From positions 1 through 64,000 of the forward strand of contig JAFZHB010000016.1 of NCBI GenBank assembly GCA_017555105.1: 64,000 bases of DNA, in the 5' to 3' direction. This DNA comes from Alistipes sp. (GTDB lineage: Bacteria > Bacteroidota > Bacteroidia > Bacteroidales > Rikenellaceae). Positions within the stretch are counted from its first letter, which is position 1, and each line of letters starts with the position of its first letter. The translations under genes and the position numbers were made by a program. Of the stretch, positions 1 to 64,000 are shown in pieces. The notes under the pieces are model-generated. The model ran no database searches. It worked only from the letters and a program-made list of their open reading frames with translations, and had not been told where the DNA came from.

Positions 1-728
1 AACTCGGCCAAGTGGCGCGGCGTGTTCGAGTTCTCGGCACGGAAGGTAGGACCGAAGGTGTAGATCTGACCCATCGACAGGGCACCCAGCTCACCCTCCA
101 ACTGACCCGACACGGTCAGGTTGCAGGCCTTGCCGAAGAAGTCCTGCGAGAAATCGACCTCGCCCTGCTCCGTCTTGGGAACATTGTTCAGATCGAGGGT
201 CGTCACCTGGAACATCTCACCGGCACCCTCGCAGTCCGAGGCGGTGATCAGCGGCGTATGCAGGTAGTAGAAGCCCTTGTTGTGGAAATACTGATGAATG
301 GCGAAGGCCATCGCGTGGCGGATACGCAACACGGCACCAAAGGTATTCGTACGCGGACGCAAATAGGCGATCTCGCGCAGGAACTCCAGCGAATGGCCCT
401 TCTTCTGCAGGGGATAGGTCTCCGGATCGGCCGTACCGTATACCTCGATCTTCTCGGCCTGAACCTCAACACCCTGGCCTGCGCCGAGCGACTTTACCAG
501 ACGACCATCGACACGCAGGCAGGCACCCGTCGTAACGGGCTTGAGCTCCTCCTCGGCGATCTTGGCCAGATCGACCACCACCTGGATATTCTGCATGCAC
601 GAACCGTCGTTGAGCGCAATGAAGGCTACATTTTTATTTCCGCGCTTGGTGCGCACCCAGCCCTTGACTACGACATCCGTATCAACGGCTCCCGATTTCA
701 GAATTGTTGCAATGCGTTGCGTTTTCAT
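1..728 (-). CDS. asnS: Asparaginyl-tRNA synthetase, partial (C-terminus outside window)
   Basis: Charges tRNA-Asn with asparagine in the cytoplasm. Read on the minus strand from the ATG at 728, the protein begins [10 protein letters not shown], passes through an OB-fold anticodon-binding domain ([25 protein letters not shown]), and enters the class II catalytic domain with the motif 2 region containing [11 protein letters not shown] near the window edge. [13 protein letters not shown] is the motif that separates AsnRS from AspRS. About 242 residues are visible of a family length near 465, so the gene runs off the left edge. It has its own promoter (766-796), back to back with that of the next gene. 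Confidence 0.93.
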
Positions 729-765
729 ATTCTATTGCTTGTTGCTTGTTTTCTGTTTGAATTTA

Positions 766-796
766 CAAAAGTAGTTAATATTTGTGATTTGGCAAA
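766..796 (-). promoter_or_regulatory. Promoter of asnS
   Basis: On the minus strand a TTTG (793-796) is followed after 19 nt by TACTTTTG (766-773), matching the Bacteroidetes -33/-7 consensus. The start codon is about 38 nt below the -7 box. It overlaps the divergent promoter at 781-811. Confidence 0.7.
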
Positions 797-811
797 AAAA
801 AAGTATCTTTG
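781..811 (+). promoter_or_regulatory. Promoter of the GH2-like gene
   Basis: TTTG (781-784), 19 nt, TATCTTTG (804-811): a full Bacteroidetes promoter. Transcription should start near 818, about 27 nt before the ATG at 845. It overlaps the asnS promoter on the other strand. Confidence 0.75.
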
Positions 812-844
812 TGGAGTCATACGCACACGCATATACGCACGCAC

Positions 845-2200
845 ATGAAGAGAACGACACGCTATACTCTGATTTTGGCCGCTTTGTGGCTCACGCTCAC
901 CGCTTCGGCCCAGCAGCCCTGGGAGCTCAATCCCCAACCTGCCGACCTGAAGGCCGGCCGCATCTTCCGTTCGGAGATGATCCCCTACGACACCCGCCAC
1001 GACGCCGAGGCGGGCAACCGCGAAAAGGCGGGCTACATCCTCCCCTTCACGCCCCAACTGCAGGAGGTTTCGAACTCCTTGTCGCTTGCGACAACCGAGG
1101 TAGAGATCCCCTACGCCTGGACCGACGGATTGGTCTATCTGCACCTGGAGAATGTCGCTTCGGCCTATACGCTGTTCGCGAATGAGACCCCGGTGGCCGA
1201 GGTGGAGGATCCGCTCACGCCGGCCGAGTTTCACCTCACGCCCCTCATCAAGCAGGGCATCAACCGTTTTCAGGTGGTATTACGCCCCAGCCGCACGCCG
1301 CAGATCAACGGTGAGGCCGCGGTGCGTCGTGCTCCCTTTACCGACAGCTACCTCTACTACCAGAACAAGCGCGCCATCAGCGACTATGAGATCGCCCTGG
1401 TGCCTGACTCGTTGCACCGCGACGGCATCCTGGAGCTGAAGATCGCCGTACAGAACGGCTTCAACTACGACGAGGAGGTCGAGGCCGGCTATGACATCTA
1501 CTCGCCCGAGGGCAAGCTGCTCGACTTCAACATGCGTGCGATTTCGCTCCCCGGCCGCTCGGTCGACACGCTGCGCTTCAACCCCTACATCTACCAGGTC
1601 TACGACCACTGCTGGAAGTCGGAGCTCAAGCGCTTCCCGCCGCGCTACAAGGTGATGCTCTTCATGCGCCGCAACGGCACCTACAAGGAGTATCTCCCCC
1701 TCGCGCTCGGATTTGGTCGCACGGAGCTTATCGGTGGCAAGATTGTGCGTTTCGACGAGGAGGTGGTGCTCCGCAAAGCCCCCTACAACGCAGCGATCGA
1801 CCGCACGAAGAGCGCGACCGAGATTAAGGCACTCAAGGCACAGGGAGTCAACACGCTATGCCCCTCCTATCCGCAGCCGATGTGGTTCTACGACCTCTGC
1901 ACAGAGCTCGGCATGTATGTAATCGACTGCCCCGCCATCTCGGCGCCCGAGCACCGCACCGACCGCACCGTGGGTGGCACGCCCTCGAATGATCCATCGC
2001 TTGTGGAGGAGTATCTCGAGCGTGTGCGCGGCATGTACTACCGCACGCGCAACCAATCATGCGTGATCGCCTACACGCTCGGCACACCGTCGGGCAACGG
2101 ATACAACATGTACAAGGCTTACGAGTGGCTGAAGTCGGTCGAGCAATTCCGACCGGTGATCTACGAGGATGCTGCCGGCGAGTGGAACAGCGACCTTTAA
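845..2200 (+). CDS. GH2-derived secreted protein, probably catalytically inactive
   Basis: 451 residues with a Sec signal peptide (MKRTTRYTLILAALWLTLTASA). The start at 845 is preferred over 809 because the upstream in-frame codons lie in the promoter and transcript start region. The N-terminal half looks like GH2 sugar-binding and immunoglobulin-like domains. From about residue 305 it follows the beta-galactosidase TIM-barrel (ALKAQGVNTLCPSYPQP; YDLCTELGMYVID; MYYRTRNQSCVIAY). Where LacZ has SLGNESG with the acid/base Glu, this protein has TLGTPSG, Pro415 replacing the Glu. It ends 36 residues later, before the nucleophile region. Family members usually have 800 to 1000 residues. The natural stop is followed 12 bp later by rlmH. 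It is probably a carbohydrate-binding or structural pseudoenzyme; the ligand cannot be told from sequence. Confidence 0.7.
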   Translation: MKRTTRYTLILAALWLTLTASAQQPWELNPQPADLKAGRIFRSEMIPYDTRHDAEAGNREKAGYILPFTPQLQEVSNSLSLATTEVEIPYAWTDGLVYLHLENVASAYTLFANETPVAEVEDPLTPAEFHLTPLIKQGINRFQVVLRPSRTPQINGEAAVRRAPFTDSYLYYQNKRAISDYEIALVPDSLHRDGILELKIAVQNGFNYDEEVEAGYDIYSPEGKLLDFNMRAISLPGRSVDTLRFNPYIYQVYDHCWKSELKRFPPRYKVMLFMRRNGTYKEYLPLALGFGRTELIGGKIVRFDEEVVLRKAPYNAAIDRTKSATEIKALKAQGVNTLCPSYPQPMWFYDLCTELGMYVIDCPAISAPEHRTDRTVGGTPSNDPSLVEEYLERVRGMYYRTRNQSCVIAYTLGTPSGNGYNMYKAYEWLKSVEQFRPVIYEDAAGEWNSDL

Positions 2201-2212
2201 ACCCGAGCGACT

Positions 2213-2686
2213 ATGCAAATTGATCTGATCGTTGTCGGCAAGACCGACTCGCAGGAGGTGGCTTCGCTCGTGGAGATGTATGCCAAGCGCATCAACCACT
2301 ACTGCAAATTCGTCATCACGATCCTGCCCGACCTGCGCAACACGAAGAACCTGAGCGCACGCCAGCAGAACAAGAGCGAGGGCGACCGCATCCTCTCGAT
2401 GCTCACCGAGAGCGACTATGTGGTGCTGCTCGACGAGCGCGGCAAGGAGTTCCGCTCGATGGAGTTTGCCGAGTGGGTAGGCAAGCGCATGAGCAGCGGA
2501 CTGCGTCGCCTGGTCTTCGTGATCGGCGGTCCGTATGGCTTCTCGGAGGAGGTCTACGCCCGTGCCAACCAGAAGATCTCGCTCTCGCAGATGACCTTCT
2601 CGCACCAGATCGTGCGCGCCATCTTCGCCGAGCAGATCTACCGTGCCTTTACAATTCTCAACAACGAGCCGTATCACCACGAGTAA
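2213..2686 (+). CDS. rlmH: 23S rRNA (pseudouridine-1915-N3)-methyltransferase RlmH
   Basis: Methylates N3 of pseudouridine 1915 in helix 69 of 23S rRNA, using SAM, on assembled 70S ribosomes. At 157 residues it has normal RlmH length. The SPOUT trefoil-knot signatures are present: LLDERGKEF around residue 70, FVIGGPYGFSEEV around 105, and the C-terminal LSQMTFSHQIVRAIFAEQ. It begins 12 bp after the GH2-like gene and is probably co-transcribed with it. The pairing looks like simple clustering, with no functional link visible. Confidence 0.95.
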   Translation: MQIDLIVVGKTDSQEVASLVEMYAKRINHYCKFVITILPDLRNTKNLSARQQNKSEGDRILSMLTESDYVVLLDERGKEFRSMEFAEWVGKRMSSGLRRLVFVIGGPYGFSEEVYARANQKISLSQMTFSHQIVRAIFAEQIYRAFTILNNEPYHHE

Positions 2687-2690
2687 AATA

Positions 2691-2722
2691 ATTCAAAATT
2701 TAGAATTTAGAATTCAAAATTA
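2691..2722. repeat. AT-rich heptad repeat, copy 1
   Basis: A 32-bp stretch built of 7-bp units (TTCAAAA / TTTAGAA / TTTAGAA / TTCAAAA). It ends two bases before the start codon of the TonB receptor, so it occupies the ribosome-binding region. The same array with T changed to G at every seventh base is at 59195-59226. Confidence 0.6.
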
Positions 2723-2724
2723 AC

Positions 2725-5013
2725 ATGCAACGATATTGCAAGTACCTCATACTTCTATTGAGCGGACTGACCTTCAGCCTGACGGCGATGGCCTCTGTCG
2801 AGAAGCTTCTCTCGACAGAAGAGAGCCTCGTCGACACGACGATCGTCGTGGATCGCGTGCAGGTGTCAGCCGTCAAGCAGGGTATGGTTCTCCGCAGCGA
2901 GCCGATTGCCGCCACCATTGTCGGTGAGCGCACCGTGGCACGCCGCCAGATCTCCGCGCTGAAGCATCTGGCCGACATGGTACCCAACCTCCACATCCCC
3001 GACTACGGCTCGCGCATGACCTCGTCGGTCTATGTGCGTGGCTTGGGCGCACGCATCGACCAGCCGGCTGTCGGCATGACGGTGGACAATGTGCCGCTGA
3101 TGCAGAAGAACAGCTTCGACATGGAGTTGATGGACATCGAGCGCATCGAGGTGCTGCGCGGCCCGCAATCGACCCTCTATGGGCGTAACACAATGGGTGG
3201 CGTGGTGAATATCTACACGCTCTCCCCCTTCAACTATCAGGGCTCGCGCATCAAGGCCGAGTACAGCAGCGGCAACACGCGCCGTTTTCACGCCTCGATC
3301 TACGAGAAGTTTGGCGAGCGCTTTGCCACCTCCGTATCAGCCCACTCGCTCGCCTCGGATGGTCTGTTTCGCAATGCGCTGACGGGCAAGAAGTGCGACT
3401 GGGAGGAGTTCGAGGGGGGCAACTGGAAGTTGCAGTTCCGCAACAACAAGGGGCTGCGCATCGAGAACACGCTCGCCTACTCGGATGGCAAGCAGGGAGG
3501 CTACCCCTACGCCTTTATCGGAGGGCGTTCGGAGGGTGAGCCGGGCGTAAAGATCGGGCAGATTGCCTACAACGACCGTTGCGGCTACGAGCGTCTGACG
3601 ATCACCGATGGCCTGACGATCCAATACGAGCAACCGCGCTACTCGATCACCTCGATCACCTCGTACCAATACACGAACGACCAGATGACGATGGACAACG
3701 ACTTCCTGCCGCTCGACTATTTCACGCTGCGTCAGGGCATTCGTGAGCAGGTCATCACGGAGGATCTGCTCTTCCGATCGCGCGGAGATCGTGCTTACAA
3801 CTACCTCTTCGGATTCTACGGCTTCTACCGCTACAACCACATGAATGCACCGGTACACTTCAAAGAGGAGGGCATCAACGAGATGATCTTTGCCGCAGCA
3901 AATACCGCCTCGGGAGGTCGCGTGCAGCTCACGGCACTCCAGCCCATGCCGCTCCACTCCGACTTCGAGAATCCGAACTACGGTGGGGCTCTCTACCACG
4001 AGTCGGCGTGGCGTTTCGGTCGTTTTGAGGCGAAGGCGGGTCTGCGCATCGAGAGCGAGCAGACCGAGCTGCGTCACTACAATTGGGGATCGTTGCAGTT
4101 TCACCAGAAGGTCTCCATGCCGCAGATGCCCTTCCCCGTGGAGAAGGATAGCGCCGTGGAGATCGAGGAGTCGGGCAAGCTGAAGAAAGCCTACACCGAA
4201 CTGCTCCCCAAGTTTTCGCTCATCTACCGTTTCGACGCGCAGCGCAACCTCTACCTTTCGGTTTCGCGCGGATTCAAGGCCGGCGGCTTCAACACGCAGC
4301 TCTTCTCCGACATCCTGAAGGAGCAGTTGCAGAGTAAGGCGATGGGGAGCGAGTATGCGATGAAGGATATTGTTTCGTACAAGCCCGAATACAGTTGGAA
4401 CTACGAGTTCGGCGGCCACTTCTCGTGTGCCGAGGGTTTGGTGCGTGGAGATATGGCGCTCTTCCTCATTCAGGTCGAGGATCAGCAGCTCACCACCTTC
4501 CCCGATGCCAACTCGACGGGACGCATGATGACTAATGCCGGTCGCACGCGCTCGATGGGTGGCGAGGTGGCATTGCAGATCCATCCCTCGCGTAACTTCG
4601 AGATCGACCTAGCGTACGGCTACACCCACGCCACCTTCCGCCGCTACAACGACGGCAAGAGCGATTTCGAGGGCAACTACCTCCCCTATGTGCCGCGCCA
4701 GACTCTCTCGACGGGAATCACTTGGACGATTCCGACGGGCGTTGCCTGGCTGGGCGATTTGGTGCTGCACGGCGGTCTGCGCTCGGCCGGTAAGATCTAT
4801 TGGGACGAAGCGAACACCCTGGAGCAGCCCTTCTACACGCTGTTCGACGGCTCGATCCGCATCGAGCACGCGCGCTATGCGATCGACTTCTGGGGCAAGA
4901 ACCTCGCCGAGAAGCAGTACGACCTCTTCTACTTTGAGTCGATCGGCAACCGTTTTGTGCAGCGGGGCAAGCCGCGCATCTTGGGCATTACTTTGAGTAT
5001 TAACTTTTATTAA
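2725..5013 (+). CDS. TonB-dependent outer membrane receptor
   Basis: 762 residues. It has a signal peptide (MQRYCKYLILLLSGLTFSLTAMA), then a plug domain with the usual patterns (VYVRGLGARID around residue 107; IERIEVLRGPQSTLYGRNTMGGVVNIYT around 150-175, quoted in part), then a 22-strand barrel ending in the outer membrane C-terminal pattern with terminal aromatic residues (INFY). It lacks the carboxypeptidase-like N-terminal domain of SusC proteins and has no SusD partner, so it resembles siderophore or cofactor receptors rather than glycan importers. The substrate is unknown. nadC lies 15 bp downstream, which might hint at a cofactor-related role, but that is only inference. Confidence 0.85.
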   Translation: MQRYCKYLILLLSGLTFSLTAMASVEKLLSTEESLVDTTIVVDRVQVSAVKQGMVLRSEPIAATIVGERTVARRQISALKHLADMVPNLHIPDYGSRMTSSVYVRGLGARIDQPAVGMTVDNVPLMQKNSFDMELMDIERIEVLRGPQSTLYGRNTMGGVVNIYTLSPFNYQGSRIKAEYSSGNTRRFHASIYEKFGERFATSVSAHSLASDGLFRNALTGKKCDWEEFEGGNWKLQFRNNKGLRIENTLAYSDGKQGGYPYAFIGGRSEGEPGVKIGQIAYNDRCGYERLTITDGLTIQYEQPRYSITSITSYQYTNDQMTMDNDFLPLDYFTLRQGIREQVITEDLLFRSRGDRAYNYLFGFYGFYRYNHMNAPVHFKEEGINEMIFAAANTASGGRVQLTALQPMPLHSDFENPNYGGALYHESAWRFGRFEAKAGLRIESEQTELRHYNWGSLQFHQKVSMPQMPFPVEKDSAVEIEESGKLKKAYTELLPKFSLIYRFDAQRNLYLSVSRGFKAGGFNTQLFSDILKEQLQSKAMGSEYAMKDIVSYKPEYSWNYEFGGHFSCAEGLVRGDMALFLIQVEDQQLTTFPDANSTGRMMTNAGRTRSMGGEVALQIHPSRNFEIDLAYGYTHATFRRYNDGKSDFEGNYLPYVPRQTLSTGITWTIPTGVAWLGDLVLHGGLRSAGKIYWDEANTLEQPFYTLFDGSIRIEHARYAIDFWGKNLAEKQYDLFYFESIGNRFVQRGKPRILGITLSINFY

Positions 5014-5028
5014 AACATACTATCAGCT

Positions 5029-5883
5029 ATGAAAGCAGAATACAAACCCTATGTGGATGAATTGATCGAATTGGCCATCAAGGAGGATATCGGCGACGGC
5101 GACCATACCTCACTTTGCTGTATTCCGGCCGAGGAGCAGGGACGCATGCGTCTGCTCTGCAAGCAGGAGGGCGTGATTGCAGGTATCGAGATCGCGGAGA
5201 TCGTGCTGCACCGTCTCGACCCCGAGATGAAGTTCGAGCAGCTGATCGAGGATGGCACGCGCGTAAAGCCGGGCGATGTAGCCTTCTATGTATCGGGTCG
5301 TCTGCGCTCTCTCCTGCAGGCTGAGCGCATCCTGCTCAACATCATGCAGCGCATGAGCGGTGTGGCTACCCAGACGGCCTTCTATGTGAAGCATCTGGAG
5401 GGTCTGCACACGCAGGTACTCGACACGCGCAAGACCACGCCAGGCATGCGCGTCTTGGACAAGATGGCCGTAAAGATCGGCGGCGGCGAGAATCACCGCA
5501 TCGGTCTGTTCGACATGATCCTCTTGAAGGATAACCACATCGACTTCGCCGGCGGCATCCGTCAGGCGGTCGAGGGTGCCAAGAAGTACCTAGCCGAGCG
5601 CGGAAAGAACATTCCGATCGAGTGTGAGGTACGCTCTTTGGAGGATATCGACGAGGTATTTGCAGCCGGTGGCGTGGATCGCATCATGTTCGATAACTTC
5701 ACGCCCGAGATGACGCGCCAGGCCGTTGAGAAGGTGGCCGGTCGTTGCCAGACGGAGTCGAGTGGCGGCATCACGCTCGAGACGATGCGCGCCTATGCCG
5801 AGTGCGGTGTCGACTTCATCTCGGTAGGTGCGCTGACGCACCAGATCCGATCGCTCGACATGTCGCTCAAAGCCTGCGAATAA
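5029..5883 (+). CDS. nadC: Nicotinate-nucleotide pyrophosphorylase (carboxylating)
   Basis: Converts quinolinate and PRPP to nicotinate mononucleotide, CO2 and PPi in de novo NAD synthesis. At 284 residues it has the normal length. Diagnostic stretches include EDIGDGDHTS near the N-terminus, the DTRKTTPGMR active-site loop around residue 138, and KIGGGENHRIGLFDMILLKDNH (shown for orientation; binding Lys, His and Arg are present). The C-terminal barrel has VEVR-type ECEVRSLED and VDFISVGALTH. nadA and nadB are not in the window. It lies in a plus-strand run with short gaps. Confidence 0.95.
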   Translation: MKAEYKPYVDELIELAIKEDIGDGDHTSLCCIPAEEQGRMRLLCKQEGVIAGIEIAEIVLHRLDPEMKFEQLIEDGTRVKPGDVAFYVSGRLRSLLQAERILLNIMQRMSGVATQTAFYVKHLEGLHTQVLDTRKTTPGMRVLDKMAVKIGGGENHRIGLFDMILLKDNHIDFAGGIRQAVEGAKKYLAERGKNIPIECEVRSLEDIDEVFAAGGVDRIMFDNFTPEMTRQAVEKVAGRCQTESSGGITLETMRAYAECGVDFISVGALTHQIRSLDMSLKACE

Positions 5884-5898
5884 ACAGCCAAGAGAGAG

Positions 5899-7287
5899 AT
5901 GCTCAGCTTTCAGCCTATCACCCTGTCCGATCGCCCCACGATCGTGCGCTACACGCTCCGTGGTGAATCGCAGAACTGCGACTATGCCTTCGCCAACATG
6001 TACTGCTGGCGAGGTCTCTATCGTAGTGAATGGGCTGAGCGGGAGGGCTTTCTCCTCATCCGCTTCCACATCGACGGAGGCGAGGCGATCGGCTACATGC
6101 AACCGATCGGCGAGGGTGACTTCACCCACCTCCTACCTCTTTTGGAGGCCGATGCCGCCGCACTGGGCGAGCCCCTGCGACTAATCGGACTGACAAGTGA
6201 GGGGGCTGAGTTGGTGAAGCGTGTCTGGGGCGACCGCCTCTTAGTCACCAGCGACCGCAACTACTTCGACTACCTCTACACGCAGGAGTCGTTGGCGCAG
6301 CTCGTCGGCAAGCACTACCAGCCCAAGCGCAACCACATTAACCGATTCACGGCACTCTACCCCACCCATCGCTACGAGCCGCTCACGGCACAACACGCCG
6401 AGGCTTGCTTGGAGTTGGAGCGGGAGTGGTGTCGTCAGCGTGAGGGGTGTCGCGAGGGGGTCTTGGCCGCTGAACGATCTGCCATGGAGTGTGCCTTCCG
6501 CCACTTCGAGGAGTTGGGTTTGGAGGGTGGAGCGCTCTATGTGGAAGATCGTCTGGTTGCCTTCACCTACGGTTCGGCAGTCACGGAGGATACCTTTGTG
6601 GTGCATGCCGAGAAGGCCGACACGAACTACGAGGGTGCCTTTGCCATGATCAACCGCTCGTTGGCGCGTCAACTCGCCGACCGCTACCGCTGGATCAACC
6701 GCGAGGAGGACCTCGGCATCGAGGGGTTGCGCAAGGCGAAGCTCTCGTACAGCCCTGTGGCACTGGTCGAGAAGTGGACTGCACGCCTCCTCAGCCAAGA
6801 GGAGCAAGCTTGTCGTCATCTCTGGCGAGAGGGCTTTCCCAATGACGAAGCGAGCTTTGTCGACGCCTTTCTACAGGATTACTTCGCCCCGACACGGATG
6901 CTCTCAATCGAGGCTGACGGAGCGATCGTCGCTATGGCTCACCTGATTCCCTTCGAGAGTGAGATCGGGCGCGTGGCCTACCTCTACGGTTTAGCCACCG
7001 AGCGGGCCTACCGTGGACGAGGTTACGCCTCGGAGCTGATCAACCGCGCCTTGCGCCTGGCCGAGGAGCAGGGAGCAAAGGCGGTGGTGCTGATACCCGG
7101 CGAAGAGAGTCTGCGTGCCTACTACGCGCGCTTCGGCTTCGAGGGCGACCATCCGTTGGTGCTGCACAGCGGCTCGAGCTTCGATTTCGGCACGGGTGAT
7201 CCGACGGCCGACCGCATGATGATCCGCTGGTGCACCCCGTCAAGTGAGCTCCCCGAGGTGCTGCACGCATACTACCAAAACACCTAA
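5899..7287 (+). CDS. DUF2156 (LPG synthetase-like) domain fused to GNAT acetyltransferase
   Basis: 462 residues in two parts. Residues 1 to about 290 match DUF2156, the aminoacyl-transferase-like fold found at the C-terminus of lysyl-phosphatidylglycerol synthases (NYFDYLYTQESLAQL; KRNHINRF; RWINREEDLGIEGLRKAK). From about residue 300 to the end there is a GNAT domain with the acetyl-CoA pyrophosphate loop AYRGRGYASELI. Each half is a known family, so the protein probably moves an acyl or aminoacyl group, but the acceptor cannot be inferred. There are no membrane segments, so it is not a complete lipid flippase-synthase. The stop codon abuts the next start. Confidence 0.75.
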   Translation: MLSFQPITLSDRPTIVRYTLRGESQNCDYAFANMYCWRGLYRSEWAEREGFLLIRFHIDGGEAIGYMQPIGEGDFTHLLPLLEADAAALGEPLRLIGLTSEGAELVKRVWGDRLLVTSDRNYFDYLYTQESLAQLVGKHYQPKRNHINRFTALYPTHRYEPLTAQHAEACLELEREWCRQREGCREGVLAAERSAMECAFRHFEELGLEGGALYVEDRLVAFTYGSAVTEDTFVVHAEKADTNYEGAFAMINRSLARQLADRYRWINREEDLGIEGLRKAKLSYSPVALVEKWTARLLSQEEQACRHLWREGFPNDEASFVDAFLQDYFAPTRMLSIEADGAIVAMAHLIPFESEIGRVAYLYGLATERAYRGRGYASELINRALRLAEEQGAKAVVLIPGEESLRAYYARFGFEGDHPLVLHSGSSFDFGTGDPTADRMMIRWCTPSSELPEVLHAYYQNT

Positions 7288-8799
7288 ATGATGACCTATA
7301 TGAAACGACTACTGATCTTGGTGGCAGGTCTGCTGCTCGCAACCGCCTGCACCGACCCGAAACAGGAGTTCTTCCCTGCAAAACATGCCAAGGGGGTCAA
7401 TCCCGACACGCGCCTGGCGATCAACTTCCGTAGCGAGCCGACGATCGGTACAAGTGGTAAGATCCGCGTATGGGATGCGGCCACAAACACAGTAATCGAC
7501 AGCCTCGACATCTCGATCCCGGCAGGTCCGACCACGCCGCGCAAGCTGCCGAAGGCGCCCTACAGCTGGGAGCCTTACAACTACGATCAGCCGCGCCGCA
7601 CGAACGCCGACACGAAGCCCGGCACCCCCTCGGGTGTAGCCAGCCCCACATCCGACGCGTATCAGCTGACGATCATCGGCGGATTCACGGACGGATTTCA
7701 CTTCCACCCGATCATCGTATCGGGCACGAAGGCCGAGATATACCTCCACCACAACCTGCTCGAGTACAACAAGCGCTACTACATCACGATTGATGACGGC
7801 GTGCTGACCACGGTCGATGACGACTTCCACGGCATCACAAAGGGCGACGGGTGGTACTTCACAACCAAGGAGAGTGGGCCTGCGCCCGATCGCCGCTACC
7901 TGACGGTAAATGCCGACGGTTCGGGCGATTTCAACACGGTGCAGGGTGCGATGGATTGGATTCCAGATCACAACAAACACCCCTACACGGTCTACATCCA
8001 CAACGGCAACTACGAGGAGTTGGTCTACTTCCGCAACAAGCGCCATGTGACGATCGAAGGCGAGAGCCGCGAGGGGGTCTACATCCACTACCCCAACAAC
8101 GAGATCTTCAACCCCCACCCCGACAATGTGGCCACAAACGAGCAGCCGGGCACCTTCCCGTCGCGTCGTGCCGCCTTCATGGCCGACAACTGCTCGAACC
8201 TCACGATGCGCAACCTGACGATCGCCACCACGCTGCGTGGTCAGGCCGAGGGTCTGCTCCTGATGGGTGAGCGTATCTTCCTCGAGAATGTCTGGGTCAA
8301 TGGCTCGGGCGATGCCCTCCAGGCCAACGGATCGGTCTATCTGCTCCGCTGCCGCATCAAGGGTGACGGCGACACGATTCTGGGGCGTGGTCCCTGCTTC
8401 TTCGAGCACTGCAAGCTCATCTCACGCGGCCCCTTCATGTGGATCCGCAACAACTCGGAGATCAGCCGCGGAAATATCTTCTACCGCTGTCGTTTTAAGG
8501 GTGTGGGGCGCCATGCTGTCTTGGCTCGCACCAGCGAGCGCTATCCCGCCTGCGAGGCGGTACTGATCGATTGTCAGCTGGAGAACATCGACCCCGTGGG
8601 TTGGGGTCGCATGCCCGAAGACACCTCGAAGATTCGCTACTGGGAGTATGACAGCACCGACACGGACGACCGTCCGCTCGACATGTCGCAGCGCGCAGCC
8701 GGCTCACGCAGACTCGACGGCGAGGCCGACAGCCTGCTTATTGCCGCCTACTCGAACCCCACCTGGGTGCTGGGTTGGAATCCGCATACGGGACGATAG
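7288..8799 (+). CDS. Pectinesterase-like (CE8) right-handed beta-helix lipoprotein
   Basis: 503 residues with a lipoprotein signal (LLLATAC; lipid on the Cys about residue 21), so it is surface or periplasmic. The in-frame ATG at 7300 may be the real start. After an Ig-like N-terminal region it enters a pectinesterase beta-helix at about residue 205: GSGDFNTVQGA, then GQAEGL (oxyanion Gln), GSGDALQA and GDGDTILG (positions of the two catalytic Asp of CE8), and LARTSER (substrate Arg) with DPVGW near the end. The Asp residues and Arg are retained although the surrounding motif differs from plant or Erwinia enzymes, so an esterase on a related uronan is plausible. There are no other pectin genes nearby. 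Confidence 0.7.
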   Translation: MMTYMKRLLILVAGLLLATACTDPKQEFFPAKHAKGVNPDTRLAINFRSEPTIGTSGKIRVWDAATNTVIDSLDISIPAGPTTPRKLPKAPYSWEPYNYDQPRRTNADTKPGTPSGVASPTSDAYQLTIIGGFTDGFHFHPIIVSGTKAEIYLHHNLLEYNKRYYITIDDGVLTTVDDDFHGITKGDGWYFTTKESGPAPDRRYLTVNADGSGDFNTVQGAMDWIPDHNKHPYTVYIHNGNYEELVYFRNKRHVTIEGESREGVYIHYPNNEIFNPHPDNVATNEQPGTFPSRRAAFMADNCSNLTMRNLTIATTLRGQAEGLLLMGERIFLENVWVNGSGDALQANGSVYLLRCRIKGDGDTILGRGPCFFEHCKLISRGPFMWIRNNSEISRGNIFYRCRFKGVGRHAVLARTSERYPACEAVLIDCQLENIDPVGWGRMPEDTSKIRYWEYDSTDTDDRPLDMSQRAAGSRRLDGEADSLLIAAYSNPTWVLGWNPHTGR

Positions 8800-8814
8800 C
8801 TCCCCTCCGACAAG

Positions 8815-8856
8815 AAAAGAGCAGGGCAACCTCGAATGAGGCTGCCCTGCTCTTTT
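8815..8856. terminator. Bidirectional terminator between pectinesterase-like gene and folD
   Basis: A 14-bp inverted repeat, AAAAGAGCAGGGCA (8815-8828) and TGCCCTGCTCTTTT (8843-8856), with a T run on both strands. It can stop both the plus-strand run and the purine operon. Confidence 0.9.
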
Positions 8857-8874
8857 AATATGATCGGACCACTC

Positions 8875-9726
8875 CTACTTCGTCTGCTTGGCCAAGAAGC
8901 ACTCGATCGTGTTCTCCATCAAGCAGGTGATCGTCATCGGACCGACACCGCCCGGAACGGGCGTGATGACCGAAGCCTTCGGCTCGATGGCGGCGAAATC
9001 GACATCGCCACACAGCTTACCCGTTTCGGGATCGCGGTTCACACCCACATCGATCACCACAGCACCCTCCGAGACCATATCCTCGGTCACGAACTTCGGG
9101 CGACCAATGGCTACCACCAGGATATCTGCACGACGCGTTACCTCGGCGAGATTCTTCGTGCGGCTGTGGGCGATCGTCACCGTAGCGTTCTGATCGAGCA
9201 GCAGCTTCGATACGGGCAGACCCACGATGTTGCTGCGGCCAATCACCACGGCCTCCTTACCGGCCATCTCCACACCAGCCGTCTGCATCATGCGGATGAT
9301 ACCCTTCGGGGTGCAGGGAAGCGTGCAGGGCTGCTTCTGCCACAACGCGGCTACATTGTCGGGATGGAAACCGTCGACATCTTTCCTTACATCGATCGCG
9401 GCAATTACCTTCTCCTCCGAGATATGCTTCGGGAGAGGCAACTGCACCAGGATACCATCCACCTCGTCGTCGGCATTGAGTTCGGCGATCAGCGCCAAGA
9501 GCTCCTCCTCCGAGATCGAGGCCTCGCGACGGATCGTCGAGTTCTTGATACCTACCTCCTCCGAGGCCTTGGCCTTACCCGTCACATAGGAGACGCTGGC
9601 GGGGTTATCACCCACCAAAATCACCGCCAAGTGAGGCACACGACCATACTTCTCGGGAAAGGTCTTTACCTCGGTTGCCATAGCGGCCTTCATCTTGGCC
9701 GAAAGCTCTTTACCGCTGATAATCAT
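8875..9726 (-). CDS. folD: Methylenetetrahydrofolate dehydrogenase / cyclohydrolase FolD
   Basis: Oxidises 5,10-methylene-THF and hydrolyses the product to 10-formyl-THF, the formyl donor for the two transformylase steps of purine synthesis. At 283 residues it is complete, with SYVTGKAKASEEVGI (catalytic Lys), DGILVQLPLP, GRSNIVGLPVSKLL (NADP binding) and the closing TPVPGGVGPMT. It is the last gene of the purine operon, 18 bp after purD, so the formyl carrier is produced together with the enzymes that use it. Confidence 0.95.
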   Translation of the reverse strand: MIISGKELSAKMKAAMATEVKTFPEKYGRVPHLAVILVGDNPASVSYVTGKAKASEEVGIKNSTIRREASISEEELLALIAELNADDEVDGILVQLPLPKHISEEKVIAAIDVRKDVDGFHPDNVAALWQKQPCTLPCTPKGIIRMMQTAGVEMAGKEAVVIGRSNIVGLPVSKLLLDQNATVTIAHSRTKNLAEVTRRADILVVAIGRPKFVTEDMVSEGAVVIDVGVNRDPETGKLCGDVDFAAIEPKASVITPVPGGVGPMTITCLMENTIECFLAKQTK

Positions 9727-9744
9727 ATCGTTTGCTTGAGTCGT

Positions 9745-10989
9745 TTAGTCCAACACATAGTGTCCGATGTCGGCACGGTAGAAGAGGTTGTCGCACTCGA
9801 TCGCCTTCACATCGCGCAGCGCCTGCTCGCGTGCCTCGGCCACCGTAGCGCCCTTGCCTACCACGAAGAGCACACGACCGCCATTGGTCAGCACACGGCC
9901 GTCAACAGCCTTCGTACCCATGTGGTAGACCGTACCCTCGACCTTATCCAGACCGCCAATCTCGACACCCTTCGCGTAGTCGCCCGGGTAGCCCTTCGAG
10001 GCCATCACGATACCCAGCGTAGCGAAGTCGTGCCACTCGAGCTCGGTATCCGTGCCATCGGCTACGGCGCAGAAGATATCGACGATGTCGCTCTTCAGAC
10101 GCGGCAACACCACCTCCGTCTCCGGATCGCCAAAGCGGGCATTGAACTCGATCACCTTCACCCCATCGGGCGTCTTCATCAGACCACCATAGAGCACACC
10201 GCGGAAGGGGCAACCCTCCTTCACCATCGCGGCAGCGACGGGCTTCAAGACATGCTCCAGGGCGTACTGCTCGTCCTCCTCCGTCACGAAGGCCAGCGGC
10301 GAGTAGGCACCCATGCCGCCCGTATTGGGACCCTTGTCGCCCTCGTAGGCGCGTTTGTGGTCCTGGGCCAGCTGCATCGGCCACACCTTCTCTCCCGAAA
10401 CGAAGCACATGAACGAGAACTCGGGTCCCGTGAGGAAATCCTCGACCACCACCTTGCCTGCGCCGAACTTCGTATCGAGCAACATATCCTTCAGAGCCTC
10501 CTCGGCCTCCTCTGCCGTCAGAGCGATCACCACACCCTTACCTGCCGCCAAGCCATCATATTTCAACACAGCGGGGAAGGGACGCGCCGAGACATAAGCC
10601 CACGCCTCCTCAAAGTCGGTAAAGGCCTTGAAACCGGCCGTCGGAACGGCGTACTTGGCCATCAGTTCCTTGGCAAACTCCTTGCTCGACTCGATGCGGG
10701 CAGCCGCCTTCGTCGGGCCAAAGATGCGCAAGCCCTGCTCCGTGAAGCAGTCCACCACACCGGCAGCCAGCGACACCTCGGGGCCTACGACCGTAAGGCC
10801 GATCTGCTGCTCCTTGGCAAAGGCAGCCAGCGCCTCGATCTCCGTCTCGCGGATCGCTACGCACTCGGCCTGCGTGGCCATACCGGCATTACCCGGGGCA
10901 GCGTAGATCTTCTCTACCTGCGGCGAGCGGCTCAAGGCATCGACAATCGCGTGCTCACGACCACCCGATCCAATCACTAAAACTTTCAT
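9745..10989 (-). CDS. purD: Phosphoribosylamine-glycine ligase (GAR synthetase)
   Basis: Joins phosphoribosylamine and glycine with ATP, the second step of IMP synthesis. It has 414 residues and an ATP-grasp fold. Visible signatures are MKVLVIGSGGREHAI at the start, KYDGLAAGKGV around residue 145, the family pattern FNARFGDPETEVVLPRL around 285 (metal and ATP contacts) and the C-terminal GGRVLFVVGKG domain. It is 6 bp after purH. No purN or purT (third step) is in the window, so that step is encoded elsewhere. Confidence 0.96.
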   Translation of the reverse strand: MKVLVIGSGGREHAIVDALSRSPQVEKIYAAPGNAGMATQAECVAIRETEIEALAAFAKEQQIGLTVVGPEVSLAAGVVDCFTEQGLRIFGPTKAAARIESSKEFAKELMAKYAVPTAGFKAFTDFEEAWAYVSARPFPAVLKYDGLAAGKGVVIALTAEEAEEALKDMLLDTKFGAGKVVVEDFLTGPEFSFMCFVSGEKVWPMQLAQDHKRAYEGDKGPNTGGMGAYSPLAFVTEEDEQYALEHVLKPVAAAMVKEGCPFRGVLYGGLMKTPDGVKVIEFNARFGDPETEVVLPRLKSDIVDIFCAVADGTDTELEWHDFATLGIVMASKGYPGDYAKGVEIGGLDKVEGTVYHMGTKAVDGRVLTNGGRVLFVVGKGATVAEAREQALRDVKAIECDNLFYRADIGHYVLD

Positions 10990-10995
10990 ATCGGC

Positions 10996-12525
<1,530 letters not shown>

Positions 12526-12578
12526 ATAACTTTTAATTCAAATTCGTTTAATAAGTTTAGAGGTCTATGCTGACTCGT

Positions 12579-13604
12579 TTAGCGAATCACCACGCCCTCC
12601 TGGTCGGTTACACGGCCAATCACCGAGGCCTTCTCGCCCTGCGCCTTGAGGATCTCGATAGCCTTCTCAGCCTCACTCTCATCGAGGGCGATCACCATAC
12701 CGATACCCATGTTGAAGATGTTGAACATCTCGCGGTGCGGGATACCACCCCACTGCTCCAGCGCACGGAATACGGGAAGGATCTCCCACGAGCCCTCCTC
12801 GACCTCGATACCCTGACCCTCGTGCAGGATGCGCGGAATGTTCTCATCGAAACCGCCACCCGTGATGTGGCTGATGCCGTGAACATCGCAGTTGCGGATC
12901 ACCTCCAGCACCTGCTTTACATAGATGCGCGTCGGGGTGAGCAGCACCTCGCCCAGCTTACCGCCCGGCAGCAGATCGTACTCCTTATGCAGGTCGAGTT
13001 CATTGTCCGAAACGACCTTACGCACCAAGCTGAAGCCGTTCGAGTGAACACCGCTCGATGCGATACCCACCAGCACATCGCCCACCTTCACCTTCGAGCC
13101 GTCGATGAGCTTCTTGCGCTCAACCACACCCACCGTGAAGCCTGCGATGTCGTACTCGCCCTCGGTATACATGCCCGGCATCTCGGCTGTCTCGCCACCT
13201 ACCAGCGCGCAACCTGCCTGACGGCAACCGTCAGCTACACCCGCTACGATCTGCTCGATCTTCTGCGGCTCGTTGCTGCCCACGGCTACATAGTCCAGGA
13301 AGAGCAGCGGCTCGGCGCCCTGTGCCAAGACATCGTTTACGCACATAGCCACGGCGTCGATACCGATCGTATCGTGCTTATCCATGGCAAAGGCCAACTT
13401 CAACTTCGTACCTACGCCGTCCGTGCCACTCACGAGAACCGGCTCCTCAACCTTCAAGGCTGCCAGATCGAACATACCGCCAAAGGCGCCAATGTTACCC
13501 ATCACGCCCGTGCGAGCCGTTGATGCAACATGTTTCTTGATGCGGCGAACCACCTCGTAACCAGCCTCGAGGTTCACGCCCGCCTTTTCATAGGATTGTG
13601 CCAT
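12579..13604 (-). CDS. purM: Phosphoribosylformylglycinamidine cyclo-ligase (AIR synthetase)
   Basis: Closes the imidazole ring of AIR with ATP, step 5 of the pathway. It has 341 residues and a PurM/PurL-type fold. Key stretches are [11 protein letters not shown] at the N-terminus, [15 protein letters not shown] around residue 60, [13 protein letters not shown] around 135 and [15 protein letters not shown] around 240. The 53-bp gap to purH is the widest inside the purine operon but holds no clear promoter or terminator. Confidence 0.96.
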
Positions 13605-13615
13605 AATTTTTTCTC

Positions 13616-15028
13616 TTATTTTTTACATTTACATTTTACATTGACGCTGTTGTGGTAGAGCGCAGTCGGATAGCGCCCCGTGAAGCACGCCGTGCAGAGC
13701 TCCTGACGGTTGCCCGCCTTGTAGAGCGCCTCCTCGGAGAGGAAGGCCAGCGAATCGGCTCCAATGGCCTGACGCACCCCCTCGACATCCATACGCGCCG
13801 AGATCAGTTCGTCGTAGCTCGTCGTATCCACACCGTAGAAGCAGGGCTCGGTCATCGGGGGCGATGCGATGCGCACATGCACCTCCGTAGCACCCGCCTC
13901 CTTGAGCATTGTCACGATGCGACGCGAAGTTGTACCGCGCACAATCGAGTCGTCGACCAGCACCACGCGCTTACCCTTGACGATCGTACGCACAGCCGAG
14001 AGCTTCATGCGCACACCCTTCTCGCGCAGCGCCTGCGTCGGTTGGATAAAGGTGCGACCGATATACTTATTCTTAATAAGACCCATCTCATACGGCAGGC
14101 CACTCGCCTCGGCGTAACCCATCGCTGCACTCAAGCTCGAATCGGGCACACCCACCACGATATCAGCCTCGGAGGGCGCCTCCTGGAAGAGGAGCTTGCC
14201 CGACTCCTTGCGATAGGCGTGGACATTGCACCCCTCGATGTCGCTATCCGGACGCGCCAGGTAGATGTACTCCATCGAGCACATATTGTAGTGCTTGAAC
14301 TGCGAATAGAGGTTCGAACGCACACCGTGGTGGTCAATCGACACCACCTCGCCCGGCTCGATATCGCGGATATACTCCGCACCGATCGTATCGAAGGCGC
14401 AGGTCTCACTCGCCACTACATAGCCCTCACCCAGGCGACCCAACGCCAAGGGGTGCAAGCCGTGCTTATCGCGGCAGGCGTAGATGCGGTTCGCCGTCAT
14501 GATCAGGAAGGTGAAAGCACCCTCCATCATATTCAGCGCATCGATAATCGCATGTATACGGGGCCGCTCGACCAAGCCGTCCTTCTTAACCAGGTGAGCC
14601 AAGATCTCGCTATCCGAGCTCGACTGAAAGAGGCTGCCACGACGCTCGAGGTAGGCTCGCAGCTCCTCGGCATTGACCAGCGCACCGTTGTTGGCGATGG
14701 CAAAATCGCCCGACTGGTGGTGAAAGAAGAGCGGCTGCACATTCTCGATGCGGTTGCCCTTGGCGGCTGTATAGAGCACATGGCCAATGGCCATCGAACC
14801 CTCCATAGCCTGCAGCTCGTCACCCTTGAAAACCTCCGTCACCAGACCTTTTCCCTTGATACGATGGAACTTACCCTCTTCATCAACACTCACAATACCA
14901 CAACCCTCCTGGCCACGGTGTTGCAGTGCGTGGAGGCCGTAGTAGGTCATCGAGGCCGCATGCTCAACACCATAGATGCCGAACACACCGCACTCGTCGT
15001 GAATCTGCTTTTCAAAATCGTTGTTCAT
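13616..15028 (-). CDS. purF: Amidophosphoribosyltransferase
   Basis: Commits PRPP to purine synthesis by transferring the amide nitrogen of glutamine. It has 470 residues. An N-terminal propeptide of about 12 residues ends before the nucleophilic Cys in [10 protein letters not shown], so the Ntn glutaminase domain is intact ([21 protein letters not shown]). The C-terminal PRT domain carries the PRPP motif [14 protein letters not shown]. Cys residues near the C-terminus ([10 protein letters not shown]) fit the Fe-S type of PurF. The gene sits 9 bp after purC. Confidence 0.96.
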
Positions 15029-15037
15029 AGCTTCACC

Positions 15038-15763
15038 CTATTTTTGCGCATTGGTCATCTCCTCCAAACGCGAGAGAATCTCCTCATAGGCCTCGCGAAC
15101 GCGACCCATATCACGACGGAAACGGTCGTGGTCGAGCTTCTCGCCCGTCGTGGCATCCCACAGACGGCAGGTGTCGGGCGACACCTCATCGGCCAGGACA
15201 ATCTCTCCCTCGGCCGTCTTACCAAACTCGATCTTGAAGTCGATCAGCTTGACATTGATGCGCTGGAAGAGCTCCTTCAACACGCGGTTAATCTCTGCCG
15301 ACATCTGATAGATCGTGGCCAGCTCCTCGTAGGTAGCCAACCCCAGGGCAACGGCGTGGTGATCGTTCATCAGCGGATCACCCAGCACATCGCTCTTGTA
15401 GCAGATGTCGAAGATCGTATTCTTCGGTTCCGTGCCCTCTGCCAAGCCCAATCGCTGCGCCATCGAGCCCGCAATCACATTGCGAACGACCACCTCCAAG
15501 GGGATGATCTCCACCCGACGACACACCTGATCGCGCTCGTTAATCGTCTCCAAGTAGTGCGTCTTGATGCCTACCTTCTCCAACGCCTGAAAAATCAGCG
15601 TCGAGATGGCGTTGCTCAGCACACCCTTATTGACGATCGTAGCACGCTTGATGGCGTTGAAAGCCGTAGCAGAGTCCTTGTAGTGGATCACCACACGCGT
15701 GGGGTCATCCGTAGCAAAGAGCTGCTTGGCCTTGCCATCATAGATCATATCTAAAATCTTCAT
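15038..15763 (-). CDS. purC: SAICAR synthetase
   Basis: Condenses CAIR with aspartate using ATP. At 241 residues it is the short bacterial type. It starts with [13 protein letters not shown] and contains [15 protein letters not shown] around residue 95, the LIDFKIEFG metal-site region around 175 and [14 protein letters not shown] around 190, all family signatures. It lies 27 bp after purL. The next enzyme of the pathway, purB, is not in the window. Confidence 0.96.
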
Positions 15764-15790
15764 AGTCCCAACTAAATCCTGTGCGGATAA

Positions 15791-18700
15791 TTATTTCTTG
15801 CGGAAGTAGGCCACCGCATTCTCAAAGAGCGGCTGACGCTTCTCGCCCGCAATGTTCTTGTAGAGGTTCTCCTCGTAACGCTCCGTGTGGCCCATCTTAC
15901 CCAGGATCTGACCATCGGGCGAGATGATACCCTCGATGGCGTAGGAGGAACCATTCGGGTTGTAGGGAGCCTCTGCCGTCGGCTGGCCGGCCTCATCCAC
16001 ATACTGGAAGGCCACCTGACCACGCTCGAAGAGCTCCTTGGCGAGCTGCTCGCTCACCACGAACTTACCCTCTCCGTGGCTGACAGCAATGGCGTGCTCC
16101 TCGCCCAGCTCGAACGAAGCGAGCCACGGCGAACGGGTCGTAGCCACGCGCGTCGTCACGATCTGCGAGATGTGGCGGTTGATATCGTTGCGGAACAGGG
16201 TCGGCGACTCGGCCGTCAGCATACCCAAACGGCCATACGGCAACAGACCCGACTTCACGAGCGCCTGGAAACCGTTGCAGATACCCAGCACCAGACCACC
16301 ACGGTCGAGCAGTGCGTGGATCTCATCGCGAATCACGCTGTTGTTCAGCACATTCACGATCAGCTTCGCCGAGCCATCGGGCTCGTCACCGGCCGAGAAA
16401 CCACCGCTCAATACGAAGATATGTGCCTCGCGAATCTGGCGAGCCATCTCCTCGATCGAACGCAGGATGTCGTCACCCTCCAGGTTGCAGAGCACGCTCG
16501 AACGCACCTCGGCACCCGCCGTGCGGAAGGCCTTAGCCGTATCATAGTCGCAGTTCGTACCCGGGAAGACGGGCAGGTAAGCGATCGGGTGCTCTACGGC
16601 CTCGCCCTTGTAGGTCAAGGTGTAGGGCTCGGGGGTCGAGGTCATCACCTCCGTATCGTTCTCGCCCAGGTCGGCATAGACCGAAGCGAACTTCGTGCGG
16701 TTGGCCTGGAAGAGCTCCTCCAGCGGCATCGCAACGCCCTCCACCGTGATCGTCTCCTCCGTCGTCGTACGACCTACGAGCTCGAACGGCTCGCCCGAGA
16801 GCTCCTCGGCCGTCTCGATGAGGATCGAACCGTAAGCGTAGTGGTAGAGCTCCTGCTCGGCCATCGCTACCTCAACACCGATCTTGTTACCGAAGGCCAT
16901 CTTGGCAATACCCTCAGCAACACCACCCATGCCGACCGACCAAGCCGAGAGCACCTTGCCCTGCTCGACCAAGTCGCTCACGAGCGTAAAGTTCTGCTTC
17001 AGCTGCGCCGTATTGGGCATATAGTTCTCATCGGGCGTGTGGCGCACGAGGTAGAGGTTGTGATCGGCGCCCTTCAGATCGGTCGAGATCACCTGCTTGG
17101 CATCCACAGTCGTGATACCGAAGGCCATCAGCATCGGCGGCACATTGATATCCTGGAAAGTACCCGACATCGAGTCCTTACCACCAATCGACGGCAGACC
17201 CAGCTCCACCTGCATCTTCAGCGCACCCAAGAGTGCCGAGAGGGGCTTACCCCACGAGGTCGGCTGCTTGGTCATACGCTCGAAGTACTCCTGGTACGAG
17301 TAGCGCATCTTATCGTAGCGTGCACCCGCAGCCACCACCTTGGCAGCAGCCTCCACGACAGCATACGCTGCACCGTGGTAGGGGCTCCACGAAGCGACAT
17401 AGGGGTTATAGCCATAGGCCATGATGCTGGCCGTATCCGTATAGCCATCAACGGGGAGCTTCTGCACCGAAACCTGCGTCTCGCTGCGCTGCGTCTTACC
17501 ACCGAACGGCATCAAGACGGTCGAACGACCGATCGTCGAGTCGAACATCTCGATCAGACCCTTCTGCGAGGTGACATTCCAGTCGGCGAGGTTCTCCTTG
17601 AATCGCTCCTCGAGGGTAGCACCCTCCACCGTGCGCTCGAAGGGATTGCAAGCCTCCACAGCACCAATCTTCGCCTCAGCGTAGTGCTTTGCACCGGCCG
17701 AGTCGATGAACTCGCGGCTCAGATCCACCACCAGGCGACCCTTGTTGAACATACGCATACGCGCCGTATCCGTCACATCGGCCACATGCACCGCCTCGAT
17801 ATTCTCCTCGCGGCAGTACTGCATAAAGGCCTCCATATCCTTCTTCTCGATCACCACCGACATACGCTCCTGCGACTCGCTGATGGCCAGCTCGGTCGAA
17901 TTCAGGCCGCTGTACTTCGTCGGCACGCGATCCAGGTAGATATCCAAACCATCCGTCAACTCACCAATCGCCACGCTGACACCGCCGGCACCAAAGTCGT
18001 TCGACTTCTTGATGAGCTTCGTCACCTCCGCACGGCGGAACAGGCGCTCGAGCTTACGCTCCTCGGGAGCGTTACCCTTCTGCACCTCCGAGCCACACGA
18101 CTCGAGCGACTTCTCGTCATGCTCTTTCGACGAACCTGTAGCACCACCGATACCGTCGCGGCCCGTACGGCCACCGAGGTAGATCACCACATCGCCCGCA
18201 ACGGGACGCTCGCGGCGTACATGGTCAGCCTTCACGGCACCCACCACAGCACCCACCTCCAGACGCTTGGCTACATAGCCGTCGTGGTAAACCTCGCGAA
18301 CATGGGTCGTAGCCAGACCGATCTGGTTACCATAGCTCGAATAACCGGCTGCAGCCTTCTTCGAGATGACACTCTGCGGCAGCTTGCCCGGGATCGTCTC
18401 GCTCACCTTCTGGTAGATATTACCGGCACCCGTCACGCGCATCGCCTGGTAGACATAGCTACGGCCCGACAGCGGGTCACGGATAGCGCCACCCAGACAG
18501 GTCGAAGCGCCACCGAAGGGCTCGATCTCGGTCGGGTGATTGTGGGTCTCGTTCTTGAACTGCAGGAGCCACTGCTCGGTCTGACCGTCGACATCAACAT
18601 CGACAAAGATCGAGCAGGCGTTGTTCTCCTCGCTCTGCTCCATATCGTCCAAGAGGCCACGCTTGCGCAGCACGCGCGCACCGATCGTCGCCATATCCAT

Positions 18701-19498
18701 CAGGCAGATCGGCTTCGCCTCGCGACCCAACTCGCGGCGGATATTGAGGTAGAGCGCCAGCGAACCCTCGATCTCCTCCTTGAGGAAGGACTCCTCGACG
18801 GTGATGCCCTCCAACTCGGTCGTAAAGGTCGTGTGGCGGCAGTGGTCGCTCCAATAGGTATCCAAAATACGCAACTCCGTCTCAAAAGGATCGCGACCCT
18901 CGGCACGGAAGTAGCGCACCACCTCGCCCAGGTCGTCGGCATTCATCGCCAAACCCATCTTGCTGCAGTAAGCTGCCCACTCGGTCTCCTTCATCTCGGT
19001 AAAGCCCGTGAGTACCTCCACCGGAATCACCTCGGCCTGCTCCTGCTCCGAGAGCACAGCGAGGTTCTTCTCGCGCGACTCCACGGCGTTGATATAGTAG
19101 CGACGGATCTTCTGCAGATCCTCCTCGGTCACCGACTGATCAAAGATCAGCAGACGCGACGAGCGGATACGGACATCAGCCGCCGGATCGACCAAGCGGA
19201 CACAATCCACGGCCGACGCAGCACGCTGGTCGAACTGACCGGGCAGGAACTCCACGGCCAGGTGCGGCAGACCCTCCACGGGGCAGCTGTCGCTCACCGT
19301 ATCGGTAACCACCTCACCAAAGACGCCGTAGCGGCACTGCTCAACCAACTCCTCCGTGAAACCGAAGAGGTCATAGACGCAGATCAGGCGCAACTGCTCG
19401 ATGTGGAGATTCAAATGTTGATTCAGCTCCCGTCGCAGGCTCTCGGCCTCGACACGGAAGCGATCCTTCTTCTCGACAAAAATGCGATAGTTCTTCAT
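15791..19498 (-). CDS. purL: FGAM synthetase, long single-chain form
   Basis: Makes formylglycinamidine ribonucleotide from FGAR, glutamine and ATP. It has 1235 residues, the large PurL of proteobacteria and Bacteroidetes, which needs no separate PurS or PurQ. The order is an N-terminal PurS-like domain, two AIRS-like halves (DTYWSDHCRHTTF; FKNETHNHPTEIEPFGGA; LPSIGGKDSMSGT) and a class I glutaminase with nucleophile GICNGFQ around residue 1075 and the His-Glu pair in GHTERY near the end. The glutaminase triad is complete, in contrast to CarA in the neighbouring operon. Confidence 0.96.
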   Translation of the reverse strand: MKNYRIFVEKKDRFRVEAESLRRELNQHLNLHIEQLRLICVYDLFGFTEELVEQCRYGVFGEVVTDTVSDSCPVEGLPHLAVEFLPGQFDQRAASAVDCVRLVDPAADVRIRSSRLLIFDQSVTEEDLQKIRRYYINAVESREKNLAVLSEQEQAEVIPVEVLTGFTEMKETEWAAYCSKMGLAMNADDLGEVVRYFRAEGRDPFETELRILDTYWSDHCRHTTFTTELEGITVEESFLKEEIEGSLALYLNIRRELGREAKPICLMDMATIGARVLRKRGLLDDMEQSEENNACSIFVDVDVDGQTEQWLLQFKNETHNHPTEIEPFGGASTCLGGAIRDPLSGRSYVYQAMRVTGAGNIYQKVSETIPGKLPQSVISKKAAAGYSSYGNQIGLATTHVREVYHDGYVAKRLEVGAVVGAVKADHVRRERPVAGDVVIYLGGRTGRDGIGGATGSSKEHDEKSLESCGSEVQKGNAPEERKLERLFRRAEVTKLIKKSNDFGAGGVSVAIGELTDGLDIYLDRVPTKYSGLNSTELAISESQERMSVVIEKKDMEAFMQYCREENIEAVHVADVTDTARMRMFNKGRLVVDLSREFIDSAGAKHYAEAKIGAVEACNPFERTVEGATLEERFKENLADWNVTSQKGLIEMFDSTIGRSTVLMPFGGKTQRSETQVSVQKLPVDGYTDTASIMAYGYNPYVASWSPYHGAAYAVVEAAAKVVAAGARYDKMRYSYQEYFERMTKQPTSWGKPLSALLGALKMQVELGLPSIGGKDSMSGTFQDINVPPMLMAFGITTVDAKQVISTDLKGADHNLYLVRHTPDENYMPNTAQLKQNFTLVSDLVEQGKVLSAWSVGMGGVAEGIAKMAFGNKIGVEVAMAEQELYHYAYGSILIETAEELSGEPFELVGRTTTEETITVEGVAMPLEELFQANRTKFASVYADLGENDTEVMTSTPEPYTLTYKGEAVEHPIAYLPVFPGTNCDYDTAKAFRTAGAEVRSSVLCNLEGDDILRSIEEMARQIREAHIFVLSGGFSAGDEPDGSAKLIVNVLNNSVIRDEIHALLDRGGLVLGICNGFQALVKSGLLPYGRLGMLTAESPTLFRNDINRHISQIVTTRVATTRSPWLASFELGEEHAIAVSHGEGKFVVSEQLAKELFERGQVAFQYVDEAGQPTAEAPYNPNGSSYAIEGIISPDGQILGKMGHTERYEENLYKNIAGEKRQPLFENAVAYFRKK

Positions 19499-19523
19499 TA
19501 TGTAGTCTGTATTTAATTCAGCA

Positions 19524-19994
19524 TTAGATTTCGACCTTCAGCACATCCTCGGTCTGCTTGGCACGGAAAGCCTCGAGCTTGGCGGCCAGCTCCTCGTCCT
19601 GCAGCGCCAGCATCGAAACGGCATAGAGCGCGGCATTCTTCGCGCCGTCGATTGCCATCGTAGCCACCGGAATTCCCGAGGGCATCTGCACAATCGAAAG
19701 GAGCGAATCGAGGCCGTTGAGTGCCTTCGACTTCACCGGAATACCGATCACGGGCAGCGTGGTCATAGCTGCAATAACACCCGGCAGATGGGCTGCACCA
19801 CCCGCACCGGCAATGATCACACTCAGGCCGCGCTCCTTGGCGCCCTTCGTCCACTCGGCCAAGGCATCGGGAGCACGGTGTGCGCTGATGACGCGCTTCT
19901 CGTACTCGATACCAAACTGCTCCAAAGTCTTCATGGCTCCGCTCATCACCTCGTAATCGCTCGCCGAGCCCATAATTATACCAACCTTAAACAT
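19524..19994 (-). CDS. purE: N5-carboxyaminoimidazole ribonucleotide mutase, class I
   Basis: Rearranges N5-CAIR to CAIR. It has 156 residues with [13 protein letters not shown] at the N-terminus and [11 protein letters not shown] around residue 45, the active-site Ser-Asp and His of class I PurE. Class I enzymes need PurK to make N5-CAIR, and purK is not beside it here. It is the first gene of the purine operon and follows a leader of about 245 nt. The ATG at 19994 is the only start before the VGIIMGS core. Confidence 0.96.
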
Positions 19995-20238
19995 AGCTAT
20001 ATTTACTTAATTTTTGTTCTGTCTGTATTAAAACGGCAGCCGCCACAACGCACTGCGTCATGGCGGCATACGGTTATTGATTCATACACCCCACTTGTCG
20101 CTTGGATGCTCTGAAGCGCACGCTCTGAACCCCAGCACTGCACACAGCCACCCCGTCGACAGCCGAGAATCGGCTTCGTCGCTGGTGAAAATCGATGTGA
20201 AGGGCATTCAGCATGGGTGTTCGGGTAATCAAAATCCA
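19995..20238 (-). promoter_or_regulatory. Long structured leader of the purine operon
   Basis: The inferred transcript runs about 244 nt before purE and contains no convincing reading frame. It has a short perfect hairpin (AGCCGA-GAA-TCGGCT, 20161-20175). A stronger one lies 45 nt before purE: GCCGCCA pairing with TGGCGGC (20039-20067), with an inner ACG/CGT stem, followed in the transcript by TGCC and four U residues, like a weak terminator. No known purine, PRPP or ppGpp riboswitch core could be recognised by eye. A role in attenuation is inference. Confidence 0.45.
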
Positions 20239-20244
20239 ACGCAA

Positions 20245-20273
20245 CAAAGGTAGTACATTTCGCCGGGGCGAAA
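20245..20273 (-). promoter_or_regulatory. Purine operon promoter with palindromic operator candidate
   Basis: TACCTTTG on the minus strand (20245-20252) is a -7 box; the -33 box is poor. Directly upstream, between the two promoter elements, is a perfect palindrome TTTCGCC-GG-GGCGAAA (20258-20264 and 20267-20273). Its position would let a bound repressor exclude RNA polymerase. The regulator is unknown. Confidence 0.55.
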
Positions 20274-20328
20274 AAATCCCTTCGTTTTTTCTATTGACAA
20301 AATATCCACAAAATTGCCTACCGAAAAA

Positions 20329-21420
20329 CTACTCTGCCTTGGCCTTCGTCTCGCAGTAAGCGCAGCGCAAAGTGCCATCCTCCGAGTAGCGGAAGATCGG
20401 ATCGACATCCTCCGTAGCCGAGATGCAACGCTGATTGTGGCAGGTATAGTTGCCCGTGATGTACTCCTCCGAGAAGACGGGGGTCTGCTCGAAAGGTTTG
20501 TTCTCGTCAGCCCACTCCAGGAGCTTATAGATCAAAGCCATACGGACAAACTTACCATTCTCGACCTGGCGGAAATAGACCGCACGCGGGTCGTTGTCCA
20601 CCGCACGCGTGATCTCGTTCACACGCGGAAGCGGGTGGAGAATGATCATATCCTTGCGCGCCGCCTCCAACTTCTCGGGATCGAGCACAAAGCTATCCTT
20701 CACGCGATCGAACTCCTCCTCGTCGAGGAAGCGCTCCTTCTGCACACGCGTCATGTAGAGGATGTCGAGTTTCTCCATCACCTCCTCCATCGTACGCACC
20801 TCCTCGAACTTCAGGTTCGAGTTCGCACGCATCTCCTTGAGCATATAGCTCGGCAGACGCAACTCCTCGGGCGAGATGAGGTAGATCGTGATGCCATCGT
20901 AACGCGACAGCGCCTTGATGAGCGAGTGTACCGTGCGACCGAACTTCAAATCGCCGCAGAAACCGATCGTCAGGTTGTCCAAACGACCCTTCTCGCGCTT
21001 GATCGTCAGCAGGTCGGTAAGCGTCTGCGTCGGGTGGGCATGGCTGCCGTCACCGGCATTGATCACCGGAATACCGGCGTACTGCGAAGCTACGAGCGGA
21101 GCGCCCTCCTTCTGGTGGCGCATGGCGATAATATCGGCAAAACAGCGAATCACGCGCACCGTGTCGGCTACCGTCTCGCCCTTCGACACAGACGAGGAGC
21201 TGGCATCCGAGAAGCCGATCACCTGACCACCCAACTCCAACATCGCAGCCGTGAAGCTCAGGCGCGTGCGGGTCGACGGCTCATAGAAGAGCGTCGCCAG
21301 CTTCTTGCCCTTGCAGGCTTCGCGATAGTTCTCGCGGTTGGCGATGATATCCTCGGCCAACGATACAATCTCGTGAATCTCCTGCACCGAAAGATCGGTC
21401 GGATCAATTAAATGTCTCAT
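20329..21420 (-). CDS. pyrB: Aspartate carbamoyltransferase with fused PyrI-type zinc domain
   Basis: Forms carbamoyl-aspartate from carbamoyl phosphate and aspartate. 363 residues are read from the ATG at 21420 (MRHLIDP); a longer frame upstream is only low-complexity spacer. Residues 1 to about 306 are a normal catalytic chain: [12 protein letters not shown] (carbamoyl phosphate site), [12 protein letters not shown] and [10 protein letters not shown] tail of about 57 residues follows, holding CX4C (Cys327, Cys332) and CX2C (Cys353, Cys356) with [12 protein letters not shown] between. This lines up with the zinc-binding domain of the regulatory chain PyrI (CPNSNCIS ... CKYC in E. coli). The PyrI nucleotide-binding domain is missing, and no pyrI is nearby. 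It is the last gene of the operon. Confidence 0.93.
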
Positions 21421-21431
21421 AGATGTGGGTT

Positions 21432-21490
21432 CTTTGGGTCGTTTTGAGAGTTTGAGTTGTTTGGGGTAGCTTTGAGTCACTTTTGGTCAC
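21432..21490. repeat. Ten-bp periodic spacer array between pyrE and pyrB
   Basis: Successive plus-strand decamers read GTTTGAGTTG, TTTGGGGTAG, CTTTGAGTCA, CTTTTGGTCA, CTTTGAGCCT. No gene or clear hairpin is present in the 124-bp gap. Confidence 0.5.
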
Positions 21491-21544
21491 TTTGAGCCTA
21501 CGACCAAAACCCCTCTCTCCTCTCTTTGCTCTTTCCTCTTTGCA

Positions 21545-22177
21545 CTACTTGTTCATCCAGCTCTCATCCGAGGGGTTGTTGCGGAAGCGGATCAGGCGAT
21601 CCTTATCCTCCACCTTGATGTAGCCCTCCTCGGCTGCCACCTCAACCAGCGCGTCGAGGTTCGAGAGCGAGTAGTTGATCACATTGGCCTCGGCCATGCG
21701 ATCCAGACCCTTCTTCATACCATAGGTGAAGATCGAAGCCACGCCGAGTACCTCTGCACCCGCCTCGCGGAGCGCGTTCACCACCTCGATGCACGAACCA
21801 CCCGTCGAGATCAGGTCCTCGATAACAACGACCTTCTGGCCCTTCTCCAGCTTACCCTCGATCTGGTTACCGCGGCCGTGGTCCTTCTGACCCGAGCGTA
21901 CATAACCCATCGGCATATCGAGGATCGTTGCCGTGATAGCAGCGTGCGCGATACCGGCCGTCGAGGTACCCATCAGCACCTCCGCCTCGGGGAACTTCGT
22001 GCGGACAATCTCTGCCAGACCGGCCTCGACATGCTTGCGCACCTCAACGGCCGTCAGCGTCAGACGGTTGTCACAATAGATCGGGCTCTTGATACCGCTG
22101 GCCCAGGTAAACGGCTCGTCAGGACGCAGAAAAACTGCACCAATCGACAAAAGATCCTTTGCAATAAGCTTCTCCAT
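21545..22177 (-). CDS. pyrE: Orotate phosphoribosyltransferase
   Basis: Transfers phosphoribosyl from PRPP to orotate to give OMP. It has 210 residues. The PRPP loop [13 protein letters not shown] lies around residue 115, and the N-terminal substrate region reads [16 protein letters not shown]. The [17 protein letters not shown] segment is the mobile catalytic loop. It is separated by 30 bp from the glutaredoxin-like gene and by 124 bp from pyrB. Confidence 0.96.
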
Positions 22178-22207
22178 AATATCTTCTCGTTTTTTTGTTT
22201 ATAATCT

Positions 22208-22468
22208 CTATTTCAATGCTTTGCGCAGCACCTCTACCACCTCGTCGGGATAGATTCCACCCTCGTGCACCTTCTCTCCGTCGATGTAGAAGGTAGGCAC
22301 ATAGTAGTAATCGTATTGGGCGGCACGCTCAGCCTCCTCCGACTCCTCGATGAGTTCGATCTCAATCTCGCGAAGTTCGGGATGTTGCTGCTTGGCCTCC
22401 TCGATATAGGTCAATGCCCGCTGGCAGAAGGGGCACTGCTTCAGGTAAAAGAGTTCTACGCGTTTCAT
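22208..22468 (-). CDS. Glutaredoxin-like small thiol protein in the pyr operon
   Basis: 86 residues with a thioredoxin fold: a CPFC active site at residues 12-15 (FYLKQCPFCQRAL) and the cis-proline YVPTF at 57-60, followed by a glutaredoxin-like YIDGEKVHEGG segment. Both cysteines are present, so disulfide reduction is possible. It lies 13 bp after pyrF and 30 bp before pyrE, all on one strand, so it should be expressed with UMP synthesis. No known step needs a glutaredoxin. It might protect the dihydroorotate dehydrogenase Fe-S/flavin complex or regulate a cysteine enzyme; this is inference. Confidence 0.8.
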   Translation of the reverse strand: MKRVELFYLKQCPFCQRALTYIEEAKQQHPELREIEIELIEESEEAERAAQYDYYYVPTFYIDGEKVHEGGIYPDEVVEVLRKALK

Positions 22469-22481
22469 ATCGTTTTTGGCC

Positions 22482-23192
22482 CTACTCGCCCAAAAACTCT
22501 GCCACGCAACGGCGGTAAGCGGCTACGGGATCGGCAGCTGCCGTAATGGGGCGACCCACCACGATGAAGTCCGAACCGATCTCACGAGCGCGTGCCGGCG
22601 TCGTTACACGCACCTGGTCACCTACCTCACCGTCGGCAAAGCGTACACCCGGGGTGATCGTCAGGAACTCCTTACCGCAAGCCTCCTTCACCATACCAGC
22701 CTCCAGCGGCGAGCAAACCACACCGTCGAGACCCGCAGCGCGCGTGTTCTCGGCGTACTTCACGATCGTGTCGTTGATCGAAGCACCGATCAAGAGCTCC
22801 TGCTGCATACGCTCCTCGCTCGTCGAGGTGAGCTGCGTCACGGCAATCAGCAGCGGACAGCTACCATCCTCACGCGTCAAACCCTCCTTGGCTGCCTTCA
22901 TCATATCGATCGTACCCGCAGCGTGTACATTGGTCATATCCACATCGAGGTTCGACAACACCGACATTGCCTTCTTCACCGTGTTCGGAATATCGTGCAA
23001 TTTCAGGTCAAGGAAGATGCGGTGACCGCGGCGCTTGATCTCACGCACGATCGAGGGGCCCTCTGCGTAGTAGAGCTCCATACCGATCTTCAAAAAGGGT
23101 TTGCGCTCCTCATCCTTGAACAGATCGAGGAAACGGAAGGTATCCTCCGCCGACTTAAAGTCGCAAGCAATAATTACATCACTCTTAATCAT
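22482..23192 (-). CDS. pyrF: Orotidine 5'-phosphate decarboxylase
   Basis: Final step to UMP. It has 236 residues and a short-type TIM barrel. The catalytic Lys-Asp pair lies in [13 protein letters not shown] around residue 62, with VIIACDFKS at the first strand, FLKIGMELY on the second, and the phosphate-binding [17 protein letters not shown] and FIVVGRPIT regions near the end. It is placed between pyrD (18 bp) and the glutaredoxin-like gene (13 bp). Confidence 0.95.
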
Positions 23193-23210
23193 ATCTTTGC
23201 TGTTTTTTCG

Positions 23211-24122
23211 TTACTTAACAATACCAATAATATCCTGCAGGCGCTCAATGCCGAGGCGCTCCATCTCCACAGGCAACCCCTCGACAATCTTCTTCGAGGC
23301 ATAGGGATCGCGCAGGTTGGCAGCACCCACCTCCACGGCCGTAGCGCCAGCCATCATCATCTCGATCACATCCGAGGCCGTCTCCACGCCACCGCAACCA
23401 ATCACGGGGATCGAGCAAGCCTTGGCTACCTGGTAGACCATACGCACCGCTAACGGGAAGATCGCTGCACCCGAGAAACCACCCATCGTATTGGCGATCA
23501 CGGGCTTGCGACGCATCGTATCGATGCGCATACCGAGCAGCGTATTGATCAGGCAGAGTCCATCGGCACCCGCCACTTCACACGCCTTGGCGATCGAGAC
23601 AATATCGGTCACATTGGGCGAGAGCTTGATGTAGACGGGCTTCGTCGTCACGGCCTTCACGGCACGCGTCACCTCGGCAGCCGCCTCGGGCGAAGTACCA
23701 AACGACATACCGCCGTGGCGTACATTCGGACACGAGACATTCACCTCGATAATGCCCACCTGCTCCTCCTTGTCGATGCGCTCGCAGCAGTAGGCATACT
23801 CCTCGAGCGAGAAGCCCGAGATATTGGCAATCACGGGTTTGTGGAAATACTCCTTCATGCGCGGCAACTCCTTGGCGATCACCTCGTCGATGCCCGGGTT
23901 CTGCAAACCCACCGCGTTGATCATACCCGCCGTGCACTCCGCGATGCGGGGCGTCGGGTTACCGAAGCGCGGCTCCTTGGTCGTTCCCTTGAAGGAGAAG
24001 GTACCCAAGATATTGATGTCGTAGAAATCCTTGAACTCGTTGCCGAAGCCAAAGGTTCCACTTGCGGGAATAACCGGATTATCCAGTTGCCAACCGCTTA
24101 ATACTACCGATGTATCTACCAT
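23211..24122 (-). CDS. pyrD: Dihydroorotate dehydrogenase, class 1B catalytic subunit
   Basis: Oxidises dihydroorotate to orotate with FMN and passes electrons to PyrK. It has 303 residues. The class 1 active-site Cys is in IIEVNVSCPNVRHGG around residue 132; FMN contacts include NPVIPASGTFGFG at the N-terminus and PVIGCGGVETASD around 235. It overlaps the end of pyrK by 7 bp, as expected for subunits of one complex. Being class 1B, it should be soluble and NAD-linked rather than quinone-linked. Confidence 0.95.
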   Translation of the reverse strand: MVDTSVVLSGWQLDNPVIPASGTFGFGNEFKDFYDINILGTFSFKGTTKEPRFGNPTPRIAECTAGMINAVGLQNPGIDEVIAKELPRMKEYFHKPVIANISGFSLEEYAYCCERIDKEEQVGIIEVNVSCPNVRHGGMSFGTSPEAAAEVTRAVKAVTTKPVYIKLSPNVTDIVSIAKACEVAGADGLCLINTLLGMRIDTMRRKPVIANTMGGFSGAAIFPLAVRMVYQVAKACSIPVIGCGGVETASDVIEMMMAGATAVEVGAANLRDPYASKKIVEGLPVEMERLGIERLQDIIGIVK

Positions 24123-24856
24123 ATTACCTCCTCTTTTAACAGAACGGGACCCTCCTTACAGATGCGTTTGTTACCATACTTCGTCTTGCACGAGCAACCC
24201 ATGCAGGCACCAAAGCCACATCCCATACGCTCCTCGAACGAGAGCTGACCCGAGCACTCCGTAGCGTCGTACAACGCCTTGAGCATCGGCAGCGGACCGC
24301 ACGAGAAGAAGTAGTCGAACGCCAAATCACCCTCAGCCAACGCCGTGGTCACAAAGCCCTTAACGCCCTGCGAACCATCGACCGTCGTGACCACTACGCG
24401 GCAGCCCAGCGCTGCAAACTCCTCGGCATAGAAGACCTCCGCAGCGGTGTTGAAGCCCAGAACAACCGAGACCTCACGACCTTCGGCAAGCAGTTTCTTG
24501 GCCAGGTTATAAAGCGGCGGTACGCCGACACCTCCGCCCACCAGCAGGTTCTTCGGTGCGGCTTTCGAGGTATCGAAGCCATTGCCCAGACCGGTCAAGA
24601 GATCGAGCTCTTCGCCCACCTGCATCTTACTCATCTGGCGTGTGCCCTCGCCCACTACCTTATATATAATGGTCAGCGTTCGTTCGTCGTAGTCCGACAC
24701 CGAGATCGGACGGCGCAGGTACTTCCCCTCCAAGGCGATGTTGACAAACTGCCCCGGACGGGTGATCCACTGCGTATCGCCCTCCAAGACCATCCGCCAA
24801 ACCTGATCGGTCAGCGGACGGTTCTCGAGGATCGTATAGATGGCGTTCTTATACAT
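24116..24856 (-). CDS. pyrK: Dihydroorotate dehydrogenase electron transfer subunit
   Basis: Moves electrons from PyrD to NAD through FAD and a [2Fe-2S] cluster. It has 246 residues: an FAD domain (KYLRRPISVSDYD around residue 52), an NAD-binding domain (NLLVGGGVGVPPLY around 105) and a C-terminal cysteine cluster CGFGACMGCSCKT followed by a fourth Cys in ICKEGPV. The overlap with pyrD suggests translational coupling. It starts 12 bp after carB ends. Confidence 0.94.
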   Translation of the reverse strand: MYKNAIYTILENRPLTDQVWRMVLEGDTQWITRPGQFVNIALEGKYLRRPISVSDYDERTLTIIYKVVGEGTRQMSKMQVGEELDLLTGLGNGFDTSKAAPKNLLVGGGVGVPPLYNLAKKLLAEGREVSVVLGFNTAAEVFYAEEFAALGCRVVVTTVDGSQGVKGFVTTALAEGDLAFDYFFSCGPLPMLKALYDATECSGQLSFEERMGCGFGACMGCSCKTKYGNKRICKEGPVLLKEEVIW

Positions 24857-24868
24857 GATTCAGTTGTT

Positions 24869-27800
24869 TTATTTGGCGTCGATGGTCGAAACACGCAGCG
24901 TGATCTCCTCCAATACATCGAGCAGTACACGCACCGTCTCCAGCGCCGTGAAGACCGTCACATTGTTCTCGACAGCCGTGCGACGAATCTCGTAGCCGTC
25001 CAGACGCGTGTTGTGCTGGTTGATGTCGATCGTGTTGATCACATAGCTTACATGACCCTGACGCAGTGCATCGATGATCTCCGATGAGCCCTCGCTCAAC
25101 TTCGAGAGCGTACGCGTACGCACACCGTGTGCGCGCAGGTAGTCGGCCGTACCGGCTGTAGCCTCGATGTTGAAGCCCAGGTCGTAGAAACGCTGGATGA
25201 GCGGCAGAGCCTTCGGTTTGTCGTCGTCGGCAATCGAGACGAAGATCGTACCGTAGTTCGACACATTCATACCCGTAGCCTGCAACGCCTTATAGAGGGC
25301 ACGCGTGAGCTTATCGTCGTAACCAATCGCCTCACCCGTCGACTTCATCTCGGGCGAGAGGTAGGAATCCATACCGCGGATCTTGGCGAACGAGAATGCC
25401 GGAGCCTTCACATACCAACGCTCCTTCTCCTTGCCGTAAACCGACTCAATGCCCTGCTCGCGGAGCGAGTGACCCAGGATCACCTGCGTAGCGATGTGCG
25501 CCATGGGCACACCCGTAGCCTTCGAGAGGAAGGGAACGGTACGCGACGAGCGCGGGTTCACCTCGATGACATAGACCTCACCCACCTCATCGACAATGAA
25601 CTGGATATTGTAGAGGCCGACGATACCGATGCGCAGACCGAGCTTCACCGTGTAGTCGATGATCTTGCGACGCACCTCCTCCGACACACTGAAGGTCGGA
25701 TAGACACTGATCGAGTCACCCGAGTGGATACCCGTGCGCTCGATGTGCTCCATGATACCCGGGATGAAGACATCCTTACCATCGCAGATGGCGTCTACCT
25801 CCAACTCCTTACCCATGATATAGCGGTCTACCAGCACCGGCGAATCGACATTCACCTCAACGGCCGTGTGCAGGTAGTGGCGCAGACGCTCCTCGTTCGA
25901 TACGATCTGCATGGCGCGACCACCCAAGACATAGCTCGGACGCACCAGCACCGGATAGCCGATGCGAGCCGCAGCACGCACACCGGCCTCGATGTCGGTC
26001 ACGGCCTCAGCCTCGGGCTGCGGGATCTGCAGCTCCTCCATGATGCGCTCGAAGCAACCACGGTCCTCAGCGTTGCGGATCGCCTCGCAATCCGTACCGA
26101 TGATCGGCACATTGAGCTCGGCCAGCGGCTCGGCCAGGTTGATGGCCGTCTGACCACCCAGCGATACGACGATCGCCTTCGGGTTCTCCAGGTGCAGGAC
26201 ATTCATCACATCCTCCACCGTCAGCGGCTCGAAGTAGAGCTTGTCGCTGGTCGTATAGTCGGTCGAAACCGTCTCGGGGTTGTTGTTGATGATGATCGCC
26301 TCGTAGCCGGCCTCTCGAATCGACCAGATGGCGTGTACAGTCGAATAGTCAAACTCAACACCCTGACCAATACGGATCGGGCCCGAGCCGAGTACAACGA
26401 TCTTCTCCTTATCGCTCACCACCGACTCATTCTCCTCCTCGTACGACGAGTAGAAGTAAGGTACATAAGCAGCATACTCGCCGCCGCAGGTGTCGATCAT
26501 CTTATAAACCGGGAAGATGTTGTGCTGCTTGCGCAGGTGGAACATCTCATGCTCGGTCATGCCCCAAAGCTGACCGATAAACTTATCGCCGAAGCCCATG
26601 CGCTTCGCATCGCGCAGCACCTCGACATCGCCCTTATTAGCACGCACCACCGACTCAAACTCGACGATGTTCTTGAACTTCTCGAGGAAGAACATATCGA
26701 TCTTCGTCTTGTTGTAGATCATCACCAGGTCGACGCCGTTGCGAATCAGTTGAGCAATGGCGTAGAGACGATCGTCCGTACCCTCGGTGATGTAATCGAG
26801 CAGTTCGTCGTTCGACCACTCGTCGAACTTCTTGTGGTAGATGTGGCATACACCCGTCTCGAGCGAACGCACAGCCTTCAAGAGCGACTCCTCCATCGTG
26901 CGACCGATGGCCATCACCTCACCCGTAGCCTTCATCTGCGTACCGAGCTTGTTCAAAGCGTCGGAGAACTTATCGAACGGGAAGCGAGCCACCTTCGTCA
27001 CCACATAGTCGATCGTCGGCTCGAACGAAGCGGGCGTCGTAGCGATGCGGATCTCATCGAGCGTCAGACCTACGGCAATCTTGGCACTCACGCGGGCAAT
27101 CGGGAAGCCAGAAGCCTTCGATGCCAAAGCCGAGGAGCGCGACACACGCGGATTCACCTCGATGAGGTAGTACTGGAACGAGAGCGGGTCGAGTGCGAAC
27201 TGCACATTGCAACCACCCTCGATCTTCAGCTCACGAATAATCTTCAGGGCCGAGTTGCGCAGCATCTGGAACTCGCGGTTCGTCAGCGTCTGTGCCGGAG
27301 CAACCACCATCGAGTCACCGGTGTGAACACCCACCGGGTCGATGTTCTCCATCGAGCAGATGGCAATGGCCGTATCGCGGGCATCGCGCATCACCTCGAA
27401 CTCGATCTCCTTATAACCCTTGATGCTCTTCTCGATGAGCACCTGGTGTACGGGCGAGAGGGCCAGAGCATTGCGCATCATCTCGCGCAGCTCCTCCTCG
27501 TTGTCCACGAAGCCACCACCCGTACCACCGAGCGTAAAGGCGGGACGCAACACCACCGGATAACCGATCTCGGCTGCGATCTTAGCACCCTCGTCGATCG
27601 TGGTAGCCACCTCCGACGGCAGCACCGGCTCACCGAGTTGCTCGCAGAGATCCTTGAAGAGCTCGCGGTCCTCAGCACGCTCGATCGAAGCGAAGCTCGT
27701 ACCGAGAATCTCCACCTGGCACTCCTCGAGGATACCCTTCTTGGCCAACTGCACGGCCAGGTTCAGACCCGTCTGACCACCCAGACCCGGCACGATGGCA

Positions 27801-28051
27801 TCGGGACGCTCGTAGCGAATGATCTTCGCCACATACTCGAGCGTCAGCGGCTCCATATAGACCTTATCGGCAATGTTCGTATCGGTCATAATCGTTGCAG
27901 GGTTCGAGTTCACAAGGATCACCTCGTAACCCTCCTCGCGCAGCGCCAGACAGGCCTGCGTACCTGCATAGTCGAACTCGGCAGCCTGACCAATCACGAT
28001 CGGGCCCGAGCCGATGACCATCACTTTCTTGATATCTTCTCTCTTAGGCAT
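24869..28051 (-). CDS. carB: Carbamoyl phosphate synthase large subunit
   Basis: Makes carbamoyl phosphate from bicarbonate, ammonia and two ATP. It has 1060 residues, full length: two homologous ATP-grasp halves ([21 protein letters not shown] at the start of the first, [19 protein letters not shown] at the start of the second; each shown in part) and a C-terminal MGS-like regulatory domain. Loops GGTGGGFV and [14 protein letters not shown] are intact, so the synthetase half appears active. It overlaps carA by 8 bp. Its partner CarA seems unable to supply ammonia from glutamine. Confidence 0.96.
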
Positions 28052-29123
28052 CTCTTCCCTCCTCCATTAATTTGACAAACTTCTTATACAGATTGTGGCA
28101 CTCGCCCTCGGCTGCCGCGGGATCGAACTGCACAGCCACCATGCGGTCGATGGCGCACTGCAGACCCTCGATCGTCTGGTCGATCACATTCAGATGCGTG
28201 ATCTCCAACGAACCCGGCAGGTTGTTCTTCACCACATAGCCGTGGTTCTGCGGAGCGATCTCGATGAGACCCGTCTTGAGGTTCTCCACCGGATTGTTAC
28301 CACCGCGGTGACCTACCTTCATCTTCTCCACCTGGGCGCCATAAGCCAATGCTACGAGCTCCATACCCAGGCCGATACCCAAGATAGGCTTGCGGCCGCG
28401 CAGCTGCTTCACGAGCTCGATCACCGGCTGCACATCCTCCGGATTACCCGGACCGTTCGGGATCACCACGCCATCGGGACGGAACGAGAGTACCTCCTCG
28501 AGCGTAGCGTTATAGGGCAAGACCGTCACATTGCAACCCATCTTATTGAGCTGGCGCACCACCGTATTCTTAATACCACAGTCAACCACCACCACATCGT
28601 AGGTATGGTTAGCCACGCGCGACATCCAGCGCTTCTTGCAGCTCACACGCGCCACAGCGTTCTTCGGCTCCTCGTAGGCCTGCAACTTGGCGAGTGCCTC
28701 CTCGGTCGGGGTAGCAGCATCGGTCAGGATAGCCAGTTGCGTACCCTCGTCGCGGATCACGCGGGTCAGAGCACGCGTATCGAGCCCCTCAATGGCCGGG
28801 ATAGCACACTCCTCCAACACCTCGTTCAGCGTACGCGTGTAGCGGAAGTTCGAAGGTTGATCGTTGTACTCACGCACAATCATTGCCCCGAGCATCGGGG
28901 TCTTCGTTTCATAATCCTCGTCGGCCATGCCGTAGTTACCGATCAGCGGGTAGGTCATCACCACCAGCTGATTCGTGTAGGCGGGATCGGACATGATCTC
29001 CTGATACCCCACCACCGAGGTGTTGAAAACAATTTCGCCAATGACCTCACGGTCGGCACCAAAGCCGTAGCCGTAGAATTCGCGACCATTCGCCAAGACA
29101 AGTTTCTTCGTAAATGCTTTCAT
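28044..29123 (-). CDS. carA: Carbamoyl phosphate synthase small subunit, glutaminase triad lost
   Basis: The normal job is to hydrolyse glutamine and feed ammonia to CarB. 359 residues align along the whole family: N-terminal CPSase domain ([30 protein letters not shown]) and a class I GATase domain ([31 protein letters not shown]). The catalytic Cys motif GICLGHQ reads GIGLGME here (Gly251, codon 28371-28373). The His-Glu pair of the usual YHPEA reads FDPAA (Asp334, Ala336; 28122-28124 onward). The gene is otherwise intact and under normal codon use, so it is not a decaying pseudogene. It probably serves as a structural partner for an ammonia-using synthase. It is 5 bp after pyrC. Confidence 0.94.
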
Positions 29124-29128
29124 CGTAT

Positions 29129-30409
29129 CTATTTGGTATTCGTATTCATTGTTTCATCTGCATAGACGCACTCACCACCCACGACCGTCATCACGGCACG
29201 ACCGCGCACCTGCCAGCCTGCAAAGGGGGTCGCCTTACCCATCGAGAGGAACTCGTCGGGGTTGATCGTGTAGGTGGTGGCCAGGTCAAGCACCGTAAAG
29301 TCGGCCGGAGCGCCCTCCTCGAGCGTACCGCCCAGGCCAAAGAGACGACCCGGCGCCGTAGCCATGCGGTCGATCAGCTGCTCGAGCGTGAGCAGACCCT
29401 TCTCGACCAGATGGGTGTAGAGCACACCAAAGGCGCACTCCAAGCCTACAATGCCCATCGCGCTCTTCTCCAGACCGCGGCTCTTCTCCTCGGCCGAGTG
29501 GGGAGCGTGGTCGGTAGCGATCACCTCGATCGTACCATCCTGCACACCGCGCACCAACGCATCGCGATCCTCTGCCGAGCGGATCGGCGGATTCATCTTC
29601 CAGCGACCCTCCTCCTCGAGCTGCTCATCGCAGAGCACCAGGTAGTGAGGACCTGTCTCGCAGCTCACACGCAGGCCCTTGGCCTTGGCCGCACGCACCA
29701 GTTCGACACTCTCCTTGGTCGAGACATGGCAGACATGGTACTGGCAACCGATCTGCTCTACGAGTTCGATATCGCGCTTCACCTGCGCCCACTCGCTCTC
29801 TGACGAGATGCCGCGGTGGCCATGCGTACGGCAGTACTCGCCGTCGTGGATGTAGCCGCCCTTGAGCAGCTCGTTCACCTCGCAGTGTGCCACAATCGGC
29901 TTGCCGAGGCGGGCTGCCTCCTGCATCGCTGCGGCCATATCCTCATCACACTGCACGCCGCGTCCATCGTCCGAGAAACCGACCACATGGGGAGCCATCG
30001 CAGCCAGATCAGCCTGCTCGCCACCGCCCATCTGACCTTTGGTGATGCAGCCGTAGGGAACAACGCGCACACGAGCGTCGCGCTCGATGAGTCGGAGCTG
30101 CTCGCCCAGCGTCGATTCGCTATCGGGTGCCGGCTTCAGATTCGGCATCGAGCAGACGGTCGTGTAACCGCCGCGTGCTGCCGCAGCCGTACCCGTGGCG
30201 ATGGTCTCCTTGTAGCCGAAGCCCGGCTCACGCAGGTGGACATGCACATCGATCAGACCGGGAACCAGCACACGACCTTCGAGGTCGATGACGCAATCAC
30301 CCGCAGCAGGCGCCTCGTAGGGAACGATGCGACCCTGCTCGACCACGAGCGTTCCCTCCTCGAAACGACCGTTGCGATAGATGTGGGTATTGGTGTAATA
30401 ATGCTTCAT
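29129..30409 (-). CDS. pyrC: Dihydroorotase, class I
   Basis: Cyclises carbamoyl-aspartate to dihydroorotate with a metal centre. 426 residues are read from the ATG at 30409. The frame stays open upstream, but that stretch is the transcript leader with a terminator and promoter, so the nearer ATG is chosen. The metal motif DVHVHLREPGFGYKE lies around residue 60, with C-terminal metal ligands in VIATDHAPHS around 305. It is the first gene of the pyr operon and sits 10 nt after the U run of an intrinsic terminator. Confidence 0.95.
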   Translation of the reverse strand: MKHYYTNTHIYRNGRFEEGTLVVEQGRIVPYEAPAAGDCVIDLEGRVLVPGLIDVHVHLREPGFGYKETIATGTAAAARGGYTTVCSMPNLKPAPDSESTLGEQLRLIERDARVRVVPYGCITKGQMGGGEQADLAAMAPHVVGFSDDGRGVQCDEDMAAAMQEAARLGKPIVAHCEVNELLKGGYIHDGEYCRTHGHRGISSESEWAQVKRDIELVEQIGCQYHVCHVSTKESVELVRAAKAKGLRVSCETGPHYLVLCDEQLEEEGRWKMNPPIRSAEDRDALVRGVQDGTIEVIATDHAPHSAEEKSRGLEKSAMGIVGLECAFGVLYTHLVEKGLLTLEQLIDRMATAPGRLFGLGGTLEEGAPADFTVLDLATTYTINPDEFLSMGKATPFAGWQVRGRAVMTVVGGECVYADETMNTNTK

Positions 30410-30419
30410 ATTGGTGCAC

Positions 30420-30448
30420 AAAAAAGGGTAACCGAAAACAGTTACCCT
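30420..30448 (-). terminator. Attenuator terminator in the pyr leader
   Basis: On the transcript, AGGGTAAC pairs perfectly with GTTACCCT (8 bp, 8-nt loop; 30441-30448 with 30425-30432) and is followed by six U (30420-30425 region). It lies between the promoter and pyrC, so it can only act on this operon. Confidence 0.85.
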
Positions 30449-30534
30449 AATAAAAACAATATCCCAGTCGATTGACCCGAACAGAAGACCTGCGATTGCT
30501 GCTGGCGCTGTGATATGGTGCGGTTTTTCGACAT
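30442..30534 (-). CDS. Leader peptide of the pyr operon (30 residues)
   Basis: A short frame starting ATG TCG AAA AAC at 30534, about 20 nt below the expected transcript start, and ending with TAA at 30442-30444 inside the 5' arm of the terminator. The peptide starts MSKNRTISQRQQQSQ and ends TGILFLLG. The last codons before the hairpin are U-rich (ATA TTG TTT TTA TTA). A ribosome translating to the stop would cover the hairpin arm and prevent termination, as in the E. coli pyrBI leader. It has no similarity to any protein that I recognise; its role would be cis-acting. Confidence 0.6.
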   Translation of the reverse strand: MSKNRTISQRQQQSQVFCSGQSTGILFLLG

Positions 30535-30560
30535 GGTTATACTTTATTACAATATTGGGA

Positions 30561-30592
30561 CAAAGGTAGCATTTTTTCGCGCTGCATACAAA
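30561..30592 (-). promoter_or_regulatory. Promoter of the pyr operon
   Basis: TTTG (30589-30592), 20 nt, TACCTTTG (30561-30568) on the minus strand: an exact consensus. The start should be near 30554, giving a leader of about 145 nt before pyrC. Confidence 0.8.
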
Positions 30593-30820
30593 CCTTTCGC
30601 CAAAAAAATTTTCGAAAAAAGAGCGCCGACAGACAATTTCACACCAAGCAGCTACCCGTTTTGCGAAAAACGCCCCGAAAACGGTCGTTTGTCGAGATAT
30701 TTTTATCACATCGTCCAAGGGTGCAACCACCCGCGACGAGATCACTCATCCACAACCTTCGAAGCAAAAATATAATATTTATTCACTCCCCGTACTCCGC
30801 GCATCTTCATTTTTTTGTAT

Positions 30821-30828
30821 TATCTTTG
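30821..30828 (+). promoter_or_regulatory. -7 box of the ZIP transporter gene
   Basis: TATCTTTG lies 8 nt before the first ATG, so the transcript is leaderless or nearly so. No clear -33 TTTG is seen. The stretch 30593-30820 between the two divergent promoters holds nothing else that I can identify. Confidence 0.55.
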
Positions 30829-30836
30829 CCCGCGTT

Positions 30837-31643
30837 ATGCTTATGACCAACAACTTACACATTGCTTTGCTGCTGACGCTCGGTGCCGGTTTGGCTACGG
30901 GTGTAGGTAGCATCATCGCCTTTGTCGCCCGTCATACGAACAAGCGACTGCTCTCGTTCTCGCTCGGTTTATCGGGCGGCGTGATGGTCTATGTCTCGTT
31001 CATGGAGCTGATGCGCCAGGCCGACACGGCGCTGATCGAGGTGTGGGGCGAGCAGACGGGAAACCTCTTCACGGTGGGCAGTTTCTTTGCCGGCATGCTG
31101 ATCATCGGTCTGATCGACCGCCTCGTACCCGAGGTAGAAAACCCCCATGAAGCTCGCACCGTCGAGGATCTGCAAGCGCGTCCCAAGAGCCCGAAACTGA
31201 TGCGCATGGGGCTGATGGCGGCACTCGCCATTGCCATCCACAACTTTCCCGAGGGTATCGCAACCTTCGCCTCGGCGATGGATGATCCGACGCTCGGTAT
31301 CGCGATTGCGGTGGCCGTGGCGATCCACAACATCCCCGAGGGTATTGCCGTCTCGGTGCCGATCTACTACGCTACGGGAAGCCGCTCGAAGGCCTTTCTC
31401 TGGTCGCTACTCTCGGGTGTGGCCGAGCCGCTCGGCGCACTGATGGCATGGTGGCTGCTCACGCCGCTGATGACCCCGACGCTGATGGGATGTCTGCTGG
31501 CCGGCGTGGCTGGTATTATGGTCTTCATCTCGATCGACGAGCTGCTCCCCGCAGCCCGCGAATATGGCGAGGCACACACCGCCATCTACGGTGTAGTGAC
31601 GGGCATGGCCGTGATGGCGGTGAGCTTGCTGGTGGTAGCATAG
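30837..31643 (+). CDS. zupT: ZIP-family metal transporter (ZupT-like)
   Basis: Imports zinc and other divalent metals through the inner membrane. It has 268 residues with about eight hydrophobic segments. The two metal-site helices are clear: HNFPEGIATF around residue 132 and HNIPEGIAVSVP around 164, with the variable cytoplasmic loop before them (VPEVENPHEARTVEDL) lacking a long His run. The second ATG at 30843 is an equal candidate start. It is followed 41 bp later by a Ca2+/Na+ antiporter. Symbol by family resemblance only. Confidence 0.88.
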   Translation: MLMTNNLHIALLLTLGAGLATGVGSIIAFVARHTNKRLLSFSLGLSGGVMVYVSFMELMRQADTALIEVWGEQTGNLFTVGSFFAGMLIIGLIDRLVPEVENPHEARTVEDLQARPKSPKLMRMGLMAALAIAIHNFPEGIATFASAMDDPTLGIAIAVAVAIHNIPEGIAVSVPIYYATGSRSKAFLWSLLSGVAEPLGALMAWWLLTPLMTPTLMGCLLAGVAGIMVFISIDELLPAAREYGEAHTAIYGVVTGMAVMAVSLLVVA

Positions 31644-31684
31644 ACAGAACGAGTTTTTTTCTGGATTTATTTAAGTTTATTTAG

Positions 31685-32629
31685 GTGGATATACTACTAC
31701 TCTTACTGGGTTTGGCACTCATTTTAGGCGGTGCAAACTACCTCACTGATGGTGCTTCGGCACTCGCACAACGGCTGCGCATGCCGGAGTTTCTGATCGG
31801 CCTGACGATCCTTGCTGTCGGCACCTCGATGCCCGAATTGGTTGTATCGGTGCTCTCCGCGATCAACGGACAGCCCGACATGGCGCTGGGTAATGTCGTC
31901 GGATCGAACCTCTTCAACGGACTGCTGATCCTCGGCGTCTGCGCGCTGGTGCGACCCATCGCCTACACGCGCGACAACATCCGCTACGACATCCCGTTCG
32001 GAGTTTTAACCTCGGTGCTGCTGCTCTTCGTAGCCTCCGATGCGCTCCTGGGATTGGGCGTGAAGAATGTGATCGGCCGCGCGGATGGAGCTTTGATGTT
32101 GGTACTTTATATTGCGCTGATGCTCTTCACGATCCGTCACACCAAGCGCCCCGAGGAGCACGAGACAAAACAGCCGATGATGGCTCCCTGGCTGATGATC
32201 CTGATGATCGTCGGCGGACTCTGCGGTTTGATCTTTGGAGGCGAGCTCTTCCTCGATAGCGCGACGAAGATCGCCCGCTCGCTCGGCGTGTCGGAGTCGG
32301 TGATCGCCATCACGCTCGTGGCGGGTGGCACCTCGCTGCCCGAGCTCGCCTCGTCGGTCGTATCGCTCCTCAAAGGCAAAGCAGACCTTGCGCTGGGCAA
32401 TGTGATCGGCTCGAACATCGCCAACATTCTGCTTATTTTGGGTCTCTCGTCGCTCATCAATCCGCTCACGATGGGTGGCGTAACGCACTTCGATCTGCTG
32501 GCCGTGCTGATGACCTCGATCCTGCTGATGATGACCGCCTACACCTTCCGCAGCCGCACGCTCGATCGCGCCGAGGGTGTGATCTTCATCGCCCTCTACG
32601 CCGGTTACATCTACCTGCTGATCGGATAG
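31685..32629 (+). CDS. Calcium/sodium antiporter (CaCA, YrbG-like)
   Basis: 314 residues with about ten membrane helices. The two inverted alpha repeats of cation/Ca2+ exchangers are visible: VGTSMPELVVS with GNVVGSNLFNGLLILG in the first half, and GGTSLPELASSVVS with GNVIGSNIANILLILG in the second. The start is GTG at 31685, just after an in-frame run of T-rich sequence; no ATG lies near enough. It probably exports calcium in exchange for sodium. It lies 41 bp after the ZIP gene and is followed by a strong terminator. Confidence 0.88.
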   Translation: MDILLLLLGLALILGGANYLTDGASALAQRLRMPEFLIGLTILAVGTSMPELVVSVLSAINGQPDMALGNVVGSNLFNGLLILGVCALVRPIAYTRDNIRYDIPFGVLTSVLLLFVASDALLGLGVKNVIGRADGALMLVLYIALMLFTIRHTKRPEEHETKQPMMAPWLMILMIVGGLCGLIFGGELFLDSATKIARSLGVSESVIAITLVAGGTSLPELASSVVSLLKGKADLALGNVIGSNIANILLILGLSSLINPLTMGGVTHFDLLAVLMTSILLMMTAYTFRSRTLDRAEGVIFIALYAGYIYLLIG

Positions 32630-32650
32630 CAAGAAATCGTAAGAAAAAGT

Positions 32651-32680
32651 CCCGCAAGGTTTCATCTTGCGGGATTTTTT
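32651..32680 (+). terminator. Terminator after the antiporter gene
   Basis: CCCGCAAG (32651-32658) pairs with CTTGCGGG (32666-32673) and is followed by ATTTTTTG. Confidence 0.9.
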
Positions 32681-32682
32681 GT

Positions 32683-32690
32683 TAACTTTG
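32683..32690 (+). promoter_or_regulatory. -7 box of korAB
   Basis: TAACTTTG directly after the preceding terminator, 46 nt before the korA start. The -33 region overlaps the terminator hairpin and matches the consensus poorly. Confidence 0.55.
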
Positions 32691-32736
32691 TTATGCTGAA
32701 AACAGAAAACTAACCAACTATAACAAATCTATCACA

Positions 32737-34581
32737 ATGGAACAAAACAAGGTGCAGGCACTGCAGGATGTCGTGATTCGCTTCTCGGGCGACTCGGGCG
32801 ACGGTATGCAGCTCACGGGCACCCTCTTTTCCGACACGGCCGCGTTGATGGGTAACAGCATCTCGACCTTCCCCGACTATCCGGCCGAAATCCGTGCCCC
32901 GCAGGGCACCGTAGCCGGTGTATCGGGTTTCCAGGTACACTTTGGCGACCACCGCGAACTCAATCCAGGCGACTACTGCGATGTCTTGGTAGCGATGAAC
33001 CCCGCAGCCCTGAAGGCCAACCGCAAGTGGCTCAAAGAGGGGGCTACGGTGATCCTCGACGGCGACTCGATCACCGAGGATAACCTCCGCAAGGCGGGCT
33101 TCGTGAGCGACGATCCGATCGCCGAGCTGGAGATTACGGAGTACAATGTCGTAGTGCCCAACATCACCACGATGACGCGCGAGGCGCTCAAAGAGACCGG
33201 TTTGGAGAACCGCGCTGTGGTGAAGTGCAAGAATATGTTTGCACTCGGCATCTGCTTCTGGCTCTTCGACCGCACCGAGGAGCACGCCTTTGCCTACCTC
33301 GACGCCAAGTTCTCGAAGAAGAACCCCGTGGTAGCCGAGGCGAACAAGCTGGCGATCAAGGCCGGCTACAACTACGCCGCCAACACGCACCAATTTGCCA
33401 ATCACTACCGCGTGGAGTCGGCCAACCTCGAGAAGGGCACCTACCGTACCATCTCGGGCAATGTCGCTACGGCTTGGGGTCTGATGGCCGCAGCCGAGAA
33501 GGCTGGTCTGCCGCTCTTCTGTGGCTCCTACCCCATCACCCCCGCTACGGTGATCCTCGAGGAGCTCGCCAAGCACAAGGAGCTGGGCGTGAAGACCGTG
33601 CAGGCCGAGGATGAGATCGCCGGCATCTGTACGGCCATCGGCGGCGCCTTCGCCGGCAACTTCGCCGTGACCTCGACCTCAGGCCCGGGTCTCTCGCTCA
33701 AGAGCGAGGCGTTGGGTCTGGCGGTGATGATCGAGCTTCCGCTCGTCGTAGTCGATGTACAGCGCGGTGGTCCCTCGACGGGTCTGCCGACCAAGACCGA
33801 GCAGAGCGACCTGGTGCAGGCACTCTACGGCCGCAATGGTGACTGTCCGCTGATCGTGGTGGCAGCCTCGTCGCCGAGCGACTGCTTCCACTACGCCTTC
33901 GAGGCGGGTCGCCTGGCTATGGAGCATATGACCCCCGTGGTGCTGCTCACCGACGGCTTCATCGCAAACGGCTCGGAGCCGTGGCGCATCCCCTCCATGA
34001 GCGACTACCCCACGATCGTGCCCCCGATCGTCAATGAGGCACCCGAGGGCGGATTTATGCCCTATGTACGCAACGAGAAGCTGGCTCGCGGTTGGGCCTT
34101 CCCCGGCAAGACGGGCTTGGAGCACCGCGTAGGTGGCTTGGAGAAGGACGCTGTGAAGGGTTCGATCTCGCACGACCCCGCTAACCACCAGAAGATGACC
34201 CGCCTGCGCGCCGAGAAGGTGGCACGCGTAGCCGACTACATCCCCGCACAGGAGGTCTATGGCGACACGGAGGGCGAGTTGCTCGTCGTAGGTTGGGGCG
34301 GTACGCGCGGACACCTACAGAATGCAGTCGATCAGCTGCGCGCCGAGGGCAAGAGCGTATCGCTCTGCCACTTCAACTACATCAACCCGCTGCCGAAGGG
34401 CGTGGAGGAGATCTTCTCGAAGTTTAAGAAGATCCTCGTCTGCGAGTTGAACGAGGGACAGTTTGCCGGCTACCTGCGTCAGCAGTTCCAGCAGTTCCAC
34501 TATGAGCAGTATGGCAAGAGCGAGGGTCAGCCCTTCACGATTGTCGAACTGAAAGAGAAGTTCCAATCCTTAATCGACTAA
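32737..34581 (+). CDS. korA: 2-oxoacid:ferredoxin oxidoreductase, fused gamma-alpha subunit (KorA type)
   Basis: 614 residues, with the gamma domain first (VIRFSGDSGDGMQLTG around residue 12; STFPDYPAEIRAPQG) and the alpha domain after about residue 225 (YPITPATVILEEL; TSTSGPGLSLKSEALGLA, in part; GGPSTGLPTKTEQSDL). With KorB it oxidatively decarboxylates a 2-oxoacid to the acyl-CoA and reduced ferredoxin. The gamma-alpha fusion and 614-residue length fit the 2-oxoglutarate enzyme of Bacteroidales, but a related 2-oxoacid cannot be excluded. The beta gene starts 5 bp downstream. No separate ferredoxin subunit is present. Confidence 0.9.
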   Translation: MEQNKVQALQDVVIRFSGDSGDGMQLTGTLFSDTAALMGNSISTFPDYPAEIRAPQGTVAGVSGFQVHFGDHRELNPGDYCDVLVAMNPAALKANRKWLKEGATVILDGDSITEDNLRKAGFVSDDPIAELEITEYNVVVPNITTMTREALKETGLENRAVVKCKNMFALGICFWLFDRTEEHAFAYLDAKFSKKNPVVAEANKLAIKAGYNYAANTHQFANHYRVESANLEKGTYRTISGNVATAWGLMAAAEKAGLPLFCGSYPITPATVILEELAKHKELGVKTVQAEDEIAGICTAIGGAFAGNFAVTSTSGPGLSLKSEALGLAVMIELPLVVVDVQRGGPSTGLPTKTEQSDLVQALYGRNGDCPLIVVAASSPSDCFHYAFEAGRLAMEHMTPVVLLTDGFIANGSEPWRIPSMSDYPTIVPPIVNEAPEGGFMPYVRNEKLARGWAFPGKTGLEHRVGGLEKDAVKGSISHDPANHQKMTRLRAEKVARVADYIPAQEVYGDTEGELLVVGWGGTRGHLQNAVDQLRAEGKSVSLCHFNYINPLPKGVEEIFSKFKKILVCELNEGQFAGYLRQQFQQFHYEQYGKSEGQPFTIVELKEKFQSLID

Positions 34582-34586
34582 GCACT

Positions 34587-35618
34587 ATGGCAGACTATAA
34601 ATATACCCCCGCCGATTTCAAAAGCGATCAGGAGGTGCGTTGGTGCCCGGGATGTGGCGACCACGCCATCCTGAATGCCGTGCAGCGTGCCCTGCCCGAG
34701 ATCGCCGATGCAACCGATACGCCCCACAATAAGTTCACCTTCGTGTCGGGTATCGGCTGCTCGTCGCGTTTCATCTACTACATGAAGACCTTTGGTTTCC
34801 ACTCCGTACACGGCCGTGCAAACGCCATCGCTACGGGCGTCAAGACCGCCAACCCCGATCTCTCGGTGTGGGTGGCTACGGGCGATGGCGACTCGCTCGC
34901 CATTGGTGGTAACCACTTCATCCACGCCATTCGACGCAATGTCGATCTGAACCTGATCCTCTTCAACAACGAGATCTACGGCCTGACGAAGGGTCAATAC
35001 TCGCCCACCTCGAAGCTCGGCAAGGTGACCAAGACCTCGCCCTACGGCACGGTGGAGAAGCCCTTCAACCCGGGTGAGCTGGTGATCGGAGCCAAGGGCT
35101 CGTTCTTCGCCCGCTCGATCGATATGGAGGTGATGCTCACGAAGGATTGCCTCGTGGAGGCTGCCAAGCACAAGGGAATGTCAGTGGTGGAGGTGCTGCA
35201 GAACTGCGTCATCTTCAACGACAAGACCCACGCCCTCTTTGCCGGCGACAAGGCAACGCGCGCCCAGCACACCATCACGCTGCGCCACGGCGAGAAGATG
35301 CTCTTCGGCGCAAACAAAGAGAAGGGCCTCGTATTCGAAAATATGAAGCTCAAGGTGGTGACGATTGGCGAGGATGGCTACACGCTCGACCATGTGCTGA
35401 CGCACGACGCCCACGAGCAGGACACCACCCTGCATGCGATGCTGGCTGCGATGAAGTATCCCGAATACCCCGTAGCTGTGGGTGTGATCCGTAATGTGGA
35501 CGACCCCTGCGTCTACGACCAGGCGGTTGCTCGCCAGGTCGAGGAGGTGAAGGCCTCGAGCAAGATCAAGTGCATGGACGACCTGCTGCACTCGGGTGCG
35601 ACCTGGGAGGTGGAGTAA
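34587..35618 (+). CDS. korB: 2-oxoacid:ferredoxin oxidoreductase beta subunit (KorB type)
   Basis: 343 residues carrying the thiamine diphosphate site: RWCPGCGDHAILNAV near residue 14 (cluster and TPP-binding Cys) and the GDGDSLAIGGNHFIHA / NNEIYGLTKGQYSPTS region around 95-130, which fits the KGOR branch. It is translated right after korA and ends at a strong terminator. It works in the cytoplasm in an incomplete or reductive TCA pathway, typical for an anaerobic Bacteroidales. Confidence 0.92.
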   Translation: MADYKYTPADFKSDQEVRWCPGCGDHAILNAVQRALPEIADATDTPHNKFTFVSGIGCSSRFIYYMKTFGFHSVHGRANAIATGVKTANPDLSVWVATGDGDSLAIGGNHFIHAIRRNVDLNLILFNNEIYGLTKGQYSPTSKLGKVTKTSPYGTVEKPFNPGELVIGAKGSFFARSIDMEVMLTKDCLVEAAKHKGMSVVEVLQNCVIFNDKTHALFAGDKATRAQHTITLRHGEKMLFGANKEKGLVFENMKLKVVTIGEDGYTLDHVLTHDAHEQDTTLHAMLAAMKYPEYPVAVGVIRNVDDPCVYDQAVARQVEEVKASSKIKCMDDLLHSGATWEVE

Positions 35619-35638
35619 AAGCGCTGATTGAACGAGAG

Positions 35639-35668
35639 AAAGGGTGTGCAACATGCACACCCTTTTTT
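35639..35668 (+). terminator. Terminator after korB
   Basis: AAAGGGTGTGC pairs with GCACACCCTTT around a short loop and runs into TTTT. Confidence 0.88.
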
Positions 35669-35697
35669 ACGCACCGCAATCTTTTTTCGCACGAAAA

Positions 35698-35729
35698 TTT
35701 GGCAATTTGAATTTTGCTCCCTATCTTTG
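35698..35729 (+). promoter_or_regulatory. Promoter of tRNA-Ala
   Basis: TTTG (35698-35701), 20 nt, TATCTTTG (35722-35729): exact consensus. The mature tRNA begins 11 nt after the -7 box. Confidence 0.8.
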
Positions 35730-35739
35730 CACTCGCAAT

Positions 35740-35816
<77 letters not shown>

Positions 35817-35820
35817 GAGG

Positions 35821-35851
35821 GCGGCAACGATGAGTTGCTGCTCTTTTTTTT
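35821..35851 (+). terminator. Terminator of tRNA-Ala
   Basis: GCGGCAAC (35821-35828) pairs with GTTGCTGC (35834-35841), followed by TC and eight T. Confidence 0.85.
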
Positions 35852-35880
35852 GGCTCTGTACAACACGAACCGATGACCGA

Positions 35881-35916
35881 TAAGCCCTCCTTATCAAAGG
35901 AGGGTTTGGGTGGATT
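35881..35916 (-). repeat. C-rich hairpin repeat, copy 1
   Basis: On the minus strand this reads AATCCACCCAAACC then CTCCTTTGATAAGGAGGGCT. It is the same element as at 51539-51577. Two base changes in the stem are matched by complementary changes in the other arm. It lies between tRNA-Ala and the duplicated tRNA 3' end. Confidence 0.6.
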
Positions 35917-35944
35917 GTCTATATAAAAAGTAATGCGCAAAGCG

Positions 35945-35976
35945 CATCGGTTCGACCCCGATATTCTCCACCAGAG
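35945..35976 (+). repeat. Duplicated 3' end of tRNA-Ala (att-like)
   Basis: 32 bp identical to 35788-35819: the T arm, acceptor 3' strand, CCA and three following bases of tRNA-Ala, 157 bp away. The 5' half of the tRNA is absent, so it is not a gene. It fits an attachment-site scar of a lost element or a decayed tandem tRNA. Confidence 0.75.
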
Positions 35977-36006
35977 TGGCAACCTGAAAGGGTTGTCACT
36001 TTTTTT
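35976..36006 (+). terminator. Terminator after the tRNA-Ala 3' duplicate
   Basis: GTGGCAACC pairs with GGTTGTCAC, then seven T. The sequence differs from the terminator of the intact tRNA. Confidence 0.8.
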
Positions 36007-36023
36007 GTGGGTAGGGCTACAAA

Positions 36024-36056
36024 AAGGGTCATTAAGGGCGACTAAAGGCCACTAAA
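36024..36056. repeat. Ten-bp periodic array after araB
   Basis: Minus-strand decamers TTTAGTGGCC, TTTAGTCGCC, CTTAATGACC. They belong to the same family as the units at 44771-44809. Confidence 0.45.
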
Positions 36057-36089
36057 TAAAAAAGTGCGCATCGGTATTCCGATGCGCAC
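36056..36089 (-). terminator. Terminator of the arabinose operon
   Basis: An 11-bp perfect stem, GTGCGCATCGG with CCGATGCGCAC (36064-36074 and 36079-36089), loop TATT, followed on the minus strand by a T run. It lies 20 bp after the araB stop. Confidence 0.92.
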
Positions 36090-36109
36090 GCTGTTTAATA
36101 TAGGTGGGA

Positions 36110-37756
36110 TTAGGCCTGCGCCTCGCAGTACTTACCCAGCGCCTTATACTGCTCGTAGAGCTCGGCATACTTGGCGCTATTCTCCGCGATGGGGTGATAC
36201 TCCTTCGCGCAACCCGAGGCCATCGACTCCTGTGCCACCTCGATCGAGGGGTACAAGCCGGCTGCCACAGCCGCAAAGATCGACGCACCCAGCGCGCAAG
36301 CCTGATCGCTCTCGCAAACCGAGATGGGCACACCCAGCACATCGCTCATCACCTGCATCACGAAGGGCGACTTGAGGGCGATACCACCGATACCGATGCA
36401 GCCATTGATGCGGATGCCCTCGCTCTTCATGCGCTCCATGATCGCCTTCGAGCCAAAGGCCGTAGCCTCCACCAGCGCGCGGTAGATCATCGGCGCCGTC
36501 GTGCCGAGCGTGATGCCGGCAATAGCACCCTTCAACATCTGGTTAGCATCGGGCGTACGGCGACCATTCATCCAGTCCACCGCAATCACACCACTCTCAC
36601 CAATCGGAATCTTCTCGGCCTCAACCGTCAGCGCAGGCAGGATCTTATCGCACGCCTTGTCCAGCTCCTCGATCGTCAGTTTATCGCCGAGGATCGCTTT
36701 GAGCGGGAACTCCAACACGCGGCGGAACCACGCGTAGATATCACCAAAGGCCGACTGACCTGCCTCGAAGCCGATCAGACCCGGAACAACCGAGCCATCA
36801 ACCTGACCGCAGATACCCGGGATGAGCTTATCACCCACCGACTCAGGCTCTGCAACCACGATGTCGCAGGTCGAAGTACCGATGATGCGCACCCACGAAT
36901 CAGCCTTGATACCGGCACCTACGGCGCCCATATGGCAGTCGAAAGTACCACCCGCTACGACCACATTGGTCGTCAGACCCAGGCGCTCGGCCCACTCCTC
37001 CGTGAGGTGACCCACGGGCTTCTCGGCCGTTTCCGTATCGACAAACATACGCTCACGCAGGCCACTCAGCAGCGGATCGAGCGTCGTGAGGAACTCCTCC
37101 GACGGCAGACCGCCCCACTTCGTGTGCCACATCGCCTTATGACCCTGCGCACAACGGCTGCGCACGATCTCGGCGGGCTTCGTCGTGCCGGTCAGCATAG
37201 CGGGCATCCACTCGCAGTGCTCGACAATCGAGTAGGCAGCGTTGCGTACCTGCTCGTCGGCGCGCAATACATGCAGCGCCTTGGCCCAGAGCCACTCCGA
37301 CGAGTAGATACCACCCTCGTAGGCCGTGTAGTCGATCTCCCAACGACGGCAGAGGGCATTGATCTCGTCAGCCTCCTTCACAGCCGTATGGTCCTTCCAG
37401 AGAACAAACATGGCGTTCGGGTTCTCGGCAAACTCAGCCTTCAGGGCGAGCGGCGTACCCTCCTCATCGATGAAGCAGGGGGTCGAACCCGTCGTATCGA
37501 AAGCGATACCCACAACCTGCTGTGCCACCTCCGGCTCAACAGCTGCGAGCACCTCGCGCACCGTAGCCTCCAGCACCTCGATATAATCCTTCGGGTGCTG
37601 GCGATACTGGTTGATCGCCGGGTTGCAGTATTTGCCCTCCTTCCAACGAGGGTAGTAGCGCACAGCCGTAGCCAGCGTAGCGCCATTCGAGGCATTGACC
37701 AACACAGCACGCGCCGAATCGCTGCCGTAGTCCAGACCAATTACATATTTATCCAT
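36110..37756 (-). CDS. araB: L-ribulokinase
   Basis: Phosphorylates L-ribulose to L-ribulose 5-phosphate. It has 548 residues and an FGGY kinase fold: DYGSDSARAVLV at the N-terminus (phosphate 1 loop), GIAFDTTGSTPCF around residue 83, GGTFDCHMGAVGAG around 285 and IGIGGIALKSP with SDQACALGASI near the C-terminus. It follows araA by 20 bp and is the last gene of the arabinose operon, ahead of a strong terminator. Confidence 0.94.
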   Translation of the reverse strand: MDKYVIGLDYGSDSARAVLVNASNGATLATAVRYYPRWKEGKYCNPAINQYRQHPKDYIEVLEATVREVLAAVEPEVAQQVVGIAFDTTGSTPCFIDEEGTPLALKAEFAENPNAMFVLWKDHTAVKEADEINALCRRWEIDYTAYEGGIYSSEWLWAKALHVLRADEQVRNAAYSIVEHCEWMPAMLTGTTKPAEIVRSRCAQGHKAMWHTKWGGLPSEEFLTTLDPLLSGLRERMFVDTETAEKPVGHLTEEWAERLGLTTNVVVAGGTFDCHMGAVGAGIKADSWVRIIGTSTCDIVVAEPESVGDKLIPGICGQVDGSVVPGLIGFEAGQSAFGDIYAWFRRVLEFPLKAILGDKLTIEELDKACDKILPALTVEAEKIPIGESGVIAVDWMNGRRTPDANQMLKGAIAGITLGTTAPMIYRALVEATAFGSKAIMERMKSEGIRINGCIGIGGIALKSPFVMQVMSDVLGVPISVCESDQACALGASIFAAVAAGLYPSIEVAQESMASGCAKEYHPIAENSAKYAELYEQYKALGKYCEAQA

Positions 37757-37776
37757 AGCTCTTCGTCGTCTTTAGG

Positions 37777-39291
37777 TTAGCAAAGTGCCTTGTTGAGCAG
37801 GTAGTAAACCTCGTTCATGCGCAACTCCTTCTTGAAGTCGGCAATCGTCGTATCCTTGTTGATGTGTACCATCTCGATGCCTGCGATCTCGGCAAAATCC
37901 TCCCAGTACTCGGCCGTAACATCGTACGAGAAGCAGGAGTGGTGCGTACCACCGGCCAGGATCCATGCACCGGCACCCACCTCAAAGTTGGGCATCGGCT
38001 TCCAGAGGGCCGAAGCAACGGGCAGCTTGGGCAGCGGCTTCGACTCCACGCACTCCACATCGTTTACGATCAGGCGCATGCGGTTACCCATATCTACCAC
38101 CGTAGCGGCTACACCGGCACCCGTCTTCGAGGTGAAGACCAGACGCGCCGTCGGGGTCTTGCGCACACCAATACCGAGGAAGTGCACCTCCAGACGCGGC
38201 TTCTGAGCAGCGATCAGCGGGCTAACCTCCAACATGTGCGACTGCAGGATGGTGCTCTCCTCGCCCGAGAAGTTCAGCGTGTAGTCCTCCATGAACGAGC
38301 AACCCTTCTCCATGCCCTGCGTCATGAACCATACGGTGCGTACCATGGCAGCCGTCTTCCAGTCACCCTCGCCACCGAAGCCATAACCCTCGGCCATCAG
38401 GCGCTGCGAAGCCAAACCCGGGATCTGGTCGAAGTGACCCAGGTCGTCGAAGTTCGTCGTGAAGGCCTTGGCACCCTTCGCTACCAGGCAGGCACGGATC
38501 GTAAGCTCAGCCTTGGCTGCATTCCATACCTTCTCGTACTCTACCGAGGTGGGATCGGCCACCACAGCATCGTACTCATAGAGCGTGAAGTACTCCTTCA
38601 CCAGCGCGTTCACCTCCTCGTCGGTCACCTGATCGAAGTAGGTCATCAGCTCGCTCACGGGGCAGTAATCAACATGGTAACCCAGACGGATCTCGGCCTC
38701 CACCTTATCACCGTCCGTAACGGCTACATTGTTCATCTGGTCACCAAAGCGAATCACCAGCATATCCTGCGAATCGGCCCAAGCGGCGGCTACACGCTGC
38801 CATACGGCGATGTGCTCCAGCGTCTTGGGATCCTGCCAGTGGCCGACAACAAGCTTGCGCGGACGGCGCAGACGAGCCGTGATGTGGCCAAACTCGCGGT
38901 CACCGTGGGCGCTCTGGTTCAGGTTCATGAAGTCCATATCGATCTCGTTCCAGGGAATCTCCTCATTGAACTGCGTATGGAGGTGGAGCAGCGGCTTGCG
39001 CAGCTCCTGCAGGCCGTGGATCCACATCTTGGCCGGCGAGAAGGTGTGCATCCAGGTCACCACACCGATACATTTCGGATCGGCATTTGCAGCCTTCATG
39101 ATGTCGAGAACCTCCTTCGACGAGTTGGCCGTACCCTTATACACCACCTGTACGGGGAGCTTGCCCGAGGCGTTCATGCCTGCAACCATCGTGTTCGAGT
39201 GGCCATCGACCGCTACGACTGCGTCGCCACCATAGAGGAGCTGTGCGCCCGTTACGAACCACACCTCAAAATCTTTATATGCGTTGATCAT
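37777..39291 (-). CDS. araA: L-arabinose isomerase
   Basis: Converts L-arabinose to L-ribulose. It has 504 residues, the family length. Manganese ligands known from E. coli AraA are all in place: Glu in GGEGDWKTAA, Glu in SFMEDYTLNF, His in LQSHMLEVSP and His in GGTHHSCF. The start reads YKDFEVWFVTGAQLLYGG, the usual N-terminus. It sits between araD (21 bp) and araB (20 bp). Confidence 0.96.
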   Translation of the reverse strand: MINAYKDFEVWFVTGAQLLYGGDAVVAVDGHSNTMVAGMNASGKLPVQVVYKGTANSSKEVLDIMKAANADPKCIGVVTWMHTFSPAKMWIHGLQELRKPLLHLHTQFNEEIPWNEIDMDFMNLNQSAHGDREFGHITARLRRPRKLVVGHWQDPKTLEHIAVWQRVAAAWADSQDMLVIRFGDQMNNVAVTDGDKVEAEIRLGYHVDYCPVSELMTYFDQVTDEEVNALVKEYFTLYEYDAVVADPTSVEYEKVWNAAKAELTIRACLVAKGAKAFTTNFDDLGHFDQIPGLASQRLMAEGYGFGGEGDWKTAAMVRTVWFMTQGMEKGCSFMEDYTLNFSGEESTILQSHMLEVSPLIAAQKPRLEVHFLGIGVRKTPTARLVFTSKTGAGVAATVVDMGNRMRLIVNDVECVESKPLPKLPVASALWKPMPNFEVGAGAWILAGGTHHSCFSYDVTAEYWEDFAEIAGIEMVHINKDTTIADFKKELRMNEVYYLLNKALC

Positions 39292-39312
39292 AGTTGTATG
39301 TGTTTTTTGAAT

Positions 39313-40008
39313 TTATTTCTTTGCTTGGCCATAGTAGGCATTTGCACCGTGCTTGCGCGAGTAGTGTTTCTCCACCAGCAGCTCGTTCATCGACAGCGAG
39401 GGGTTGATCTGGTAGGCCACGAATGCCATCTTGGCCACCTGCTCCATCACTACGGCGTTGTGAACCGCCTCGTCACCATCCTTACCCCACGCGAAGGGGC
39501 CGTGGTTCTTGACCAGCACGCCGGGCGTGTGCATCGGGTTCATGCCCGCCTCCACGAAGCGGTTGACAATGACCGTACCCGTATGCTTCTCGTACTCACC
39601 CATCTGATCCTCGGTCATCGAGGCCGTGCAGGGGATCGCACGGTGGAAGTAGTCGGCATGGGTCGTACCGATGTTCGGAATATCCATACCTGCCTGCGCC
39701 CACGCCGTAGCGTAGGTCGAGTGAGTGTGCACAATGCCGCCCACCTCGGGGAAGGCCTTGTAGATCTCCAGGTGCGTGGCCGTATCCGACGAGGGACGCA
39801 GCTCGCCCTCCACGATCTTGCCATCGAGGTCGACTACCACCATATCCGAAGGTTTCATGTCGTCGTAGTCCACGCCGCTGGGCTTGATCACCACCAAACC
39901 CTGCTCACGATCAATGGCCGAGACATTGCCCCAGGTGAAGATCACCAGACCGTGCTTCACCAGGTCGAGGTTTGCCTGGCAAACCTGCTCTTTGAGTTGC
40001 TCTAACAT
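39313..40008 (-). CDS. araD: L-ribulose-5-phosphate 4-epimerase
   Basis: Epimerises L-ribulose 5-phosphate to D-xylulose 5-phosphate for the pentose phosphate pathway. 231 residues from the ATG at 40008; a TTG nine bases upstream is less likely. It is a zinc class II aldolase-like fold: [12 protein letters not shown] (phosphate site), KPSGVDYD, the zinc motif [11 protein letters not shown] around residue 94 and the third His in [10 protein letters not shown] around 170. It is separated from the symporter gene by 81 bp that contain a terminator-like hairpin. Confidence 0.94.
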
Positions 40009-40041
40009 ATTTTTCAAGCGTTTTATGTTTCTTATCTATCG

Positions 40042-40078
40042 AAAAACAACCCGCTCCCACTATTCGGGGAGGGGTTGT
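40042..40078 (-). terminator. Intra-operon terminator between symporter gene and araD
   Basis: On the plus strand ACAACCC-G-CTCCC (40046-40058) pairs with GGGAG-GGGTTGT (40067-40078): 12 bp with one bulged base. The minus-strand transcript continues into TTTTTC. No new promoter of the consensus type is seen before araD, so it would lower araDAB expression relative to the upstream genes. Confidence 0.75.
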
Positions 40079-40089
40079 CTGTCAGTTGC

Positions 40090-42024
40090 TTACCAGAGGC
40101 AGTAGTAGAGGATCGCGAGGATCACCACCACACCCACAGCGCCCCAGTTGAAGGCGGCATCCGAATGGAAGACCGAAAGGTCGATCTTCACAGCCTTCGG
40201 ATCCTGCACCGCAGCCTTGGCATTCGAGCGGAGGTAGATCGAGATCGTCAACATCATGGCGCACATGAAGAAGAAGGCCTCGAAACCGTTGGCCTGCATC
40301 GTCGGATTCAGCACGCCGATCACACCCAAAGCGACGCTCACCAGCGCAGCAACGAAGGTTACGCGCGACCAGAAGAGCTGCGTCTTAACCGTATGCTCGT
40401 CCAAGAGATCCGCCTTGACGGTCTTCTTGCTCAGGAGCGAGAGGGTGATGAAGAGCACCACGAGGGCGATGAATACATAGCCCATGCGAATCAGGAAGGG
40501 AACCTCCGGCAGCAGGAACTTAAAGAGTACCGAGAAGGCAAAGGTGCCGATGGCAGCTACCACGGCAGCCACACCCGAAGCGCGCTTCCACAGCAGACCC
40601 AGACCGAAGATCACCACAACACCCGGATAGACGAAGCCCGAGTACTCCTGAATCACCTGGAAGGCCTGGTCGGCAGCACCCATGATCGGGTAAACGGCGA
40701 TCAAGGCCAGCACCAGCGCCGAGAGCGAGGTGAGGCGACCCACCGATACGAGCTTGCGATCCGAAGCGCCCTTATTGATGAACTGCTTGTAGATATCCAT
40801 CGTGAAGATCGTCGAGGTCGAGTTGAACATCGAAGCGAGCGACGAGATCACGGCAGCAGCCAGGGCAGCAAACGAGAGACCCTTCACCACGGTCGGCGTG
40901 AAGTTGCGGATCAGGAAAGGATAGGCATCGTCCGAGCGGGCGATCTCGCCGGCCAGCGACTGATAGAGCTCCGGCTCCTGCGTCATGATGTAGTAGGCAC
41001 ATACACCGGGGATGCAGACGATGAACGGAATGAGGATCTTGAGGAAGGCCGCGAAGATCATACCCTTCTTAGCCTCGTCCAGCGACTTGGCAGCCAGACC
41101 CTTCTGGATGATGTACTGGTTGAAGCCCCAGTAACCGAGGTTCGTCAGCCACAAAGCACCGATAATGAGTACAATACCCGGCGTGCTGAAGTAGGGATCC
41201 TCCGCGATATTGGGATAGAGACCCTCGTTACGCGTCACCACCAGGTTGAAGTGGCGGTCGCCCTCCACAGCACCCAGCTTGGCCATGATCTCCTGCATAG
41301 CACCGATAGCGCCACCCTGAATGTCGAGCGAGCCAGCGATGAAGTCGAGTGCAAAGTAGGCCGTGATCAGACCACCACCCACGAGGAAGGTCACCTGCAT
41401 TACATCAGTCCAAGCTACCGAAGCCAGACCACCGTAGATCGAGTAGATACCGGCAATGATGAAGAGGATCAGGATGATGACCATCAGCGTCATATCGACC
41501 TCCATACCGAGCAGCATACCCGGCGCTGCGGGGATACCCAGGATCTGCTTGATGGCCAAAGCGCCGAGCCAAGCCACCGAGGTGAGGTTGATGAAGACAT
41601 AGAGGAAGAGCCAGAAGATCGAGAAGGCGAGACCCACACCCCAGTTGTAGCGCTCGCGCAGGAACTGCGGGATCGTGAAGATCTTACGCTCGATCATCAC
41701 CGGCAGCAGGAACTTACCCACTACGATCAGCGTGGCAGCAGCCATCAGCTCATAGGCGGCAATCGCAATACCCGACGCAAAGGCCGAGCCCGACATGCCG
41801 ATAAACTGCTCGGCGGAGATATTCGCTGCGATGAGCGAGGCACCCACAGCCCACCAGGTCAGCGTGTTACCTGCCAAAAAATAGTCATTCGACGACTTCT
41901 CTTTGCCGTCCTTGCTGCGCGAGAGGAAGAATCCAAGACCCACCAGCAGAATGATGTACAGCACAAAGATCGCGTAGTCGACCATCGCAAATCCGTTGTT
42001 CTGTAACGCTTCAATCAGATTCAT
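40090..42024 (-). CDS. Sodium:solute symporter (SSS/SGLT family), probable arabinose uptake
   Basis: 644 residues with about 14 membrane helices. N-terminal SSS signatures are clear: FFLSRSKDGKEKSSNDYFLA followed by GNTLTWWAVGASLIAANISA and EQFIGMSGSAFASG, the sodium and sugar gate region of SGLT-like carriers. A hydrophilic insertion follows around residue 240 to 290. The position between the mutarotase and araD makes L-arabinose the likely substrate. No AraE or ABC transporter is present. Confidence 0.88.
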   Translation of the reverse strand: MNLIEALQNNGFAMVDYAIFVLYIILLVGLGFFLSRSKDGKEKSSNDYFLAGNTLTWWAVGASLIAANISAEQFIGMSGSAFASGIAIAAYELMAAATLIVVGKFLLPVMIERKIFTIPQFLRERYNWGVGLAFSIFWLFLYVFINLTSVAWLGALAIKQILGIPAAPGMLLGMEVDMTLMVIILILFIIAGIYSIYGGLASVAWTDVMQVTFLVGGGLITAYFALDFIAGSLDIQGGAIGAMQEIMAKLGAVEGDRHFNLVVTRNEGLYPNIAEDPYFSTPGIVLIIGALWLTNLGYWGFNQYIIQKGLAAKSLDEAKKGMIFAAFLKILIPFIVCIPGVCAYYIMTQEPELYQSLAGEIARSDDAYPFLIRNFTPTVVKGLSFAALAAAVISSLASMFNSTSTIFTMDIYKQFINKGASDRKLVSVGRLTSLSALVLALIAVYPIMGAADQAFQVIQEYSGFVYPGVVVIFGLGLLWKRASGVAAVVAAIGTFAFSVLFKFLLPEVPFLIRMGYVFIALVVLFITLSLLSKKTVKADLLDEHTVKTQLFWSRVTFVAALVSVALGVIGVLNPTMQANGFEAFFFMCAMMLTISIYLRSNAKAAVQDPKAVKIDLSVFHSDAAFNWGAVGVVVILAILYYCLW

Positions 42025-42070
42025 TGGTTAGTTGATTTTTTATTGGTTAATACTTCTTTTCAAGATCAGA

Positions 42071-43207
42071 TTACTCGCGTACACCAAACTGGTAGATGCA
42101 CTTGCTCGTGTAACGCTCGCCCGGGCGCAGCACAGCGCTCGGCCACTCGGGCTTATTCGGCGTGTCGGGATACTTCTGCGTCTCGAGGCAGATAGCCACA
42201 CGCTGACCGTAAGCGATATCGTGCTTACCCACGGCCGTACCATCGAGGAAGTTACCCGTGTAGACCTGGATACCCGGCTCGTCGGTGTAGACCGTCAGCT
42301 CGATGCCGCTTGCAGGCGAGTAGAGCACCACTGCCGGCTGCGAGAGGTCACCTGCCGTGTTCAGCACCCAGTTGTGGTCGTAACCATTACCGTTCTTCAG
42401 CTGCTCATAGTCGAAGTTCGTGATCTCAGCGCCAATCGCCTTCGGCTGGCGGAAATCCATCGGCGTACCGGCCACGGGGAGGATCTCACCCGTGGTCATG
42501 TAGGTATCGTCTACGGGCGTAAAGTGGTCGGCATTGATCATCAGCTCATCCTCCAGGATCGTCTGCGTCGGATCGCCGGCGAGGTTGAAGTAGGAGTGGT
42601 TCGTCATGTTGATGATCGTCGGGCGGTCGCTCGTAGCCTCGTAGGCGATGTCGAGCGCATTCTCGTCGGTGAGCGTGTAGGTCACCTTCGCCTCGACAGC
42701 ACCCGGGAACTGCGAATCGCCATCGGGCGAGTGCATCACGAGCGTCAGGCTCTGCTCCGTGGCCTCGGCCACCTCGTAGAGCTTATACTGCCAACCCTCC
42801 GGGCCGCCGTGGAGGCAGTGGCCGAAGTTGTTCTGCGGAAGCTGGTACTCCACGCCGTCGAGCGTGAACTTACCCTGTGCAATGCGGTTTGCATAGCGGC
42901 CAATCGCAGCACCGAAGTCCGAGGGGACATGCTGATAGTCGTTGATATTGTCGAAACCGAGCACCACATCGCGCATAACGCCCTCACGATCGGGCACCAG
43001 GATCGAGACCACGCGACCACCAAAGGGGGTGATGCAGACCTCCATGCCCGAGGCATTGGTCAGCGTGTAGAGGTCCGTCGTCTGACCCTCGATCGTCGTC
43101 TGAAAATCGGAGGCCTTCAGTCCCGAACGGGTCGGCTGCTCGGCCGAAGAGCAGGCTGCACAGAGTGCCGCCACGCCCAAGATCATAGCAAAAAATGTAC
43201 GCTTCAT
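42071..43207 (-). CDS. Aldose 1-epimerase (mutarotase) lipoprotein
   Basis: Interconverts sugar anomers. 378 residues with a lipoprotein signal (GVAALCAAC, lipid on the Cys near residue 19), so it acts outside the inner membrane. The galactose mutarotase fold is shown by FGAAIGRYANRIAQG, the HCLHGG loop, NMTNHSYFNLAG (catalytic His), and ICLETQKYPDTPN (catalytic Glu). It is the first gene of the arabinose operon, with a clear promoter and a palindrome at the transcript start. It likely presents the right anomer of arabinose to the symporter. Confidence 0.92.
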   Translation of the reverse strand: MKRTFFAMILGVAALCAACSSAEQPTRSGLKASDFQTTIEGQTTDLYTLTNASGMEVCITPFGGRVVSILVPDREGVMRDVVLGFDNINDYQHVPSDFGAAIGRYANRIAQGKFTLDGVEYQLPQNNFGHCLHGGPEGWQYKLYEVAEATEQSLTLVMHSPDGDSQFPGAVEAKVTYTLTDENALDIAYEATSDRPTIINMTNHSYFNLAGDPTQTILEDELMINADHFTPVDDTYMTTGEILPVAGTPMDFRQPKAIGAEITNFDYEQLKNGNGYDHNWVLNTAGDLSQPAVVLYSPASGIELTVYTDEPGIQVYTGNFLDGTAVGKHDIAYGQRVAICLETQKYPDTPNKPEWPSAVLRPGERYTSKCIYQFGVRE

Positions 43208-43236
43208 CGTATTTAGGTTTTAAGTTTTTACGCATT

Positions 43237-43254
43237 TATGCCCATAACGGCATA
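43237..43254. promoter_or_regulatory. Palindrome at the arabinose operon transcript start
   Basis: TATGCC (43237-43242) and GGCATA (43249-43254), spaced 6 nt, just below the expected start. It could be an operator for an unseen arabinose regulator or an mRNA hairpin. Confidence 0.45.
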
Positions 43255-43262
43255 TATTCTGT

Positions 43263-43294
43263 CAAATATACGCAATTTTGAAAAAACAGCCAAA
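43263..43294 (-). promoter_or_regulatory. Promoter of the arabinose operon
   Basis: TTTG (43291-43294), 20 nt, TATATTTG (43263-43270) on the minus strand: exact consensus, about 56 nt before the mutarotase start. Confidence 0.8.
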
Positions 43295-43397
43295 TTTTTT
43301 CGGGGATATATCGTACATTTCCGCGGTGGGGCGAAGAAAAAAATCGACCCGCACGCCGTAAAATCGCAAAACAGAGGCGAGCAAAAGAAAAAAATCG

Positions 43398-43405
43398 TAT
43401 CTTTG
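43398..43405 (+). promoter_or_regulatory. -7 box of the GNAT gene
   Basis: TATCTTTG, 19 nt before the ATG at 43425. No good -33 box. Confidence 0.5.
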
Positions 43406-43424
43406 GGTTACCAAACAACGCTTT

Positions 43425-43862
43425 ATGACGCAACCTACTCTTACCGAAGCGACCCACTACAGCGAGGCGTTGCGCCTACAACTACAGGCGCTGCTCGACC
43501 AGCTCACCCCCGTCCACTGCCCCCTCACCGAAGCGGGGCTGCGACGACTACTCAACGACCCTTCGAGCCACCTCTACCTTCTACAGGAGGGCGATCAGGT
43601 GGTCGGCACGCTTACGCTCGGCATCTACCACTCGCCCACGGGGAGCAAAGCGTGGATCGAGGATGTGGTGGTCGATGACTCACGCCGCGGTTTGGGCTAC
43701 GGCAAAGCGCTCGTTGCACACGCCATCGAGGAGGCCAAACAGCTCGGCGTGCAGCAACTCATGCTCACCTCTAACCCCCTGCGCGTAGCCGCCAACAAGC
43801 TCTACCAATCGATGGGTTTCGAGCCCAAAGAGACCAACTGCTACCGCATGGTATTTCCTTAA
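43425..43862 (+). CDS. GNAT-family N-acetyltransferase
   Basis: 145 residues, a single GNAT domain: acetyl-CoA loop RRGLGYGKALVAHAIEEA around residue 88 with the preceding strand WIEDVVVDD, and NKLYQSMGFEPKETNCYRM at the C-terminus. The substrate is unknown. It is followed 19 bp later by the secreted hydrolase gene, and the two probably share a transcript from 43398. Confidence 0.85.
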   Translation: MTQPTLTEATHYSEALRLQLQALLDQLTPVHCPLTEAGLRRLLNDPSSHLYLLQEGDQVVGTLTLGIYHSPTGSKAWIEDVVVDDSRRGLGYGKALVAHAIEEAKQLGVQQLMLTSNPLRVAANKLYQSMGFEPKETNCYRMVFP

Positions 43863-43881
43863 AACATCAAGTTCGAAAATA

Positions 43882-44775
43882 ATGAAGGTAGTCCGTATTA
43901 TCTCGCTGATAATAACACTTCTAATTGCGCTACCCTCCGAGGCAAAACCCCGCGAGAAGGGGTGGGTTACGCTACCCAATGCCGCGCTCTACTACGAGAC
44001 CTATGGCGAGGGCGAACCGCTCATCTTCGTACACGGGCACTCGCTCGATCGGCGCATGTGGAGGGAGCAGGTCAAACACTTCGCCAACGACTATCGCGTG
44101 ATCTGCTACGACGCCCGTGGCTACGGTCGTTCGTCGAAGCAACGCGAGGAGCAACTCTTCACCCACGCCGACGATCTGCTGGCGCTGATGAATGCCCTGC
44201 AGATCGAGCGAGCACACCTCGTCGGGCTCTCGATGGGCGGGTTTATTGTCGGCGACCTGGTGGCGCTTGCCCCCGAACGCCTACTCTCGGCTACGATGGC
44301 CGAGGGAGTCATCCGCTCCACACCGAGCATCCACGAGCCGATGACAGCCGAGGAGATCACCCGCAAGCAGGCCTCGATTGATGCGGTTTTAGCCAAGGGC
44401 ATACGCGCCTACAAGCGGGAATGGATCGCCTCACTCCTGCGCGGAGGAAGCCGCGCGAAGGAGATTCGCCGACCACTGCGACGCATCATCATGGATTGGG
44501 ATGGCTGGCAGGCGACCCACCACGAGGTGCACTGCTACTACGCCCGCGAAGCAACGGCCATCCTGAAGGAGAAGCGCCCGACCCTGCCCTGTCTCTACAT
44601 TCGGGCACAACGCCCCAACGAAGCGCCCCGCACCGCCCCCTCGATGATCCAGCACACCCCCAACGGCCGTTTTGTCCTTATCGAGGATAGTGGTCACATG
44701 GTCAACATGGAGCAGCCCGAACGCTTCAACGAGGTGGTGGAGGAGTTCTTGAAAGGCCTAAAAGACCACCCTTAA
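43882..44775 (+). CDS. Exported alpha/beta hydrolase
   Basis: 297 residues with a signal peptide (VRIISLIITLLIALPSEA). The fold is shown by the oxyanion loop FVHGHSLDRRMW around residue 50, nucleophile elbow GLSMGG around 115, and the His loop EDSGHMVNMEQP around 270. The usual acid Asp after strand 6 (GxxDxxxP in relatives) is not obvious; that segment reads AQRPNEAPRTAP, so the acid may sit elsewhere. It is probably an esterase; substrate unknown. The stop codon lies inside a decamer array. Confidence 0.8.
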   Translation: MKVVRIISLIITLLIALPSEAKPREKGWVTLPNAALYYETYGEGEPLIFVHGHSLDRRMWREQVKHFANDYRVICYDARGYGRSSKQREEQLFTHADDLLALMNALQIERAHLVGLSMGGFIVGDLVALAPERLLSATMAEGVIRSTPSIHEPMTAEEITRKQASIDAVLAKGIRAYKREWIASLLRGGSRAKEIRRPLRRIIMDWDGWQATHHEVHCYYAREATAILKEKRPTLPCLYIRAQRPNEAPRTAPSMIQHTPNGRFVLIEDSGHMVNMEQPERFNEVVEEFLKGLKDHP

Positions 44776-44809
44776 TGGCTCTTAATCGCCTTTAATCGCC
44801 CTTAACAAG
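44771..44809. repeat. Ten-bp periodic array after the hydrolase gene
   Basis: Units CTTAATGGCT, CTTAATCGCC, TTTAATCGCC, CTTAACAAGT in tandem, overlapping the stop codon. Confidence 0.55.
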
Positions 44810-44911
44810 TTATATCACCAAATGGCTGTGTATCAACTGAATAGTTATTGACCAGCGAAGGAAAACAGAGATTAGCAGAAACGGCTTCGACTAACCGCTG
44901 TTTTTATGGTC

Positions 44912-44945
44912 AAAAAAAAGGCTGCGAACCGGGTGGTTCGCAGCC
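44912..44945 (-). terminator. Terminator of the PFOR gene
   Basis: GGCTGCGAACC (44920-44930) pairs with GGTTCGCAGCC (44935-44945), followed on the minus strand by eight T. Confidence 0.92.
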
Positions 44946-44966
44946 TTCGTGTTATCTCAAAGCGGA

Positions 44967-47900
44967 TTAGAACTCCATCTTCGAGCGGCGTACATAGCTG
45001 TTGTAGCGCCACTTTGCATTCTCCTCGGCAGCGTCGAAGAGCTCCTGTGCCTCGGTCGGGAAGGCCTTCTTAAGCGAGGTGTAACGAACCTCTCGCATCA
45101 GGAAGTCCTGGAACTTCGACCAATCGGGCTCCTTCGAGTCGAGCACGAACGGATTCTTGCCCTGTGCCTCCAGATCCGGGTTGTAGTGGTAGAGGTGCCA
45201 GTAACCGCAAGCTACGGCGTCCTTACCGATCTGCTGCGTGCGCGTCATACCGCCCTTGATACCGTGGTTGATACACGGAGCGTATGCGATCACGAGCGAC
45301 GGACCCTGGTATGCCTCAGCCTCCTTCAGTACATTGAAGAGCTGCTGCTGCGATGCACCAATCGAAACCTGTGCTACATATACATAACCGTAGGTCATGG
45401 CCATAGCGCCGAGGTCCTTCTTGCGGATGCGCTTACCGCTCGAAGCGAACTTCGCAACGGCACCAATCGGCGTCGACTTCGACGACTGACCACCCGTATT
45501 CGAGTAAACCTCCGTATCGACAACCAGGATGTTCACATCCATACCCGATGCCAGCACATGGTCTACACCACCGTAGCCGATATCGTAGCCCCAGCCGTCA
45601 CCACCGATGATCCACTGCGACTTCTTCACCAGCCAATCCTTCATCTCGAGGATCTTCTTGCAGGTATCGCAACCGCAAGCCTCCAGCATCGGGATCAGAC
45701 GAGCCGAAACCTCGCCCGACTTCGTCGACGAGTAGCGAGCCTCGATCCACTCCTTCATCACGCCCTTGAGCTCCTCGGTGCAGCACTCGCAGTTAGCGAT
45801 TGCCTCCTCCATGTAGCCCTGAACGCGGTCGCGGAGCTTCTCGATACCAACATGCATACCCAGACCGAACTCGGCGTTATCCTCGAAGAGCGAGTTAGCC
45901 CAAGCCGGACCCTGACCCTTAGCATTCGTGCAGTAGGGCGTCGAGGGAGCCGAACCCGAGTAGATCGAGGTACAACCCGTAGCGTTGGCAACCATCATCT
46001 TGTCGCCGAAGAGCTGCGTGATAGCCTTGATGTAGGGGGTCTCACCGCAACCGGCGCAAGCACCCGAGAACTCGAAGAGCGGCTGAGCGAACTGCAGGTT
46101 CTTCACCGTCTTGGTCTTATCAACAACCTCCTTATAGCCGACCGTCTTGATCACATTCTCCCAGTTCTGAGCCTCCTTCATCTGCGAATCGAGCGGCTTC
46201 ATCACCAGAGCCTTCGTCTTGGCGGGACAAGCATCAACGCAGTTGTTGCAACCCGTACAGTCGAGCGGCGAAACCTGCATGCGGAACTTGTAGGCCTTCG
46301 TCTCGCCCAAGCCCTGCTTCCACTCCAGACCCGTAGCGGCAGCCTCCTCCTCCGTAGCGAGGAACGGACGGATAGCAGCGTGGGGGCAGACATAAGCACA
46401 CTGGTTACACTGGATACAGTTGTCCATTACCCACTCGGGAACATTCACGGCGATACCGCGCTTCTCCCAAGCAGCCGTACCGTTGTCCCAGGTACCGTCC
46501 TCACGACCTGCAAAGGCCGATACGGGCAGGTTGTCACCCTTCAGGGCGTTGATCGGGTCAACGATCTTCTGAACGAACTCCGGACGAGCGCTGTCAACAA
46601 CAGCAGCAGCCTCCTTCACCTCGATCTTAGCCCACTCGGCGGGAACCTCTACCTTCTCAACAGCCGAACCACCGGCGTCAACAGCCGCATAGTTCATGTT
46701 CACGATATCCTCACCCTTCTTGCCGTACGACTTCAGGATGGCGTGCTTCATCTCCTCAACAGCCTTGTCGAACGGAATCACATTGGCAATCTTGAAGAAG
46801 GCCGACTGCATGATCGTGTTCGTGCGCGAACCCAGACCCAGCTCGGCAGCGATCTTCGTAGCGTTGATGATGTAGAAGTTGATCTCGTTCTTAGCCAGAT
46901 ACACCTTCATGTGGTCGGGCAGCGTGCGGCAGGTCGTCTCGGCGTCGTGCGTCGAGTTCAAGAGGAACGAACCGCCCTTCTTCAGACCCTTCAGTACATC
47001 GTACTTATCTACATACGACGGCACATGGCAAGCCACGAAGTCGGGCGTCGTAACCAAGTAGGGCGAAGTGATCGGGTTGTCACCAAAGCGCAAGTGCGAC
47101 GAGGTGTAACCACCCGACTTCTTCGAGTCGTACGAGAAGTAAGCCTGGCAATATTTGTTGGTCGAACCACCAATGATCTTAATCGAGTTCTTGTTAGCAC
47201 CTACCGTACCGTCGGCACCCAGACCGAAGAACAGACCCTCAAAGGTACCCGGCTTGGCCATCGAGATCTCCTCACCTACGGGCAGCGAGAGGTTCGTTAC
47301 ATCGTCTACGATACCCACCGTGAAGTGGTTCTTAGGCTCTGCAGCTGCAAGGTTCTCGAACACAGCCAGCATCTGTGCCGGCGTCGTATCCTTCGACGAG
47401 AGACCGTAGCGACCACCGATGATCATCGGCTGAATCTCCTTGCCGTAGAACATCGACTTCACATCCAGGTAGAGCGGCTCGCCCTCAGCACCCGGCTCCT
47501 TCGTGCGGTCGAGCACGCAGACCTTCTTAACGGTCTTGGGCACAGCAGCGAAGAAGTACTTCTCCGAGAAGGGACGATAGAGGTGTACGGTGATCAAACC
47601 GACCTTCTTGCCCTGCTTCATCAGGTAGTCGATCGTCTCCTTGAGCGTCTCGGTTACCGAGCCCATGGCTACAACAACCTCCTCAGCCTCGGGATCACCA
47701 TAGTATACAAACGGAGCGTAGTTGCGACCCGTGATCTTCGAGATCTCGGCCATCGTCTCAGCTACCATGTCGGGCACTGCATCGTAGAACTTGTTGCAAG
47801 CCTCGCGTGCCTGGAAGTAGATATCGGGGTTCTGAGCCGTACCACGCGTTACGGGGTGCTCGGGGTTGAGCGCCGCAGCGCGGAACTTCTTCAGAGCCTC

Positions 47901-48494
47901 ACGATCCATGAGCGCCGTCAGCGAAGCCTCATCAATCAGCTCCACCTTCTGGATCTCGTGCGAGGTGCGGAAACCGTCGAAGAAGTGCAGGAACGGAACG
48001 CGAGCCTTGAGGGCTACCAGGTGAGCCACACCGGCCAGGTCCATTACCTCCTGAACCGACGAGGTTGCCAAGAAGGCAAAGCCCGTCTGGCGAGCAGCCA
48101 TCACATCCTGATGGTCACCAAAGATCGACAGTGCGTGCGAAGCGAGGGCACGAGCCGAAACATGGAATACGCCCGGGAGCAACTCACCGGCGATCTTGTA
48201 CATGTTCGGGATCATGAGCAACAGACCCTGCGACGCCGTGAAGGTCGAGGTCAGCGCACCCGACTGCAACGAGCCGTGTACAGCGCCGGCAGCACCAGCC
48301 TCCGACTGCATCTCAACGACCTTGACCGTCTCGCCAAAGATGTTCTTGCGACCCTGCGCAGCCCACTCGTCGACATACTCGGCCATGGTCGAAGACGGCG
48401 TAATGGGATAGATAGCAGCTACCTCCGAGAACATGTAAGCCACATGCGCCGCAGCATAGTTACCATCACAAGTGATAAATTTCTTTTCTGCCAT
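44967..48494 (-). CDS. nifJ: Pyruvate:ferredoxin (flavodoxin) oxidoreductase, single chain
   Basis: Oxidises pyruvate to acetyl-CoA and CO2 and reduces ferredoxin, the central step of anaerobic sugar catabolism. 1175 residues from the ATG at 48494 (MAEKKFITCDGN); an upstream ATG lies in the leader. Domain order is alpha (AIYPITPSSTMAEYVDEW), gamma, a two-cluster ferredoxin domain (CIQCNQCAYVCP around residue 695; CTGCNNCVDACP around 750) and the TPP beta domain (GACAGCGETPYIK; GGDGWGYDIGYGG; VYSNTGGQ). Length and architecture match NifJ/PorA fusions. It stands alone with its own promoter and terminator. Confidence 0.96.
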   Translation of the reverse strand: MAEKKFITCDGNYAAAHVAYMFSEVAAIYPITPSSTMAEYVDEWAAQGRKNIFGETVKVVEMQSEAGAAGAVHGSLQSGALTSTFTASQGLLLMIPNMYKIAGELLPGVFHVSARALASHALSIFGDHQDVMAARQTGFAFLATSSVQEVMDLAGVAHLVALKARVPFLHFFDGFRTSHEIQKVELIDEASLTALMDREALKKFRAAALNPEHPVTRGTAQNPDIYFQAREACNKFYDAVPDMVAETMAEISKITGRNYAPFVYYGDPEAEEVVVAMGSVTETLKETIDYLMKQGKKVGLITVHLYRPFSEKYFFAAVPKTVKKVCVLDRTKEPGAEGEPLYLDVKSMFYGKEIQPMIIGGRYGLSSKDTTPAQMLAVFENLAAAEPKNHFTVGIVDDVTNLSLPVGEEISMAKPGTFEGLFFGLGADGTVGANKNSIKIIGGSTNKYCQAYFSYDSKKSGGYTSSHLRFGDNPITSPYLVTTPDFVACHVPSYVDKYDVLKGLKKGGSFLLNSTHDAETTCRTLPDHMKVYLAKNEINFYIINATKIAAELGLGSRTNTIMQSAFFKIANVIPFDKAVEEMKHAILKSYGKKGEDIVNMNYAAVDAGGSAVEKVEVPAEWAKIEVKEAAAVVDSARPEFVQKIVDPINALKGDNLPVSAFAGREDGTWDNGTAAWEKRGIAVNVPEWVMDNCIQCNQCAYVCPHAAIRPFLATEEEAAATGLEWKQGLGETKAYKFRMQVSPLDCTGCNNCVDACPAKTKALVMKPLDSQMKEAQNWENVIKTVGYKEVVDKTKTVKNLQFAQPLFEFSGACAGCGETPYIKAITQLFGDKMMVANATGCTSIYSGSAPSTPYCTNAKGQGPAWANSLFEDNAEFGLGMHVGIEKLRDRVQGYMEEAIANCECCTEELKGVMKEWIEARYSSTKSGEVSARLIPMLEACGCDTCKKILEMKDWLVKKSQWIIGGDGWGYDIGYGGVDHVLASGMDVNILVVDTEVYSNTGGQSSKSTPIGAVAKFASSGKRIRKKDLGAMAMTYGYVYVAQVSIGASQQQLFNVLKEAEAYQGPSLVIAYAPCINHGIKGGMTRTQQIGKDAVACGYWHLYHYNPDLEAQGKNPFVLDSKEPDWSKFQDFLMREVRYTSLKKAFPTEAQELFDAAEENAKWRYNSYVRRSKMEF

Positions 48495-48564
48495 TGTGTT
48501 AAAGTTTAGAGATATTTGTGTGTTTGTTGATAGTTTTAGTCCTATTTGCACAATTTCAGTCTCA

Positions 48565-48596
48565 CAAAGTTAATAAACAACTTTGAAAAAAGCAAC
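48565..48596 (-). promoter_or_regulatory. Promoter of the PFOR gene
   Basis: GTTG (48593-48596), 20 nt, TAACTTTG (48565-48572) on the minus strand, giving a leader of about 65 nt. The stretch 48597-48749 holds no gene that I can see. Confidence 0.65.
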
Positions 48597-48749
48597 CCCC
48601 GAAAAGAGTTTTTTTATGCAATTTTTACGCCACCGAGCCCCACAAACAGCAATCGGAGGCAGCCCCATACAGAACCACCCCCGAGCAGATGAAACGATTT
48701 GCGTCTGTTTTAAAGCGTCGAAGCGAGCGCTTACCCCCAATCGTCGCGT

Positions 48750-49502
48750 TTAATTTTGAAAGATGGGTGCAACCTCCCGAATCCACCAGTCGGCCATCCG
48801 TTTGTGACCGGCCGGGGTGGGATGAATGCCGTCCCAAATCCAATATTCACCTGCCACCGGAAGCGCCATCAACTCCTCGAAAAGGCGATCGAAGCGAACC
48901 AGCATCGCTCCATACTCCTCGGCCAGGCGCACAACAATCGCCGTCAAAGCGGCCACATCCTCTGCGCGGTGCGCATAGTTCGTCTGTTGCGCCATACGAC
49001 CCGTTTGAGCAACAAAGGGGGTGCAGAGCACCAACCGAACCGATGGGAAGGCTGTTCGGGTGCGGTCGAGTAGGGCACGATAGGAGGCCTCCCAGGCAGC
49101 ACCATCGATCCGCTCGCCCCGTTGCAGGGCACGGTCCACATCGTTCGTGCCGATCAAGATCGAAACGAGGTCGGGCTGCAGGGCTTCGACATCCTGCTCC
49201 CAGCGGGCATGCAGCTCCTGGAGGGTGTAGCCGCTGATGCCGCGGTTGTAGCAGACGAGGCCGCGCGTAGGATATTCACTCTCGAAGTGTGCCGCCGTAA
49301 AGAGCATATAGCTATGGCCGTAGAGGTGGTTTAGATCGCGCTGATTGCGCTCCTCGGCCGCAGCCATAGATCCCCCACTGCGTCCCCAACCACCATCGGT
49401 AATCGAGTCGCCGATGTAGACGATTCGGAAGCCCTGCGCAAAGCCACACAAGGGGCAGAGCAAGAGGAGAAAAAGCAAGAGACGCCGCATGATAGCATTC
49501 AC
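48750..49502 (-). CDS. Exported SGNH/GDSL esterase
   Basis: 250 residues with a signal peptide (RRLLLFLLLLCPLCGFAQG). All SGNH blocks are visible: IGDSITDGGWG (nucleophile Ser), NRGISGYTLQEL (Gly), ILIGTNDVDRAL (Asn) and DGIHPTPAGHKRM (Asp and His). It probably removes acetyl groups from a glycan. It begins 17 bp after the alpha-L-fucosidase stop, so the two are likely a small glycan-processing operon. MRRLL, four codons in, is an alternative start. Confidence 0.87.
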   Translation of the reverse strand: MNAIMRRLLLFLLLLCPLCGFAQGFRIVYIGDSITDGGWGRSGGSMAAAEERNQRDLNHLYGHSYMLFTAAHFESEYPTRGLVCYNRGISGYTLQELHARWEQDVEALQPDLVSILIGTNDVDRALQRGERIDGAAWEASYRALLDRTRTAFPSVRLVLCTPFVAQTGRMAQQTNYAHRAEDVAALTAIVVRLAEEYGAMLVRFDRLFEELMALPVAGEYWIWDGIHPTPAGHKRMADWWIREVAPIFQN

Positions 49503-49519
49503 TGATAATAGATCAACTG

Positions 49520-50950
49520 CTACTCCAAATCAAAGTGCACCACCTGTGCCGCATCCGACGGGAGGCGACCATTCTTGGGGATTGTCAGCTGCAATCCGTC
49601 GGCCTGCTGGGCGAAGGGGCAGTCGTAGTTCTTCTTGACCGAGAGGAGCGTAGCCTGCTTCACGCGCTGCGATCCGAGTGCAGCGGGCGTGACAGCCGAC
49701 AACTGCACGGTCGTGCCCTGCCCCGGCCAATCGAGGAAGATGGCGTAGAGGGCATTCCCCTTGCGCGTATAGTGCACACGAAGTCCATCCACCTCCTCAC
49801 CCGAGCAAACAAATGGGCGGGTGCCGTAGATCGCCTCGCCATAGGACCAGAGCCATACACCCACATTCTGCACCACATCCTGCTGGTTCTGCGGGATCGT
49901 GCCGTCTGCCTTCGGTGAGAGGTTCAACAGCAGGCGTCCGTTGTTAGAGACCACCCGCACGAGGTGTTGGATGATCTCCTGATGCGAGAGGAGCTCCATC
50001 CCCTTCACATAGCCCCACGAGCGGTGGTAGCCGTTGCTGATCGTCAGGTCCGAGAGCCACGGCTCGGGGTCGATCTCCGTCGGCGCGTGCATCTCGTGAT
50101 CGAGCATGCAGACCGTGCGCGGCAACTCCTCGTATTTATAGGTCACGACCACCTGCTGATCGCGCTCCTCGGCACGGTTGAAGTAGTGCGCCAAGAACTC
50201 CCGCTTGAGCGAGTCGGGAATCTGATCCATCCAAGCGTCGAAATAGATGATGTCGGGGCTATACTGATCCACCACCTCACGCCCCTTGTTGAGCCACATC
50301 TCAAGCCACTCCTCGTGCTCCATCAGGCAGCCGTAGAGCTTTTCGTACTTGGGATTATTGGCCGCCCAGTGCTCCTTGACCTTCACATAGGTGTAGTTGT
50401 TCTCGTGGTGGAGCGAGAGAAAAAGTTTCATGCCACGCGCCTTGATCGCCTGCGAGAGCTCCCCCACCAGGTCACGCTTCGGGCCCATCTTGGCCGCACA
50501 GAAGGGGGTCTGCTTCGAGTCCCACATCGAGAATCCGTCGTGGTGCTCGGCCACCATACCAGCAAACTGCGCACCACTCTCCTTGAAGAGCGTAGCCCAC
50601 GCCTCGGGATCGAATCGCTCGGCCTTGAACATCGGGATGAAGTCGTGGTAGCCGAACTCCTCGAGCGGACCCCACAGCTGCTCGTGACGACGATGTCCGC
50701 CCATCAAGAAATCCGCCGAGGTGGAATCGCGGTGCATATAGTAATAGTACTGCTCGTTGCCGTAGGCGGGCACGGAGTAGACGCCCCAATGGACATAGAT
50801 GCCGAACTTCGCATCACGCATCCAATCGGGCACCGCTTCGTGTTTTTCGAGCGATGACCAATCGGCCGTGTACGAGCCTTCGGCCGTGGATGATGGGGCG
50901 CAGGCCGCAAAGAACACCAGCGCACCCAGCAAGGTAAAGAGGTTTTTCAT
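49520..50950 (-). CDS. Alpha-L-fucosidase, GH29
   Basis: Releases L-fucose from host or plant glycans outside the cytoplasm. 476 residues with a lipoprotein signal (LGALVFFAAC). The GH29 pattern is well kept: KFGIYVHWGVYSVPAYGNEQ near the N-terminus (in part), VAEHHDGFSMWDSK around residue 135, and the nucleophile Asp in DIIYFDAWMD around 235. The C-terminal beta-sandwich follows after about residue 360. The general acid of GH29 is variable and was not assigned. It is first in a two-gene unit with the SGNH esterase. Confidence 0.93.
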   Translation of the reverse strand: MKNLFTLLGALVFFAACAPSSTAEGSYTADWSSLEKHEAVPDWMRDAKFGIYVHWGVYSVPAYGNEQYYYYMHRDSTSADFLMGGHRRHEQLWGPLEEFGYHDFIPMFKAERFDPEAWATLFKESGAQFAGMVAEHHDGFSMWDSKQTPFCAAKMGPKRDLVGELSQAIKARGMKLFLSLHHENNYTYVKVKEHWAANNPKYEKLYGCLMEHEEWLEMWLNKGREVVDQYSPDIIYFDAWMDQIPDSLKREFLAHYFNRAEERDQQVVVTYKYEELPRTVCMLDHEMHAPTEIDPEPWLSDLTISNGYHRSWGYVKGMELLSHQEIIQHLVRVVSNNGRLLLNLSPKADGTIPQNQQDVVQNVGVWLWSYGEAIYGTRPFVCSGEEVDGLRVHYTRKGNALYAIFLDWPGQGTTVQLSAVTPAALGSQRVKQATLLSVKKNYDCPFAQQADGLQLTIPKNGRLPSDAAQVVHFDLE

Positions 50951-50976
50951 AGTAGCGAAAGGGTTGTTTTAAAAGA

Positions 50977-51006
50977 CAAATATACATATTTCTTGATGAT
51001 TTCAAA
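50977..51006 (-). promoter_or_regulatory. Promoter of the fucosidase operon
   Basis: TTTG (51003-51006), 18 nt, TATATTTG (50977-50984) on the minus strand, about 27 nt before the start codon. Confidence 0.65.
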
Positions 51007-51125
51007 CAGCCGCTCGGAAAATTTGCACCCACTCCATCTTCCGCCACCGCACGCGGCAGCTACAGAAAACGAGCCGCTGAGGGCGATGAATCTTCAGAGC
51101 AAAAACGAGAAATTCTTCCCAAAAA

Positions 51126-51156
51126 TTTGGTTTATGTGATTTTTTGCCTACCTTTG
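51126..51156 (+). promoter_or_regulatory. Promoter of tRNA-Lys
   Basis: TTTG (51126-51129), 19 nt, TACCTTTG (51149-51156). Confidence 0.78.
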
Positions 51157-51183
51157 CACCACCAAAATAAGTTTGGTACCGGA

Positions 51184-51256
51184 GATCTCGTAGCTCAGCA
51201 GGTAGAGCACAACACTTTTAATGTTGGGGTCCTGGGTTCGAGCCCCAGCGGGATCA
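51184..51256 (+). tRNA. tRNA-Lys (anticodon TTT)
   Basis: 73 nt, CCA not fully encoded (the gene is followed by CCT). Acceptor GATCTCG pairs with CGGGATC, D arm GTAGCTCAGCAGGTAGAGC, anticodon stem CAACA/TGTTG with loop CTTTTAA giving anticodon TTT, T arm CTGGGTTCGAGCCCCAG. Its 3' end is copied twice downstream (51467 and 54708), marking it as an integration target. Confidence 0.95.
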
Positions 51257-51304
51257 CCTATTTTTAAGCGACAACCGAAGCAGTGCTTCGGTTGTTTTTT
51301 TGTT
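51249..51304. repeat. Left att-like repeat: tRNA-Lys 3' end plus terminator
   Basis: 56 bp covering the last acceptor bases of tRNA-Lys and its terminator. It is repeated at 54708-54761 with one substitution and a 2-base loss in the hairpin loop. Confidence 0.75.
51271..51301 (+). terminator. Terminator of tRNA-Lys
   Basis: ACAACCGAAGC (51271-51281) pairs with GCTTCGGTTGT (51285-51295), loop AGT, then T run. Confidence 0.93.
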
Positions 51305-51466
51305 TCGTGCGTTGGTGTGCAAGCACCCCTCGCCCGCCCCAAAACAAACACCGGCCAAGCCGGTTTGTCGCTTTCTTGCGCTGGTGCGTTTGATAATGGG
51401 TTGCGAGGATATTTGTGTTGAATTTTTAATGGTATCCTCGCGAGCTGCGGGCTTGCAGCCCTCCGC

Positions 51467-51487
51467 TTCGAGCCCCAGCGGGATCAC
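51467..51487 (+). repeat. Second copy of tRNA-Lys 3' end (21 bp)
   Basis: Identical to 51237-51257 (second half of the T arm and the acceptor). A different terminator follows. The 165 bp between the first terminator and this copy hold only a hairpin CGAGGATA/TATCCTCG (51404-51440) and no gene. Confidence 0.75.
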
Positions 51488-51488
51488 T

Positions 51489-51521
51489 GAAAAAAGGAGT
51501 CGAAAAATCGACTCCTTTTTT
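51489..51521 (+). terminator. Terminator after the second tRNA-Lys 3' copy
   Basis: AAAAAGGAGTCGA pairs with TCGACTCCTTTTT around AAAA; a T run lies on either strand. Confidence 0.88.
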
Positions 51522-51538
51522 CGAGATCCTACACTTAC

Positions 51539-51577
51539 AATCCCCCTAAATCCCCCTTTGAAAAGGGGGACTTGTTA
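51539..51577 (+). repeat. C-rich hairpin repeat, copy 2
   Basis: AATCCCCCTAAATCC followed by the hairpin CCCCTTTGAAAAGGGG. It is homologous to 35881-35916. It lies in the 138-bp gap before the GIY-YIG gene, which holds nothing else. Confidence 0.6.
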
Positions 51578-51659
51578 TAATAGCGCTTGATTCCGTTGTA
51601 AAAGATTCGCCCACGACAAGCGAAGCAAACAAAACATCTACCTTCCCTACTAATAATTA

Positions 51660-52472
51660 TTAAAGATACTGTTTGACCGCACGGTAAATAACAACACTCT
51701 TACTATAAAGCCAATCAAAAGCTATTTTCCAATCATTCTTGTTGTCTATATCAAATTGGTTGACAATCAAAACGCGTTTGTGTTTTCTCTCTCCTCGCCA
51801 TTCAATCGGTTGCCCTATAGACTGCTCTATTATATTCGAATTTAAATAGAGTTTGTTATATAAATCATCTCCATCATGTATATACAAACTTGCTGTAATC
51901 ATTCGCTTTTGTCTACTAGCAGTTAAAGAGATATGGCACTGAGAAGATCCAATACTAATGTCATACCAATGTTGCGCACCCGGTTTTCTCAACGAGAACA
52001 ATTTTGTAAAGGTGTCGTTAGTATACGCGTTGCGATTAAATTCTGTCCAAAATTCAAATTGAAGATTCGCTGTGTCGGAGACTGTTGCGGAGTGTCGAAC
52101 TCCCGATTTTACAATATTCGTATCAGGGTCGATAGGCTGGTTATTTTCATATTCTGTAATCTCTGCATCATCAAGCATGGTAGCCATTCGTTTGAGGATA
52201 TTCAACGCCTCACTTGGTGTGATATTGAAAAACTCACGATTTTGACGAATGCGCAAATCGGTCAGACTATCAATCGTCTGATGAACTGCACGCTCCACCT
52301 CGGAATACTTCACCGTTTTCAAGGTTGCATAGATTTCAAACGGCAGGGGCACAGCGGTATTGTCCAACTCTTTGGAGCGGATATCCACAGGGCGAGAGCT
52401 TTTACCGATTTTCACCCAATCCTCCTTAAAACTCGGATTGGTCAAGATATATACATAGCCAGCTTCTTTCAT
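51660..52472 (-). CDS. GIY-YIG nuclease (T5orf172 type) with C-terminal DUF4268-like domain
   Basis: 270 residues. Residues 1 to about 95 form a GIY-YIG domain of the T5orf172 kind: GYVYILTN, then VKIGKSSRPVDIRSKEL (YIG variant and catalytic Arg), and EVERAVHQTI with the metal Glu, then NREFFNITP. The C-terminal half from about residue 135 (FEFWTEFNRNAY; WYDISIGSSQCHISL; DWKIAFDWLYSK) resembles DUF4268, a domain often found with restriction or defence proteins. The product may cut foreign DNA, but no modification partner is adjacent. AT-rich codons differ from the core genome. It has its own promoter flanked by an inverted repeat. Confidence 0.72.
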   Translation of the reverse strand: MKEAGYVYILTNPSFKEDWVKIGKSSRPVDIRSKELDNTAVPLPFEIYATLKTVKYSEVERAVHQTIDSLTDLRIRQNREFFNITPSEALNILKRMATMLDDAEITEYENNQPIDPDTNIVKSGVRHSATVSDTANLQFEFWTEFNRNAYTNDTFTKLFSLRKPGAQHWYDISIGSSQCHISLTASRQKRMITASLYIHDGDDLYNKLYLNSNIIEQSIGQPIEWRGERKHKRVLIVNQFDIDNKNDWKIAFDWLYSKSVVIYRAVKQYL

Positions 52473-52529
52473 AGGGTTTGTAGTTTGCGTGTAACAAAGT
52501 TACTCATTTTTCGCAATTTCACAAACCCT
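52473..52529 (-). promoter_or_regulatory. Promoter of the GIY-YIG gene inside an inverted repeat
   Basis: TTTG (52522-52525), 19 nt, TAACTTTG (52495-52502) on the minus strand. The promoter is bracketed by AGGGTTTGT (52473-52481) and ACAAACCCT (52521-52529), a perfect 9-bp inverted repeat that could be an operator or a loop-forming site. Confidence 0.6.
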
Positions 52530-53084
52530 CACCGATAAAACCCGATAAAGCAACCGTACCAAACGGTTGCGGCTTATGTTGGCTCACTGTAAAATTCCAG
52601 TGGGGAGATTATGAAAAACTGTTATCTTAGTAATATGGGGAAGTGCGAACAACTTTGAGAATCGATAAAAATCCGCAAGAGTTTTTGAATTCGAGCGGTA
52701 AAGATACCAGTAATCAACAACACCCGCTGGGTAAGCCCAAACCGTGACAATTGTCACTAGTTCATTTTGCTTCCGAGATGCGGCAGTTTACTGCATTTTG
52801 GAAAAAATTATTTTGTTGAACTAAATCAGCGGTAGGCAAAATGACCGTAACTGCCTAGCGATTGCTCTAAAAAATAGCCGATACTCTGCGAAAGTTGCAT
52901 TTTTTTCAAACGTTCGCAGAGTATCGGGGCTTTTTACTAAAGTATAGCTAATTTCATATTTTCTAATAAACTTTACGATACAATCAATACATATTGGAGT
53001 TTCGGAAATTGTATCAATAGCATTAGCAACCCATAAGCCTTTTTGCAGTTGCCCATTGTTCCACTAACTTTTCCTGCTATTCGT
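52530..53084. other. Non-coding remnant stretch of the island
   Basis: No intact gene is seen. It contains a 15-bp inverted repeat CCGATACTCTGCGAA / TTCGCAGAGTATCGG (52878-52892, 52913-52927) with T runs on both sides, probably a bidirectional terminator left from a mobile element. An open minus-strand frame without a start crosses it. The rest is unassigned. Confidence 0.5.
52868..52935. terminator. Orphan bidirectional terminator
   Basis: 15-bp stem (arms 52878-52892 and 52913-52927), then GGCTTTTT on the plus side and CTATTTTTT on the minus side. No flanking gene ends here now. Confidence 0.55.
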
Positions 53085-53252
53085 CTATTTGCCAATTCGC
53101 TGGGATTGCTTTGCTTGCTCCAGCATCTCCGCCTGCTGTAGGGCTTGACTGTGCGTAGTTGCATACGAGGTACGCCCCAATGAACGCCTCACCTGCACAG
53201 CAGAGTCCTGCATGCCCCTTTTGATTAAACTGATTAAGATCTGTTTTGTCAT
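53085..53252 (-). CDS. Small hypothetical protein, 55 residues
   Basis: Reads ATG ACA AAA CAG at 53252 to TAG at 53085. The peptide is basic and helical in look (KRGMQDSAVQVRRSLGRTS; QALQQAEMLEQAKQSQRIGK in part), with a Gln/Ala-rich end. I do not recognise it. It may be a true small gene or the tail of a decayed mobilisation gene. No consensus promoter was found upstream, and two other frames are also partly open here, which lowers confidence. Confidence 0.3.
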   Translation of the reverse strand: MTKQILISLIKRGMQDSAVQVRRSLGRTSYATTHSQALQQAEMLEQAKQSQRIGK

Positions 53253-53320
53253 TGACAATCTGTTTTATACGAAAGGCTATGATACGAAGAATTTTTGGAG
53301 GAACAATAAGCTGTGTCCCT

Positions 53321-53373
53321 AAAAAGCAAATCTCTGCCAAATCTCATTTTTGATGGAGATTTGGCAGAGATTT
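53321..53373 (-). terminator. Terminator of the toxin-antitoxin operon
   Basis: A perfect 18-bp inverted repeat (53328-53345 and 53356-53373) with a 10-nt loop, starting 16 bp after the toxin stop; the minus transcript continues GCTTTTT. Confidence 0.85.
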
Positions 53374-53388
53374 GAAATATCATATTGA

Positions 53389-53784
53389 TTATTGAAAGAA
53401 TCTTTTCTCTCTTGCAGAGAACAATGGAGATGCTAGAGCTGCATTCAGCAACATTTGCATGTCAGATGGGTGCATTCTCCCCTTAAATTGTGCATTGCCA
53501 GAACTTAGGTCGTTTATAAGTTCATTCTTGCTGATTGTCGCCAAATCATGTCCTGCCACAAAAGAAACATGTGTTAGAAAAGGATAGTCGGATGGTTTAA
53601 TGGGCATCTGCATCTGCGTCATTGCATTATTTCTCGATACAAAACCATTGATATTTGAGTTAATGAAAAAATACCCAATATAATTATGCTTATCCTCTCC
53701 GACAATCACAAAGAACTTATTCTTTGGAGGATTTGTACTGGTAAAATATCTATGGTAGATGTCGCCTCGCTGTACTGCTCTCAT
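53389..53784 (-). CDS. Putative toxin of a Panacea toxin-antitoxin pair (PemK/MazF-like barrel suspected)
   Basis: 131 residues. The N-terminus MRAVQRGDIYHRYF followed by KNKFFVIVGEDKHNYIGYFF resembles the strand pattern of MazF/PemK toxins (RGDIYW... RPVLVI), but the match is weak and the rest is not recognised. Its ATG overlaps the antitoxin stop by 4 bp (ATGA), the usual translational coupling, and a strong terminator follows. If it is a MazF relative, it would be an mRNA endoribonuclease. Panacea antitoxins pair with many unrelated toxin folds, so the activity is open. Confidence 0.55.
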   Translation of the reverse strand: MRAVQRGDIYHRYFTSTNPPKNKFFVIVGEDKHNYIGYFFINSNINGFVSRNNAMTQMQMPIKPSDYPFLTHVSFVAGHDLATISKNELINDLSSGNAQFKGRMHPSDMQMLLNAALASPLFSAREKRFFQ

Positions 53785-54326
53785 CGTGATAATTCTTTTT
53801 GTGCAGTAATGCTTTCTACAACAAAATTAATATAAGCTTCGTCAGCATCGCATTCACGCAAAATATCCTCCACAGATATTTCATCAACAATTGGATTGTC
53901 CCATGCATTTTGCCAAGCAGAACCATGAGATAGACGGGTCATCTCGCCAAAATCAAAGGCAGAGTACTTATCAATAGACGAGTCTAATTCACTAATATCT
54001 GTATCGGAAAGATAACTAATGTCGGCATCACGCAGTGGTTCCAAAAATTTACCATTTACGGCAAAGAATGCTTTTAAATCATCCATTACATACCAGCTAT
54101 CACCACGCACGATTTTAACCATATCATAAATGGATGATGGTACGGGACCATATTTCATAGCGATATATCTATCTCCAGTTATGGCTCTACCATACTGAGA
54201 TAGATGCAACATATCAGCGAAATACAGAATCTTAAAGATTTTGTGTATGTCTCGCTTCTCAACCCTATTTGCTACATACAACAAAGCGTTAAGGGCTCGA
54301 TTAAAATCAAAGATAGGAGTTGCCAT
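53781..54326 (-). CDS. Panacea (DUF4065/SocA-like) domain antitoxin
   Basis: 181 residues. The Panacea core is clear from about residue 25: IHKIFKILYFADMLHLSQYG (in part), RAITGDRYIAMKYGPVPSSIYDM (in part), and an all-helical C-terminus with LSHGSAWQNAW. Such proteins neutralise many different toxins encoded next door. Here the antitoxin is upstream and overlaps the small downstream gene by 4 bp. It has its own strong promoter with a leader of about 12 nt. AT-rich codons mark it as acquired. Confidence 0.8.
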   Translation of the reverse strand: MATPIFDFNRALNALLYVANRVEKRDIHKIFKILYFADMLHLSQYGRAITGDRYIAMKYGPVPSSIYDMVKIVRGDSWYVMDDLKAFFAVNGKFLEPLRDADISYLSDTDISELDSSIDKYSAFDFGEMTRLSHGSAWQNAWDNPIVDEISVEDILRECDADEAYINFVVESITAQKELSR

Positions 54327-54345
54327 AATACACTTAATTACACTA

Positions 54346-54377
54346 CAAATATATAAACTTTTTTATCAAAATGCAAA
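54346..54377 (-). promoter_or_regulatory. Promoter of the toxin-antitoxin operon
   Basis: TTTG (54374-54377), 20 nt, TATATTTG (54346-54353) on the minus strand, 20 nt before the antitoxin start. Confidence 0.75.
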
Positions 54378-54523
54378 TTTTGCAAAAAACTTGCCAGCTA
54401 ATTTACTGTAACATAGCAACTTTTGTTTATGCCTAAATAATTACAGCAAACACATATACAAAAGTGCTTTGTGCGCCATTTATCACTTCTGTAAAAGTAT
54501 TTTTGAAAATTGCCTCAAAACCG

Positions 54524-54555
54524 TTTGCTCACCCGAAAAATTATTTCTATATTTG
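54524..54555 (+). promoter_or_regulatory. Orphan consensus promoter
   Basis: TTTG (54524-54527), 20 nt, TATATTTG (54548-54555). It faces no recognised gene; the next strong terminator is at 54731-54758. Confidence 0.65.
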
Positions 54556-54561
54556 CTAATA

Positions 54562-54759
54562 GCGCAACCCAAGTCAGTAGTGGAATTACCTAGAATGAGG
54601 TCAATTTGCCGCCTAAATTTTAGTGTAGAAAACCGCATCAGTGAGTGCAGAGTGACATTTAAAAAGTGCCTTGTGTGTGCGTCTGGCGCAGCAACCGACC
54701 ATCCCGCCGGGATCACCTAATTTTAAGCGACAACCGAAGCAGCTTCGGTTGTTTTTTTG
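54562..54759 (+). ncRNA. Candidate small RNA or small-ORF transcript
   Basis: About 200 nt between the promoter at 54524-54555 and the copied tRNA-Lys terminator (ACAACCGAAG / CTTCGGTTGT, 54731-54753). It contains a 41-codon frame from ATG 54595 that ends in the copied tRNA piece (starts MRSICRLNF), of no recognised family. It may be a real small RNA, a small protein gene, or the cut-off start of a lost gene joined to the att copy. Confidence 0.4.
54622..54638 (+). repeat. 17-bp repeat flanking the Fic segment, left
   Basis: AGTGTAGAAAACCGCAT, repeated at 56002-56018 with one change. Similarity continues weakly beyond (GAG, CAGA). Confidence 0.55.
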
Positions 54760-54761
54760 TT
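54708..54761. repeat. Right att-like repeat: tRNA-Lys 3' end plus terminator
   Basis: 54 bp matching 51249-51304 with one substitution and a 2-base deletion in the terminator loop. Only the last bases of the tRNA are present. Confidence 0.75.
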
Positions 54762-54843
54762 GTATAAGCGAGCGGGCGGGCTTGCACGCAACAACTCGAT
54801 CATACAACATGACACTTGATAAAAAGCCCAAATAGAGTGCTTA

Positions 54844-54925
54844 CGGGACATAAATATGTAATTTTCGGGACATTTAGCTCGTTATCTGTCCCGTATTTTC
54901 AAATAAAATCACTATATTTGTCCCG
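54844..54925 (+). promoter_or_regulatory. Fic gene promoter with four heptamer operators
   Basis: CGGGACA at 54844-54850 and 54866-54872, and its complement TGTCCCG at 54887-54893 and 54919-54925. The -7 box TATATTTG is 54913-54920, so the last heptamer overlaps the promoter. Spacings of 22, 21 and 32 nt place all four near the same face of the helix. Confidence 0.65.
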
Positions 54926-54942
54926 AATAAAGAGAATAGCGT

Positions 54943-55977
54943 ATGACGATACTGGTTGAAATACTCCAATTTTTGCATTACAATCCTTCGTCAAGCAGGG
55001 TTGAAATAGCTGCTGGGCTGACTAATGCGCCCAACGAGCGAACGCTAAAAAGAATTATTGCTGACGGTGTCCAGCGTGGAGATATTGTTGTAGAAGGCAA
55101 GGGCAAGGCTACACGCTACTCGCTCTCTATGCAGGCTCAACTTATGATGCCACTTGACATCAATACCTACTTCCTCAAAGATATTGACGAGCGCAAGGTA
55201 CAGGAGTCGTTCAACTTTAATCTCATTCGTTTGACACTCCCACAGGTATCTATTTTTACGGAGGAGGATATGCAGCGTTTAAATGTTGCACATCAGCAGT
55301 TCCTCGCAAATATGCAGACACTCTCCGAGGTGGAGTACCGCAAGGAGATGGAGCGTCTGGGTGTGGACTTGTCGTGGAAATCTTCGCAGATTGAGGGCAA
55401 CACCTATTCTCTCCTCGAAACCGAGCGACTGCTGAAAGAGAAACAGACAGCTCAAGGCAAGACAAAAGATGAGGCTGTGATGTTGCTCAACCACAAAGAC
55501 GCTCTCGACTTTATGCTTGACAACCCTGATTATTTGAAAGAGATAACCACACGACGCATTGAGGATATTCACGCCATACTTACAAAGGAGTTGGGTGTTG
55601 GCGGAGGAATTCGCACCCGACGAGTTGGTATTACGGGTACGAATTATCGCCCGTTGGATAACGAGTTCCAAATCCGTGAGGCATTGGAGGATAGTTGTAC
55701 GCTTATAAATAGCAAGGAGAATATATTTGAGAAGGCACTGCTTGCGTTGGTACTGTTGTCGTATATACAAGCATTCTCGGACGGCAATAAGCGTACCGCT
55801 CGAATCACCAGCAATGCAATACTTATGGCGTGGGGATATTGTCCGCTATCATTCCGCACGGTCGATTCAGTGGATTACAAGAAAGCGATGCTGATGTTCT
55901 ACGAACAGAACAACATAGCCGCATTCAAGCAGATATTTATCGAGCAGTACGAGTTTGCTGCAAAAAATTATTTTTAA
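54943..55977 (+). CDS. Fic-domain protein with N-terminal winged helix, catalytic His replaced
   Basis: 344 residues. Residues 1 to about 62 look like a winged helix-turn-helix (SSRVEIAAGL; RTLKRIIADGV; GKATRYSLS). A Fic_N region and Fic domain follow. The inhibitory motif SSQIEGN (147-153) of class II Fic proteins is present. The active-site motif, usually HPFxDGNKRxxR, reads QAFSDGNKRTAR at 276-287: Gln276 (codon 55768-55770) replaces the catalytic His, while the phosphate-binding Asp-Gly-Asn and Arg are kept. It might be an inactive, regulatory Fic or use a different chemistry. The DNA-binding domain together with the heptamer array suggests autoregulation. Its codon use is less GC-rich than the core. 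Confidence 0.8.
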   Translation: MTILVEILQFLHYNPSSSRVEIAAGLTNAPNERTLKRIIADGVQRGDIVVEGKGKATRYSLSMQAQLMMPLDINTYFLKDIDERKVQESFNFNLIRLTLPQVSIFTEEDMQRLNVAHQQFLANMQTLSEVEYRKEMERLGVDLSWKSSQIEGNTYSLLETERLLKEKQTAQGKTKDEAVMLLNHKDALDFMLDNPDYLKEITTRRIEDIHAILTKELGVGGGIRTRRVGITGTNYRPLDNEFQIREALEDSCTLINSKENIFEKALLALVLLSYIQAFSDGNKRTARITSNAILMAWGYCPLSFRTVDSVDYKKAMLMFYEQNNIAAFKQIFIEQYEFAAKNYF

Positions 55978-56001
55978 GGGATAGTTTTACCCCTAAAAGC
56001 C

Positions 56002-56018
56002 AGTATAGAAAACCGCAT
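56002..56018 (+). repeat. 17-bp repeat flanking the Fic segment, right
   Basis: AGTATAGAAAACCGCAT. With the copy at 54622-54638 it brackets the island end, its terminator and the Fic gene. Confidence 0.55.
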
Positions 56019-56020
56019 AC

Positions 56021-56206
56021 GACGAGCACAGACTCCTTTTCATCTCGTTCCGCGACTACTCCCGACCCTCGTTCTCCAACTCGCAACTGCGCAATTGGGC
56101 TACGGCCGACCTGGCATCGGAGGTCGTCTTTGCCCCCTTCGAGGATTCAAGCCAACTCTCCACCCTCCACTTCACACTCACGCAAAGTGCCAAGCCCTGC
56201 CGCATC
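56021..56206 (+). pseudogene. Possible C-terminal fragment of a disrupted gene
   Basis: Starting at the right 17-bp repeat, one frame regains the codon use of the core genome (TTC ATC TCG TTC CGC GAC TAC) for about 60 codons, reading RLLFISFRDYSRPSFSNSQ and then LASEVVFAPFEDSSQ. It has no start codon and no upstream part. It may be the stump of a gene cut by the Fic insertion. The family is not recognised, and the frame runs on antisense into crcB without a clear end. Confidence 0.3.
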
Positions 56207-56584
56207 TTATCTCACCAGGCAGTAGCCCGTGGCGGCGAGGAGGAGGCCGCCGAGGAGGCTGAGGGCGATGTAGCCGACAAAGGGCCAGAGTTGACCTCCC
56301 TGGAGTAGTTGCAGACTCTCGTTGGCGAAGGTTGAGAAGGTCGTAAAGCCACCGCAGAAGCCCGTAGCAAGCAGCAGACACCAAGCGCTGCCCGTGGCGT
56401 TAAAACGACCAAAAAGTCCCATTACAACGCCCAAGGCGAGGCACCCCAAGAGGTTCACGCTCAGCGTAGCCCACGGGAAAGCCGTGCCACACGCCGTGCG
56501 CATCAGCGTAGAGATCCAATAGCGCAGGGCTCCTCCGCAGAAGCTGCCCATACCAACGACCAAAATCGACTGCCACATATTCAT
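56207..56584 (-). CDS. crcB: Fluoride ion channel CrcB/Fluc
   Basis: Exports fluoride through the inner membrane as a dual-topology dimer. 125 residues with four membrane helices. Signatures are GSFCGGALRYW near residue 13 and GFCGGFTTFSTFANE around 75, which includes the fluoride-lining Phe and Thr residues. A single gene implies a homodimer. A -7 box lies 37 bp upstream (56621-56628). No fluoride riboswitch core could be recognised in the short leader, which has only a small hairpin (CCGCA/TGCGG, 56599-56616). Confidence 0.93.
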   Translation of the reverse strand: MNMWQSILVVGMGSFCGGALRYWISTLMRTACGTAFPWATLSVNLLGCLALGVVMGLFGRFNATGSAWCLLLATGFCGGFTTFSTFANESLQLLQGGQLWPFVGYIALSLLGGLLLAATGYCLVR

Positions 56585-56620
56585 CTGTTCTATTCACGCC
56601 GCATCACGAGGTGCGGTCTG

Positions 56621-56628
56621 CAAAAGTA
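56621..56628 (-). promoter_or_regulatory. -7 box of crcB
   Basis: TACTTTTG on the minus strand; leader of about 30 nt. No -33 TTTG at the usual distance. Confidence 0.5.
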
Positions 56629-56653
56629 ACCATTTTTTCGGCAATTCGAAGGC

Positions 56654-56683
56654 TTTGTATTTCGCATTTTTACACTACTTTTG
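56654..56683 (+). promoter_or_regulatory. Promoter of the M16 peptidase operon
   Basis: TTTG (56654-56657), 18 nt, TACTTTTG (56676-56683). The start codon is only 9 nt below the -7 box, so the mRNA is nearly leaderless. Confidence 0.65.
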
Positions 56684-56691
56684 TCGCAGAT

Positions 56692-57930
56692 ATGATTGCA
56701 TACAAGAAACGCATACTGAAAAACGGACTAACGGTGGTGGTCAATCGCGACCCGATCTCGAAGCTGGCGGCCGTGAACCTGCTCTACAAGGTGGGTGCGC
56801 GCAACGAGGATCCCGAGCGCACGGGCTTTGCCCATCTGTTCGAGCACCTGATGTTCCGCGGCACGCGCGATGTGCCGATCTACGACCTCCCCGTGCAGAT
56901 GGCTTCGGGCGAGGACAACGCCTTCACGAACAACGACTACACAAACTTCTACCTCACGCTCCCCGTGGGCAACATCGAGACCGCCCTCTGGCTCGAGAGC
57001 GACCGTATGCAGGGGCTCTGGATCACCCCCGAGAAGCTCGAGACCGAGCAGCGCGTCGTGGTGGAGGAGTTTCGCCAGCGCTACCTGAATCAGCCCTATG
57101 GCGACCAGATGATGCTTATGCGCGAGCTGGCCTATCGGGTACACCCCTATCGTTGGGCAACCATCGGCCGTTCGACCGAGGACATCGAGGCGGCTACGCT
57201 CGAGGAGGTGGAGCAGTTCTACCGCACCCACTACCACCCTGCCAATGCCGTTTTATCGCTCTCTGCCGACCTGGAGGAGGAGCGGATGTTGGACCTTGCC
57301 GAGGCGTGGTTCGGTGAGCTCAAAAGCCCCGAAACAGCTCCTGCAGCGATCCCCGCAGAGCCCGAGCAGACCGCAGCGCGTGTGCAGGTGGTCGAGCGCG
57401 ATGTGCCCGCCACGACGATCACGATTGCCTACCACATGGGCAGCCGCCTCTCGGCGGACTTCTGTACGGGCGACTTGGTGTCGGATATGCTGTCGGGAGG
57501 CGACTCGTCGCGTCTGTATCAGCACCTGGTCAAGGAGCAGCGACTCCTCTCGTCGGTCAACGCCTACATCTCGGGCGATGTCGATCCCGGACTCTTCATC
57601 CTCACCGGTCAACTCCTGCCCGAGAGCACGGAGGAGGCGGTCATCGAGGCCTTCCACCGCGAGGTCGAGGCGCTCAAAACCGTGCCGGCAACCCCCTATG
57701 AGTTGGAGAAGGTGAAGAATAAGTTCGAGGCCAACACGCTCTTTGGCGAGCTGAATGTGATGAACAAGGCGATGAACCTCTGCTACTACGAGTTCCTGGG
57801 CGACCTGCCGCTCGTCAACCGCGAGGTGAGCGAGTATCGCTCGATCGACGCGGAGCGCATCTTCGACTTTGCGCGTCGCACCTTCCGACCCGAGAATAGT
57901 TCCACCCTGATCTACCGTGCCCGCCGATGA
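56692..57930 (+). CDS. M16B zinc peptidase, catalytic subunit
   Basis: 412 residues from the ATG at 56692 (MIAYKKRILKNG); upstream in-frame codons overlap the promoter. The inverted zinc motif HxxEH is at 48-52 (HLFEHLMFRGT), with the third ligand Glu expected in the helix around residue 125-132 (EEFRQRYL region). No signal peptide, so probably cytoplasmic or unconventional. The next gene overlaps by 4 bp and encodes the subunit lacking the zinc motif. Together they match the two-chain bacterial M16B peptidases. The substrate is unknown. Confidence 0.9.
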   Translation: MIAYKKRILKNGLTVVVNRDPISKLAAVNLLYKVGARNEDPERTGFAHLFEHLMFRGTRDVPIYDLPVQMASGEDNAFTNNDYTNFYLTLPVGNIETALWLESDRMQGLWITPEKLETEQRVVVEEFRQRYLNQPYGDQMMLMRELAYRVHPYRWATIGRSTEDIEAATLEEVEQFYRTHYHPANAVLSLSADLEEERMLDLAEAWFGELKSPETAPAAIPAEPEQTAARVQVVERDVPATTITIAYHMGSRLSADFCTGDLVSDMLSGGDSSRLYQHLVKEQRLLSSVNAYISGDVDPGLFILTGQLLPESTEEAVIEAFHREVEALKTVPATPYELEKVKNKFEANTLFGELNVMNKAMNLCYYEFLGDLPLVNREVSEYRSIDAERIFDFARRTFRPENSSTLIYRARR

Positions 57931-59180
57931 AACAGATACCCCAACCGACCATTCCCTCGATCGAGGTGGCCGATGCCGAGTGCATCACGCTGAGCAACGG
58001 CCTGAAACTCTATATTCTCTCCTCTGCCGACTTCGAGATCCTGCGTCTCTCGGTGGTCTTCCGTGCCGGTTCGTCGTCGCAGCAGAGCCCCTTCACGGCC
58101 TCGGCTACGGCCAACCTCTTGGCTGAGGGTTCGAGCCGTATGAGTGCCCGCGAGATCTCCGAGCAGCTCGACTACCACGGCTCGTACTTCGATGTGAACA
58201 TCGACCGCGACTACGCCTACATCAGCTTTGCCATGCTCTCGAAGTTTGTGCAGCCGACGCTCGATGTGGCGGCCGAGATTCTGCTGCGTCCCGCCTTTGC
58301 CGAGGAGGAGGTACGCACCTACTGCGCCAAGCGCAAGCAGCGCCTGGCGATCGACCGCACGAAGGTCGATGTGCGGGCACGCGAAGCCTTTGCTCAAGCG
58401 CTCTTTGGAGAAGATCACCCCTACGGCCACTGTTTCGATGAGGCCGCGTATGACTTACTCCAACGCGATGAGCTGATTCGCTTCTTCCGCAGCCACTATA
58501 CGGCCGACAACGGCTTTGCCGTCTGCAGCGGACGGGTCGGCGAGGCGGAGCGACAGGCGATCATAGCCCTGCTGGAACAGATCCCCGAGCAGGGAGAGCC
58601 CTACTCGATCCACTTCCCCACCCCCGTACAACAGCACGAGGTGCGCCTCAAGCACGAGGGGGCGGTACAGTCGGCCATCCGCATCGGTCGTCTGCTCTTC
58701 CCGCGCGAGCACCCCGACTTCTTGGGTATGCAGGTCGTCTCTGCTGCGCTGGGCGGCTACTTCGGATCGCGTCTGATGCAGAACCTGCGCGAACGCAACG
58801 GATTCACCTATGGGGTGATGGCTGCCATGGTCAACTTCAAGCAGGCGGGCTACCTCGCCATCGCCACGCAGGTGGGCAGCGAGGTGACCGAGCAGGCACT
58901 GGAGGAGATCTACGCCGAGATCGAACGCCTCCGCACGGAGGGGATCACGGAGGAGGAGCTGCAGCTCGTGAAGAACATCATGACGGGCGAGATGATGCGC
59001 ATCCTCGACGGTCCGTTTGGTGTGGCCGATGTGACGATTGAGAACATCCTCTGCGGCAAGAGCAACCAGATCATCACCGAGCAGGTGGAGCGCATCCGCC
59101 GCATCACCCCCGCCGAGGTGCAGGCCTTGGCACAGAAGTACCTCGAGCGCGAGGAGTTGGTGACCGTAGTTGTTGGCTGA
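57927..59180 (+). CDS. M16B peptidase, non-catalytic substrate-binding subunit
   Basis: 417 residues. The position of HxxEH reads TASATANLLAEG, so no zinc site is present. The R/Y pair that grips substrate in M16B partner chains is in RERNGFTYGV around residue 290. The ATGA overlap with the catalytic gene suggests equal production. The two chains should form the closed chamber of the enzyme. Confidence 0.9.
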   Translation: MKQIPQPTIPSIEVADAECITLSNGLKLYILSSADFEILRLSVVFRAGSSSQQSPFTASATANLLAEGSSRMSAREISEQLDYHGSYFDVNIDRDYAYISFAMLSKFVQPTLDVAAEILLRPAFAEEEVRTYCAKRKQRLAIDRTKVDVRAREAFAQALFGEDHPYGHCFDEAAYDLLQRDELIRFFRSHYTADNGFAVCSGRVGEAERQAIIALLEQIPEQGEPYSIHFPTPVQQHEVRLKHEGAVQSAIRIGRLLFPREHPDFLGMQVVSAALGGYFGSRLMQNLRERNGFTYGVMAAMVNFKQAGYLAIATQVGSEVTEQALEEIYAEIERLRTEGITEEELQLVKNIMTGEMMRILDGPFGVADVTIENILCGKSNQIITEQVERIRRITPAEVQALAQKYLEREELVTVVVG

Positions 59181-59194
59181 TGAGCCAATGAAAA

Positions 59195-59226
59195 ATGCAA
59201 AATGTAGAATGTAGAATGCAAAATTA
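59195..59226. repeat. AT-rich heptad repeat, copy 2
   Basis: Same 32-bp array as 2691-2722 except that every seventh base is G instead of T (TGCAAAA, TGTAGAA, TGTAGAA, TGCAAAA). Confidence 0.6.
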
Positions 59227-59248
59227 TCTTTTGACACTAAAAAGAAAA

Positions 59249-59280
59249 GGGTTGTATGGCAAACCATACACCCCTTTTTC
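59249..59280. terminator. Terminator between M16 operon and AsmA gene
   Basis: GGGTTGTATGG (59249-59259) pairs with CCATACACCC (59264-59273), one bulged T; T run on the plus side and A-rich before it for the minus side. Confidence 0.8.
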
Positions 59281-59281
59281 A

Positions 59282-59313
59282 TTTTGAATTTTGAATTCTA
59301 CATTTTGAATTGC
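59282..59313. repeat. AT-rich heptad repeat, copy 3
   Basis: On the minus strand: units TTCAAAA, TGTAGAA, TTCAAAA, TTCAAAA. Same family as the arrays at 2691 and 59195, lying just after the AsmA stop. Confidence 0.5.
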
Positions 59314-59320
59314 TAACTCT

Positions 59321-62020
59321 TTAGAGCTTAGCTATCTGTTCTTCGGCCTTTGCTACGAGCTTTTCGGCCTGTTTCTTCGCCTCCGAAACGAGCTTATCGC
59401 CTGCCTTCTCGGCAGCAATCTTGGCCAGCGCACCCTTCTTGGCGGCTGCCTCCACAAGCTTCTCACGCTGCTCCTCGGCTACCTTCACCAGCTCCTCGCC
59501 GGCGGCTACCGCCTCCTGGCGCAACTGCTCGGCACGCTTATCGATCTCGGCCGAGAGGTTCTCGCTGCCCGTCAGCTGACGCACCTGCTGATCGAGGGCG
59601 TTTTTCACCGCCTCCTCAGCCGCTTTCTTCACACCGAGCTGGAAGGTCGGCTTGGTGAAAGTGCCGCCAATATCGACGCCTACACGGCTCAAAATGCCGC
59701 CTGCGCTCCCCTCGGGAAGCGAGAGCGAAGCCTCATAGTCGATCGTCTGATCGAGCCCCGTAGAGCCCGAGAGGGTCAGCCCCATCGAGCCCATCTTCAG
59801 CGTGAAGGGGCGGGTCGTCAGGCGACCATCCTTCACGGCAAACTCCACCTTCAGATCCTTCGCCTCGATCTTGCGCAGCTGCTCCTGCTTCGTGAGGTCG
59901 GCCAGCTGACCAAAGAGTTCGATCTGCTGCAGGTTGATATTCTCCGAGCGGAGCTGACCCGTGGCATTGATGCTCTGCATCACGGGGGTCATCTGCTCCG
60001 TCAGGCGGGTCGAGAGGTCGAGCGAGAGCGAGTAGTCGCCACCCGTCTTGGCAAAGAGGGGCACGAGCTGACGCACCAGTTCGAGCTGCTCGAAGCTCTG
60101 CTTGAACGAAGCACGCTCCAGCGCGAGGTTCATCTTGAGGGCGGGATCGCCCTGCTGCTTCGTGGAGTAGCTGCCCGAGGCCGAAGCCCGGCCACCAAAG
60201 AGCTGCATCGAGAGTTTGTTGAGCGCAACAGCCTCATCGGCCACACGCACCTCACCCGTGAGGTTGCGGATATCGAGTTGCTGGAAGCGGATCTGCTTGA
60301 GGTTGGTCGCGAGCGAGAGCGAGAGGTTCTCGGGCACGGCAACAGCCATCGCTGCACCCTCCGCTGCGGGGCTCTCGGCAGGCGTTTCAGCCGCTGCAGG
60401 GGCTTCCGCCTCCTCCTGGCTGCTTGCCAGGGCGGTCATCAGCTCGTTGAGCTCCAAGAGTTCGGAGTTCACATAGAGTCGTCCCTCGAGCGTCGAACCC
60501 TGCAGGAGGTAGCCCAGGTAGTTCGTCAGCTGGCCGTGCGCCTTCATATCGCTCTGGCCGACGGTCAGACTCAGCTCGCCGAGGGTCATCTCCGAGGGGT
60601 TGATCGTGGCGGCTGCACGCTGCAGCTGGATGGGGGGCAGGGCTGCCATCGTGAGCCGCATCCCCTCTACGACGAAGGTACCCGACGCCGAGAGTTTGTT
60701 GTAGCGCTGCTTCTCGACATCCGAGAGGCGGCCTGCACCCTGCAGGTCGGCCGTGATCCGACCCTTGAGGTCGATTCCCTCCAGCGGGTAAACATCTTTG
60801 ATAGCACCCAGGTCGATCTCACCACGCAGAGCACCCTTGAGTTGCGGATCGCTCATCAGGTTCGTGCCGTAGAACGAGGCCTTGATGGCGTTGCCGGCCA
60901 TCTTGAGGCCGAAGTGCGAGAGCTCCACCTCCGTGCGGTCCATCACCCCACCCGGGTTGGCAATGCGTGCGGCGAGGTTGATGTCGGTGACCGCCTTCGG
61001 CAGGGCTGCATACTGGAAGCGACCCTCCTTGACACCCGCCTTGAGCTCAAAGGCCGGGAGCTGCGATCCGCTGAGCTCACCGCGTGCCCAGAGCGAGAGC
61101 GAGAGCTCGCCACCCGCCGTGAGGTTGCGGAATTCGCGCGTATAGAAGGCAGGAACGAGCGAGAGCAGCTCCTTGAAGGCTACGCGCTCCGTGCCGGCCA
61201 GAATATCCATCGCCACGCCTCCGTTGTCGAGCAGTTCGGCCCAACCATCGAGCGAGAGCGTGATGGCATTCAGGCGCAGCGTGTTCTCCGAGAAGCGGAA
61301 ACTCATATGCTCCAGGTCGGCAGCAATCTTCGCCTTGAGCTCCAGCTCGGCATCGCTGAGCAGCTGCACCACACCCGAGCGGAGATTCGTGCGCTCCATC
61401 CCAAGACGCAGGTCGAGCTGGCTCTCGGCAGCCGAGAGGTCACCGCGCAGACGCAGGTCGAGCGGACGGGTCGAGAAGGCCAGGTGGGTCGAGTCATCCT
61501 CGTAGCGAATCACGGCATTCGAGATGCGGAAGTCGCGCACCGCCAGGCGGAACGACGAGGGCGTTTCAACCGTTTCAACCGTTTCAGGCGTTTCAGGTGT
61601 TTCAACCGTTTCAGGCGTTTCGGTCGGGCGCATCACATCCCAATTCACCGCACCATCGGCCAGCTTGTGGGCGTGGAGTTGCGGGGCAGCAAAGAGCACC
61701 TTCTTCACCTCGAAACCACTTTCACCGAGAATAGACAACGGATTTACAACCACCGAGATACGGTCTGCTGCAACAATGGTGTCACCCTCGAAACGATCGA
61801 CACCCACGAGGGTCAACCCCTTCAGGTCAAGCGATGCGTTAGGGAAATGACGCAAGAGGCTTATATTCAGTTTATCAAAGTCGAGGCGAGCCAACAGCAC
61901 CTTGTTTGCCTCCTGCTTGATGATCTGCTCGATCTTTCCGCGGAAGGCCAGCGGGGCCACCAGGGCGACGGCAACCACCAGCACCACCAGCGCAGCGATT
62001 GCTTTCAAGAAATTTCTCAT
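59321..62020 (-). CDS. AsmA-family envelope protein
   Basis: 899 residues from the ATG at 62020 (MRNFLKAIAALVVLVVAVAL), with a single N-terminal membrane anchor and a large periplasmic part. The N-terminus fits AsmA (IEQIIKQEANKVLLARLDF; NISLLRHFPNASLDLKGL), as do later repeats of strand-rich segments (GSMGLTLSGSTGLDQTIDYEA near 745, in part). AsmA-like proteins are thought to bridge membranes and move lipids. Around residue 135-155 is a linker of repeated (P/V)ET triplets from a 9-bp tandem repeat. The C-terminal 110 residues form a long charged helix, probably coiled coil (EQREKLVEAAAKK; AKKQAEKLVAKAEEQ). Confidence 0.83.
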   Translation of the reverse strand: MRNFLKAIAALVVLVVAVALVAPLAFRGKIEQIIKQEANKVLLARLDFDKLNISLLRHFPNASLDLKGLTLVGVDRFEGDTIVAADRISVVVNPLSILGESGFEVKKVLFAAPQLHAHKLADGAVNWDVMRPTETPETVETPETPETVETVETPSSFRLAVRDFRISNAVIRYEDDSTHLAFSTRPLDLRLRGDLSAAESQLDLRLGMERTNLRSGVVQLLSDAELELKAKIAADLEHMSFRFSENTLRLNAITLSLDGWAELLDNGGVAMDILAGTERVAFKELLSLVPAFYTREFRNLTAGGELSLSLWARGELSGSQLPAFELKAGVKEGRFQYAALPKAVTDINLAARIANPGGVMDRTEVELSHFGLKMAGNAIKASFYGTNLMSDPQLKGALRGEIDLGAIKDVYPLEGIDLKGRITADLQGAGRLSDVEKQRYNKLSASGTFVVEGMRLTMAALPPIQLQRAAATINPSEMTLGELSLTVGQSDMKAHGQLTNYLGYLLQGSTLEGRLYVNSELLELNELMTALASSQEEAEAPAAAETPAESPAAEGAAMAVAVPENLSLSLATNLKQIRFQQLDIRNLTGEVRVADEAVALNKLSMQLFGGRASASGSYSTKQQGDPALKMNLALERASFKQSFEQLELVRQLVPLFAKTGGDYSLSLDLSTRLTEQMTPVMQSINATGQLRSENINLQQIELFGQLADLTKQEQLRKIEAKDLKVEFAVKDGRLTTRPFTLKMGSMGLTLSGSTGLDQTIDYEASLSLPEGSAGGILSRVGVDIGGTFTKPTFQLGVKKAAEEAVKNALDQQVRQLTGSENLSAEIDKRAEQLRQEAVAAGEELVKVAEEQREKLVEAAAKKGALAKIAAEKAGDKLVSEAKKQAEKLVAKAEEQIAKL
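61563..61625. repeat. 9-bp tandem repeat inside the AsmA gene
   Basis: Seven consecutive 9-bp units (GTTTCAACC, GTTTCAGGC and variants), encoding repeated ET-P/V triplets. Unit gain or loss keeps the frame, so the linker can vary in length. Confidence 0.8.
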
Positions 62021-62044
62021 GGTAGAAATGGGTTTATTTCGACG

Positions 62045-62052
62045 CAAAGATA
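62045..62052 (-). promoter_or_regulatory. -7 box of the AsmA gene
   Basis: TATCTTTG on the minus strand, 24 nt before the start. No clear -33 box. Confidence 0.5.
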
Positions 62053-62094
62053 CTATTTTTGCTCGAAGGGCGATCGTTTTCTGCGGAAAAAGAT

Positions 62095-62102
62095 TATCTT
62101 TG
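62095..62102 (+). promoter_or_regulatory. -7 box of the glycosyltransferase gene
   Basis: TATCTTTG ends 6 nt before the ATG at 62109, so transcription likely starts at or next to the start codon. Confidence 0.55.
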
Positions 62103-62108
62103 CATAAA

Positions 62109-62840
62109 ATGAAGCGTACTATGCAAAAATTGGTCATCATACCCACCTACAACGAACGCGAGAACATCGCAGCGATGGTTGAGAAGGTGATGAGCCTGGA
62201 GGGCGATTTCGACCTGCTGGTCATCGACGACGGCTCACCCGACGGCACCGCCGAGGTGGTGCGCAGCTACATTCCCCGCTACGGCGAGCGGCTGCATCTG
62301 TTGGAGCGCAGCGGGAAACTCGGCCTCGGAACGGCCTATCTGATGGGCTTCCGCTGGGGCTTGGAGCAGGGCTATGACCTTCTGGCCGAGATGGATTGCG
62401 ACTTCTCGCACAACCCCGACGATCTGACTCGCCTGGTGGCAGCCATCGAGGAGGGGGCAGATGTGGCCATCGGCTCGCGCTATGTCCGGGGGGTGAATGT
62501 GGTCAACTGGCCGATGGGGCGGTTGCTGACCTCCTACTTCGGCTCGAAATATGTGCGCACGATCACGCGTATGCCGATCCACGACACCACGGCAGGATTT
62601 GTCTGCTACACGCGCAAGGCGTTGGAGCGGATCGATCTCGACGCCATCGGGATGAAGGGCTACGGCTTTCAGATCGAGATGAAGTACACGGCCTGGCGTC
62701 TGGGGCTGAAGCTCCGCGAGGTCTCGATCATCTTCACCGAGCGTCGCGAGGGAGCCTCCAAGATGTCGGGCGGCATTGTCCGCGAAGCGCTCTTTGGGGT
62801 GATCGGATTGTGCTTCAAGCGAATTAAACCAAAGGCGTAG
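62109..62840 (+). CDS. Polyprenol-phosphate glycosyltransferase, GT2 (DPM1-like)
   Basis: Transfers a sugar, probably mannose, from a nucleotide sugar to polyprenyl phosphate on the cytoplasmic face of the membrane. 243 residues: IPTYNERENI at the N-terminus, LVIDDGSPDGTAEVV around residue 38, EMDCDFSHNPDDL around 95 (metal DxD), and GSRYVRGVNVVNWP around 125. There is no C-terminal membrane domain, like the soluble DPM1 form. The ATG at 62121 is an alternative start. It is divergent from the AsmA gene. Confidence 0.9.
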   Translation: MKRTMQKLVIIPTYNERENIAAMVEKVMSLEGDFDLLVIDDGSPDGTAEVVRSYIPRYGERLHLLERSGKLGLGTAYLMGFRWGLEQGYDLLAEMDCDFSHNPDDLTRLVAAIEEGADVAIGSRYVRGVNVVNWPMGRLLTSYFGSKYVRTITRMPIHDTTAGFVCYTRKALERIDLDAIGMKGYGFQIEMKYTAWRLGLKLREVSIIFTERREGASKMSGGIVREALFGVIGLCFKRIKPKA

Positions 62841-62887
62841 ATCGCACGCGACAAAGAACAGAAAATCAAATTAATAAAACAACCGAT

Positions 62888-63730
62888 ATGAAACGCAAAA
62901 TCGTCGTTACCGTAGCCCCCGTATGTCATGTGGGCAAACCCGTACCCGAGGGGTCGCACAACCCGCTGACGCCCGAAGAGATTGCTGCCGATGTGGCTGC
63001 TTGTGCTGCCGAGGGAGCCTCGATGGTTCACCTCCATGTCCGCGACCTGACGGGTGAGCAGACCTTCGATCTGACCCACTTCAGCCGTACGCTCGACCTG
63101 ATTTCGGAGCAGACCGACATCGTGATTCAGGGCTCGACGGGTGGTCTTTCGACCCTCACGCTCGAGGAGCGCAGCGTCTGCCTCAACGAGCCTCGTGTGG
63201 AGGTGGCTTCGCTCAATATGGGTTCGGTGAACTTCGGCGAGAGTGTCTACATCAACACGCTGCCCGAGATCCGCTACTGGGCGGGTCGTATGCGCGAGAC
63301 GAAGGTCGTACCCGAGATGGAGATCTTCGACCTGAGCATGGTGGAGACCTGCACGAAGCTGGCGAACGAGGGGGTGCTCGACCGTCCGATGAGCTACAAC
63401 TTCTGCCTCGGAACGGGCACGGCCAGCAACCTGTCGGACACGCCGCACAACCTCCACTGCATGGTTTCGCTGATGGAGAAGGATGGCCACTGGGGCTTGA
63501 ACAACGACTCGATGAAGGACCTGCACTTCCTGGGCTGCGCCATTGCGATGGGTGCCAGCGTGGTGCGTGTGGGTTTCGAGGATAGCTTCTACTACGAGGA
63601 GGGAAAGAGCGCTCCGACGAACGCCTTCCTGGTGAAGAAGCTCGTAGAGCTGGTGCGTGCGCTGGGTTGCGAGCCCGCAACGCCGGCCGAGGCGCGTGAG
63701 ATTTTGGGTATCAACAAACTGCGCGCATAG
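62888..63730 (+). CDS. Beta-keto acid cleavage enzyme (BKACE, DUF849)
   Basis: 280 residues. BKACE enzymes condense a beta-keto acid with acetyl-CoA and split it to acetoacetate and a CoA ester; the model is the 3-keto-5-aminohexanoate enzyme of lysine fermentation. The zinc site appears in MVHLHVRDLTGEQ around residue 45 together with TVAPVCHVGKP at the N-terminus. STGG around 82 and VRVGFEDSFYYEEGK near the C-terminus complete the barrel. The next gene starts directly at its stop and encodes a sugar-acid kinase-like protein, not other lysine fermentation genes, so the natural substrate may differ. Confidence 0.88.
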   Translation: MKRKIVVTVAPVCHVGKPVPEGSHNPLTPEEIAADVAACAAEGASMVHLHVRDLTGEQTFDLTHFSRTLDLISEQTDIVIQGSTGGLSTLTLEERSVCLNEPRVEVASLNMGSVNFGESVYINTLPEIRYWAGRMRETKVVPEMEIFDLSMVETCTKLANEGVLDRPMSYNFCLGTGTASNLSDTPHNLHCMVSLMEKDGHWGLNNDSMKDLHFLGCAIAMGASVVRVGFEDSFYYEEGKSAPTNAFLVKKLVELVRALGCEPATPAEAREILGINKLRA

Positions 63731-64000
63731 ATGCTCACCCTCCAAGCACTCCGAGAGCGTTATCCCGCTGCGGAGCATCCCGCCTGGCGCGAGGAGATTG
63801 CCGCCCTGCTGCGTGAGCAGCGCATCCGTCTGGTGGTCATCGACGACGACCCGACGGGTATTCAGACCGTGCACGGCTGTCTGCTGCTGACCGAGTTTGG
63901 GGAGGCACAGGTCGAGCAGGCCTTGACCGACGAAGCACCCTTCTTCTATATGCTCGTCAACAGCCGCGCCTTGACCGAGGAGGCGGCACGCGCCGTGGTA
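63731..64000 (+). CDS. DUF1537 / four-carbon acid sugar kinase family protein, partial
   Basis: The first 90 residues are visible; the gene runs off the right edge. RLVVIDDDPTGIQTVHGC around residue 34 and FFYMLVNSRALTEEAA around 70 are the N-terminal signatures of the DUF1537 kinases that phosphorylate four-carbon sugar acids such as erythronate and threonate. Its ATG follows the BKACE stop with no gap, so the two are co-translated. Known relatives pair with a dehydrogenase and a decarboxylase or isomerase; here the partner is a BKACE. Confidence 0.8.
   Translation, partial: MLTLQALRERYPAAEHPAWREEIAALLREQRIRLVVIDDDPTGIQTVHGCLLLTEFGEAQVEQALTDEAPFFYMLVNSRALTEEAARAVV

Follow-up and report, generated by a model that had tools for sequence, protein, structure and literature searches.

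A leader frame, a U-rich tract and a terminator ahead of the UMP operon of Alistipes, a probable attenuator of the pyrBI type

The UMP operon and its leader

The window is the whole stretch of 64,000 nucleotides of Alistipes sp. that was analysed. It carries eight pyr genes for the UMP pathway in one direction, with pyrC first, followed by purE and purL (Table 1). The gaps are at most 18 nt down to pyrF; then come 304 nt with a small ORF before pyrE, and 121 nt before pyrB. Judged from the gene order, the operon is probably co-transcribed as far as pyrB. The C-terminal tail of pyrB (20329-20460) is of the PyrI metal-binding type (PF02748) and is fused to the catalytic chain.

Table 1. Leader features and operon genes, in positions of the window
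Feature	Position	Strand	Basis or remark
-33 TTTG element of leader promoter	30592-30589	minus	sequence
-7 box TACCTTTG	30568-30561	minus	20 nt spacer after TTTG; sequence
Leader ORF, 30 codons, MSKNRTISQRQQQSQVFCSGQSTGILFLLG + UAA	30534-30442	minus	ATG at 30534, UAA 30444-30442
U-rich tract, 11/20 U, adjoining hairpin	30468-30449	minus	proposed UTP-dependent pause region
Terminator hairpin AGGGUAACUG-UUUU-CGGUUACCCU	30448-30425	minus	covariation over 33 loci
Six-U run, expected termination site	30425-30420	minus	first U can pair in stem; sequence
pyrC, dihydroorotase, first gene behind attenuator	29129-30409	minus	NCBIfam TIGR00857, over cut-off
carA, carbamoyl-phosphate synthase small subunit	28044-29123	minus	TIGR01368
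carB, carbamoyl-phosphate synthase large subunit	24869-28051	minus	TIGR01369
pyrK-like, dihydroorotate dehydrogenase electron transfer subunit	24116-24856	minus	NF000799 best, below cut-off
pyrD, dihydroorotate dehydrogenase	23211-24122	minus	NF005574
pyrF, OMP decarboxylase	22482-23192	minus	NF001273
Small ORF, CPFC, glutaredoxin/thioredoxin-like by eye, between pyrF and pyrE	22208-22468	minus	sequence
pyrE, orotate phosphoribosyltransferase	21545-22177	minus	TIGR00336
pyrB, aspartate carbamoyltransferase	20329-21420	minus	TIGR00670

A TTTG at -33 is a promoter element of the Bacteroidetes type. An earlier note on this DNA had placed an exact promoter at 30561-30592, and its coordinates and details proved right. 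Transcription would start about 6-8 nt downstream of the -7 box, near 30554. TAnnTTTG is the sigma-A consensus of Flavobacterium, as quoted in PMC9723704. No second TAnnTTTG box with TTTG at the usual spacing was found on the minus strand from 30700 to 20300, down to the end of pyrB, and a promoter box is also present ahead of most of the leaders compared below.

The ATG of the leader frame is located 26 nt past the -7 box. Its UAA falls within the 5' arm of the hairpin, the codons AUA UUG UUU UUA UUA stand directly before the hairpin GGG, and the hairpin has 8 Watson-Crick pairs (10 pairs in all, including one U.G). The earlier note had reported the 30-codon frame with this stop, the U-rich codons and a hairpin of 8 bp followed by six U, all of which was confirmed. 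The leader peptide contains QRQQQSQ. The six-U run ends 10 nt upstream of the pyrC ATG at 30409.

Within the window alone, a terminator scan found 14 sites in 14 kb where shuffles had 9.3, and the folding z of the leader was -1.8, with 10 of 200 shuffles equally good. A single locus on its own would prove little; it is the comparison with relatives that lifts the observation above chance.

Leaders of related genomes

Searched with the pyrC protein, 146 of the 151 genomes in the genus draw and 242 of the 250 in the family draw gave a match, a few of the genus matches being fragments or distant (31% identity in G018, G133 and G150; a weak match only in G097). We compared 72 pyrC leaders, 67 of the genus (window included) and 5 of a sister genus. 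The set consisted of the window, the top-scoring returned loci and 40 loci chosen by hand going down the ranking, before their leaders had been inspected. Its genus share covers 65 of the 146 genus-draw genomes with a match, together with two more from the family draw. L002, a copy of L006, and L003, an unrelated locus from Oscillospiraceae, were dropped. As a hold-out we used 20 further loci from the 146 genus matches, of which 18 were evaluable; L224 lay at a contig end, and L232 (G002) has no hairpin ahead of pyrC.

The layout was defined as an ATG at most 75 nt from the promoter box, opening a frame that ends -12 to +20 nt from the hairpin base. With the range of -12 to +20 nt set after a first look at the leaders, and the hairpin of L039 restricted by hand, 68 of 72 loci showed the layout; 200 rounds of shuffling gave 9.9 on average and 19 at most. 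The hold-out, for which the range was left unchanged, gave 16 of 18 against a mean of 2.4 and a maximum of 6. As only base composition is preserved in the shuffles, and the loci are related to one another, p values serve as guides. The earlier note had made its reading depend on conservation of the frame, which is kept in both sets.

Frame lengths among the 68 loci were 20-49 codons, and the stop was mostly found -9 to +17 nt from the hairpin base. In the four other loci, the same frame opens from GTG (L011), is present if another promoter box is taken (L037), opens from GTG and reads through the hairpin (L062, +36), or, as the first frame, ends at +48 (L066). The two remaining hold-out loci were L243, with a GTG frame through the hairpin (+33), and L234 (G127), which has a different arrangement ahead of pyrC.

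Frame 0 was open in 68/68 leaders by construction, the +1 frame in 4/68 and the +2 frame in 21/68. Over 45 pairs of equal length, with the last 8 codons excluded, pN/pS of the leader frames was 0.38, against 1.12 and 1.16 in the shifted frames; over 14 disjoint pairs it was 0.47. By this measure the leader frames as a set are under purifying selection, the signature of translation. A chance open frame is ruled out by the shuffles, the other frames and pN/pS.

The peptides differ strongly in length and sequence between clades, and their ends interchange between clades (IVLLG, TVFN, TVFYC, NTVYCF). Relative to the hairpin, the stops are spread over all three phases (21, 16 and 31 of 68), so that it is the position where the ribosome ends that is kept.

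Near codon 7, ACATA was present in 30 of 68 leaders (shuffle mean 4.6, maximum 12), and 27 of 31 occurrences were in one phase. It may simply be a kept codon. Codon 7 is often ATA, commonly after AAC, CAC or ACC; codons 6-8 of the window are at 30519-30511. ATA at codon 7 was also seen in L012, L040, L046, L059, L068 and L243. In L059 (G079, a genome of 1.3 Mb) it occurs despite the missing U tract; this leader has a hairpin and a 20-codon frame and is perhaps a decaying version.

The hairpins show 40 different 5' arms in the 72 loci, stem-length differences counted. For covariation we used 33 of the 72 loci, chosen by ourselves with hairpins picked for being hairpins, and in this alignment 95.1% of the cells were paired. 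Nine of the ten pairs were changed on both sides, and the covariation score was reached by 0 of 500 shuffles; the number of further pair types was reached in 36 of 500. The earlier note had proposed comparing related leaders for peptide length, U run and hairpin. Frame, U tract and hairpin turned out to be kept as a layout, with the sequences of peptide and hairpin changing from clade to clade.

The distance from the hairpin end to the first open pyrC ATG was 5-68 nt (median 16.5) in 72/72 loci. A separate promoter would have little or no space there, and readthrough of the terminator is therefore the simplest way for pyrC to be expressed. The short distance weighs against the idea that the frame is an ordinary small gene with its own terminator and pyrC is otherwise expressed. 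A variant of this idea has the frame feed ribosomes to pyrC by reinitiation; such a role for leader frames is proposed in PMC4833913, where Bacteroidetes are among the groups that show a distance peak. Neither the covarying terminator nor the U tract is accounted for by reinitiation, and the strong variation of the peptides between clades also stands against both versions, which we regard as very improbable.

In the last 20 nt before the hairpin, U averages 54.3% over the 72 leaders and 23.3% over 40 control terminators. A U fraction of at least 0.5 was found in 59/72 leaders and in 0/40 controls (Mann-Whitney p 2.8e-17, as a guide). The controls were intergenic terminators from the window and from 20 stretches of other genus genomes; they lay outside long ORFs and were taken by a slightly stricter hairpin rule, under which 13 leader hairpins average 0.53 U. 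In 13 of the 72 leaders, U made up less than 50% of these 20 nt. The mean U fraction was 0.53 in clade 1, 0.58 in clade 2 and 0.46 in the five sister-genus leaders. C made up only 9% of the tract. The difference from the controls makes an ordinary terminator unlikely.

U was enriched at each of the three codon positions (0.43-0.56, compared with 0.17-0.25 in codons 2-21), which would be expected under selection on the nucleotide and not on the peptide. The reading frame of the tract varies, as in TTT TTG TTT TAA of L006 and ATT GTT TTA TTA GGG TAA of L012. The 12-nt window with the most U ends, in the median locus, at the hairpin base.

Sensing mechanism and alternatives

Taking the leader comparison and the likeness to E. 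coli together, we consider it probable that the leader controls the UMP operon as a ribosome-coupled, UTP-sensing transcription attenuator of the E. coli pyrBI type. According to PMC10135430, a limiting supply of UTP in E. coli pauses the polymerase on a leader requiring U, and the coupled ribosome prevents formation of the terminator hairpin; PMC5021804 and PMC4824070 also present the pyrBI mechanism. In Alistipes, a short leader would be transcribed from about 30554 and its frame would be translated. When UTP is plentiful, the polymerase would cross the U-rich tract fast, the ribosome would lag, the hairpin at 30448-30425 would fold, and transcription would stop at about 30420. When UTP is scarce, the polymerase would slow in the U-rich tract just ahead of the hairpin. 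The leader ribosome would then catch up, trailing closely to the stop codon at or in the 5' arm of the hairpin, and with the hairpin blocked the polymerase would continue into pyrC-carAB-pyrK-pyrD-pyrF-pyrE-pyrB. Neither a binding protein nor an antiterminator hairpin nor a special amino acid would be required. We infer the UTP response, the pausing and the position of the ribosome in the leader. The pyrBI-type design had been put forward in the earlier note, and it is supported by the kept layout, the coding signature, the covarying hairpin, the U tract, the lack of an antiterminator and the lack of PyrR over its cut-off in 61 genomes.

The layout by itself reports the distance between ribosome and polymerase, and the same leader might sense general translation capacity, or work by polymerase slippage on the U tract, instead of by UTP-dependent pausing. 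T runs of 5-6, which would suit slippage, are the longest in 27/72 leaders; in the other 45 the longest run is 4 or shorter, which we judge short for slippage. The content of the operon points to pyrimidines, and U, not C, is enriched in the tract. We give this explanation very little credence.

Glutamine is the substrate of CarA, and the ribosome might stall at Gln codons, so that an amino-acid attenuator would sense charged tRNA-Gln and not UTP. Gln made up 9.5% of the residues in 70 leaders against 3.3% in nucleotide shuffles and only 1.7-3.6% in five window genes, of which four belong to the pyr operon; the share was 12.3% in clade 1 and 7.5% in clade 2. In the five sister-genus leaders it was 3.4%, and the layout was nevertheless kept. 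The Gln codons are commonest 45-75 nt before the hairpin, where a stall would free the hairpin and shut the operon, and the U tract is left unexplained. A classical amino-acid attenuator needs an antiterminator, but pairing of the 5' arm with the upstream leader was no better than in shuffles (mean z +0.38, 1/72 below -2). No amino acid was shared by the whole set of 70 leaders; Ser was present in a fraction of 0.99, Gln and Phe each in 0.94. As the main mechanism we have rejected amino-acid attenuation for the missing antiterminator and the lack of an amino acid in every leader; because of Gln it is kept as a minor rival, an improbable one.

Both signals could also be read together, in a pyrimidine attenuator of independent Bacteroidota origin. 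Pausing in the U tract next to the hairpin would report UTP. The Gln codons, most of them 45-75 nt upstream, would report glutamine, which donates the nitrogen for carbamoyl phosphate; a ribosome stalled at that distance would force termination. If true, the UMP pathway would open only at low UTP with glutamine at hand. We regard this extension of the UTP-sensing attenuator as rather unlikely.

The PyrR design of Firmicutes also has a terminator before pyr genes, and PyrR or another pyrimidine-sensing RNA-binding protein could in principle mediate attenuation here. PyrR (NF003549) was over the cut-off in 0/61 genomes, including the window's own, which is 86% complete; weak matches to parts of the model were found in 47/61. 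In a control of 14 named genomes, 12 gave a signal and 6 were over the cut-off. A search of the window leader gave no Rfam match at gathering level or at E<=5, and there was none at gathering level in 7 related loci; a known RNA family was rejected on this ground, and a PyrR attenuator because PyrR was not found over the cut-off in the 61 genomes. These results bear out the earlier note, in which no PyrR-binding consensus had been seen. The leader shows no pairing that competes with the terminator, and a frame ending at the hairpin is unnecessary for a protein-mediated system. The chance that such a protein is at work is in our estimate very small.

A UTP-sensing attenuator of the pyrBI type would offer an answer to how the UMP pathway is controlled in these bacteria, in which PyrR was not found. 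It would be an equivalent of the textbook nucleotide-sensing attenuator in a distant phylum, one abundant in the human gut, and would imply close ribosome-polymerase coupling early in the transcript in Bacteroidota. The dozens of natural versions, in which peptide and hairpin are replaced and the layout is kept, would form a series for measuring the requirements of the mechanism.

Distribution and known systems

The design was found in the genus and in 5/5 loci read in one sister genus whose pyrC is close. Under the rule used, 20 regions upstream of pyrB, taken from 16 further genera of the family, showed no terminator. At the order level, 74 genomes had pyrB over the cut-off and 70 upstream regions were read, those of the window's own genome, G267, G313 and G316 being left out.

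Among these 70 loci, 15 from other families (L112, L113, L118, L120, L130, L132, L134, L135, L136, L162, L170, L175, L176, L185 and L186) carry, by our reading, a full gene with a shared C-terminal motif, and the gene ends -17 to -3 nt from the base of a terminator that precedes pyrB; in L130 and L170 the assigned pyrB start is doubtful. The gene of L134, the one member scanned, gave only a sub-threshold CobW match in Pfam and no NCBIfam match. A cyclic 2,3-diphosphoglycerate synthetase-like protein is a tentative reading of it. The arrangement of gene, terminator and pyrB is a possible counterpart of rph-pyrE of E. coli.

The literature searched gave no report of a pyrimidine attenuator in Bacteroidetes, in agreement with the earlier note, which knew of no described case; the main reviews (Turnbough and Switzer 2008, Turnbough 2019) lay outside the search, and an earlier mention is possible. 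PMC4833913 and PMC6245113 add nothing about such an attenuator, and the survey of premature terminators in PMC2965389 is without the term Bacteroid in its main text. PMC9723704 reports clues that amino-acid operons of Flavobacterium are controlled by leader-peptide attenuation, and PMC7366714 notes that 5' UTRs of B. thetaiotaomicron contain short frames resembling leader peptides.

With the leader-peptide attenuators of amino-acid operons the Alistipes leaders share a short frame and a terminator, but they have no antiterminator pairing and no universal amino acid. They differ from PyrR attenuation of Firmicutes in the lack of PyrR over the cut-off in the 61 genomes and in having a frame with a coding signature.

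The rph-pyrE region of E. coli is an attenuator, with the end of the intact rph frame near the hairpin. In its sequence a U-rich stretch touches the terminator hairpin ahead of the pyr gene, as in Alistipes. The rph frame is a full gene, whereas Alistipes has a dedicated leader of 20-49 codons; the truncated rph annotated in MG1655 ends about 34 nt before the hairpin.

The likeness to pyrBI and its leader pyrL consists of a short leader frame, a U-rich leader and an intrinsic terminator just before the pyr genes, with a ribosome expected to block the hairpin (PMC10135430 and PMC5021804). The geometry is not identical. The pyrL frame stops 47 nt past the hairpin base, whereas the Alistipes frames mostly stop between -9 and +17, although L062 and L243 read through from GTG. 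In pyrL the 12-nt window with the most U stops 14 nt short of the hairpin, whereas the Alistipes tract abuts it, and the U fraction in the 20 nt before the hairpin is 0.25 in pyrL and 0.35 in rph-pyrE. Eight pyr genes lie behind the Alistipes leader, against pyrB and pyrI in E. coli. The two systems belong to different phyla and their peptides look unrelated by eye; the Alistipes attenuator is apparently of independent origin from pyrL.
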